The notes under the pieces: model-generated | Seen by the model: the letters and a program-made list of their open reading frames with translations, nothing else | Told to the model about the DNA's origin: nothing | Database searches by the model: none | Translations under genes and position numbers: made by a program | Shown: positions 1-41,566 of the stretch, piece after piece | How positions within the stretch are numbered: position 1 is the stretch's first letter | How the letters are laid out: each line of letters opens with the position of its first letter | Assembly: GCA_016926155.1 (NCBI GenBank) | Contig: JAFGPC010000041.1 | Location: 1-41,566 of the forward strand | Origin: Sedimentisphaerales bacterium | Lineage (GTDB): Bacteria; Planctomycetota; Phycisphaerae; Sedimentisphaerales; Anaerohalosphaeraceae | Direction of reading: 5' to 3' | DNA: 41,566 nt

Positions 1-1866
1 ATTGCCGGGGAATTTTCAGGTCGTCTGGACGACGGGGGCGAACGTCTGACGCTGGTCGATGCGGCCGGGACAGTGATCCAGTCGGTTGCGTACGGAGACG
101 GCTGGTACGACCTGAGCGACGGGGAAGGTTTTTCCCTGACTGCGCGTGGCGAGGCTCTGCAGGGGGCCACCCTGCCCCAGGGTGGCCGGGTAGGCCTGTG
201 GCAACTCGACGAGACCGCGGGCACAACGGCCTATGACAGTTGGGGCCCGCAACATGGCACCCTGGTCCATACCGAGGCAAGTACCTCGCTCTCGGGCCGC
301 TACGGTCAGGCGGTGTTCCTGGACGGCCAGGACGACTATGTGTCTCTGCCGGCGGTGCTTTCGCTGGGGCCGGATCAACCGTTCAGTTTCTTTGCCTGGG
401 TGCGTCTGGATCAGCGTTCCTCCGAGCAGTTCCAGGTGCTCTTCCAGCAGGAAGGGGAGACCGGACGGGTCCTGCTCTGCCGCGATGAGGACGACTATCT
501 GGCCACGAATTTGGGCGGGAGATGGTTCCCTTCGGAGGTTCGGGTCTTTGATCGCTTGGGGCAATGGATTCACGTCGGCCTGCTCTATGACGGACAAGGA
601 ACGGTGAAATTGTATGCCGACGGCAGGAAGGTCGGCCAGAAGAGCTCCGTTGTTCCGGAGGAGGCCTCCGGGGGCTTTCGCGTCGGCGGGCACAAGAACG
701 ATGCGTTCTATTGGCACGGCGCTGTCGATCAGGTGTGTCTGTACCGCCGGGCCCTGACCGGCGAGGAGGTGGATGCCTTGTATAATCCCTGGCAGGAAAA
801 GTCCTCCTGGCGTCTGAGCGCTGCCCGTTTGGGCTCGCCGGGCACGGATGACACCGGGCAGGTCCCCGAGCCCGGAGCGGTGGTGATCAACGAGGTGTTC
901 TCGCACTCCCACGGGACCAATCCGGACTGGATCGAGTTGCATAATACGACGGATGTACCCATCCCCATCGGCGGATGGTTCCTCTCGGACAGCGACCGGG
1001 GCGATCCGAACCGGATGAAGTACCAGATCCCGGCCGGTACGGAGATTCCGAAAGGCGGCTACGTGCTCTTCAATGAACAGGATCACTTCGGCAATCCGGC
1101 GGCGCCGGGCTGCCATACGCCGTTTGCGTTTAGCGAAGGCGGCGAGACGGTCTACCTGCGGTCGGGCCAGGGAGGGCAGTTGACCGGGTATGTGGACCAG
1201 GAGAGCTTCGGCGCGGCCGAGACCGACGTGGCGTTCGGGCGGTATGAAAAGAGCACCGGGACGTACAATTTTGTGGCGATGGCCGGCAATACGCCGGGGT
1301 ATGCGAATACCGGGCCCAAGCGGGGCGCGGTGGCGATCACGGAGATCATGTACAATCCGGGCACCCCGCCGCAGGATCCGGACTTGGAATACATCGAGAT
1401 AAAGAACGTTTCGGGCGGGGTATTCGCCTTCCAGAACCTGGCCGACACGGCAACCGGTCCGGGCAGCTATGTGCTGGAGTTTGTGCCATGGCAGATGACC
1501 GACGGGATCGAGTTCACCTTCCCGATGGATGTGGAGCTTGCGGCCGATGAAGTGGTGCTTCTGGTGCGGGATGAAGCGGCGTTTCGAGCCCATTACACCG
1601 AGGTGCCGGCCGGCACGAAGATCTTCCAGTGGGACTCGGGCAATCTGGACAACGGCGGGGAGAAGATCGAGCTGTCGATGGCCGGCGATCAGGAATGGCA
1701 GCAGGATAGGTACTATATCCGGGTTGAGCAGATCAGTTATGACGACGAGGCCCTGTGGCCGGTCGGGGCCGACCGGACGGGCAAGAGCCTGACGCGAATC
1801 GATCCAACGGCCTACGGCAATGATCCGGTCAACTGGCAGGCCGCCGAACCCTCCCCGGGCCGATAA
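1..1866 (+). CDS. Secreted lamin-tail/LamG mosaic protein, 5' end outside window
   Basis: The reading frame is open from base 1, so the gene starts upstream of the window; the first ATG at 73 is internal, because the codons before it (a GRLDDGGE segment) match GRLDDAGE in the downstream paralog. Visible order: the end of a lamin-tail domain (to about base 170), a LamG/concanavalin-like domain (about 185-790, with VGLWQLDE at its start and a closing GAVDQVCLYRRALTGEEV segment), then two more lamin-tail domains (about 880-1310 and 1320-1860, opening with VVINEV and VAITEIMYNP). Lamin-tail domains are Ig-like folds common in secreted planctomycete proteins; no enzymatic residues are seen in this part. 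It probably acts on the cell surface or outside the cell. The LamG sits inside the tail of a lamin-tail unit. GC at third codon positions is much higher than in the neighbouring paralog. The stop is followed by a terminator hairpin. Confidence 0.9.
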   Translation: MAGEFSGRLDDGGERLTLVDAAGTVIQSVAYGDGWYDLSDGEGFSLTARGEALQGATLPQGGRVGLWQLDETAGTTAYDSWGPQHGTLVHTEASTSLSGRYGQAVFLDGQDDYVSLPAVLSLGPDQPFSFFAWVRLDQRSSEQFQVLFQQEGETGRVLLCRDEDDYLATNLGGRWFPSEVRVFDRLGQWIHVGLLYDGQGTVKLYADGRKVGQKSSVVPEEASGGFRVGGHKNDAFYWHGAVDQVCLYRRALTGEEVDALYNPWQEKSSWRLSAARLGSPGTDDTGQVPEPGAVVINEVFSHSHGTNPDWIELHNTTDVPIPIGGWFLSDSDRGDPNRMKYQIPAGTEIPKGGYVLFNEQDHFGNPAAPGCHTPFAFSEGGETVYLRSGQGGQLTGYVDQESFGAAETDVAFGRYEKSTGTYNFVAMAGNTPGYANTGPKRGAVAITEIMYNPGTPPQDPDLEYIEIKNVSGGVFAFQNLADTATGPGSYVLEFVPWQMTDGIEFTFPMDVELAADEVVLLVRDEAAFRAHYTEVPAGTKIFQWDSGNLDNGGEKIELSMAGDQEWQQDRYYIRVEQISYDDEALWPVGADRTGKSLTRIDPTAYGNDPVNWQAAEPSPGR

Positions 1867-1898
1867 AATACAGATCATATGAGAATCGAAGCAAGTTG

Positions 1899-1937
1899 AG
1901 TGAAGTCCTTGATTTTTGAGGATTTCACTTCTTTTTT
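1899..1937 (+). terminator. Rho-independent terminator after the LamG/lamin-tail gene
   Basis: A 10-bp stem AGTGAAGTCC (1899-1908) pairs with GGATTTCACT (1920-1929) with one G-U wobble, across an 11-base loop. A T-rich run including six T (1932-1937) follows. It lies 32 bases after the stop codon and separates this gene from the promoter of the next one. Confidence 0.8.
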
Positions 1938-1961
1938 AGATTGCCACAAATCATGGAAAGA

Positions 1962-1990
1962 TTGACTTTGAAGAGGTAAAACGGTACAAT
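1962..1990 (+). promoter_or_regulatory. Sigma70-type promoter of the CotH/lamin-tail gene
   Basis: TTGACT (1962-1967) and TACAAT (1985-1990) are separated by exactly 17 bases; each matches five of six consensus bases. The expected transcript start near 1997 leaves a leader of about 25 bases before the TTG start codon at 2022. It lies just after the terminator of the upstream paralog, so the two tandem genes are probably transcribed separately. Confidence 0.65.
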
Positions 1991-2021
1991 ACAGAGTGTG
2001 AACTAGTGATGGGAGAACCGC

Positions 2022-5000
2022 TTGGGAGTGGTGTTTGTGTCCGATTTCTTTAGAGTCCCACGGCTATTCATTCTGATTTGGACCGTAACCGTTTGTGTGC
2101 CGGTCTGGGCAGCGCAATGCCCGGAAGGTGATCTCAGCGGAGACTGTGCGGTGAACGTCCGTGATCTTGTGATTTTTGCAGAACAATGGCTTGATCATCC
2201 CGCCTGTCAGAATTCCGCCCTGCCCTGCCCTGATTTTATTCCGGATGGTCAAATTGACATCGACGATTTCACCATTCTCTCGTATGATTGGGGAAAAGGG
2301 GCCGGACCGGTTATTATCAATGAATTCCTGGCATCCAACGGCTCTCGTGCTCCGATTGATCCTGACGTAGGGGAACTGATCGATGAAGACGGTGATTCTT
2401 CCGACTGGATCGAGATATATAACGTCTCCAATGAGACGCTCGATCTGGGGGGCTGGTTTTTAACGGATGATCAGAATGAATCGGAAAAATGGTGTTTCCC
2501 TGATAGTACAATCATTGAGGGGCACGGTTATCTGGTCGTCTTTGCCTCCGAAAAGGATCGTACCGATCCGAATGGATTCCTGCATACCAACTTCAATTTG
2601 TCCAAAGATGGAGAATATCTGGCCTTGCTCCGACCGGATGTAACTATTTCGTATGTGTATGATGAATACGAATATGCTCTGGACCAGTTTGGTTATCCCC
2701 CGCAAGAAAGGGATATTTCGTATGGTTTATTGAACAACAGGAAACGTTATTTTGCCATCCCCACCCCTGGAAAACCCAACAGTGAAGGTTGGCTTGGCTT
2801 TGTCGGGGATATTGAATTCAGCCATAAACACGGATTCTACGAGCAGGATTTTACGCTATATATCACCTGTGAAACCATTGATGCCAACATCCGTTACACA
2901 ACCGACGGCAGTGAGCCTACAGAAGGCAACGGTATAAGCTACAATAGGGATACAGGAATCCATATCAACGGAACGACTCCCATCCGCGCGGCCGGATTCA
3001 AAACCGGCTATCGACCGTCACGCATCGGAAGCCAGACATATTTATTTATCGAAGATGTAATACGGCAATCTCCAAGTGGAAATAAGCCGGGATCTGACTG
3101 GCCCGAGCCGGATGAATTCCACGGACAGGATATCGATTACGGAATGGATCCGTACGTTACTCATGATTCCCTCTATGAAGAGCTTATGGGTGACGCACTT
3201 ACATCGATCCCGACGATCTCCATGACCACGGATCTGTCGAATCTCTTCGATTCCGACCAAGGTATTTATGTCAATGCCTATCGCGATGGACGACTGTGGG
3301 AACGACCCGCTTCGATCGAATTGATCCAGCCGGATGGAACGCAGGGATTCCAGGTAAATTGCGGCATTCGTATCCGCGGAGGTTTCAGCCGCAGCGGCGG
3401 CAATCCCAAGCATGCTTTTCGCCTTTTCTTCCGCTCGGAGTATGGTGACGCCAATCTGAACTATCCCTTGTTCGGCGACGAAGGAGTAACTGAATTCGAC
3501 AAGATAGATCTTCGGACCGCGCAGAATTATTCCTGGAGTTTTCGCGGCGGACCGTGGGGGATGGATAACGGCTCCAAGAACACGATGTGCCGTGAAGTCT
3601 GGTCTCGTGACACCCAAGGCGCGATGGGGCAACCCTATACAAGAAGCCGATATTATCATCTGTATATCAACGGTCAGTACTGGGGTCTTTTCCAGACGCA
3701 GGAACGACCGGAGGCACGTTACGCCGAATCCTATTTTGGAGGAAACCAGGAAGATTATGACGTACTCAAAGTAGAAGCGGGCCAGTACGTAGTCAACGCT
3801 ACGGATGGGACTGATACGACCTATAGACGTTTGCAGAAGGCAGCCCTGGATGGCTTCTATGAAGATGAAACGTATTACAAGATTCAAGGACTCAATCCTG
3901 ACGGAACACGCAATCCGGCATATGAGGTACAACTGGATATCGACAACCTCATCGATTATATGGCGATTACATATTTCACAGGAAACTATGATGCCCCCCT
4001 GTCGAATTTTCTGGGCAACCGAAGGCCCAACAATTATTATGCTATATTCAATCGGAATCATCCCGACGGCTGGAAATTCTTCTCCCACGACGCCGAGCAT
4101 TCGCTCTTTCTGGGATGGGATCGTACCGGTCCATGGATGGATCCGGATCTGGAGAAGTTTATCTACTTCAATCCGCAATGGCTGCATCAACAATTAACCG
4201 CTCACCCGGAATACCGTGTGCGTTTCGGTGACCGTATTCATACGTATTTCTTCAACAACGGCCTGCTGACTCCAGATAAAGGCGTGGAACGTTTTCTGAA
4301 CCGGGCCCAGCAGATCGATACAGCGATCATTGCCGAATCTGCACGCTGGGGTGATTCCAAAATCGAACCTCCACGAACCCGAGATAAGGACTGGCTACCG
4401 GAAATCAATCGTACCGTGGAAGAATATTTTCCCTACCGAACCGACGTGGTTTTGCGTCAGTTCATGTCTCGCGGCTGGTATCCGCGCATTAAAGCGCCGG
4501 TTTATTATATCGGCACACGATATCAGCATGGCGGGATGGTCTATCCCCCCGATAGTATTCTCAATATCGATAATCCCAACATCGTCGGTACGGTCTATTA
4601 TACTCTGGATGGTACCGATCCAAGGGGATTACCGGCTCAGCAATCTGCGGTTGGCGGATCTTCACTACAGATTGGGAATACTCCCTCCCCTGTCGAAACA
4701 AGCAGCGATGGAGGTATCAATCCCCCCGCAGAGGAAGAACCAGTATTCCACATTCTCTGGGTAACGGATGCCTATGAAGCGGACATAGAATTTACGGACG
4801 TTTTAGAAGATGCCGGCTATGAAGTAGCTCGACATGTACTGGATATGCGGAATCTAAGCACTGAAGACTGGTGGCGGATATATCAACTTAACAGTGCTGA
4901 TCTGGTCATTGTCAGCAGTGCTACCTTCTCTATCGCTTATGACCAGCCGGATGCATGGAATTCGATCGCCGCCCCCCTGATCCTGATGAACGGATCGTTG

Positions 5001-7364
5001 ACTCGTTCGGGGGGTCAACAGGCCCGTTGGAAATGGCTTGACAGCATCGACGATGCCTATGTCGAACCCAAGGACTTGTGGACAGAAGAGCCGGAAAATG
5101 ATCTGTTCTACGGCGTTTCCATGACCGGCGGCAACACCGTCAATGCCGTAACCAGCGAGACGGTATTCCCTCGAACCACAAACGCGGGCAATGGCAAATT
5201 ACTGGCCCAGAGAATACCGGAATCGGAGGATGATAATCAGGCCTACGTCTGGATTGCCACATGGGATCCGGGAATGGAATTTTATTCCGGCTCCGGTCAG
5301 GTGGCTTCCGGGCCACGGATGTTCTTTGCCGCCGGAGAACCGCCATTTATGGACGAGGATGCGTATAATCTCAATGCCGGCGGAAAACGTATCTTCCTGA
5401 ACGCTATCGAAGTCATGCTAAACTACGGAGAGAATATCAACCACACACCGATTGTGGAAGCGGGGCCGGACCTGACAGTCATGTGGCCTAACGACCACAT
5501 AATTCTTAAAGCCAGGATTCGTGATGATGGCTTGCTGGAAGACCCCGGCGAACTGGCCTACCAATGGTCTCTCATTGAAGGGCCCGCTGATGTCACCTTC
5601 GACCGAGCCGAAGGAATTATTCCCCAACGGGGAGGAATTATCGATCCCAACGCATTTTTTACCCAGGCAGGGATTTACGAAATAAAAATTGAAGCATTTG
5701 ACGGCGAGAAGACAGGCTTCGATACGATTCAGGTTCGCGTTACCGAACCGGCGGTTTCCATCGAACTGACCAAGAGTACCCGCGTCAAATCCCGTGTTCT
5801 CAGCGAACAAGGCCGATGGAGCGCCCTTAACGAAGCAACCTACGGTATCGGGCCGGTAAAAGAAAGTCTTCGCATCAGTGAAATCCTGTACCATCCCACC
5901 GGCGATCCGAATAACGAGTTTATCGAATTGACGAATGTGGGCGACGAAACGATTAACATTCACTGGGTCACTTTTACCGACGGGATTGACTTTACCTTCC
6001 CGGATATGGAACTCGATCCGGGTGATTATGTGGTCGCCGTTCGTGATATCGAGAAATTCCAAGCCCTTTACGGAACAGGAATCGTGATTGCAGGGCAGTA
6101 TGAAGGGCGGCTGGATGATGCAGGCGAGCAGGTTATCTTAGTGGATGCGGCGGGGGCGGTTATCCACGATTTCGAATACAAGGACGGTTGGTATGAACTG
6201 ACCGATGGGGATGGTTTTTCCTTGACTTTGATTGATCCTGATAACGAAGATATCCAGGCCTGGCAGCAATCCGAATCCTGGCGTCCCAGCGGTTTCATCG
6301 GAGGCTCACCCGGAACTGTAGACGACATGTCCAGTTCAACGCGGATTCCCAATCCCGGGGATGTAATTATCAATGAAATCCTGGCTCATTCGCACGATGA
6401 GGCCGCCGACTGGATCGAATTGCATAACACCTCCGACTTATCAATCAATATCGGCGGATGGTTCCTGTCCGACAGCAACCGGGATGACCCCAATCGAACC
6501 AAATACGAAATTCCCGCCGGCACAGCTATTCAAGCAGGCGGATATCGTGTATTCAACCAGAATACGCATTTCGGCAATGCGAATGCTTCGGGATGTCATA
6601 TCCCGTTTGCCCTGAGCGAAAACGGCGAGACGGTCTATCTGCGTTCCCGTAAGGATAACGGGCGATTTACAGGGTACTTTGAGAAACAGTCGTTTGATGC
6701 TTCGGCCACCGGAATTTCCTTCGGCCGACATGAAAAGAATACAGGAAAGACGGATTTTGTCCCAATGAGTCAAACCACGATTAACAGTGTCAATGCTTAT
6801 CCGAAGGTCGGTCCGGTTGTCATTTCGGAAATCATGTACGAGCCGCCAATGGGCAGATATTATGACAACGATGAATTTGAATACATTGAACTGATGAACA
6901 TCAGCAGCCAAACTGTTGCGCTTCAATCCTATGACAATGAGTTGAATGATTTCCTTCCCTGGCGGATGACGGACGGTATCGATTTTACCTTCCCGCCCGA
7001 CACTGTCCTGAAAGCCAATGAACGTCTCCTGTTAGTACGTAATCTCAATGCCTTTACAGAACGATATTCCGTACCGGCCAACACACAGCTTTTCGAATGG
7101 ACCGACGGCAGACTCAACAATGCCGGTGAAAAGGTACAGCTTTCCATGCAGGGTGATGAGGTGGATGGAATCCGCTATTACATCCGCCTGGACAGTGTAG
7201 ACTACAGCGATGAGCTGCCCTGGCCACAACTGGACAATCGTAATCCGGACCTGATCGATGAACTCGGTCAGTCCCTGCATTTGAAAAGCCCCAAAATGAG
7301 CGGTCAAAATTACGGCAATGATCCGGACAACTGGAAAGCCGACACCCCTACCCCCGGTTCGTAA
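2022..7364 (+). CDS. Giant secreted CotH-kinase / lamin-tail / dockerin-like protein (1780 aa)
   Basis: Start chosen at TTG 2022, six bases after GGGAG; a signal peptide follows (hydrophobic core about residues 14-28, probable cleavage near VWA-A). Order by residue: dockerin-like calcium-binding pair (about 33-95, DLSGDCAVNVRD and IPDGQIDIDD); lamin-tail 1 (96-240); chitobiase C-terminal-like sandwich with YTTDGSEPT (259-340); CotH kinase-like domain (about 390-760, with HDAEHS near 687 where CotH proteins place a metal-binding Asp); a second sandwich opening with YYTLDGTDP (about 859); a ThuA-like alpha/beta module (905-1140); a PKD-like domain (1140-1243); the strand TRVKSRVLSEQGRWSALNEA that normally closes such a sandwich (1248-1275); then lamin-tail domains 2-4 (1282-1780). 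CotH-family proteins include secreted protein kinases; whether this one is active cannot be judged. No C-terminal sorting signal is seen. It is a tandem paralog of the preceding gene. Confidence 0.93.
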   Translation: MGVVFVSDFFRVPRLFILIWTVTVCVPVWAAQCPEGDLSGDCAVNVRDLVIFAEQWLDHPACQNSALPCPDFIPDGQIDIDDFTILSYDWGKGAGPVIINEFLASNGSRAPIDPDVGELIDEDGDSSDWIEIYNVSNETLDLGGWFLTDDQNESEKWCFPDSTIIEGHGYLVVFASEKDRTDPNGFLHTNFNLSKDGEYLALLRPDVTISYVYDEYEYALDQFGYPPQERDISYGLLNNRKRYFAIPTPGKPNSEGWLGFVGDIEFSHKHGFYEQDFTLYITCETIDANIRYTTDGSEPTEGNGISYNRDTGIHINGTTPIRAAGFKTGYRPSRIGSQTYLFIEDVIRQSPSGNKPGSDWPEPDEFHGQDIDYGMDPYVTHDSLYEELMGDALTSIPTISMTTDLSNLFDSDQGIYVNAYRDGRLWERPASIELIQPDGTQGFQVNCGIRIRGGFSRSGGNPKHAFRLFFRSEYGDANLNYPLFGDEGVTEFDKIDLRTAQNYSWSFRGGPWGMDNGSKNTMCREVWSRDTQGAMGQPYTRSRYYHLYINGQYWGLFQTQERPEARYAESYFGGNQEDYDVLKVEAGQYVVNATDGTDTTYRRLQKAALDGFYEDETYYKIQGLNPDGTRNPAYEVQLDIDNLIDYMAITYFTGNYDAPLSNFLGNRRPNNYYAIFNRNHPDGWKFFSHDAEHSLFLGWDRTGPWMDPDLEKFIYFNPQWLHQQLTAHPEYRVRFGDRIHTYFFNNGLLTPDKGVERFLNRAQQIDTAIIAESARWGDSKIEPPRTRDKDWLPEINRTVEEYFPYRTDVVLRQFMSRGWYPRIKAPVYYIGTRYQHGGMVYPPDSILNIDNPNIVGTVYYTLDGTDPRGLPAQQSAVGGSSLQIGNTPSPVETSSDGGINPPAEEEPVFHILWVTDAYEADIEFTDVLEDAGYEVARHVLDMRNLSTEDWWRIYQLNSADLVIVSSATFSIAYDQPDAWNSIAAPLILMNGSLTRSGGQQARWKWLDSIDDAYVEPKDLWTEEPENDLFYGVSMTGGNTVNAVTSETVFPRTTNAGNGKLLAQRIPESEDDNQAYVWIATWDPGMEFYSGSGQVASGPRMFFAAGEPPFMDEDAYNLNAGGKRIFLNAIEVMLNYGENINHTPIVEAGPDLTVMWPNDHIILKARIRDDGLLEDPGELAYQWSLIEGPADVTFDRAEGIIPQRGGIIDPNAFFTQAGIYEIKIEAFDGEKTGFDTIQVRVTEPAVSIELTKSTRVKSRVLSEQGRWSALNEATYGIGPVKESLRISEILYHPTGDPNNEFIELTNVGDETINIHWVTFTDGIDFTFPDMELDPGDYVVAVRDIEKFQALYGTGIVIAGQYEGRLDDAGEQVILVDAAGAVIHDFEYKDGWYELTDGDGFSLTLIDPDNEDIQAWQQSESWRPSGFIGGSPGTVDDMSSSTRIPNPGDVIINEILAHSHDEAADWIELHNTSDLSINIGGWFLSDSNRDDPNRTKYEIPAGTAIQAGGYRVFNQNTHFGNANASGCHIPFALSENGETVYLRSRKDNGRFTGYFEKQSFDASATGISFGRHEKNTGKTDFVPMSQTTINSVNAYPKVGPVVISEIMYEPPMGRYYDNDEFEYIELMNISSQTVALQSYDNELNDFLPWRMTDGIDFTFPPDTVLKANERLLLVRNLNAFTERYSVPANTQLFEWTDGRLNNAGEKVQLSMQGDEVDGIRYYIRLDSVDYSDELPWPQLDNRNPDLIDELGQSLHLKSPKMSGQNYGNDPDNWKADTPTPGS

Positions 7365-7399
7365 TTCCCTTTGTTATAATTCCATGCAATATTGAGTTA

Positions 7400-7675
7400 T
7401 CAGGCATAATAATCCACAATCAATCCCAGGGGAGCATGATCGAATTGCGTATAGATACCCAAACCCCGCAGCAGACGGGCCGTTGAGCCGTAGAACTTGC
7501 GGTTGACCTCGACAGTAAAGGCCTCGACAGCCGCCCGGGTCCTGTTTTGTACATGCGGCATGATAGGGCCTCTGCCAGGATTGTTCTTTTCCTGTCGCAA
7601 TTGATCCGGCAAGCCGTAGCGACGACGCACTAAGGCCGTTGAACCGCCGGTCGTGTAGCCAATCCTTGCGGTCAT
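7400..7675 (-). CDS. Small conserved-looking protein of unknown function (91 aa)
   Basis: I do not recognise the family. The product is a basic, soluble-looking protein with no signal peptide or membrane segment; a helix-like stretch NRTRAAVEAFTVEV and a hydrophobic C-terminus LGLIVDYYA are its only notable parts. AAGGAAATG lies upstream of the ATG, giving a plausible ribosome site. An overlapping frame of similar length on the same strand has a less protein-like composition. It is the last gene of the minus-strand group and converges on the CotH gene, 35 bases away. Confidence 0.5.
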   Translation of the reverse strand: MTARIGYTTGGSTALVRRRYGLPDQLRQEKNNPGRGPIMPHVQNRTRAAVEAFTVEVNRKFYGSTARLLRGLGIYTQFDHAPLGLIVDYYA

Positions 7676-7864
7676 ATTTCATTTCCTTACAGCCTGAAAG
7701 TACATCGAGCCATCAATGCGCAGACAGGCAGATATACTATGACAAGGTGGGAAAACGCAATCGCTGTGCCTGTATAATTAAAAAACCACAAGTAATGAGA
7801 TAAAAAGACGTTATGGAAGAATCTGTGATTCCCATTCGCCCAAAATACAGTACGTAAACGGCAG

Positions 7865-7888
7865 AGATTTCCTACAGAAAGGAAATCT
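7865..7888. repeat. Perfect 9-bp inverted repeat downstream of the 254-aa membrane protein
   Basis: AGATTTCCT (7865-7873) and AGGAAATCT (7880-7888) flank a six-base loop. It lies in the 243-base gap between two minus-strand genes. On the minus strand no T run follows, so it is not a standard terminator for the gene upstream; it may be an RNA hairpin or processing site. Nothing else was recognised in this gap. Confidence 0.4.
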
Positions 7889-7918
7889 TTTCCTGTTCCT
7901 CCATCGCTAACTTTCCTT

Positions 7919-8683
7919 TTAGTCGCGGGGTTGTCCTTCGTCCAGATCCCCCTGTTCGTCATCGGAGGCTTCCTGCTCCAGCTCATCTTCTATGATATCT
8001 TGTGTAACCGCTGTCTTTTCGAGAAGGATATTGATACGTTTCTTGACAAAGGGCAGCAGCAGCACATGCGGTATGCGCCGAATCTCCCGGCGGCCGGAAG
8101 CATCGTAGATCACCAGATCACCGGCCAGGCAGATCAGCAACTCAAACAGGTCCGGATAACTGGACCGAAGTCGCTTGGCCCCACGGGCGATGGAATCGTC
8201 CAGCCGACCAAGCTGATAATGTTCGAACTCATTATGAGTGATTCGCCACTTGCTGTTGACGCGTGTCCAGAACCACATGATGATAAAACCGATCAATAAG
8301 GGGATGCTGACGATCAGTCCAAGATTGGCACTGTATTTCGGGTTTAGATCGGCAAAGAAATGGTAGATTTTCTGGAAAAACGTAAAACCTTTGAGATTCA
8401 TGACAACGACCAGCAGCCATATCGCGACCACAATCACCATCCAGAAAATAGTGTAATTACGGTTCATGTCCACACCCATAGTGATGACGACCAGCAATAC
8501 GGTCGCCCCCCAAATCCAGGCCAGGACCTCGAGCATGCCGGGACTATCGGCTCCCATGGCAGCCAGCGGCCATAGCAGAAAACCCATGGCAATCAGCGGC
8601 CAGGTAAAGACCAATTTGGGATAGGTATAGAAAACCACCTCATGGATCGGTTGTTTCTTTTTTTCTTTCTTTTCTTCTGCCAT
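7919..8683 (-). CDS. Membrane protein of unknown function with acidic tail (254 aa)
   Basis: Not recognised as a known family. A short Lys/Glu-rich N-terminus is followed by about four or five membrane segments: two between residues 25 and 65 (WPLIAMGFLLWPLAAMG, LAWIWGATVLLVVITMG), one about 78-95 (FWMVIVVAIWLLVVVMN) and one about 120-140 (LGLIVSIPLLIGFIIMWFW). A cytoplasmic-looking domain follows (WRITHNEFEHYQLGRLDDS, then DLFELLICLAGDLVIYD), ending in an Asp/Glu-rich tail. The start ATG has GGGAG seven bases upstream, inside the last codons of the preceding 537-aa gene, so the two are almost certainly co-transcribed and translationally close. The products may form a membrane complex, which is inference from gene order. 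Confidence 0.8.
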   Translation of the reverse strand: MAEEKKEKKKQPIHEVVFYTYPKLVFTWPLIAMGFLLWPLAAMGADSPGMLEVLAWIWGATVLLVVITMGVDMNRNYTIFWMVIVVAIWLLVVVMNLKGFTFFQKIYHFFADLNPKYSANLGLIVSIPLLIGFIIMWFWTRVNSKWRITHNEFEHYQLGRLDDSIARGAKRLRSSYPDLFELLICLAGDLVIYDASGRREIRRIPHVLLLPFVKKRINILLEKTAVTQDIIEDELEQEASDDEQGDLDEGQPRD

Positions 8684-8686
8684 GGA

Positions 8687-10261
8687 TCAACTCCCGTTTT
8701 TTTCATATTCGGCCAGTTTATCGACCATTTTCACATAGGAAAGCAGTTGCAAACGCGCCAATTCATAATGTTGGCGCAGCATGCACAGCCTCCTAGTATA
8801 TTGTCGCTGCCAGGGCAAAATTGTTGCCTGAAAAATCTCAACCGCTTGTGAAGGATGCGCTACACTGACGGTTCTTACATTCCCAATATTAATATACCAT
8901 CCTATCCTGGCTGTCCTTAAAAGCAGTGGCTCGTCCATAAGTTCAGGCATAAATCCACTGACAAACTCATCAATCCCGATCAACAATTCTTCGGCTCGAC
9001 GGTGTTTACAGGTCCATTTTTTAGTTGGATACACTCCGCAGGGGAATATCTTCTCCATTTCCTCAATATCCCCGCCTGGGGTGTTTTTCAGTCGGCCGGC
9101 GGCAAATTCGATATCGACACAAAGCCGCAAATCCAGAGCTCGCACAAAATCACATCCAAACATCCGGAAAATCTGCTCGTGGGCTAAAGCCTGATTTTGG
9201 GAGAAAATTTCACGAAACATACTTCGGCGGGCATTGGAAAGATCTTCCAGTACCTGTATGCCATTCTCCTCAAAAACCTTTAAGACAAGTGCGTCATTCC
9301 GGTCGTCTTTCCACAGAAAATCCTGCGCATCAAAAAAATCGGGCTCTGTCGATTTCGTATACAACTTATTCATCCGGGCGATCTGGGTTCCGACACTAAT
9401 CCCGATTTTCTTCATCGTCAAGCCGTGCCATAAAGGCGCCGGATGACCAAACAGCATTTCCTTTGCCTTGAGCGACCAGGGAATCCCGATCTTCTCGCGA
9501 ATGCCATAGATCGCGCGGTTTCCCGCGAATTGCCTCTGCAGTTTATTGTCGTCGGCGGTAAAAAATGCCCCGTCGTACCAGTCCTCGAGTAATGAAAGGT
9601 CAAATCCGGTTAACGAGCGTTCGAGCTTTTGCGGCATGGACCGCTGCAGGGCAAACGAGGCCGTAGCAATAAAGCCTTCCCGCGTCTGTTCCATCTCCGC
9701 TGAAAGAGGCTGAAAGCTGTCGACATACTCCACGAACTCATTGAGGTTCGCTTCGGTTATGCCATAATGTTTCCGACAGTCTTCATCCATCGAGCAGATA
9801 ATAGTACGCAGTTTGTCATGGCTGCAACGGATTCGGTCGGTCTCATCATTTACCATGCCATGATTTCGAAGCTGAGCTTCATATTGAAACACCCGATCCC
9901 AGAGCACCTCCAGGTGCCAGGTCATATCCGATTTTTTACGATCCTCCATGAGGTTGAGGCTGTTGGCGTCGGCGATAAGAAGCCTTTCCGAGCTGAACAG
10001 GTTACTGACTCCGATCAGTCCATGACCCAGGCCGAATGTCAAAAACGCCACCATGGCAGGAAGCAAGGCCGCATCCAGTTTGCTCACCGCAAGATCAATA
10101 CCAAAAATACGATTTCCGGCCACATCAGTTACAATTGCACCCATACCAATGACTGCCGCTACCGTGGTGTAACGGATACCCTGGCGTTTGAGCTTTCGAC
10201 CGGCCAGATACAAAACCTGGCCCATGCCGATGACACGACGATACTCATGTAGATGAATCAT
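8687..10261 (-). CDS. Large protein of unknown function with two N-terminal membrane segments
   Basis: I do not recognise the family. After about 30 residues there are two hydrophobic segments (TTVAAVIGMGAIVTDVAG and LLPAMVAFLTFGLGHGLIG), followed by a soluble region of over 400 residues rich in charged and aromatic residues, with no nucleotide-binding loop or catalytic motif I can name. It ends three bases before the start of the 254-aa membrane protein. I chose the ATG at 10261; a TTG at 10300 in the same frame would add 13 residues and cannot be excluded. Neither has a clear ribosome site. The gene follows the PutP-like transporter and precedes the other membrane protein, probably in one operon. 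Confidence 0.8.
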   Translation of the reverse strand: MIHLHEYRRVIGMGQVLYLAGRKLKRQGIRYTTVAAVIGMGAIVTDVAGNRIFGIDLAVSKLDAALLPAMVAFLTFGLGHGLIGVSNLFSSERLLIADANSLNLMEDRKKSDMTWHLEVLWDRVFQYEAQLRNHGMVNDETDRIRCSHDKLRTIICSMDEDCRKHYGITEANLNEFVEYVDSFQPLSAEMEQTREGFIATASFALQRSMPQKLERSLTGFDLSLLEDWYDGAFFTADDNKLQRQFAGNRAIYGIREKIGIPWSLKAKEMLFGHPAPLWHGLTMKKIGISVGTQIARMNKLYTKSTEPDFFDAQDFLWKDDRNDALVLKVFEENGIQVLEDLSNARRSMFREIFSQNQALAHEQIFRMFGCDFVRALDLRLCVDIEFAAGRLKNTPGGDIEEMEKIFPCGVYPTKKWTCKHRRAEELLIGIDEFVSGFMPELMDEPLLLRTARIGWYINIGNVRTVSVAHPSQAVEIFQATILPWQRQYTRRLCMLRQHYELARLQLLSYVKMVDKLAEYEKNGS

Positions 10262-10324
10262 GTCCGGTTTATAACCCAGAAACCGCGAAAAAGCAAGCAA
10301 CCGGCACGAACTTCTTCCATCCGT

Positions 10325-11788
10325 TCACGTTTTCCTCAGATCTCGCACAACTTCATCATATTGCTGTAAAATGGCCGGATCTTTCTGTTGGCTAAACAAA
10401 TCAATAACAAAAATGGTCAGGCAATTAACTGTGAATCCGGGCACAATCTCATACATAACTGCACCCAATCCCATTTGTTTCCAAACGATGAACACGACTG
10501 TACTGGTCACCAAACCCGCCAATGCGGATGCCCATGTGGTTTTTCGACTGAACAGAGAGAACAATACCAGCGGTCCGAAAGCTGCTCCAAAGCCGCCCCA
10601 GGCATCTTTGACGATATTAAAAATTGTGTCCTCGTGGTTCAGGGCCAAAAGCATCGCAATAATCGAAATTAAAATGACACATAAACGCCCTACCCATACC
10701 ACCTCTTTCTGAGTAGCCTGTTTCTTGACAACTTTTTGATAAAAATCCTCGCTTAAGGCTGAGGAAGAAACCAGAAGCTGGGAATCAATGGTGGACATGA
10801 TGGCTGACAAAATCGCCGCGAGCATCACTCCTGCAATCCATGGATTGAATAAATCACGGATCATGTAGATAAAAACCTTTTCCGCCTCTTGTTGAGACTC
10901 GAGACCAGGAACCATACCTATGCCGACAATTCCGATTACAACAGCGCCGGTCAGCGACAGGACAACCCAGATGATCGCGATACTCATTGACTCGCGCAGT
11001 TTATAGAGTGATTTGACGCTCATAAAGCGTGTCAGGATATGCGGCTGACCGAAATAACCCAATCCCCAAGCCATTGATGACAGAATGGCTATGAACGGCC
11101 ATTTTTGCTGTGGGATCAGAGTCATCGAGACCTGACTTCTTTCGATCTCATTTGTAATCGTTTCAGTCCCGATTTGGATCCAGGCAATGATCGGCACAAT
11201 CACCACGGCAAAGACCATTAACAGACCCTGAAACAGATCTGTCCAGCACACCGCTAGAAATCCTCCCAGAAATGTATACACAATGACCACACCTCCACCC
11301 ACCAGTACGGCCGCCGAATAACGGATGGAAAAAACCTCTTCAAACAACTCGCCGGCGGCAATCAGCAGGCTGGTCGCATAGATCGTAAAGAACACCAGGA
11401 TAAGTAGCGCCGAGAGAGTTCGTAAAAGCCCCGTTGGGTCCTTGAATCGCTCCTCAAAAAAACTGGGCAGCGTAATGGTTCCGGTTTTTTCCGTATATAT
11501 CCTCAGACGCGAGGCCACCAGCAGCCAGTTAAGTACCGTTCCAATCAGTAATCCAATCGCAACCCAGATTTGTCCGATCCCTAGAAAATAAACGGCTCCC
11601 GGCAGGCCCATCAGCAGCCAGCCGCTCATATCGCTGGCCTGGGCCGAAAGAGCCGTCACCCACGCCCCCATTCCCCTGCCGCCAAGCAGATACTCTTCGA
11701 TGCTGGTGCTTCTGCGATAGAAATACATTCCAATCGCCAACAGCACAGCAACGTAAATGAAAAAGGTTATAATGGTCCCATCAACCAT
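10325..11788 (-). CDS. putP: Sodium:solute symporter, PutP (SSS) family
   Basis: The 487-aa protein is a polytopic membrane transporter of the solute:sodium symporter family with the usual 13-segment pattern and length. Diagnostic stretches are LSAQASDMSGWLLMGLPG (segment 2 region, with the unwound-helix residues of this family), GFLAVCWTDLFQGLLM, and STIDSQLLVSSSALSEDFY in segment 9, which holds the Ser/Thr residues of the second sodium site. This places it close to proline permeases, though the solute is not certain: relatives carry other small solutes. It lies 41 bases downstream of the sulfatase in the same direction, so it may instead import a product of polysaccharide breakdown or a related small molecule. 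No clear ribosome site is seen. Confidence 0.92.
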   Translation of the reverse strand: MVDGTIITFFIYVAVLLAIGMYFYRRSTSIEEYLLGGRGMGAWVTALSAQASDMSGWLLMGLPGAVYFLGIGQIWVAIGLLIGTVLNWLLVASRLRIYTEKTGTITLPSFFEERFKDPTGLLRTLSALLILVFFTIYATSLLIAAGELFEEVFSIRYSAAVLVGGGVVIVYTFLGGFLAVCWTDLFQGLLMVFAVVIVPIIAWIQIGTETITNEIERSQVSMTLIPQQKWPFIAILSSMAWGLGYFGQPHILTRFMSVKSLYKLRESMSIAIIWVVLSLTGAVVIGIVGIGMVPGLESQQEAEKVFIYMIRDLFNPWIAGVMLAAILSAIMSTIDSQLLVSSSALSEDFYQKVVKKQATQKEVVWVGRLCVILISIIAMLLALNHEDTIFNIVKDAWGGFGAAFGPLVLFSLFSRKTTWASALAGLVTSTVVFIVWKQMGLGAVMYEIVPGFTVNCLTIFVIDLFSQQKDPAILQQYDEVVRDLRKT

Positions 11789-11829
11789 ATATCGATTTTA
11801 CTGACTCAACAAATGAATGATATTTCGCC

Positions 11830-13333
11830 TTACTTTCTGCCGAAGTTAAAGTGTTCGGATTCGGTTCGCGCGGTTTCCATGATTTGATCGATCCGGGCTG
11901 TTATTTCGGGATATTTATCCACCACATCGGTTGTTTCGCCAATATCTTTTTTGAGGTTATACAGCTCGATCTTCCTGTTGCCTTTGCCAACCTGAAGTCG
12001 TACACCTTTCCAATCGCCCATCCGAACGGCCTGACGCCCCCCTCCCGAATGATATTCCCAATACAGGTAGTCATGCTGACATTGGTTTCCTTTCCCCAGT
12101 AGTGTCGGTAGAAAGCTGATTCCATCAATGTTCTTAGGAACGACATTTTTTGAACCGATCGCTTCCATTACTGTCGACATGACATCCCAGAAGGCGCTGA
12201 CATGATCCGTTGTGGAACCTGCCTTGATCCGGCCCGGCCAGCGGGCAATCATCGGGACGCGAATGCCTCCCTCATAGACACTTCCCTTGAGACCCCGCAA
12301 GGGGCCAGCACTTTCGAAAAATGCCGAATCCGAGCCCCCGTTAAATGTCGGTCCATTGTCGCTGCTGAAAAAGACCAGCGTATCATCATCCAGCTGCAAT
12401 TCTTTAAGCAATGTCATAATCCGCCCGACATACCCATCCATCCGGCTCACCATCGCGGCATAGGCAGCCCGGGGCGCACGATGGGGCAAATAGCCCTTTT
12501 CGCCCAGATAGGGTATTTCCGGAAAGGTTCCTTCGTACTCCTTGAGCGAGTCCTGCGGAACCTGAAGGGCAACATGCGGGATCGTGTATGGCAGGTAGAG
12601 GAAAAAAGGCCGATTCCGGTTGGCACGAATAAAAGCCAAGGCCTCTTCGGTCATAAGGTCAGGAGCATATTCGACTCCCGTGTATGATTCATAATTAGCT
12701 GGATCATTCGGATCTTTACTCGGAGGAAATTTCTGATGAGCGGAAAAGTACTTGTTTTTAAGAGGATATTTGGTTTGATTCTTCCATAGGTGTTCAGGGT
12801 AGTAATTATGAGCAATCCGCTGACACAGATAGCCAAACCACTGGTTAAAACCCTGCTTGTTCGGCTGGCCTGTTGAATCCGGCCCACCAAGCCCCCATTT
12901 GCCCATCGCGGCTGTACGATATCCTTCCATCTGAAGCAACATGGGAAGCGTAATCGTCTCGGCAGGAAGCGGCAACTGGCCTTCCCTGGCGCCGCGCTCC
13001 CACCCCCCCCATTTCTTGATTGTCCCGCACATAGGAATGGCCTGTATGTAATCCGGTCATCAGGGTACATCGTGAAGGAGCACAGACCGGAGAGCCGGAA
13101 TAATGCTGGGTAAAATGCATTCCCTCGGCAGCCAGCCGATCGATGTTGGGAGTACGTATTCGTTTCTGCCCGTAACAGCCCACCTCGGCATAACCCAGAT
13201 CATCGGCCATGATAAAAATTACATGCGGGCGTCTCGGAGATTTGCTTCCTGTCACAAAGGCGGGTGATTCACACCCCGAAAGAAGGGTTGATCCAAAAAC
13301 AGCCTGCAAAAAAGTGCGGCGATTCATTTTCAT
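11830..13333 (-). pseudogene. Type I sulfatase lipoprotein, interrupted by a +1 frameshift in a G8 run
   Basis: Two overlapping frames encode one sulfatase. The N-terminal part starts best at 13333 (AGGGGA six bases upstream) with a twin-arginine-like RRTFLQ leader and a lipobox LSGC (Cys21). It carries the metal-binding MADDLG (Asp44, Asp45) and the CAPSR motif (Cys84), the Cys that is oxidised to formylglycine in this family. The C-terminal part carries SSDNGP and LKGSVYEGGIRVP. The frames cross at a run of eight G (complement of 13003-13010). With seven G the junction reads DNQEMGGWERGAREG and the protein is continuous, about 500 aa, of normal length. The change may be a true mutation, slippage-tolerant expression, or a sequencing error. 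All active-site parts are otherwise intact, which favours a recent event or an error. Probably periplasmic and acting on sulfated polysaccharide. Confidence 0.88.
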
Positions 13334-13373
13334 TGCCGGTCCCCTTTCCCAGTTCATCACTCCCGGACGGGAT

Positions 13374-13402
13374 ATATTACATTCCCTGTACAAAAAGGAC
13401 AA
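13374..13402 (-). promoter_or_regulatory. Likely promoter of the sulfatase-symporter operon
   Basis: On the minus strand TTGTCC (13402-13397) and TAATAT (13379-13374) are 17 bases apart, each matching four of six consensus bases. The expected transcript start near 13367 gives a leader of about 34 bases before the chosen ATG at 13333 and would exclude the longer reading from 13402, which overlaps this site. Confidence 0.4.
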
Positions 13403-13437
13403 GGAAAAGAGAAACAGAAAGGGACGGCTTCAGGCAA

Positions 13438-13680
13438 CTACTGACCAAGACGATCGATAAGCTTCCGACGGCATTCTACTGCGCTTCGTCGCAGGGCGAC
13501 TAAAAACATCTGCCGATGGACATCCGTAATCCTCCGCTCACATCGTGTGACCAGACCTATAAAGGCGTCGACTTTAGCCAAAGTAAGTTCGACAGCAGTA
13601 CGGCTTAGATTACTCGTCTCTACCGATTGCTCAAGTTCCTGCAATTCATCCACCAGGACCGACAACTCTTGTGGCTCCAT
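13438..13680 (-). CDS. Small helical protein of unknown function (80 aa)
   Basis: The product is almost entirely helix-forming, with heptad-like spacing in LSVLVDELQELEQSV and a basic C-terminal half ending RRSAVECRRKLIDRLGQ; there is no membrane segment. The family is not recognised. TTAGGAAATCCTG precedes the ATG and supplies a good ribosome site, and a near-perfect sigma70 promoter lies upstream, which supports a real gene despite its size. It lies upstream of the sulfatase on the same strand and is divergent from the aspartate aminotransferase. Confidence 0.6.
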   Translation of the reverse strand: MEPQELSVLVDELQELEQSVETSNLSRTAVELTLAKVDAFIGLVTRCERRITDVHRQMFLVALRRSAVECRRKLIDRLGQ

Positions 13681-13753
13681 CAGGATTTCCTAACAGACTA
13701 TGGGCTTACTTCATCTCCTCGTGCCGATTAACTCCTCCATAGGTAAGTCTGTA

Positions 13754-13782
13754 AGTATATATTTATTTATCGGTTCTGTCAA
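13754..13782 (-). promoter_or_regulatory. Strong sigma70-type promoter of the 80-aa protein gene
   Basis: On the minus strand a perfect TTGACA (13782-13777) and TATACT (13759-13754) are separated by 17 bases. The transcript would start near 13747 and have a leader of about 67 bases. That leader holds GGAGGAG and GAGGAG stretches and a nine-codon open frame (MEELIGTRR) before the ribosome site of the 80-aa gene. Confidence 0.65.
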
Positions 13783-13871
13783 GATATATCTGAAATATGG
13801 GGCTTTTCACCGGCTTTTCACTGTTGTTGCCCTATCCAATGATTGGCAATCCATATCCAACCGTATTTCAC

Positions 13872-13900
13872 TTGACCGGTTCGCTTTCACGGGTTTTAAT
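13872..13900 (+). promoter_or_regulatory. Sigma70-type promoter of the aspartate aminotransferase operon
   Basis: TTGACC (13872-13877) and TTTAAT (13895-13900), each five of six matches, lie 17 bases apart. The transcript would start near 13907, about 50 bases before the ATG at 13959. It diverges from the promoter at 13754-13782, with about 90 bases between the two -35 boxes. Confidence 0.6.
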
Positions 13901-13958
13901 GCTAATTTCGTAATCTGCATAAACCAGCAATATAAAATCGGGAGTGAAAGAGAAGAAA

Positions 13959-15143
13959 ATGAAAGTCAGCAAACGGGCACAGGGTGTGCCCCCTTCAGCG
14001 ACGATTGCGGTCACTTCACGAGCCAAAGAGATGAAGGCGCAGGGTGTAAATGTCATCAGTTTTGGGGCGGGCGAGCCGGATTTTGACACCCCTCAGTTCA
14101 TCAAGGATGCCGCCATCCAGGCCATGCAGGCCGGCAAGAACGGCTATACGGCCACACCCGGTATTATCGAACTGCGAACTGCGATAGCCGACAAGCTGAA
14201 AAGGGAAAATGGTCTCAATTATTCCCCGGAACAGATTGTCGTCAATATTGGCGCCAAGCATTCAATTTACGAAGTAATGCAGGCCACTCTGGACCCGGGA
14301 GATGAGGTTATTTTGCCCTGTCCGTACTGGGTAACTTACCCGGAAACAATCAAGCTGGCCGGAGCAACGGCGAAAATTATCCAGACGGATGCCTCCAACA
14401 GCTATAAAATGACGCCGGACCAGCTTAAATCCGCTATTACCCCAAAAACGGCTATGGTACTCATCAACAGCCCCAATAATCCCGGCGGATTCTCTTATAC
14501 GCCCGCAGAACTTGCTGCATTGGCCAAGGTGTTGGTCGGTACTGAAATCATGGTTCTCTCCGACGAAATTTACGAGAAACTGATCTACGGTTCCACTCGA
14601 TTCGTTAGCTTCGCTTCATTGAGCGAAGATGCTTTCAATCGCACCTTGACGGTTAACGGCCTCAGTAAAGCGTATGCCATGACCGGCTGGCGGGTCGGGT
14701 ACACGGCCGGTCCGTTAAACGTGATCAAGGCGATGGGCCGGCTCCAATCCCACATGACACAAAATGCTGTCGCGTTCGTACAATACGGGGCGCTGGCGGC
14801 CATGAAGGACACCTCCGATACGGTTGAGAAGATGCGTGTCGAATTCGAGAAACGGGCCAAAGTCATCGCCGAAAAGCTGAATGCCATCGAAGGATGTGTT
14901 TGTACCGAGCCGACCGGGGCTTTTTACGCATTTCCTGATGTTTCCGCCCATTTTGGCCGAACTATTAACAGGACCAAATTGACCGGAAGCATGGACTTTG
15001 CCCAAGCCCTTCTGGAACAGGCTAAGGTAGCGGTCGTCCCCGGTGAGCCCTTTGGCTGCCCGAACAATATCCGGCTCAGTTTTGCCTGTTCCATGGAACA
15101 GATCATCGAAGGAGTCGACAGGATCAAGAAATGGCTCAGCTAG
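13959..15143 (+). CDS. aspB: Aspartate aminotransferase (class I/II, PLP-dependent)
   Basis: The enzyme exchanges the amino group between aspartate and 2-oxoglutarate, using pyridoxal phosphate. The 394-aa length fits the family. Motifs: GAGEPDFDTP near the N-terminus, NSPNNPGG, SDEIYE, and NGLSKAYAMTGWRVGY with Lys237 as the expected PLP lysine; the C-terminal IRLSFA supplies the arginine that binds the substrate carboxylate. The sequence is closer to the AspB/subgroup I-gamma type than to E. coli AspC. The ATG at 13959 is preferred; a GTG at 13944 in the same frame is possible. It is the first gene of a five-gene run and overlaps the next gene by 13 bases. A different amino donor or acceptor cannot be excluded from sequence alone. 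Confidence 0.93.
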   Translation: MKVSKRAQGVPPSATIAVTSRAKEMKAQGVNVISFGAGEPDFDTPQFIKDAAIQAMQAGKNGYTATPGIIELRTAIADKLKRENGLNYSPEQIVVNIGAKHSIYEVMQATLDPGDEVILPCPYWVTYPETIKLAGATAKIIQTDASNSYKMTPDQLKSAITPKTAMVLINSPNNPGGFSYTPAELAALAKVLVGTEIMVLSDEIYEKLIYGSTRFVSFASLSEDAFNRTLTVNGLSKAYAMTGWRVGYTAGPLNVIKAMGRLQSHMTQNAVAFVQYGALAAMKDTSDTVEKMRVEFEKRAKVIAEKLNAIEGCVCTEPTGAFYAFPDVSAHFGRTINRTKLTGSMDFAQALLEQAKVAVVPGEPFGCPNNIRLSFACSMEQIIEGVDRIKKWLS

Positions 15144-18100
15144 AACTCGAAAACAAGCGTCACTCTTTCGCCGGATGGCTAATGGCCGTCTTCTGGGCAA
15201 TGATGCTGGTTTTTACTTTCTATGCGTGTACGCATATGGTCGCTGCCGGTGACACATGGGTAGCACTGGCCTGCGGACGTCATTTTGTCAATCATGGCGT
15301 GGATACGGTTGAGCCATTCAGCTTTAACAGCCATAAGGCGGGTCCCACCGAAGAGGATGTGGCCCGCTGGCCGGGCTGGGCCCAGACGATTACAAAGATT
15401 GTCGGGCTGAAAACTGTCCAGAAATGGCACCCTACCGGCTGGATCAACCAGAACTGGCTGACTCACGTCATTTTTTACAAATTAGTTAACTGGTTCGGTT
15501 CCAAGGATAATCCTAATTACAATGCGCTTGTATACTGGAAATTCGGGATATATCTTCTAAATGTCATTGCCGTATATTTTCTAGCTCGGTGGCTGGGCGT
15601 TTCGGTACCCGGTTCAGCGGCAGCGGCTTCAATCGCTCTATTGGTAGGACGAACATTTCTGGATATTCGACCCGCCGGTTTTTCCAATCTTCTGGTACCT
15701 GTCTATCTATTGGTATTGGTTCTTTCAGTCTATCGAAATATCCGTTATATCTGGTTGATCGTCCCGATCACCATCTTTTGGGCTAATGTTCATGGCGGAT
15801 ACCTATATGTTTTCGTCATGCTGGTCCCTTTCTTTTCATTACATCTTCTGTCTCTTGCTCTTCCATCAAACCGGTTTGTCCAACTCTCCAAGCCAAAAGA
15901 TCTTCTGCATATCGCAGGAGCCGGAACAGTGGCGTTTATGGCGATGGTATTATTCAATCCCTTTCATTTTACCAATCTGACACATACCTTCGAGATCAGC
16001 GTCAGCAAGCACGCCGAATCCTGGCGTACTGTCAATGAATGGCACGGTGCATTTCAATGGTCCAATCCGGTAGGAGAAAGCTTTCCTTTCCTGCTATTTT
16101 TTGTTTTGGGTTCGGTTGCTACGATTGTGTGGCTGATATGCCGACTCTTTCGCCCGTTATCTGCCGACAGGCCTATGCGGCAGTTGAAAGTACAGGACAG
16201 CCTATTTGAAATTCTCAGTCCGACATGCGGAATGATTATCGCCATAGGCGCCTTTCTCGCCCTTTACATTGCTTTCTCGGTTATCGGAGTAGGAGCCGCT
16301 AATATCACTATCGCCGCATTGTTTATAGGCATTCTGGTTCTCAGCGTCTTCTGGAGTATTCACTTCGTGTATTTTACCGGGCTCTTTACCATAATCATTC
16401 TTTCTCTGTCGCCGGTTAAAGAAGCCTATTTTGGTCGATATATCTATCCGTTTGTACTTATACCCACATTCGTGCTGCTTCATCTTTTTGCTCCGTTTTT
16501 CCCTCGTCGAAGCGGGTACAAACCGCTGCATCTGGCCTTCGCAGTCGGCACTGCCGTTACCGTCTTGTTAGTGATGCTGGCATGGATCAATCCGTTTGCA
16601 CCACAGATCAATCCGGACTCTCCTTCAAAAGTTACCTTTTTACAGGCACTCGGACACCTGCCGCATCTGGAACGGATGTGGTTCCCTACCTTTGAATATC
16701 AGGGAGAAAACCCAAAACCTTTCGATTACCCGAATTATTTCCCTGTGTTATACGGGGTGAATCTGGTAGCGATTGTACTCTATCTGCTATATCCCAATTT
16801 AAAAAACATGTTTTCTTTTTCTGATCAGACAAATGAATCTTCGGCATCCATTAAACCAAATGAAAGCGAGTTTACCTGGCCGCGAATTGATCTTCCGATT
16901 CTGACAATAGCCGCCCTGACTGTCTATATGGCGGTTCAATCGAGACGATTTATCCCCATCGCCGCCTCCGCTGCCGCTCCTGTCATTGCGCTATTTGTCG
17001 AACAATCCATTCGAATGCTAAGAGGTCGATGGAGTTATAACAAGGACCGCCAATTGACCCTGCCCAAACTATCCCCCTTTGCTCGAACTATAATCCTGTG
17101 TATTGGTTTGTCGATTACAGTGGTTTGCGGGATCACCTGGAGTGCGAAATATAAACGCATTTATCTCAATCCCTGGCCTGCCGACGCTCAACGGGATTCT
17201 GTTTTCATGCGAATGACCGCTTCCAATGTCAAGCCCTTTGATGTCTGTACTTTTATTCGGCAAAATCAACTAAGCGGCAGAGTATTCAACTACTGGACCG
17301 AGGGAGGCGCCATCGCATGGGGACAGACACCCGATCCACAAACCGGTAGAACCCCTCTGCAGTTGTTCATGGACGGTCGCGCCCAGGCCGCCTACAACCA
17401 TGACAAATTTGAAACCTGGCGATATATCAAAGGAGGCGGGCAACCCATCCAGGAAGCAGCCATACAACGGCGCAAACTCACCCTTGAAGACTTTAAAAAA
17501 TCGGGGGAATGGATCGACGAGCAACTCCAACAGCTTGATGTCTGGGTTGTTCTTATGCCTTCCATGGAAGTGCCCTATCCGGGAATGTCACTGGATACCA
17601 TTATTTCCAAGCCCAATTATTACTTCGTCTATGCCCTTCAGACCACAGGCACCTGGGCCATGGCTTATATGGATGATCAGCAGTATCTGTTTGTCAGTAT
17701 GAAAACACCGCAAGGGGAAAAACTGATCGCCGATCTGTTGGCTGATAAATTGGTATTTCCCAATGAATATACGAGAAATCTGACCCTGGCGAATGCCTAC
17801 TTACGCTATAATGATCAGGCCCTGGCCATGAAAGGATTCGAATACGCAAAAAAGGCTTTTGAACTATATCCATCCCAGACCTCGGCGCTAATGCTGCATT
17901 ACAGGGCATGGCAGCATCCATACCTGCGTAAATTTATAATTGAGGTATTTCAACCATATGTAGATGATTTTATTATCAACCAGAATCAATATGCCCAAGA
18001 GGGAGGCTATGCCGATCGGCTTCTGGCGGCATTGCTCGGCAGTCAGCGACTGGCATCCCATAGGATGTCCACGGATCCGGACCGTGCCAGGCAATACATG

Positions 18101-18160
18101 GAATTTGAAAAGAGGTATCATTCCGTGCCGATCGAGTTGGCCGTACAGGCAAAGTGGTGA
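15131..18160 (+). CDS. Polytopic membrane protein, GT-C glycosyltransferase-like, with soluble C-terminal region (1009 aa)
   Basis: About a dozen membrane segments occupy residues 15 to 670, followed by a large soluble region. After the first segment comes AAGDTWVALACG (Asp41) with VDTVEPFSF, then WINQNWLTHVIFY. This layout, an acidic residue just outside the first segment followed by a Trp/His-rich loop, is typical of GT-C-fold enzymes that take sugars from lipid-linked donors. The C-terminal part includes NQLSGRVFNYWTEGGAI and PLQLFMDGRAQAAY, and near the end a helical repeat-like stretch (residues about 870-920). The start lies within the aspartate aminotransferase gene (13-base overlap), so translation is probably coupled. 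Next to it is a family 2 glycosyltransferase, which could make the lipid-linked sugar donor. The exact family is uncertain; glycosyl transfer is inference. Confidence 0.72.
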   Translation: MAQLELENKRHSFAGWLMAVFWAMMLVFTFYACTHMVAAGDTWVALACGRHFVNHGVDTVEPFSFNSHKAGPTEEDVARWPGWAQTITKIVGLKTVQKWHPTGWINQNWLTHVIFYKLVNWFGSKDNPNYNALVYWKFGIYLLNVIAVYFLARWLGVSVPGSAAAASIALLVGRTFLDIRPAGFSNLLVPVYLLVLVLSVYRNIRYIWLIVPITIFWANVHGGYLYVFVMLVPFFSLHLLSLALPSNRFVQLSKPKDLLHIAGAGTVAFMAMVLFNPFHFTNLTHTFEISVSKHAESWRTVNEWHGAFQWSNPVGESFPFLLFFVLGSVATIVWLICRLFRPLSADRPMRQLKVQDSLFEILSPTCGMIIAIGAFLALYIAFSVIGVGAANITIAALFIGILVLSVFWSIHFVYFTGLFTIIILSLSPVKEAYFGRYIYPFVLIPTFVLLHLFAPFFPRRSGYKPLHLAFAVGTAVTVLLVMLAWINPFAPQINPDSPSKVTFLQALGHLPHLERMWFPTFEYQGENPKPFDYPNYFPVLYGVNLVAIVLYLLYPNLKNMFSFSDQTNESSASIKPNESEFTWPRIDLPILTIAALTVYMAVQSRRFIPIAASAAAPVIALFVEQSIRMLRGRWSYNKDRQLTLPKLSPFARTIILCIGLSITVVCGITWSAKYKRIYLNPWPADAQRDSVFMRMTASNVKPFDVCTFIRQNQLSGRVFNYWTEGGAIAWGQTPDPQTGRTPLQLFMDGRAQAAYNHDKFETWRYIKGGGQPIQEAAIQRRKLTLEDFKKSGEWIDEQLQQLDVWVVLMPSMEVPYPGMSLDTIISKPNYYFVYALQTTGTWAMAYMDDQQYLFVSMKTPQGEKLIADLLADKLVFPNEYTRNLTLANAYLRYNDQALAMKGFEYAKKAFELYPSQTSALMLHYRAWQHPYLRKFIIEVFQPYVDDFIINQNQYAQEGGYADRLLAALLGSQRLASHRMSTDPDRARQYMEFEKRYHSVPIELAVQAKW

Positions 18161-18166
18161 CCAGGC

Positions 18167-18916
18167 ATGCATTCGAATCACCCTTCCATGACAGAAACCG
18201 TACCGGAACGCGACAATTTGTCGATCAGCGTTTTTTTCCCCTGCCACAACGAAGAAGAATCTATTGAAGACCTTGTTCGAAGCACTTATGCCTTCCTCTC
18301 TGAAAGAAGCGATGATTTCGAAATCATTATTGTTGATGACGGCAGTATCGACCAGACCGGTAAGATTGCCGACCGACTCACACAAGAGTTTTCTGAGGTC
18401 CGCGTTATTCACCATCCATCCAATCGCGGTTATGGCGATGCCCTGCAATCGGGTTTTCGGGCCGCCACGAAAGAATGGGTCTTCTATACCGACGGTGACG
18501 CCCAGTTTGACATTTCCGAATTGGATGCTATTCTATCATTGAGACAACAGGTCGATATAGTCAGTTGCTACCGTATGAATCGGCAGGAAGGCTGGTCGAG
18601 GAGATTCAATGCATGGTGCTGGACGACGCTGGTCGGCCTGTTATTGGGATTTCGATTGAAAGATGTGGATTGCGCCTTTAAGCTGTTTCGTAACAGTATT
18701 TTTGAGGGTATGGAAATGAAAAGTACCGGCGCCCTGATCGATGCGGAGATCCTGGCTCGGGCCAAACATAAAGGTTATTCAATTACCCAGCATGGGGTGC
18801 ATCACTATCCCCGCCGTGCCGGCCAGTCCTCCGGCGCAAAGTTGTCGGTGATTTTACGAGCGTTTAAAGAGTTGTTCCGCCTACGGAAAGAAATTATCAG
18901 TGAGTCTCAACCATGA
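18167..18916 (+). CDS. Family 2 glycosyltransferase, polyprenyl-phosphate sugar synthase type
   Basis: The 249-aa protein has the GT-A fold signatures of dolichyl/polyprenyl-phosphate sugar synthases: ISVFFPCHNEEESIEDL at the N-terminus, VDDGSIDQTG, a DGDAQFD metal-binding motif at about residue 109, and VDCAFKLFR later, where the acceptor-lipid enzymes have a conserved D-x-x-C-G/A-F-K pattern. No C-terminal membrane segments are present, so it is the soluble type or is tethered to membrane by its partner. The gene starts seven bases after the large membrane protein and its stop overlaps the start of alanine racemase (ATGA), so the genes belong to one operon. A likely role is to charge a lipid with a sugar for the GT-C-like neighbour. 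A start at 18188 is also possible. Confidence 0.87.
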   Translation: MHSNHPSMTETVPERDNLSISVFFPCHNEEESIEDLVRSTYAFLSERSDDFEIIIVDDGSIDQTGKIADRLTQEFSEVRVIHHPSNRGYGDALQSGFRAATKEWVFYTDGDAQFDISELDAILSLRQQVDIVSCYRMNRQEGWSRRFNAWCWTTLVGLLLGFRLKDVDCAFKLFRNSIFEGMEMKSTGALIDAEILARAKHKGYSITQHGVHHYPRRAGQSSGAKLSVILRAFKELFRLRKEIISESQP

Positions 18917-20064
18917 AAGTGTACCCCGCAGAGACACTAATCAGACCGGATCTTCAGGCCCACATTTTTTCGGAAGCCTTGCTTCATAATGTGCAGGCCT
19001 TACGCAGTTTATGTGCGGAAGGAACCTACTTTTGTGCCGTTGTCAAAGCCAATGCTTACGGACACGGCCTTCCGGAAATTGTGAACATTCTGCGTCAGGC
19101 CGAGGTGGACTTTTTTGCCGTAGCCAGTATCTACGAAGCAATTCATATTGCTTCCATAGTACAGGAGATTCCAACTCTGATTCTTGAGCCAATCCACCCC
19201 GCCCAGCCCCCGGATCAAATTGTTGCGGCAGCCCGAAACGGATTTCATTGTGTCGTGGCCACTTCCGAGGCGATTGATTTTCTTTCGGATATTCTGGCCG
19301 GCTCCGGTGATGTGCTGGATCTGCATGTCAATGTGGAATCGGGCATGGGACGATGCGGAATCGATCCGGAGCAGGCAGCCTCGCTCATTCGTCGGATTGA
19401 TCGGTGCTCTAATGCCCGTCTGGCGGGTGTCTATACGCACTTTGCCACCGCGGATGAAGACGATCTGTCTTACGCCTGGCAACAACTGGAGCAATTTGAG
19501 CGATTCCTTGATCAAAATCGAATCCGGCATCGAGAGGATGTGCTTGTCCATGCGGCCAACAGCGCCGCCACAATTAAAATTCCTCAAGCCCACTTTGATA
19601 TGGTTCGTTGCGGTATTTCGATGTATGGATACTATTCACGACGCATGGCTCATCCACCTATTTCACTGCAACCTGTAATGCGGCTACAGGCCCCTGTCGT
19701 ACAAATCAAGCATCTTCCGGCGGGACATTCGGTTAGTTATGGACGGTCGTTCGTTCCGTTTCGTGATACCATCGCCGCTTTAATCCCATTGGGTTATGCC
19801 GATGGATACTGGAGGTGTTTTTCCAACCGCGCCAGGATGAAGGTTGGAAACGCATTTGTCCCCGTGATCGGTCGGGTTTGCATGGATCAGCTTTTACTAG
19901 ACGTAACGGATGTGCCCGACATCGCCCCGGGACAAATGGTTACCGTAATCGATAACGAACATGATTCGCCCTGTGGCGTTTACGCTCTGGCAGATTTGGC
20001 GGGAACGATCTGTTATGAGATTCTGACCTGCGTACACGCACACATTAATCGGATTGTTCATTGA
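18913..20064 (+). CDS. alr: Alanine racemase
   Basis: The enzyme interconverts L- and D-alanine with PLP, supplying D-alanine for peptidoglycan. The 383-aa length is normal. VKANAYGHG carries the PLP lysine (Lys45), and SYGRSF carries Tyr276, the expected second catalytic base. GYADGYWR and GRVCMDQLLLDVT are the family's C-terminal beta-domain motifs. The start overlaps the stop of the glycosyltransferase by ATGA. In this setting it could supply D-alanine to a dedicated product rather than only to the cell wall; another substrate amino acid is possible, since the family includes broad-spectrum racemases. Confidence 0.95.
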   Translation: MKVYPAETLIRPDLQAHIFSEALLHNVQALRSLCAEGTYFCAVVKANAYGHGLPEIVNILRQAEVDFFAVASIYEAIHIASIVQEIPTLILEPIHPAQPPDQIVAAARNGFHCVVATSEAIDFLSDILAGSGDVLDLHVNVESGMGRCGIDPEQAASLIRRIDRCSNARLAGVYTHFATADEDDLSYAWQQLEQFERFLDQNRIRHREDVLVHAANSAATIKIPQAHFDMVRCGISMYGYYSRRMAHPPISLQPVMRLQAPVVQIKHLPAGHSVSYGRSFVPFRDTIAALIPLGYADGYWRCFSNRARMKVGNAFVPVIGRVCMDQLLLDVTDVPDIAPGQMVTVIDNEHDSPCGVYALADLAGTICYEILTCVHAHINRIVH

Positions 20065-20099
20065 AATGATCCTTAGGAAACCGGGGTCACACAATTCCC

Positions 20100-22049
20100 A
20101 TGACAGAACCAACATACAACTTATTCATATACGGCTCCCTGCGAGATCCAAATATCTTCCGCTCCGTATCCGGATTTGGTTTTACTTTAAAACCTTCTCA
20201 CAAATCCGATGATTTGCTACTCGGGGAGCTGGCTTTATTGCCTGGCTATCGGCGGGTCAGCCCGGACAATGTGTATTGGTACGCCGTGGCCGATCAACAA
20301 GCTAAAATTGAAGGTTTTATCATCCATGACCTGCCACTTTCGGCCATGAAGGAAATCGACCGATACGAAGGGAAGTATTATGAAAGAGAGACCGTTACCG
20401 TAAATACCGCTTCCGGGCCGATCCATGCCCAGGCCTTTTTAGCTCGCCCTAAGGCAATGCGAAAACAGTTTGGCGATCGGTTTCATGTAAATCTTATTCA
20501 TGAACTGTGGCTCCGCAAGCGGATCGAAAAGGTGTTTGAACAACACACCCGACCGGGAGAACACTCTCCGGACGCCGATATGGAGCGCCGGGCCAGAAGA
20601 GAATTGTTGGGCACCACCGAACGCGATCTGGTTGTCAGCCATCTGGGCAGCGATGTGGTCAGCGATTTTTATCTCCGTCACGAACTCGACCGTCCTTATC
20701 CGACCATCAAGCACTTGTATGAGGAAAAGGAAGCCGAATCGTTTATATACAATTACCTAGTGATGGTTGTCAAACATGTCCTGCTGAACCAGTTCGAACG
20801 TCTTCTATATGAACGATATCGCTTTGACATTGAACGTCTCAGCCAGTCGCATCGCTTCTTTACCCGAACTGTCAGCCTTCTTGCGGCCTTGCGTATGCTT
20901 AACGCCAATACAGGCCCAATCGATCTGATCCTGCAGAGATGTCTGGAATCTATGCCTCCATGTACTGATTTTGATTTGATCGACTACGTCAAATACGCCA
21001 TCAGCGTCGCGGATAGTATTTTCGATGCCCGTGTCGCCCACAGCGAACTGGAACGGATCCGCGCCAATAAACAACCGGGACTGATCCCGATGGGCGCCGA
21101 ACTGGAGTTGAGCAATCTCGGTTTCCGAGCCGTGGAAAAGACACAGACCAACCGGGACCAAACCTTCGACGGCTTCCGCTATTTTCACGATTTTGCCCTG
21201 GACGTTCTGACCTGGAAACTGGGCGGCTACATCGACGACCATTCCGGAGAATCAACCCCTAAGCGAAGGGGATTTCTTGAATTGGCGCCGGGTCGTCTGA
21301 ATATTGCAGGAGAATTATCAAAGCCGGCTACGGGCGATCCATGGATACTCAATCAACTCATCCGAGAAATCACCGAGTTCTATCCCATCGAACCACACAG
21401 TCTGCACCTGTCGTTCCAGTTGCGAAAACAGCAACGCGCCAATCCTCACGTATTGCCCCCGGCATTCGTCAAATGTCTTCTGGCACTCGGAGGCGGCACA
21501 CAGGAACATACGCAGGGTCGCCTGTGGGTCAGTCGCATGGCCCATTCCGAAATTCGACAAAACACTTTCGGCGAAGAGCTTGTTTTTGCTCGTCGCAGTG
21601 TTCGGCACTCTTCGCTTACTTCGGATGAGATTGCCATGAAACGGCCCGGATACGCAATCACTCACGTGCAGCAGTACAAGTTTATCCGACTGGAGCGCCG
21701 GGCCAATTATGAGCCGCTCATTATGGCATTGAAAGGTTTACAACTGGCCTATAATCCGGGGGATTATCTGACGGCCGCCCAATTGTCTCAGAGCCTTCGT
21801 CTTCGCTTACAATATGAACAGATCAAGGAATGGGCGGAAAATCCGGAACCACTGAGTCGACGAACGCGCGGCCGTTTTCTTGATGCAATCAAGAAGGGGC
21901 TTATGGACGAAGGGCACCACCGTCCCGCCCACAAACTGCACTATATCGACTGGGCGCTGGGGGCTATTGATATACAGCTTCGACTATTTAATAAAGAAGT
22001 TGAGCGGCGCAACATTTATATCGATGAACTGGCCACAAAACGTCGTTAG
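20100..22049 (+). CDS. Fusion of AIG2-like gamma-glutamyl-cyclotransferase domain with a probable amidoligase domain (649 aa)
   Basis: Residues 1-125 form an AIG2/GGCT-like domain: FIYGSLRDP (Tyr11-Leu14) is the substrate-binding loop and EIDRYEGKYYERE (Glu90 in YEG) gives the expected catalytic acid. Such domains cleave gamma-glutamyl amide bonds by forming 5-oxoproline. Residues about 125-325 are helical and unrecognised. Residues about 330-520 look like a glutamine-synthetase/GCS-like amidoligase: GAELELSNLG (about 332-341) matches the G-x-E-x-E metal motif, FLELAPGRLN (about 391) fits a later acidic strand, and HSLHLSFQ (about 433) fits the S-x-H-x-H/S strand. Amidoligases join an amine to a carboxylate using ATP. 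Known amidoligases of this class often occur beside AIG2-like proteins; a fusion of both in one chain is notable. The amidoligase call is made by eye from weak motifs. It lies 35 bases after alr. Confidence 0.72.
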   Translation: MTEPTYNLFIYGSLRDPNIFRSVSGFGFTLKPSHKSDDLLLGELALLPGYRRVSPDNVYWYAVADQQAKIEGFIIHDLPLSAMKEIDRYEGKYYERETVTVNTASGPIHAQAFLARPKAMRKQFGDRFHVNLIHELWLRKRIEKVFEQHTRPGEHSPDADMERRARRELLGTTERDLVVSHLGSDVVSDFYLRHELDRPYPTIKHLYEEKEAESFIYNYLVMVVKHVLLNQFERLLYERYRFDIERLSQSHRFFTRTVSLLAALRMLNANTGPIDLILQRCLESMPPCTDFDLIDYVKYAISVADSIFDARVAHSELERIRANKQPGLIPMGAELELSNLGFRAVEKTQTNRDQTFDGFRYFHDFALDVLTWKLGGYIDDHSGESTPKRRGFLELAPGRLNIAGELSKPATGDPWILNQLIREITEFYPIEPHSLHLSFQLRKQQRANPHVLPPAFVKCLLALGGGTQEHTQGRLWVSRMAHSEIRQNTFGEELVFARRSVRHSSLTSDEIAMKRPGYAITHVQQYKFIRLERRANYEPLIMALKGLQLAYNPGDYLTAAQLSQSLRLRLQYEQIKEWAENPEPLSRRTRGRFLDAIKKGLMDEGHHRPAHKLHYIDWALGAIDIQLRLFNKEVERRNIYIDELATKRR

Positions 22050-22075
22050 ATCATATATCGGGACAAGTCAAATCC

Positions 22076-23014
22076 CTAGGAAGCTAGAATCGCATCCACT
22101 TTCACCATCAGTTGCTTGACATGTCCTACCGATTCGGTTAGCGCTGCGCGTTCCTGTTCGTTTAAATCCAACTCGATGATCCGTTCAACACCACCGGCCC
22201 CCAGTATAACCGGTACTCCTACAAATGCCCCTCCCACTCCGTATTCCCTATCGCACCAAGCACAACAGCTCATCCTCGCTTTGCTGTCCAGGAGGATGGC
22301 CTCAGCCATTCGTACAGCCCCCGCCGCGGGGGCATAGTAGGCACTGTAACCCAAAAGAGTAACGATCTCTATCCCGCCTTTGCGGGTTCGTTCAATAATT
22401 CGCTCCAGGGCTTCTTTTTCAACCAATTCCACAACAGGAATTCCCGCTACGGAGGTATATCGCGGCAGCGGTACCATGTCGTCGCCATGTCCGCCCATCA
22501 GTACCGCACGGACATCCGCTACGCTGACGCCAAGCTCATTGGCAATAAACAGGGCATATCGAGCGGCATCCAGCGCCCCGGCCATTCCCAAAATGCGCGA
22601 ATGCGGAAAGCAGGTTGTTTTTGCCGCTGCATAAACCATCGCATCCAGGGGATTACAGACGACGATAACAAAAGCTTCGGGGCAAAATTTGGCGATGCTT
22701 TGACTTACCGATTTGACGATTTCGGTATTTTTTTCCACCAGATCGTCACGGCTCATACCCGGCTTTCTCGGTATACCGCTGGTAACGATCACGATATCGC
22801 TGCCGGCTGCGGTTTGCCAATTCATTGTGCCGGTCACACTGCCCTCAAACGCATACACCCCACCGGCCTGAGAGATATCCAGGGCTTTCCCCTCGGCCAG
22901 CCCTTGCACAATGTCCAGCAATACAATATCCCCCAGATTCCGCATCGCGGCTATCTGTGCCGTTGTTGCTCCAACATTTCCGGCTCCCACGACTGTAATT
23001 TTTTTTCGTGCCAC
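22076..23014 (-). CDS. mdh: Malate dehydrogenase (NAD-dependent, LDH-like type)
   Basis: The enzyme oxidises malate to oxaloacetate in the citric acid cycle. The 312-aa chain has the GAGNVGA dinucleotide loop, an Asp at the end of the second strand (VLLDIVQG) that selects NAD, IPRKPGMSRDDL with the two arginines that bind the dicarboxylate and mark malate rather than lactate specificity, and GGHGDDMVP with the catalytic His. Translation starts at GTG 23014, with CGGGAG seven bases upstream. An SCCAWCDREYGVGG stretch in the C-terminal half has three Cys where relatives usually have fewer. It is the last gene after gyrA and holA on the minus strand, 36 bases after holA, and converges on the amidoligase fusion gene. 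Confidence 0.95.
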   Translation of the reverse strand: MARKKITVVGAGNVGATTAQIAAMRNLGDIVLLDIVQGLAEGKALDISQAGGVYAFEGSVTGTMNWQTAAGSDIVIVTSGIPRKPGMSRDDLVEKNTEIVKSVSQSIAKFCPEAFVIVVCNPLDAMVYAAAKTTCFPHSRILGMAGALDAARYALFIANELGVSVADVRAVLMGGHGDDMVPLPRYTSVAGIPVVELVEKEALERIIERTRKGGIEIVTLLGYSAYYAPAAGAVRMAEAILLDSKARMSCCAWCDREYGVGGAFVGVPVILGAGGVERIIELDLNEQERAALTESVGHVKQLMVKVDAILAS

Positions 23015-23050
23015 GGTTTTCTCCCGAATATACGCTTCTAATTAAATCGC

Positions 23051-24046
23051 CTATCCATTCTGACGAGGAATCGCCAGGTCCAATACAAATTGTTCCATCG
23101 CCAACGGTGCAGACGTTCGGCCGGTTTTTACGGCATGATCGATCCAGGCAAGCCGTACAAGTAGCCCACCAATCTGACCGAGTTGAAACGATTGTATCTG
23201 TCGAAAAAACTGATCCCTGGCATTCCATATCTTACATTGTGAAGCAACCTGAGTCGGCCCTACACCCTTATTGAGAAGCGCCTTAGCCGAGAACATCCGG
23301 CGAATATGAAAGGCAAAGGCGCCTACCACCATATACTCGGCATTCTTATCGGAGGAAAACATGTTTCGCAGTCGCCGTAGGGCCTCCGTCGTGTTTCCAG
23401 CGATTATAGAGTCAATTACAGTAAAGGCTCCAAATGTGCGATTGTGCCCGATCAATGATTCGATATCTTCAGACGTAATGGCGGGGCGCTGTCCAATATA
23501 GATTGCCAGCTTTTCAATTTCGCTGCTGATTCGTCCCGGATCATCCCCGACCAATTCCACAAGAAGCTGTGCCGCTGCCGTTGACAGGTCTTTGGTGAAC
23601 TCTTTTTTAGCCACCTTCATCGCATATTGTGGCATGTGCCACGGTTTGATCTCCTCAATCTCTATCAATCCATTCAACTGAGTCACCTTTTTGGCCAAGC
23701 GAGTGTTTTTACGCCACGTGCCAACCGTCATGACCAACACGCCCGTTGATGAAGGTGATTCCAGGTATCGCTCCAAGGCCTCCCTGTGCTCTGATACAAA
23801 AGAATCGGCTTCTTTGAGAAGTACCACACGCCGTTCGGCAAGAAACGGCAATGTTCTCAACTCGTCCAGTACTTCCGACAAAGTTACATTGTCCGAGGAG
23901 GGTTGATACAGACACATGGCTCGTTGTTCCAGCGGGAGCAGCCGGTCAAGCAATTGTTCCCACTGACGCGCTACAAGAAATGGTTCTTTCCCGGCAATCA
24001 CATAACAACTCGTCAGAGGCGGATCGGACTGGAACTTTCGAGCCAT
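23051..24046 (-). CDS. holA: DNA polymerase III delta subunit
   Basis: The delta subunit opens the sliding clamp in the clamp-loader complex. The chain of about 331 residues has the family layout: CYVIAGKEPFLVARQWEQLL at the N-terminus, RRVVLLKEADSF in the place of the degenerate Walker B strand, GVLVMTVGTWRKNTRLAK, LVELVGDDPGRISSEIEKLAIY, and the C-terminal helical collar with HIRRMFSAKALL. The ATG at 24046 is preferred over a TTG two codons upstream. The gene begins 25 bases after gyrA ends, so the two are probably one transcript. Confidence 0.9.
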   Translation of the reverse strand: MARKFQSDPPLTSCYVIAGKEPFLVARQWEQLLDRLLPLEQRAMCLYQPSSDNVTLSEVLDELRTLPFLAERRVVLLKEADSFVSEHREALERYLESPSSTGVLVMTVGTWRKNTRLAKKVTQLNGLIEIEEIKPWHMPQYAMKVAKKEFTKDLSTAAAQLLVELVGDDPGRISSEIEKLAIYIGQRPAITSEDIESLIGHNRTFGAFTVIDSIIAGNTTEALRRLRNMFSSDKNAEYMVVGAFAFHIRRMFSAKALLNKGVGPTQVASQCKIWNARDQFFRQIQSFQLGQIGGLLVRLAWIDHAVKTGRTSAPLAMEQFVLDLAIPRQNG

Positions 24047-24071
24047 AATCAATACGCTTTATTGATCAAAC

Positions 24072-26648
24072 TTATTGGTGGTTATTCTGATCTTCCTCAG
24101 GATTATCAGTATGCTCCGAGGCCTCCACGTCTTCCTCTTCTTCTAAAACAAGACGAGTCACAGTCACCAGGCTATCTCCTTCATTGAGGCGGATCAGCCT
24201 AACACCTGCGGTATTGCGGCCAATCGGTCGAATTTCCTCCAGGCCAGTCCGAACGATCAGTCCCTGGGCTGTAATCATCATTACCTCATCTTCCTCATTG
24301 ACAGCCCGGAGAGCAACCACATTGCCGTTTCGTTTGGTGGTTTTCATGTCGATTAGACCCAATCCCCCTCGGCTTTGAACGCGATATTCTTCAAGATGAG
24401 TTCGTTTGCCGTATCCATTCTCCGTTGCCGTCAATAGAGATGCACCTCGGTCGGCAATCACCATATCTACAACGCTGTCCCCCTCCCGCAAACGAATCCC
24501 AATCACACCCCGGCTCACCCGCCCCATCGAGCGGACATCGGTCTCATGAAAACGAATTGCCATGCCGTTTGTGGTGCCCAGAATAATTTCATCCTGGCCT
24601 GTGGTAATGGCCACTCCGATCAAATCGTCGTTTGGATCGAGCTTGATCGCTATCACTCCGTTGCTGCGAGGATTTCCGTAGGCCGAAAGAACCGTCTTTT
24701 TAACCAAACCATTCTTTGTGGCCATAACCAACTGTCGCTCATCAAAATGACGCACATTGATAATGGAAGCGATCTTTTCATCTTTCAGACTCAGAAGGTT
24801 GACGATATTCCTTCCCATGCTTTGGCGAGACATGCTTGGAATATTAAAGACGCGCAGCCAGTAACAAATGCCCTTTGTTGTAAATACCAGAAGATAATCG
24901 TGGGTGGAGGCCGTGAACATATGTTCCACAAAGTCTTCTTCTTTAGTCGTCGATCCGATGATTCCCTTGCCCCCGCGACCCTGTTTGCGATAGGTATCGA
25001 TGGGCATTCGCTTGATATAGCCTTGATGACTGATCGTAACAAGCACTTCCTCGTCAGCGATCAAATCTTCCATGTCAAGCGTGTCGAGGTCTTCTTCCGT
25101 AATGAACGTACGACGGGCATCCGAATATTTCCCCTTGATTTCATGAATATCTTCACGAATGACATCCAATTGCAGGTTTCGATCGGCTAGAAGGGCTTCA
25201 TATCCTGCAATCTCCTCGGTCAGGTCTGCATATTCTTTCGCCAGCTTTTCTACTTCCAGTCCTGTCAGCCGCTGCAATTGCATCGTCAAAATAGCATCCG
25301 CTTGCGGACCGGTCAGGAAATGATCCTTCTGACTTCGTTCCTGCAGGAAAGATTCGGGAAGAATCTTGCGGAGTGTCTCCAGCTCCATCAGCCGAAGAGG
25401 CTTGTTCATTAAAGTCAACTTGGCCGTCGGGGCATCGGGGGAACTCTTGATCAATTCGATGATCTCATCAATATCACTGACCGCTAGAATCAGGCCTTCC
25501 AGGATATGTGCGCGATTGCGGCAACGACGAAGCAAAAACCGAGTCCTTCGCCGGATCACGGTCAAGCGGTGGTTAATGAAAAGTTTCAAAAGCTGCTTGA
25601 TATTCAGCGTTTCCGGCCGATTATTGACCAGAGCTACATTGTTAATCGCAAAGGTGCTTTGCAAGGGCGTGTATCGCCATAGCTTATTCAACACCACAGA
25701 GTCATCGGCGTCTTTTTTCAACTCAACGACAACCCGAAGCCCTTTACGGTCCGATTCATCACGGACATCGGCCACTTCCGGAAGATGGTCACTGCGAACA
25801 CAGTCGGCAATCTTTGAAACAATGGTCGTTTTGACAACCATATAGGGGATTTCTGTAAAAACAATGCTGATTTTACCCCTCTTGTTTTCCTCAATATGGT
25901 GCTTGGCCCGCACTTTCAGGTGGCCTCGGCCGGTCACATATGCATCAAGAATACCCTTGCGCCCACAGATAATCCCTCCTGTTGGAAAATCCGGTCCGGG
26001 CAACTTATCCAGGATGTCCTTGAATCCGCATTCCGGATCGTCAATCATTAACAATAGAGCTTCACATACTTCCCCCACATTATGCGGGGCGATATTGGTG
26101 GCCATGCCAACTGCAATCCCGCTGGCACCGTTGACCAGTAAATTGGGGAATTTGCTTGGTAAGACTGTAGGTTCCTGACGTGTTTCATCATAATTGGGCA
26201 CAAAATCCACGGTATCGCGATTCAGGTCTTCCAGCATATCAACCGAAGCCTGGGTTAGTCGGGCCTCGGTATACCGCATCGCCGCAGGAGGATCGGCATC
26301 GATACTACCAAAGTTTCCCTGAGGATCGACGAGGGTTTGGCGCATATTCCAGTCCTGGCCCATGCGGACCAGCGTACCATAGGTGGCTTGGTCGCCATGT
26401 GGATGGTAATTACCACTGGTGTCACCCACAATTTTCGCGCATTTTCGGTGCTTGGATCGTGGTCCAAGATTCAGATCGTTCATTGCTACCAGAACTCGCC
26501 GTTGTGAGGGTTTGAGTCCATCCCGAACATCAGGCAACGCACGAGATATGATCACGCTCATGGCGTAATTCAGATAGGAATTCTTTAATTCGTCGAGGAT
26601 TTGCAGATCTTCAAATCGCTCGTCTATAGGCTTGTCGACCTCTGCCAT
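24072..26648 (-). CDS. gyrA: DNA gyrase subunit A
   Basis: GyrA cuts and rejoins DNA in the gyrase A2B2 complex to introduce negative supercoils. The 858-aa chain has PDVRDGLKPSQRR, the DNA-cleaving Tyr126 in AAMRYTEARLT, and a full C-terminal beta-pinwheel. A GyrA-box-like QGRGGKG is present (canonical QRRGGKG), which identifies gyrase rather than topoisomerase IV. It ends in an acidic tail (LEEEEDVEASEHTDNPEEDQ) as in other GyrA proteins. In the quinolone-determining region the sequence is HPHGDQATYG: the positions equal to E. coli Ser83 and Asp87 are Gln87 and Gly91. gyrB is not in the window. The gene heads an apparent gyrA-holA-mdh operon. Confidence 0.97.
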   Translation of the reverse strand: MAEVDKPIDERFEDLQILDELKNSYLNYAMSVIISRALPDVRDGLKPSQRRVLVAMNDLNLGPRSKHRKCAKIVGDTSGNYHPHGDQATYGTLVRMGQDWNMRQTLVDPQGNFGSIDADPPAAMRYTEARLTQASVDMLEDLNRDTVDFVPNYDETRQEPTVLPSKFPNLLVNGASGIAVGMATNIAPHNVGEVCEALLLMIDDPECGFKDILDKLPGPDFPTGGIICGRKGILDAYVTGRGHLKVRAKHHIEENKRGKISIVFTEIPYMVVKTTIVSKIADCVRSDHLPEVADVRDESDRKGLRVVVELKKDADDSVVLNKLWRYTPLQSTFAINNVALVNNRPETLNIKQLLKLFINHRLTVIRRRTRFLLRRCRNRAHILEGLILAVSDIDEIIELIKSSPDAPTAKLTLMNKPLRLMELETLRKILPESFLQERSQKDHFLTGPQADAILTMQLQRLTGLEVEKLAKEYADLTEEIAGYEALLADRNLQLDVIREDIHEIKGKYSDARRTFITEEDLDTLDMEDLIADEEVLVTISHQGYIKRMPIDTYRKQGRGGKGIIGSTTKEEDFVEHMFTASTHDYLLVFTTKGICYWLRVFNIPSMSRQSMGRNIVNLLSLKDEKIASIINVRHFDERQLVMATKNGLVKKTVLSAYGNPRSNGVIAIKLDPNDDLIGVAITTGQDEIILGTTNGMAIRFHETDVRSMGRVSRGVIGIRLREGDSVVDMVIADRGASLLTATENGYGKRTHLEEYRVQSRGGLGLIDMKTTKRNGNVVALRAVNEEDEVMMITAQGLIVRTGLEEIRPIGRNTAGVRLIRLNEGDSLVTVTRLVLEEEEDVEASEHTDNPEEDQNNHQ

Positions 26649-26693
26649 CGCCTTCCCTGCTCAAGTTAACTTGCTTCCTATTATGGCTTGTAT

Positions 26694-26702
26694 ACTATAT
26701 CA
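26694..26702 (-). promoter_or_regulatory. Extended -10 promoter element of gyrA
   Basis: On the minus strand TGATATAGT (26702-26694) is an extended -10 element (TG, one base, TATAGT). A weak TTGATG lies 19 bases upstream. A start near 26687 would leave a leader of about 40 bases before the gyrA ATG at 26648, which has a GGGAAGG ribosome site. Confidence 0.4.
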
Positions 26703-27146
26703 ATTTGCTTTCTCAGGCCATCAATGTATCGATGTACCCATAAAAAGTCAATCATTCTACCGGCTTTAAACTCGAAAAAAGCGGTTTTCATTTATCTGAT
26801 TCATTACTAATAACGCACGGATAAAATGGCTATCCTTTCCTGCCGGTTCTCTTTTTCTGCTGTCTTCAATACATTAGAACGAACGATCCGTATACTCCCT
26901 ATATAATATAGAGTATACTCTGATACGAAGGCGACGAATTCGATTATCGGTCTTTCTAATTCTTGTGGAAAGTACCTCCTTCATATTGGAAGATACCCTG
27001 ATATATGCCCGATAAACACATATTACAATTCCTTATAAAATATCTCTCAGAAATAATCTTTGTTTGTTTCCGATACCATGAACCATTTAGTACATCCTTT
27101 ACGTTTATCGGACAACAAGATTAAGCTCCGGTCCATCTATAGTAAT
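26703..27146. other. AT-rich non-coding divergent region between gyrA and pilM
   Basis: No credible gene is seen on either strand and no tRNA or known riboswitch was recognised. Notable parts are three copies of the half-site GTATACTC/GAGTATAC: one at 26890-26897, and two overlapping at 26911-26918 and 26913-26920, which together make the perfect palindrome AGAGTATACTCT (26910-26921). There is also a spaced inverted repeat, CCGATAAAC (27009-27017) and GTTTATCGG (27103-27111). These may be regulator sites for the divergent operons. Confidence 0.5.
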
Positions 27147-27175
27147 TTGTCCCACTGCATAACGTTTTCTATATT
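27147..27175 (+). promoter_or_regulatory. Likely promoter of the type IV pilus operon
   Basis: TTGTCC (27147-27152) and TATATT (27170-27175) are 17 bases apart. A start near 27182 gives a leader of about 160 bases before the pilM ATG at 27341, and the near-perfect palindrome at 27273-27296 lies within it. Confidence 0.45.
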
Positions 27176-27272
27176 TTAATCGCCGTAGGTATTGGGAAAT
27201 CTGTCAGAAGCCTGAAATTCGGTGCTAATGCCGACTCAAAAGGATGACGACTAAGAGATGGATGATGACGTT

Positions 27273-27296
27273 GCGGAATAAGTGCACTTGTTCCGC
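27273..27296 (+). promoter_or_regulatory. 24-bp near-perfect palindrome in the pilM leader
   Basis: Outer arms GCGGAA (27273-27278) and TTCCGC (27291-27296) enclose the palindrome AAGTGCACTT (27280-27289); only the pair T27279/G27290 is not Watson-Crick and would be a wobble pair in RNA. No T run follows, so it is not a terminator. It may be an operator or an RNA hairpin upstream of pilM. Confidence 0.5.
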
Positions 27297-27340
27297 CGAA
27301 TCTCAAAACAGCGAAACTCTGTTTGAAAGACGGAACGACG

Positions 27341-28312
27341 ATGTTGAAACTGCTGAAGAAGCGGATCTATCCCATAGGTGTGGATGTAGGCAGCGGTTAT
27401 CTGCGGATGGCGCAGCTTGGATTTGATGGGGATAAGTTATATTTATATGCGGTCGCCTTTGAAGCTCGGCCAGAGGAGATTTCAGCAGGGGGGCCCGAAT
27501 GGCAGAGATGGGCGGCTGTAACGATTAAAGAAAGAGTCCGAAGCGGGGGGTTTAAAGGCAAAAACATGATCACTGCCCTTCCATCGGATGATGTATTTAT
27601 CGATCAAATACGAATACCCCGTACGCCGGACAAAAAAATCGCACAAACCGCTCTTTCAAAAGTCAGTAAAAAGCTGCCCTTCCCGGCCAAGGAAGCCACA
27701 TTAAAGCATGTAGTGATCAATAATCCATCGAGCAATGGAGAGCAGGATGTCCTGGTTATGGCGGCTCAGCAACAAAAGGTAGATCGACATCTGGCCATCT
27801 ATGAAAATGCCGGCGTAGAACTGCACGGTATTTCTGTCTGGCCGGTTGCCATGATCAACAGTTATACTCGTTTTTTCAGCCGTCGGGCAGAAGACCAGGA
27901 TGTCGTTTCTTTATTGTTGGATATCGGCAGTAATCACACCCATGTTATCATCTGCCGTCAAACTGAACTCTATTTTGCTCGAATGATCCCTATCGGCTTC
28001 AACCAACTCTCCGAAACAGACATGTTGATCCGGCTTTTTGCCGAAATCGACGCTTGTCGACGTTATTATGATTCTCTGGCCACCGGTCGTCGGATCGGAA
28101 AGTTGATGTTCCTGGCCGGGATCGGAGTAGATAAGGAAATCTGTGACAAGGTCGCCGAACTGGCCCAAAAGATGCAGGTTCCGGCACAAATGGGAGATGT
28201 ATTCTCCGCCATTGAAAAACGAATTCATGGAGATGAAGAGATTGATCGACGCAACAGTCGAATCAGTTGGGCAACAGCTTTCGGATTAAGTCTGACTGAA
28301 GCGGTTGATTAA
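27341..28312 (+). CDS. pilM: Type IV pilus assembly protein PilM (actin-like)
   Basis: PilM is a cytoplasmic actin-like ATP-binding protein that anchors the PilN/PilO inner-membrane platform. The chain is 323 aa. IGVDVGSGYLRMAQL is the first phosphate-binding loop, LLLDIGSNHTHVIICRQ the second, and LMFLAGIGVDKEI fits the adenosine motif. The ATG at 27341 is preferred over the TTG at 27323; a GACGGA stretch lies upstream. It is the first gene of a nine-gene pilus operon. Confidence 0.88.
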   Translation: MLKLLKKRIYPIGVDVGSGYLRMAQLGFDGDKLYLYAVAFEARPEEISAGGPEWQRWAAVTIKERVRSGGFKGKNMITALPSDDVFIDQIRIPRTPDKKIAQTALSKVSKKLPFPAKEATLKHVVINNPSSNGEQDVLVMAAQQQKVDRHLAIYENAGVELHGISVWPVAMINSYTRFFSRRAEDQDVVSLLLDIGSNHTHVIICRQTELYFARMIPIGFNQLSETDMLIRLFAEIDACRRYYDSLATGRRIGKLMFLAGIGVDKEICDKVAELAQKMQVPAQMGDVFSAIEKRIHGDEEIDRRNSRISWATAFGLSLTEAVD

Positions 28313-28347
28313 TCGATAAACGGACTATTAAACCAAGGTGAATAATC

Positions 28348-29052
28348 ATGGCCAAAATTGATTTCGTACCCAACGATTACATCCAGCAGAAGGAATGCGG
28401 TCGAGCCAATTTCCTCTACCTCATTCTGTTCGGCATCCTGATGGGCGCTATCGGGGTTACGTTCTCGATCATCAAAATGCGGCAAAAAGCCGTCGAGTCC
28501 GATCTGGCCTCTCTGGAACAGCGTATGACGGCGGCCAGTATACAGATTGCTCAGCTCGATGAATTGAAGAAGAAAACTTCCACCATGATGCAGACGATGG
28601 TTACAACAGCCGAATTACTTGAGCCCATACCTCGTAGCGTAATCTTGGCCTGTTTGACAAATAATCTGCCCGGTGGAGTATCGCTTCTGGAACTCAAGAT
28701 GGAGGAGAAAGAAGTAAAAACATCCTCTTCCCGCTCTTCTTCCCAAAGTCAATATCAAAAAACCAGGGTTCAAAAAGAACAAACGGCTCAAAGCGTCGAT
28801 ACTCGTCCCGCCACCGAGATGACTATTGAAATCAAGGGAATTGCTCCCAGCGACATTGAGGTGGCATCCTATATCGCTCGATTGAGCACCTCCATTCTGA
28901 TGCAGAATGTGGCTCTGGTTGAATCCAAGGAACACACTGTCGAAGATGCCCGATATCGTGAGTTCAAGCTCAAAGCCAGGTTGAAGCAAAATATCAGCTT
29001 AAGCAAAGAAGATATAGAGAAAATCCGGCGCAGCCGTGAGATCGACACCTGA
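28348..29052 (+). CDS. pilN: PilN-like inner-membrane pilus assembly protein
   Basis: The 234-aa protein has the PilN layout: a short cytoplasmic N-terminus (MAKIDFVPNDYIQQKE) where family members carry the PilM-binding motif (I/V-N-L-L/F-P type, here IDFVPNDY), one membrane segment (about residues 22-42), a coiled-coil region (about 45-85) and a ferredoxin-like periplasmic end. A Ser/Gln/Lys-rich linker (about 128-155) interrupts that end and is longer than usual. AAGGTG precedes the ATG. It lies between pilM and pilO, which supports the call. Confidence 0.83.
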   Translation: MAKIDFVPNDYIQQKECGRANFLYLILFGILMGAIGVTFSIIKMRQKAVESDLASLEQRMTAASIQIAQLDELKKKTSTMMQTMVTTAELLEPIPRSVILACLTNNLPGGVSLLELKMEEKEVKTSSSRSSSQSQYQKTRVQKEQTAQSVDTRPATEMTIEIKGIAPSDIEVASYIARLSTSILMQNVALVESKEHTVEDARYREFKLKARLKQNISLSKEDIEKIRRSREIDT

Positions 29053-29103
29053 GCCGATCAAAGGTTGACGGACCCGGAGAATTGACATACGGAAAGGAGA
29101 AGC

Positions 29104-29640
29104 ATGTCAACCACATCAAGGAAAATTTTATTCTTCATCCTTCTGGTTGCAATGGCGTACGTATCCTACGCGTACATGATCAAACCCGCCAATACCCATT
29201 TGACCGAAGCCAAGACCAAAGTCGATCAGAAACAGGCTAAACTTCGCGAACTGGAACGCGCCTGCGCCTCCGCTGAAGACCTTAGTGCCCAACTGGCCAA
29301 AGTCGAGGAAGCGATTCAGGTATTTGAGAGCAAACTTCCCTCCGAAAGCGAAATCGAAACAATCCTGAGCGACATAACTATTATTGCCCAGAAGCACGGA
29401 CTGGAATCCAAAAAGATCCGCACACTTCAGATTCAGGAACGTCACGGTTGTTATGAACAACCCCTGGAAATGGAGCTCGGCGGTAATTTCAATTCGTATT
29501 ATTCTTTCCTTCTGGAGATGGAAAAGCTCGATCGAATTACAAAAATTACCGAGCTGACACTGAATAAACTGTCCAAGAGCGAAGGGCATACGCAAGCCCG
29601 GTTTGTCCTGAGTATCTTTTTCCAGAACAGCCGATCATAA
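29104..29640 (+). CDS. pilO: PilO-like inner-membrane pilus assembly protein
   Basis: The 178-aa protein has one membrane segment near the N-terminus (about residues 7-25), a coiled coil (about 33-80, LTEAKTKVDQKQAKLRELE), and a C-terminal region with GNFNSYYSFLLEMEKLDRI, the PilO pattern that leads into its ferredoxin-like fold. It partners PilN to form the periplasmic alignment complex. GGAAAGGAG is a strong ribosome site. It is slightly shorter than typical PilO proteins. Confidence 0.83.
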   Translation: MSTTSRKILFFILLVAMAYVSYAYMIKPANTHLTEAKTKVDQKQAKLRELERACASAEDLSAQLAKVEEAIQVFESKLPSESEIETILSDITIIAQKHGLESKKIRTLQIQERHGCYEQPLEMELGGNFNSYYSFLLEMEKLDRITKITELTLNKLSKSEGHTQARFVLSIFFQNSRS

Positions 29641-29664
29641 ATCCGGCAGAACAGGGAGTAAATA

Positions 29665-30336
29665 ATGTTGTCATTTATAAAAGACGACAGTAAAAAATCC
29701 AACGCCGTTGCCCAAACGGATGAATCCGTGGGAGTCGAAGGCCAGGAAGAGCAAATCAGTAGCGAGGCAGACTATTTATTGCCTGCTGAACACGGAAAGC
29801 ACCTTCGACAAAGCACAATGATTCTGATTGTGCTGTTTGTCGTTGGCGCTGTGGTGGTATGGTTCATGATTAAGAAAATTTCACCCCAGGCTCTGTTGGC
29901 GGCAGGTCCCAGCAAGGCCGAAGAATCCGTTGACAATTATGTCAAGCTTGTCAGCGGAATGGAAGCCGAATTCACCTCCGCCGTGGACGATCTAATGGGC
30001 AAATTCAATCAATTCTCCGATGTGGAGCAGGTCGGAGTACGCGATCTGACCAAAAATCCCTTTAAAACCGACCTGGCCGTCTCTCCCATTGTGAATCTTC
30101 CTTCCGATAATGAAAAGTTCATCGAGGAAGCGGAGCAAAAAGCCAGAGCACTCCAATTGTGGAGCATTATGGAGTCTCCCCAGGGAAGTTGTTGTATGAT
30201 CGATGAAAAAATCCTGTATACAGGAGATATCGTTCAGGGTTTTGTTATTACGCATATTGAAGAAAAGTTTGTGGAAATCACCACAACCAGCGATACCACC
30301 GAAAATGTTACTTTTAGGTTGAATTTGGCACAATGA
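29665..30336 (+). CDS. PilP/GspC-like pilus assembly protein
   Basis: The 223-aa protein has a cytoplasmic N-terminus rich in Glu/Gln, one membrane segment (about residues 50-70) and a periplasmic part. The C-terminal 60 residues, LQLWSIMESPQGSCCMIDEK, then GDIVQGFVITHIEEKFVEI, match the beta-fold of PilP and of the GspC HR domain, which link the inner-membrane platform to the secretin. Unlike classical PilP it has no lipobox but a membrane anchor, as in GspC. Position after pilO and before pilB agrees. Its stop overlaps the start of pilB by ATGA. Confidence 0.68.
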   Translation: MLSFIKDDSKKSNAVAQTDESVGVEGQEEQISSEADYLLPAEHGKHLRQSTMILIVLFVVGAVVVWFMIKKISPQALLAAGPSKAEESVDNYVKLVSGMEAEFTSAVDDLMGKFNQFSDVEQVGVRDLTKNPFKTDLAVSPIVNLPSDNEKFIEEAEQKARALQLWSIMESPQGSCCMIDEKILYTGDIVQGFVITHIEEKFVEITTTSDTTENVTFRLNLAQ

Positions 30337-32300
30337 AACTCTTCAACAACACAAAAAAACAGACGAAATCGCAAGGCGGTAATGAATCGGTGGTCGATCT
30401 GAACGCAATCGGCGTTGAGGTTGATCTGGCGCCCGGCCTGTGCAATCTCTATTCGCCTCAGGTCACCGAGGTCAGCCATGTTCGCGATATCGCCGACATT
30501 CTTCTGGAACAGGACAAGATCACCAGCAAACAATTCGATCAAATCCGTCAGGAAGAACAACGCAAGGCGGGAACGGATATCGAACGGATCGTTCGTAGTT
30601 CGGGAATAAGCGAGAACGATGTTCTCGAGGCCAAGGCCGGACTATATGGCTTTGAGTTTCGCCACATTGCTCCCGATCAAATCGACCGAACGGCTTTCGG
30701 AAAGCTTTCGATCGATTATATCAAGAGCAATCGCGTCCTGCCTTTGAGCATTGAGAACGAAGAACTGATTATCGCCACCAGTAATCCCGCCGATGTTTTT
30801 TCGATCGATGACGTAAAACGGCAAACTGGAATGAACATTCGCGTCGTCGTTTGCGCCAATGTCGACATCGACACGATCTGTAACGAGTTGGACGAAACCA
30901 AATTCGACGTTGATGAGATTATGAACGATTTGGAAGACGTCGAGGTGGTCCAGGAAACAGAGGAAGATGTCAGCGATCTGGAAAAAAGCGCCGGCGAATC
31001 TCCCGTCATCAAATTTGTAAACTTCCTCTTGACAAATGCCCTGCGGGAAGGGGCCAGTGATATCCATATCGAACCCAAGGAAAAATTCACTAAGGTCCGA
31101 TACCGAATTGATGGGATGCTTTTCGATGTCAAACAGGCTCCTGCACGTATGCATCCCGCCATTGTATCCCGGTTAAAAATCATGGCCAATCTGGATATTT
31201 CCGAACGGCGTCTACCTCAAGACGGGAAAATCGCCGTCCGTATGGGAGGACGTGGAATCGATTTACGTGTGTCTGTCCTTCCCGTATCCAATGGAGAAAA
31301 GGTGGTGATTCGAATTCTCGACAGTAGTTCGATCATGCGAGGATTGGATAACTCCGGAATGGAAGATGACGTAACCGAGGAATTTCGTCAGCAGATCGCT
31401 CTTCCTCATGGAATCCTTCTGGTGACCGGCCCTACCGGCTCCGGAAAAAGCACAACGTTATATTCCGCTCTGGGGGAAATGAAATCCGATCATTTAAATG
31501 TCAGTACGGTCGAGGATCCTGTTGAGTATAATCTCGAATTTTGTAATCAGGTTCAGGTGCATGATCAAATTGGTATGACTTTTGCCGCAGCTCTTCGAAG
31601 CCTATTGCGACAGGATCCCGATATCATTATGGTCGGCGAGATACGAGATCAGGAAACAGCGAGGATCGCCGTTCAGGCTGCCTTGACCGGCCACCTTGTG
31701 CTATCGACTTTGCACACCAACGATGCTCCCAGCAGCGTCTCACGTCTGGTCAACATCGGAGTCGAGCCTTATCTGATCGCCGCCTCACTGAACGGCATCC
31801 TGGCACAGCGACTGGTCCGCCGGATTTGCCCTCATTGCAAAGAACATTACAAGATTCCTGTCTCCATGCAGAAGTATGTTGAAGCGGCCGGAATCGAGCC
31901 TAAAGAGCTTTTACGAGGCAAAGGCTGTGATCAATGCAGGGATAGTGGATACGCCGGTCGTGCCGGAATTTTCGAACTTTTGATCGTCGATGACTTTTTC
32001 CGGGATGTAATCAACAAGGATGCTTCCGTCAACAGTATGAGAAAGGCCTTTCAGGCCAGTGGACGGGACAGTCTATTTAATGACGGAATTAAAAAGGTTA
32101 AAAAAGGCGTCACCACGATGGAAGAAGTCCTTCGAGTTACGCAGGCCGGCAGTATCGAGGAAGAAAAACCTGCAAAAAACGAGATGGTTTCCATGTCGAC
32201 AAGTTCCATTGAAGAATCAGGGCAGACAAAAAAATCTCCTGTACGAAAAAAGACACCCTCCACTACAGGTTCATCAAGAGCTACAACGACAGAAAAATAA
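30333..32300 (+). CDS. pilB: Type IV pilus assembly ATPase PilB (GspE family)
   Basis: PilB is the hexameric motor that powers pilus extension. An N-terminal MshEN-like domain (about residues 60-200) precedes the ATPase core: Walker A GPTGSGKS at 366-373, the Asp box (STVEDPVEY), Walker B-type DPDIIMVGEIRD, and the His box (TGHLVLSTLHTND). A zinc finger is formed by CPHC and CDQC in the C-terminal part. The protein is 655 aa against the usual 560-570; about 50 extra residues form a Ser/Thr/Lys-rich low-complexity tail ending TTGSSRATTTEK. It starts within the stop codon of the pilP-like gene. Confidence 0.94.
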   Translation: MKLFNNTKKQTKSQGGNESVVDLNAIGVEVDLAPGLCNLYSPQVTEVSHVRDIADILLEQDKITSKQFDQIRQEEQRKAGTDIERIVRSSGISENDVLEAKAGLYGFEFRHIAPDQIDRTAFGKLSIDYIKSNRVLPLSIENEELIIATSNPADVFSIDDVKRQTGMNIRVVVCANVDIDTICNELDETKFDVDEIMNDLEDVEVVQETEEDVSDLEKSAGESPVIKFVNFLLTNALREGASDIHIEPKEKFTKVRYRIDGMLFDVKQAPARMHPAIVSRLKIMANLDISERRLPQDGKIAVRMGGRGIDLRVSVLPVSNGEKVVIRILDSSSIMRGLDNSGMEDDVTEEFRQQIALPHGILLVTGPTGSGKSTTLYSALGEMKSDHLNVSTVEDPVEYNLEFCNQVQVHDQIGMTFAAALRSLLRQDPDIIMVGEIRDQETARIAVQAALTGHLVLSTLHTNDAPSSVSRLVNIGVEPYLIAASLNGILAQRLVRRICPHCKEHYKIPVSMQKYVEAAGIEPKELLRGKGCDQCRDSGYAGRAGIFELLIVDDFFRDVINKDASVNSMRKAFQASGRDSLFNDGIKKVKKGVTTMEEVLRVTQAGSIEEEKPAKNEMVSMSTSSIEESGQTKKSPVRKKTPSTTGSSRATTTEK

Positions 32301-32376
32301 TTTCAAACCAACTCGTCAATCGGGCTATTGAGATTCATAAAAAGGGTACTCCAGGGAATGGAAAAAAGGAGAAACA

Positions 32377-33468
32377 ATGATAGACGTAAAAGTCATGCTG
32401 AACAAGTCGATTGAACATGGAGCTTCGGATATTCACGTGAATGTCGGGATGCCTCCCATCATGCGTATTAACACCGAACTGATCCTGATGGATATGCCTG
32501 TCATTGACGACAAGGCAGCAAAACAAATGGTTCTCGATATGGTGGGAGAAGAGAAATTTGGGAAGTTTCAGGACAATAAAGATATCGACTTCTCAACCAT
32601 GATCGAAGATGGGAGCCGTTTTCGTGTGAATGCCCATTATCAGCGTGACACCATAGCGATTTCTTTTCGAGTGATTTCCAGTGAAATCCCCGACATCGAT
32701 GACCTGCATCTGCCTGATATCGTCCGGGAGTTGACCGATCTTCCTCGTGGTCTGGTTCTGGTCACAGGACATACCGGTTCCGGAAAAAGCACCTCTTTGG
32801 CGGCTATGATTAACGTCATTAACCAGAAATATCGTAAGCGTATTATCACCTTGGAAGATCCTATTGAATATCTGCTTGAAAATAAAAGCTCCATGATCGA
32901 ACAGCGGGAAATCGGCGCCGATTGCACCGATTTTGCATCCGGCCTGAAGCACGTTCTTCGACAGGATCCCGATATTATCCTGGTCGGCGAAATGCGTGAT
33001 CTGGAAACAACCAGTTCCACGATTACCGCCGCGGAAACCGGACACTTGGTATTTTCCACACTGCATACAGTCAATGCATCCCAGACGGTGGAACGTATTA
33101 TCGATATCTATCCCGCCAATCAGCAGAACCAGATCAGAGCCATGTTAGCCAATACGCTTCAGGCTGTTATTTCTCAAACCCTATTCAAGCGCGTTGATGA
33201 GCCTGGAATGGTTCCTTGTACCGAAATTCTATTGTGTACCTCTGCTGTTCGCAACTGCATCCGTGAAAACCGCGTGTACGAAATTCCCAATATTATCGAA
33301 ACATCGAGACGAATGGGAATGCAGACCATGGATCATAGCATCGCTGAAAATTACACCAAGGGCTTTCTGGATCGGGAAGAAGCCGTCATGCGATCCAGCA
33401 ATCCCGCCAAAATGGACAAGATTCTGGCACCCGATGGAAGAGTCATGGCCAGTGCAGTCGAGGAATAA
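32377..33468 (+). CDS. pilT: Type IV pilus retraction ATPase PilT
   Basis: PilT drives pilus retraction and twitching. The 363-aa length and layout are typical: N-terminal PAS-like region with GASDIHVNVGMPP, Walker A GHTGSGKS at residues 131-138, LEDPIEYLLEN, DPDIILVGEMRD, and TGHLVFSTLHTVNA. The C-terminal signature AIRNLIRE of PilT is replaced by the similar AVRNCIRE. GGAGAAACA precedes the start. Its presence indicates a retractable type IV pilus rather than a simple type II secretion system. Confidence 0.94.
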   Translation: MIDVKVMLNKSIEHGASDIHVNVGMPPIMRINTELILMDMPVIDDKAAKQMVLDMVGEEKFGKFQDNKDIDFSTMIEDGSRFRVNAHYQRDTIAISFRVISSEIPDIDDLHLPDIVRELTDLPRGLVLVTGHTGSGKSTSLAAMINVINQKYRKRIITLEDPIEYLLENKSSMIEQREIGADCTDFASGLKHVLRQDPDIILVGEMRDLETTSSTITAAETGHLVFSTLHTVNASQTVERIIDIYPANQQNQIRAMLANTLQAVISQTLFKRVDEPGMVPCTEILLCTSAVRNCIRENRVYEIPNIIETSRRMGMQTMDHSIAENYTKGFLDREEAVMRSSNPAKMDKILAPDGRVMASAVEE

Positions 33469-33495
33469 ATCCAGACAACCATAGGAGACAATTCG

Positions 33496-34653
33496 ATGTC
33501 ACTCTTGGAACGAACCATTGCACAGTCTGATCAAACAACCCAGTCCCAGGGAGGGCCTTCTCGATCCGAGCAAAGCCCTTTGGAGAAAATACTCAAGTTC
33601 AGCATTGAATCGGGTCCCAGTCGAAAAGACATCCTGAACTTTACCAACCAACTAGCCGTGATGGTTCGGGCCGGCATTAGCCTGCAGGATGCTCTGGAAT
33701 CCATTGGCGATCAAGTGCAAAAAAAGAAATGGAAATCAGTTCTTTTGGATTTGAAGGAGCGTATCGAGGGCGGTGAAAGTTTCTCGCAGGCCCTGGCGGA
33801 GCACTCCGACATTTTCAGCGATCTTTATATTAACATGGTGGCGGCAGCGGAACTGAGCGGATCGTTAAGCACCATGCTGCAGCAATTGGTCGAATACCTC
33901 GACCAGGAAGCCGAAACCCGATCCAATGTGATCAGCGCCATGGTCTATCCCATGATCATCGCCGTCATGGCCATATCGGCAACCACCTTTCTACTGGTGT
34001 TTGTGTTACCTCGATTCCTCAAAGTCTTTGCCGGCAAAGAGCATATGCTGCCCACACCCACTAAAATTATCATGGCTGTCAGCGGTTTTATGCACGATTA
34101 TTGGTTTTTTGTTTTCCCCGGCATCATTGCTGCATGTGGCGCCTTCTGGTACTTCATCCACACCCCTTTCGGCCATGAATGGTGGGACCGGACCAAACTG
34201 AAAATCCCCCTGATTAAAACGGTTTGCCGTTGTCTTTATATCACCCGGGGATTACATACCATGGGCGTATTGACCAACGCCGGCGTGCCCATCCTGGATA
34301 CCATTGCCATTACTGCACGCATCAGTGGAAACCTGCTGTATGAACGCATGTGGAAGGGAGTTCATGAAGAAGTTCGCCAGGGCAAAAAAATAGCACCCAG
34401 TCTTTCGAGTTATGAATTGATGCCCGGCGGTGTGGTTCAGATGATCAGCAGTGGTGAGGAATCAGGTACGTTGGCCGATGTGCTTCGAGATATTTCGGAA
34501 TTTTATGCCCGCGAACTGAAGACCGTGATCAAGGCTGTTACTTCCATGATCGAACCTCTCATGATCGTCGTCATGGGTGTCCTGGTCGGTTTTATTGCCA
34601 TGAGTATTATCCTGCCTATCTTCAAGATGTCCAGCCTGGCTACCGGGCACTAA
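33496..34653 (+). CDS. pilC: Type IV pilus inner-membrane platform protein PilC (GspF family)
   Basis: The 385-aa protein has two GspF domains, each with FTNQLAVMVRAGISLQDALE-type helices (first copy about residues 52-170, second about 250-375), and three membrane segments (about residues 155-175, 205-225 and 350-372). PilC holds the growing pilus base and couples PilB to pilin addition. ATAGGAGAC precedes the start. It follows pilT by 28 bases in the operon. Confidence 0.93.
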   Translation: MSLLERTIAQSDQTTQSQGGPSRSEQSPLEKILKFSIESGPSRKDILNFTNQLAVMVRAGISLQDALESIGDQVQKKKWKSVLLDLKERIEGGESFSQALAEHSDIFSDLYINMVAAAELSGSLSTMLQQLVEYLDQEAETRSNVISAMVYPMIIAVMAISATTFLLVFVLPRFLKVFAGKEHMLPTPTKIIMAVSGFMHDYWFFVFPGIIAACGAFWYFIHTPFGHEWWDRTKLKIPLIKTVCRCLYITRGLHTMGVLTNAGVPILDTIAITARISGNLLYERMWKGVHEEVRQGKKIAPSLSSYELMPGGVVQMISSGEESGTLADVLRDISEFYARELKTVIKAVTSMIEPLMIVVMGVLVGFIAMSIILPIFKMSSLATGH

Positions 34654-34668
34654 TGGAAGGGAGGATGT

Positions 34669-35166
34669 ATGAAAACGAGAAAACAAATGCATCGTACCGG
34701 CGGTTTTACTCTGATCGAAGGCATCATCGCCATGATGATCATCGGATTAACCATCGCCGCTATCGTCGCCAGCAGCGCCGCCTTTTCCCGGGCTAATGGA
34801 GCCGGGATCGATTTGTCGACAGCCGAATTTCTGATCGAAGAAGTCCGAGAGTTGACAGCGTCATTGCCTGTGATTGATCCCGAATCCGGAACCAGCACTT
34901 TCGGTCCCGAAGAAGGTACTCTGGCCGGATATGACGACCTGGATGATTTTGACGGCGCCGTATTTTCACCTCCTATCGATATCAATCGAACAGCGTTAGC
35001 GGATTTTGCCGGATTCAGCCAGCAGGTGACCGTCGAAAATGTCAGCATCAACGACTTAACTGTTGTGGTTTCCGATCACTCAAGTAACTTTGTTCGTATC
35101 CAAGTCGAGATCTTGCTCAATGGTAAGGTAATCAGCTCGTGCAGTTGGATTCGAGTGCGATTGTAA
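34669..35166 (+). CDS. Prepilin-like protein, minor pilin type
   Basis: The type IV prepilin leader is clear: RTGG then FTLIEGIIAMMIIGL, with expected cleavage between Gly and Phe and the Glu at position 5 of the mature chain. The rest is a small acidic, beta-rich domain of about 110 residues. It resembles PilV/GspI minor pilins in gene position and size. GGGAGG lies seven bases before the ATG. The next gene starts in its 3' end if the longer reading is used, or 17 bases after it at 35184. Confidence 0.85.
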   Translation: MKTRKQMHRTGGFTLIEGIIAMMIIGLTIAAIVASSAAFSRANGAGIDLSTAEFLIEEVRELTASLPVIDPESGTSTFGPEEGTLAGYDDLDDFDGAVFSPPIDINRTALADFAGFSQQVTVENVSINDLTVVVSDHSSNFVRIQVEILLNGKVISSCSWIRVRL

Positions 35167-35183
35167 ATGGGGAGGGTAGTACT

Positions 35184-35729
35184 ATGAAATCACAAAAAAA
35201 GCAAGGTAAGGGTTTTACTCTTATTGAAGTCATTATTTCACTGGTTATTCTGGCCATTCTCATGACGGCCTTGGGACTCGCTTTCAGTGCCTCGGCCTCC
35301 AATTATTCCGAGAATGAGGCCATGTTTGAAGCCCTAAATACCGCTCGACAAGCCTTGTTGCGAATCACAGCCGATATCCGAACCGCACAAGGTGTTGCTC
35401 GGATCGATGGGGGAGCGGTTGGCGATATCGATAACCGTCAGTGTAGCCTGTTTCGAACCGACGGCACGGATATTACGTATCATTATAACACCAGCGCTGC
35501 GACATCCTATAATGCCGCCATGGATAACAACACTCTGTATATGATCATCAATTCCGGACCCAATGTCGGCAACTATCGACTTTGCACCAATGTTACAGAC
35601 ATGACTTTTGACCGCGCAGTCGAAGGAGTCAACGTGCGAAATGTGCGGATTGGCATGACAGTTACGGACGACCTAGTGCAATTTAGCAAGACTATCCACA
35701 CCGCCGCCGTCGTCCGGACGGTTCAATAG
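35184..35729 (+). CDS. Prepilin-like protein, PilW/GspJ type
   Basis: The start at 35184 is preferred because GGGGAGG lies seven bases upstream; a start at 35139 would overlap the previous gene. The chain has a prepilin leader with KG then FTLIEVIISLVILAILM and the mature Glu5. The soluble part includes LLRITADIRTAQGV, where GspJ-type pseudopilins have an arginine-rich helix, and ends VVRTVQ. It is the last gene of the operon and its stop lies only eight bases from the stop of the convergent SIS-domain gene. No major pilin or secretin gene follows. Confidence 0.85.
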   Translation: MKSQKKQGKGFTLIEVIISLVILAILMTALGLAFSASASNYSENEAMFEALNTARQALLRITADIRTAQGVARIDGGAVGDIDNRQCSLFRTDGTDITYHYNTSAATSYNAAMDNNTLYMIINSGPNVGNYRLCTNVTDMTFDRAVEGVNVRNVRIGMTVTDDLVQFSKTIHTAAVVRTVQ

Positions 35730-35737
35730 ATTCTTAC

Positions 35738-36313
35738 TTATTGGATTTCACTTAGATCCTTCTCAACCAAATTACAGATAATATGATAAGCAAGCTGGTG
35801 AATCTCCTGGGCTGTGGCCGAATTGGGGGCATCGACGGCCAGACACAGATCGGATAGTCGTTCGAGTTGGCTTTGAGGACGGCCGGTAAATGCCAGAACC
35901 TTGCCCTGCATCTGTTTGGCTCGTTCGGCGGCAATGATCACATTTCGTGAGGTTCCGCTTGTGGAAAAAGCCCATAATACATCATTGGGATGAAAAAGGC
36001 CCTCCACCTGACGGACAAAAATGCTGTCGTAACTGTAATCGTTCGACACGGCTGTGATGACCGATGTATCGGTCGTCAGGGCAATGACAGGAAACGCTTT
36101 CCTTTCCCGCAGGAACCGCCCTATCAATTCACCGGCAATATGCTGAGCATCAGCCGCTGAACCTCCATTTCCACATACCAGCACCTTCCCTCCCGAACGA
36201 ATACAATCCACAATCATCCGGGCCGCCGCCAGAATAGTATCCACCTGATTTTGTGCCAGTTCGGCCACCAATCGGTTATGAGTAGCAATTGTATCGATAA
36301 CAATCTGTTTCAT
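35738..36313 (-). CDS. gmhA: SIS-domain sugar isomerase, GmhA/DiaA-like
   Basis: The protein of about 191 aa is a single SIS domain with the GmhA signatures: CGNGGSAADAQHIAGELIGRF (substrate and metal-side residues, including the Glu of the catalytic pair), STSGTSRNV for phosphate, and AQEIHQLAYHIICNLVE, in which Gln and His match the GmhA active site. GmhA converts sedoheptulose 7-phosphate to heptose 7-phosphate for lipopolysaccharide or other glycans; DiaA is the close relative without catalysis. The ATG at 36313 has GAGGG five bases upstream. It lies 21 bases after the helicase gene on the same strand. Confidence 0.87.
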   Translation of the reverse strand: MKQIVIDTIATHNRLVAELAQNQVDTILAAARMIVDCIRSGGKVLVCGNGGSAADAQHIAGELIGRFLRERKAFPVIALTTDTSVITAVSNDYSYDSIFVRQVEGLFHPNDVLWAFSTSGTSRNVIIAAERAKQMQGKVLAFTGRPQSQLERLSDLCLAVDAPNSATAQEIHQLAYHIICNLVEKDLSEIQ

Positions 36314-36334
36314 TTGTACCCTCAAAAGAATGGC

Positions 36335-37570
36335 TTAATGAGGTTTATCCAAATGGGGTTTTCTCGTTGTACGGGCACGTCCACTTGAACTATGGGAGGA
36401 TTTTCCCCTTCTGCCTTTATACGATTTTCGACCTTGTTTCCGGGTGGAGACTTGGTCCAGATCGGGCTCTTCACCATGCCAATTCGGCTGAACGTGATTT
36501 CGATGAATCAACCGTTTCAGATCTCGTAGGTTTCGACGGGTGTAAAAGGTTACAGCCGTCCCTTTTCGCCCCATCCGCGCTGTCCTGCCCGTACGATGCG
36601 TATAAATCTCAGCATTCGTTGGAAAATCATAATTGATCACATGGGAAACATGGCTGAAATCCAATCCACGACCCGCCACATCTGTTGCAATCATAACATG
36701 AATCTGTTTGTTACGAAATCGACGAAACAGACTCGTACGTCTGGATTGATCCAAGCCCCCGTGAATTACCTCTACTGATTTCAGTTTACCCTTCAGTTGA
36801 CTAAATAACTTTTCAGCACCATTACGTGAATTGCAGAACACGATGGCCTGCACCGGTTCCTGTTCGGCAAAATAATTCAGTAAGTCCGTCTGGTGTGTCC
36901 TAGGAGTTGTCTGATAGAACCAATGTTCCAAATTCTCCGGGGCAATTTGTCGTACATTCAATTCGACATACACCGGATCATTGAGATATTTCTCAGCAAT
37001 TCGTTTGATCTCGTCCGGCATCGTCGCACTGAACAGCAGAGTTTGATGTTCATGGATCAGGCACGATTCGATAAAATCGACTGCTTCCGTGAAACCCATA
37101 TCCAGCATCTCATCGGCCTCATCCAGCACAAAGGTCCGCACTTCCGAAAGCCGCAGAGGACTGTTATACAACAAGTCAATGAGTCGGCCCGGAGTCGCCA
37201 CCAGAATATGGACTCCATGCGCCAGTTTACCCTTCTGGATTTGCATACTGAAACCGCCGTACACAGCAAACGGAACAACACCGGAATACTTGGCAATGGA
37301 TGAAATTTCACTGACATACTGCAATGCCAATTCTCGTGTCGGCACTAAAATTAAACCCTGCACAGCGTCCAGCTTCGGATCGGTGGTTTGCACCAGTGGA
37401 ATGCCGCAGGCGGCGGTTTTTCCCGAACCGGTCTCGGCTCGAGCGATCAAATCACGACCGCTCAGTACATGGGGAAGGGTTAATTCCTGCACGGGTGTCA
37501 GCTCGGTATAGTCCTTCTCCTCCAGAGCCCGCAGAATTTCCGGCCGCAAATCCAGATCCGCAATCTTCAT
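36335..37570 (-). CDS. DEAD-box ATP-dependent RNA helicase
   Basis: The chain of about 411 aa has all core motifs in order: the Q motif (ELTPVQELTLP), Walker A AETGSGKT, PTRELALQ, DEADEM, SAT, and HRTGRTARMG. A basic C-terminal tail of about 50 residues (QGRKSYKGRRGKS and on) should bind RNA, as in RhlE/CsdA-type helicases. The ATG at 37570 is preferred; the ATG at 37600 lies only about 12 bases after the predicted transcript start and inside a palindrome. It acts in the cytoplasm in RNA remodelling; the exact subfamily is uncertain. Confidence 0.93.
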   Translation of the reverse strand: MKIADLDLRPEILRALEEKDYTELTPVQELTLPHVLSGRDLIARAETGSGKTAACGIPLVQTTDPKLDAVQGLILVPTRELALQYVSEISSIAKYSGVVPFAVYGGFSMQIQKGKLAHGVHILVATPGRLIDLLYNSPLRLSEVRTFVLDEADEMLDMGFTEAVDFIESCLIHEHQTLLFSATMPDEIKRIAEKYLNDPVYVELNVRQIAPENLEHWFYQTTPRTHQTDLLNYFAEQEPVQAIVFCNSRNGAEKLFSQLKGKLKSVEVIHGGLDQSRRTSLFRRFRNKQIHVMIATDVAGRGLDFSHVSHVINYDFPTNAEIYTHRTGRTARMGRKGTAVTFYTRRNLRDLKRLIHRNHVQPNWHGEEPDLDQVSTRKQGRKSYKGRRGKSSHSSSGRARTTRKPHLDKPH

Positions 37571-37591
37571 GTTGTTCGCCGTGTTCCTTCC

Positions 37592-37607
37592 TGAGTGCAT
37601 GCACTCA
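37592..37607. promoter_or_regulatory. Perfect 16-bp palindrome at the start of the helicase transcript
   Basis: TGAGTGCATGCACTCA is perfectly self-complementary with no spacer. It lies just downstream of the -10 box at 37624-37619 and overlaps the expected first bases of the transcript, a usual place for a repressor operator. A gapless palindrome makes a poor RNA hairpin, which favours a DNA-binding site. Confidence 0.55.
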
Positions 37608-37618
37608 TAAAACGCGGC

Positions 37619-37646
37619 ATTATACGAACTGCCAATAAAACGTCAA
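37619..37646 (-). promoter_or_regulatory. Near-consensus sigma70-type promoter of the DEAD-box helicase
   Basis: On the minus strand TTGACG (37646-37641) and a perfect TATAAT (37624-37619) are 16 bases apart. The transcript would begin near 37612, giving a leader of about 42 bases with AGGAAGGA before the ATG at 37570. It lies about 40 bases after the stop of the outer-membrane protein gene. Confidence 0.7.
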
Positions 37647-37683
37647 GGGCCCCTTCCCATAAAGGGAACGCTTTTCAGTTTCC

Positions 37684-39009
37684 TTAAAAGCTATAACGAA
37701 CGGCCGTATAGATATTCGTATTGTTCTCCAACTGCCCGAAAAACGTGTGCGGTTCATCTCCGAAGAACACATTAGCCCCCAATTCCAGAGCCAGATTGTC
37801 GGTTGCCTTATAATTCAGATTCGGCCGCAGATAGACATCCTCATCCGAATGACTGTAATACGTAAACAGAGATAGCCTTAGGTTCTGGTTCATCAATAGC
37901 TTGGTCAAACGAAGCGTTGTCAGATGGCGATCCCTATCACGTGCCGGCCCCCCTGGATTATCTTTATACTGGGAATAGTCCATCATGTATTCCAGATAAT
38001 ACTGCACGGCAGCCGTAAAATCTTTGGCAACCTCCTGAGTATATCCAACCAGAAAACGTATTTCACTATTATTGATCAATGGATTTTTTCCGCTCCTGTC
38101 ATCAGCGGATTCATAATATCCGACCTCGACATTGCCGACTCCTTTCCCGATTGCGCTGCGTAATGAGGCACCATATACATTTAAATCAGGAAACAGGGCC
38201 GATCCACCTGCCGTCTGCCCGCCCGGACTTTTCCAGAAGCCCCAGTACCCATAGAAGGCCACTTCCACATTTTCGATATTTTTATACAGCCGCACAGCAA
38301 ATTCATCATCTTGAAACCACCGATCCGGCTTGTCGGTATGAACGATGGCATCTTGACCGGCAATCCGTCCGAGATTCCCATTCCAGTAGGAAATCCTTTC
38401 CCCGGTAATATGACGATCCGAGTCGAATCGGGGGGTATACACAATGTCCACATTCATCAAATCATCGTTGAAGTAGCTCAGTTTGCCCGCATCCGAGGGA
38501 GCTTTAAGATATTCGGTATCCCGTCCGATGAAAAACGACTGCCAGTCTTTTGGAAACAGGTCGTTGATAAAGATCAAGTCCCCTGTTCCCCAAGTTAAAA
38601 TCTGACGGCCAATTTTCAAGTCGAGGTAATCCGTAGGTCGCGTAAACAAATTCGCCTCGCGCAGGTCAAAAGCTCCCTGTTCTAGGACAAGATCGCCAAA
38701 GAAATCGCCCTTGACCTTGAAATCGGCCCAGTCGGTAAACGACGTAATGTCCACCTGAAGCCGGTTTTCCATGACTGACATGTCTTTTTCATAAGGATCT
38801 TTGCGGGTGCGCCAACCGGCCCGAAGTTCATAGAAACCATGAACATCGTATTCCAGCTCACCGAACAGCGCCTCCCAGAAAGGCCGCTGCTCACCTGGAC
38901 CCTGCGTCGACACAGAAGCATTCTCCTGTTCCTGTGCCAGGACTATCGAACACCCAATCCAGGTGACATATCCTAGAATTACTGCTGCCATCCATGTACG
39001 TCTGTTCAT
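37684..39009 (-). CDS. Outer-membrane beta-barrel protein, DUF1302/alginate-export-like
   Basis: The 441-aa protein has a signal peptide (cleavage near VLA-QE) and alternating beta strands through its length, ending in VRYSF, an aromatic C-terminal residue as recognised by the BAM machinery. LDLKIGRQILTWGTGDLIFINDLFPKD is a pattern seen in barrel proteins encoded with MMPL transporters and LolA-like proteins. The family name is a judgement by eye. Its start overlaps the stop of the LolA-like gene by ATGA, so the two are translationally coupled. It probably forms the outer-membrane part of an export route. Confidence 0.75.
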   Translation of the reverse strand: MNRRTWMAAVILGYVTWIGCSIVLAQEQENASVSTQGPGEQRPFWEALFGELEYDVHGFYELRAGWRTRKDPYEKDMSVMENRLQVDITSFTDWADFKVKGDFFGDLVLEQGAFDLREANLFTRPTDYLDLKIGRQILTWGTGDLIFINDLFPKDWQSFFIGRDTEYLKAPSDAGKLSYFNDDLMNVDIVYTPRFDSDRHITGERISYWNGNLGRIAGQDAIVHTDKPDRWFQDDEFAVRLYKNIENVEVAFYGYWGFWKSPGGQTAGGSALFPDLNVYGASLRSAIGKGVGNVEVGYYESADDRSGKNPLINNSEIRFLVGYTQEVAKDFTAAVQYYLEYMMDYSQYKDNPGGPARDRDRHLTTLRLTKLLMNQNLRLSLFTYYSHSDEDVYLRPNLNYKATDNLALELGANVFFGDEPHTFFGQLENNTNIYTAVRYSF

Positions 39010-39815
39010 CGAACTGCCTCCCTTGGGGGCCTGCGGAGATAGCGCTCGGAAAAGAGTTCGTCACTTAATCCGAGGTTGTATTTTACCTCGCTGAATTTCA
39101 TCTCCGTTTTGCCCCCGGAATTAAGATCTGTCACTAACGATTCAGTAACAGTAATAAAATCCTGGATTTTTTCCACCTTCTTTGACTCAATCATACGGTA
39201 CAACTTGCCGGTTTTATCATAGAATTCCATCTTCATCGGAACAAATGTTTTTCGGTCAATGGCCACAGTAAAATGGCTGAATTCCACGGTATCCGGTTTT
39301 TTCGGTGTGTTTTTTACGACATAATATTGTTCCGTTGTCTCGGTCAGTTCATGCACATCTTCGGCCAGATTCCGGCCGGATACATCCTCATAGAGAAAAT
39401 TTGATCCGACAAAACTTGTTCGCTTGTCACTGGCAGCAATCCGTTTGACCAAATCCAGACTCGGCATGTACAGCCAGCGATCGTCATCTTTGTCCAACTG
39501 GGCATGCTTCAGCACTAGATATGTCATCCGCCGCACATCAGCAGGAAGCTGGAAATAGACAAAATACTTCTGGTCACCGCCATCCTTATCGTCCTTGCGA
39601 AGGATAATGAATTCCCGTTCCCGGACTTGCCCGCTTTTATCGGTGATCTTCATCTCTACTTTAGCCTTGCCGTCATTACCCTGATAATAGGCAACGATAT
39701 TCGCTCTGGTTACGATCTCCTGCACATCAGTCAGCGGTTCGTCGGCAGCATAGGCCAGTGATCCCGCTATCAATATTACCAAACTATACCACGCCATTTT
39801 TGTCAATGCGTTCAT
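39006..39815 (-). CDS. Outer-membrane lipoprotein-sorting protein, LolA-like (TP_0789 type)
   Basis: The 269-aa protein has a signal peptide (cleavage near AYA-AD) and is periplasmic. The segments DRWLYMPSLDLVKRIAASDKR, then FVGSNFLYEDVSGRNL, are characteristic of this LolA-like family, which has a beta fold able to hold lipid. No lipobox is present. The start has GGAAGG upstream. It lies between the DUF2892 gene and the barrel gene and fits a carrier between the inner-membrane transporter and the outer membrane. Confidence 0.87.
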   Translation of the reverse strand: MNALTKMAWYSLVILIAGSLAYAADEPLTDVQEIVTRANIVAYYQGNDGKAKVEMKITDKSGQVREREFIILRKDDKDGGDQKYFVYFQLPADVRRMTYLVLKHAQLDKDDDRWLYMPSLDLVKRIAASDKRTSFVGSNFLYEDVSGRNLAEDVHELTETTEQYYVVKNTPKKPDTVEFSHFTVAIDRKTFVPMKMEFYDKTGKLYRMIESKKVEKIQDFITVTESLVTDLNSGGKTEMKFSEVKYNLGLSDELFSERYLRRPPREAVR

Positions 39816-39844
39816 AGTACACCTTCCTTTCTCGTGTATCTATT

Positions 39845-40033
39845 TTAATGTTGAACTCCCAATTTTTCCAACAATGTCATCATAGGGCACCAGTTTGTAA
39901 AAGCCGACTGTAACAGATTGGCGCCTACAAAACCTGTAAAATACAGCCAATAAAGAGAATGAGTATATGCCAGAATTACCGTTCCAAGCACAAACGCCCC
40001 GGCGATTCCACGTAACATGCGTTCCACTGTCAT
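39845..40033 (-). CDS. DUF2892 small membrane protein
   Basis: The 62-aa protein has the DUF2892 layout: TVERMLRGIAGAFVLGTVIL, a second hydrophobic stretch, and FVGANLLQSAFTNWCPM with the conserved Cys-Pro. Members have two membrane helices and often occur beside rhodaneses or transporters; function is unknown. Its ATG overlaps the stop of the MMPL gene (ATGA), so it is probably made in step with the transporter. Confidence 0.85.
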   Translation of the reverse strand: MTVERMLRGIAGAFVLGTVILAYTHSLYWLYFTGFVGANLLQSAFTNWCPMMTLLEKLGVQH

Positions 40034-41566
40034 GACTCCATCCTTCCCCTGGAATCTTCACTCTGAATCTCTCTCCGTCTGCAGGCCTGTCGTCTTGACA
40101 ACGATCCACATACAATCGCCATTACCGGTATTATTATCACGCTGACAACCAGCAGTTTTGTAACTCCCAGATGCCAGTACTGATGCAGATTCAACGCAAC
40201 CAGAACCACTGAGGCAATCGAGATAACAAAACAGAATCCGCAATTGCAGCCTAACGATGTCGGTGCTTTTCCCGGCTTGAAAAGCCATCTCTCGGCCAGT
40301 CGCAGCATGGCCGGTAAGGCCAATAAGGTAACAGCTCCCGACAAGGCCATAATCGCACATAAAAAGATACCTACCGTCTTATATGGCACCAGCGGAGCGG
40401 CCAGCAGGGGCAAAAAGCCGATAGCAATTACCAGCACATTCCGGGTGATCGCCCGAGCAGGTTCACCAAACATCTCTCCTGCAATCTTTTCCCACGATCC
40501 GCCCTGGGCGTACATCGATCGCGCCCGCTCCAGAAAATGAATCGCAAAATCGACCGCCATCCCAAGAGTCAGGGCGCTGAGGACCGCCACCGGCATGTCA
40601 TAGTCCTTGCCGACCAGACCGATCACGCCATAGATCATTACAATTGTAATAGTCAGCGGCACCATGCAGATAATGCCCCACAAGGGTGAACGGAACAGGA
40701 TCGTCATCATGATAAAGACGATCAGAAAGCTGCCAAGGAATGATTGCAGCATGCCCCAGACCATCTTGTTCTGCCAGACGATATTGATATAGGTCAATCC
40801 CGCCCAATGGTATTGGAGCGGCATGGGAGGCGTGTTGTTCTTGAAGAACTCATCCACGGCCTTGACCACCTTTTCCATGTCCTTATTGTCGCCGCTGTTC
40901 AGTTGAATCCATAGATTGGCTGCCGAATAATCCTGTCTTACAAAATGCCACAAATCCTGTGGTCGATGGCTGCTCTGATATTGAATCAGGCACTGCGCCA
41001 CCGCACCCATACTGTTCGGTATGCGATAATTATCCGGCTTCCCATCGATCAGTTCCTGGTGCACCTTTTTCACGATCCCGGCAATTGAATTACTCTTGCC
41101 TACGATATCCGTATGAGCCAGGTAGGTTTCCAGCTTGTCGATATATTCCAACACTTCCGGTTGTTTGAAGGGACGCAGCCGTTCCTTTTCCAGTTCAAAA
41201 AAATTGGCTATCTCAAACCATGCATCGCCGATGTCCCGATCTTCGGATGCATCCACCTTATGATTAGCCTGCTTGACCAGCCGATCCAAAAGCCCTTCTA
41301 TAGTCGTGTCTTGAGCCGGATCAACAACAAGTATTTCTTTTACCTGGACCGCAATATCCCGCAGTTTTGGTACATCGGCTTTGTTTTCCTGTATCATGGC
41401 ATCCAGTCTCTTTTTGACGGGTTCCAACTTGCCGGTCAGATCACCACCGTTTGTGGTGTCCTCTTCCAGAACCAGATACGCCATATAGGTGCCGCCGAAG
41501 TGCTTGTTCAATTCCGTATCGGCCACCCGGATGGGATGGCTCTCGGAAAACCACTTGACAGGATTG
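40030..41566 (-). CDS. MMPL/RND-superfamily transporter, C-terminal half, 5' end outside window
   Basis: The frame is open to the window edge: codons upstream of the GTG at 41526 read NPVKWFSESHPIRVADTELN, a typical internal stretch of this family, so the gene starts beyond 41566. The visible part has the second periplasmic domain and the second membrane domain, including SALTLGMAVDFAIHFLERARSM, a proton-relay Asp segment, and EPARAITRNVLVIAIGFLPLL. This is close to HAE3/MMPL exporters, which work with LolA-like proteins and may carry hopanoids or other lipids. Beyond the usual end there are two extra membrane segments, the first preceded by CNCGFC (40248-40231). The operon continues with the DUF2892, LolA-like and barrel genes. 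Confidence 0.92.
   Translation of the reverse strand, partial: NPVKWFSESHPIRVADTELNKHFGGTYMAYLVLEEDTTNGGDLTGKLEPVKKRLDAMIQENKADVPKLRDIAVQVKEILVVDPAQDTTIEGLLDRLVKQANHKVDASEDRDIGDAWFEIANFFELEKERLRPFKQPEVLEYIDKLETYLAHTDIVGKSNSIAGIVKKVHQELIDGKPDNYRIPNSMGAVAQCLIQYQSSHRPQDLWHFVRQDYSAANLWIQLNSGDNKDMEKVVKAVDEFFKNNTPPMPLQYHWAGLTYINIVWQNKMVWGMLQSFLGSFLIVFIMMTILFRSPLWGIICMVPLTITIVMIYGVIGLVGKDYDMPVAVLSALTLGMAVDFAIHFLERARSMYAQGGSWEKIAGEMFGEPARAITRNVLVIAIGFLPLLAAPLVPYKTVGIFLCAIMALSGAVTLLALPAMLRLAERWLFKPGKAPTSLGCNCGFCFVISIASVVLVALNLHQYWHLGVTKLLVVSVIIIPVMAIVCGSLSRRQACRRREIQSEDSRGRMES

Follow-up and report, generated by a model that had tools for sequence, protein, structure and literature searches.

Can a single polypeptide carry one activity that forms a gamma-glutamyl bond and another that breaks it? 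The question is raised by a 649-residue protein encoded in the window (the whole stretch of DNA that was analysed, 41,566 nucleotides), which a first-pass annotation had read as a fusion of a gamma-glutamyl cyclotransferase domain and a probable amidoligase. A single reading frame covers all three regions of the protein, both here and in its homologs, and the motifs lie where they had been claimed (YGSL at residues 11–14, Glu90 in YEG, GAELEL, FLELAPGR at 392–399 and HSLHLSF at 433–439; Table 1). On balance, we consider it probable, if well short of certain, that the protein is a cytoplasmic bifunctional gamma-glutamyl-amide enzyme with two putative active sites.

Table 1. Positions of the fusion gene, its domains and motifs, and three upstream neighbours in the window (residue numbers are those of the fusion protein)
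Feature	Positions	Strand	Basis
Large membrane protein, 1009 aa, GT-C-like by eye, conserved neighbour	15131..18160	+	
GT2 polyprenyl-phosphate-sugar-synthase-like glycosyltransferase, conserved neighbour	18167..18916	+	
Alanine racemase, 35 bases upstream of the fusion gene, the genome's only Ala_racemase_C match	18913..20064	+	
Whole fusion gene (GGCT – helical region – GS-fold ligase-like domain), 649 aa	20100..22049	+	ATG-started ORF, full-length homologs
GGACT/AIG2-like gamma-glutamyl cyclotransferase domain, residues ~5–118	20112..20453	+	Pfam PF06094, Foldseek, VIA
YGSL substrate-binding loop, residues 11–14	20130..20141	+	YG[ST] in 32/32 homologs
Glu90 (in YEG), presumed cyclotransferase catalytic acid/base	20367..20369	+	32/32 homologs; family catalytic Glu per PMC7022552
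Helical linker region, residues ~130–323	20487..21068	+	DSSP on predicted models
Predicted glutamine-synthetase-fold (carboxylate-amine ligase-like) domain, residues 327–649	21078..22046	+	Foldseek, VIA, BFVD phage amidoligases
GAELEL (residues 332–337), G-h-E-x-E; E334 and E336 presumed Mg/ATP ligands	21093..21110	+	Each Glu in 31/32 homologs; PMC2588565
WKLGGYIDDH (D379, D380, H381)	21213..21242	+	D379 30/32, D380 29/32; strand preceding FLELAPG
GFLELAPGR (E394)	21270..21296	+	30/32 homologs
HSLHLSF (residues 433–439; H433, H436)	21396..21416	+	H433 32/32, H436 30/32
YKFIRL (R530), likened to E-h-R of GCS2/Amidoligase_2	21675..21692	+	R530 32/32; by-eye comparison with L093/L115

The cyclotransferase assignment, which had been called firm, is confirmed by profile, fold and residue conservation. 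The Pfam GGACT profile (PF06094) matches the window's protein with 43.1 bits against a cut-off of 22.8 (E = 7.4e-11) and, in a scan with E up to 1, matches 35 of the 37 close homologs. Foldseek pairs the N-terminal domain with At5g39720 and human GGCT (probability 1.00), human GGACT is also among the fold matches, and the VIA Z-scores are 13.4, 11.9 and 10.4 against 2g0q, 3cry and 3juc, respectively. By a published rule, GGCT-fold enzymes combine a YGSL motif with a catalytic Glu, and gamma-glutamylamines are substrates of GGACT (PMC7022552). All 32 diverse homologs, which span 35–100% identity, have the YG[ST] loop and Glu90. The putative gamma-glutamyl(amine) cyclotransferase domain is very likely active.

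An unrecognised helical domain of about 200 residues had been proposed to join the two outer parts. This description proved accurate, as residues ~130–323 are helical by DSSP on the predicted models and match no family in Pfam, PHROGs or PDB sequences.

The amidoligase assignment, put forward as the weaker of the two, stood at the level of the predicted fold and fell at the level of the Amidoligase_2 and GCS2 profiles. Structure prediction, suggested as a check against GCS and amidoligase folds, returned a glutamine-synthetase (GS) fold in both a full-length AlphaFold model (37 sequences, pLDDT 79.0) and a model of residues 128–649 built from a more diverse alignment (32 sequences, pLDDT 87.3, pTM 0.89). 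The ligase region had been drawn at residues 325–530; the GS fold does begin at residue 327, but it extends to residue 649. Foldseek matches the domain to PafA and Dop with probabilities of 0.96–1.00, at E-values of only ~0.01–0.05. By VIA-align the nearest structure is Dop (Z 13.3, rmsd 4.9, 253 residues aligned), with PafA at Z 12.8, a YbdK-type ligase at 12.4 and bifunctional glutathione synthetase at 10.7, and all 50 of the 50 VIA matches listed are GS-fold enzymes. Phage amidoligases are the top named matches in the viral library (BFVD). The structural match begins at residue 327, close to the start of Dop (residue 1) and of YbdK (residue 10), and so the GhExE strand at the N-terminus of Dop and YbdK lands by or on GAELEL. 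This motif marks the carboxylate-amine ligase branch as its signature (PMC2588565), and it is present and conserved here as G332-A-E334-L-E336. The predicted models support the reading of residues 327–649 as a GS-fold carboxylate-amine ligase-like domain.

Profile searches of the C-terminal domain found no match in the Pfam, NCBIfam, PHROGs, PADLOC or PDB-sequence libraries. Amidoligase_2 (PF12224) matched neither the window's protein nor anything else in its own genome, the GCS2 (PF04107) and Pup_ligase (PF03136) profiles did not match the window's protein, and none of these three profiles was detected in the C-terminal part of the 32 homologs at E up to 10. Weak matches to Thoc2 were judged to be chance. 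Sets for Amidoligase_2, GCS2 and YbdK-type ligases were built locally for HMM-HMM comparison, together with 13 control families; the hhalign comparisons with all three sets, for Amidoligase_2 and GCS2 another check that had been suggested, were not significant and did not exceed those with the unrelated controls. The best of the non-significant GCS2 and Amidoligase_2 alignments pair GAELE with GvEhE and HSLHLSF with the matching His motif, which is suggestive only. Because no sequence profile detects it, we regard the C-terminal domain as a sequence-divergent branch, and not as a member of Amidoligase_2, GCS2 or Pup_ligase. A separate GCS2-type glutamate-amine ligase (L115, G000:C49:12565-13401) lies on another contig of the window's genome, where it is the sole GCS2 match.

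The residues of the putative ligase site are among the most conserved positions of the protein. Of the putative metal/ATP residues, the acidic ones, whose conservation had been named as a check, are retained: E334, E336, D379 and E394 are each kept in 30 or 31 of the 32 diverse homologs and D380 in 29. H436, a further putative metal/ATP residue, is likewise kept in 30 or 31, and H433 and R530 are invariant. Both putative active sites are intact in ~30 of the 32, the window's protein included. The exceptions are mainly L091 and L092, from the two family f15 genomes in the sample, where D379, D380, E394, H436 and part of GhExE are gone and the YG and E90 are retained. Where the motifs are present, conservation is highest in the GS-fold domain (window's protein against L074: 49% identity in the GS-fold part versus 35% in the GGCT part); against L091, where they are lost, this excess is gone (37% versus 41%). 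Since the same motifs occur in other GS-fold families, loss is the simpler reading of the f15 state, although the tree was midpoint-rooted on the f15 branch and its rooting cannot settle loss versus ancestral state. With degenerate GS-fold residues and an intact GGCT motif, L091 and L092 constitute a natural ligase-minus control.

Matches on intact contigs cover the whole protein, indicating that the fusion is a standing architecture and not an assembly accident. Homologs at 52–69% identity occur in 39 of 59 close genomes (full length in most of the 39) and also in 23 named Planctomycetota contigs, and full-length homologs at 35–42% identity are found across other Phycisphaerae families. A profile search detected the family in 74 of 298 Phycisphaerae genomes; G237 and G151 match in the GGCT part only, and so ~72 of the 298 have the fusion. 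The same search of sampled Phycisphaerae found no fusion in families f2, f4 and f5. A phylum-wide draw yielded matches in 7 of 392 genomes, all from the window's own family, and none was seen outside Phycisphaerae in the samples searched. A phage or plasmid origin was considered and rejected, as the viral contig, phage and plasmid collections held no relative. In a maximum-likelihood tree of 32 members, the taxonomic families were tracked with the minimum number of changes, a pattern in the sequences that fits vertical inheritance.

We then ask what the genes around the fusion say about its substrate. In families f1 and f7, the fusion gene is the last in a tight same-strand cluster, with gaps commonly of 3–50 bases, that holds an Asp-type aminotransferase (at many loci), the membrane protein and the GT2 enzyme, with alanine racemase added in f1. 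The 1009-aa membrane protein has no match in Pfam, NCBIfam or PDB sequences. The aminotransferase, membrane protein and GT2 neighbours are conserved in Sedimentisphaerales only, and the membrane protein is kept also in f2, f4 and f5, where no fusion was found. In f12 and f16 the neighbours differ, and include radical SAM, Ser/Thr kinase, alpha-glucan phosphorylase and glycogen debranching enzyme genes. The phosphorylase gene is near the fusion in f16 (L078, L079, L077, L086 and L083), with several loci divergent to a radical SAM gene, and a debranching gene is near it in L033, L074, L075 and L080. Alanine racemase was rejected as a required partner, as no alr match occurs in any of the five f7 genomes of the sample that carry the fusion. 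A function based on the operon was also rejected, given the lineage-specific neighbours, the occurrence of the membrane protein without the fusion and the differing f12 and f16 contexts. Consequently, the neighbourhood does not pin down the substrate. The subunit that usually recycles 5-oxoproline, PxpA, is absent in 59 of 59 relatives and was detected in control genomes; therefore, any 5-oxoproline predicted to form in these relatives would not be recycled by PxpABC.

The analysis shows the domain identities, the fold and the conservation; we infer that ATP is used, in which direction the GS-fold site works, what it acts on and how the two sites are coupled. The earlier suggestion of a gamma-glutamyl tag that is put on and later taken off, or of a proof-reading step, would be an inference of the same kind. 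In the proposed mechanism, the GS-fold site (residues 327–649), probably with Mg-ATP held via E334, E336, E394 and H436, would phosphorylate the gamma-carboxylate of glutamate and then join the activated carboxylate to an amine. The GGACT-type domain, with its YGSL loop and Glu90, would cyclise the gamma-glutamyl-amine to 5-oxoproline and release the free amine. Cyclotransferases act only on glutamyl units whose alpha-amino group is free. Therefore, if both domains share one compound, the donor would be free glutamate, as in GCS, GmaS and the gamma-glutamyl-polyamine synthetases, and not protein-bound Glu as for PafA. An unregulated pair of ligase and cyclotransferase would burn ATP to 5-oxoproline, as in glutathione synthetase deficiency (PMC1852094), and one therefore has to assume regulation, a separation in time, editing or channelling. 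The most likely use would be a controlled, reversible gamma-glutamylation of some amine metabolite or an amino-sugar, either to protect and deprotect it or for editing. We tentatively propose, with more doubt than confidence, that the protein is the founding member of a new family of GS-fold ligases with a cis-fused eraser, which would attach a gamma-glutamyl group to an amine and take it off that same amine again, across a large part of the class Phycisphaerae.

The same ATP cost to a same-bond pair, unless regulated, also speaks for a relay (PMC1852094), whereby the GGCT domain would act on a gamma-glutamyl compound, imported or recycled, to free an amine or amino acid, which the ligase would put on another carboxylate. 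A fusion with a large helical spacer suits such channelling as well as it suits reversal; however, the neighbourhood points to no second substrate, and we consider a relay unlikely. Alternatively, the GS-fold domain could be a Dop-like hydrolase, with both domains degrading gamma-glutamyl amides of different kinds. Dop is its nearest solved fold, and PafA and Dop place a ligase and a hydrolase on one fold with a switch of a few residues (PMC7947786), but the Z-score of Dop ties with that of PafA and is near that of YbdK, so fold comparison cannot decide between them, and Dop-type hydrolysis is rare and derived in the superfamily. A hydrolase seems to us quite improbable.

The losses in L091 and L092, with the GGCT motif kept, indicate that the C-terminal domain can persist without its active site, as would be expected if it served as a scaffold or sensor, a catalytically dead GS fold through which the GGCT domain is regulated. 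Yet ~30 of the 32 homologs keep the whole putative site and have their highest conservation in the GS-fold part, which makes a dead domain highly improbable as a general account.

With opposed activities predicted in one chain, the protein could be purified and used to test directly how gamma-glutamyl groups are added and removed and how the two steps are coordinated. Its ligase-like domain would widen the glutamine-synthetase fold to a sequence family missed by all of the profile libraries searched, and the fusion is a chromosomal gene retained by many members of a bacterial class with poorly known cell biology.

Several known systems share parts of this arrangement. In butirosin biosynthesis, BtrJ and BtrG form a protection-deprotection pair in which a ligase adds a gamma-glutamyl group and a cyclotransferase removes it; BtrJ is an ATP-grasp enzyme, and the two are separate proteins. 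The N-terminal domain resembles GGACT in its fold, YGSL and catalytic Glu, whereas the solved chains that it matches are single-domain proteins of ~150 residues and here it is one part of a 649-aa fusion. PafA and Dop, the Pup ligase and depupylase, are the best structural matches of residues 327–649 (Z ~13) and share GhExE, but no sequence similarity to the fusion's domain was detected, the window's genome has no Pup_ligase match, and a protein substrate is unlikely for the fusion if the GGCT site acts on the ligase product. Adjacent PafA/Dop-like genes (L108, G138:C28, and L107) were observed in one Phycisphaerae genome (79% complete), one of which has a TGA inside the matched stretch; among 120 sampled genomes of the class, this is the only one with a match. 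The GCS2/YbdK glutamate-amine ligases are alike in their GS fold (Z 12), GhExE and an E-h-R-like motif near R530, yet PF04107 does not detect the fusion's domain.

In Firmicutes, genes for GS-fold ligases adjoin genes for Aig2-type cyclotransferases, for which peptide or metabolite synthesis was proposed (PMC2588565), and amidoligase and cyclotransferase cassettes occur in phages (PMC10945688) and prophages (PMC11318856). These pairs keep together the same two predicted activities, but each activity has its own gene and the ligase is of the Amidoligase_2 type; the pairs are frequently located on mobile elements, and genes for an ATP-grasp protein and a glutamine amidotransferase sometimes accompany them. 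In contrast, the Phycisphaerae protein is one polypeptide, chromosomal and apparently vertically inherited, and Amidoligase_2 profiles miss its ligase domain. Judged apart from the 2009 amidoligase survey (PMC3268129), where a fusion may be described, three features appear to be new: the two domains are fused in cis around a helical spacer, the fusion is chromosomal and vertically distributed, and its ligase domain lies, by profile, outside Amidoligase_2, GCS2 and Pup_ligase.
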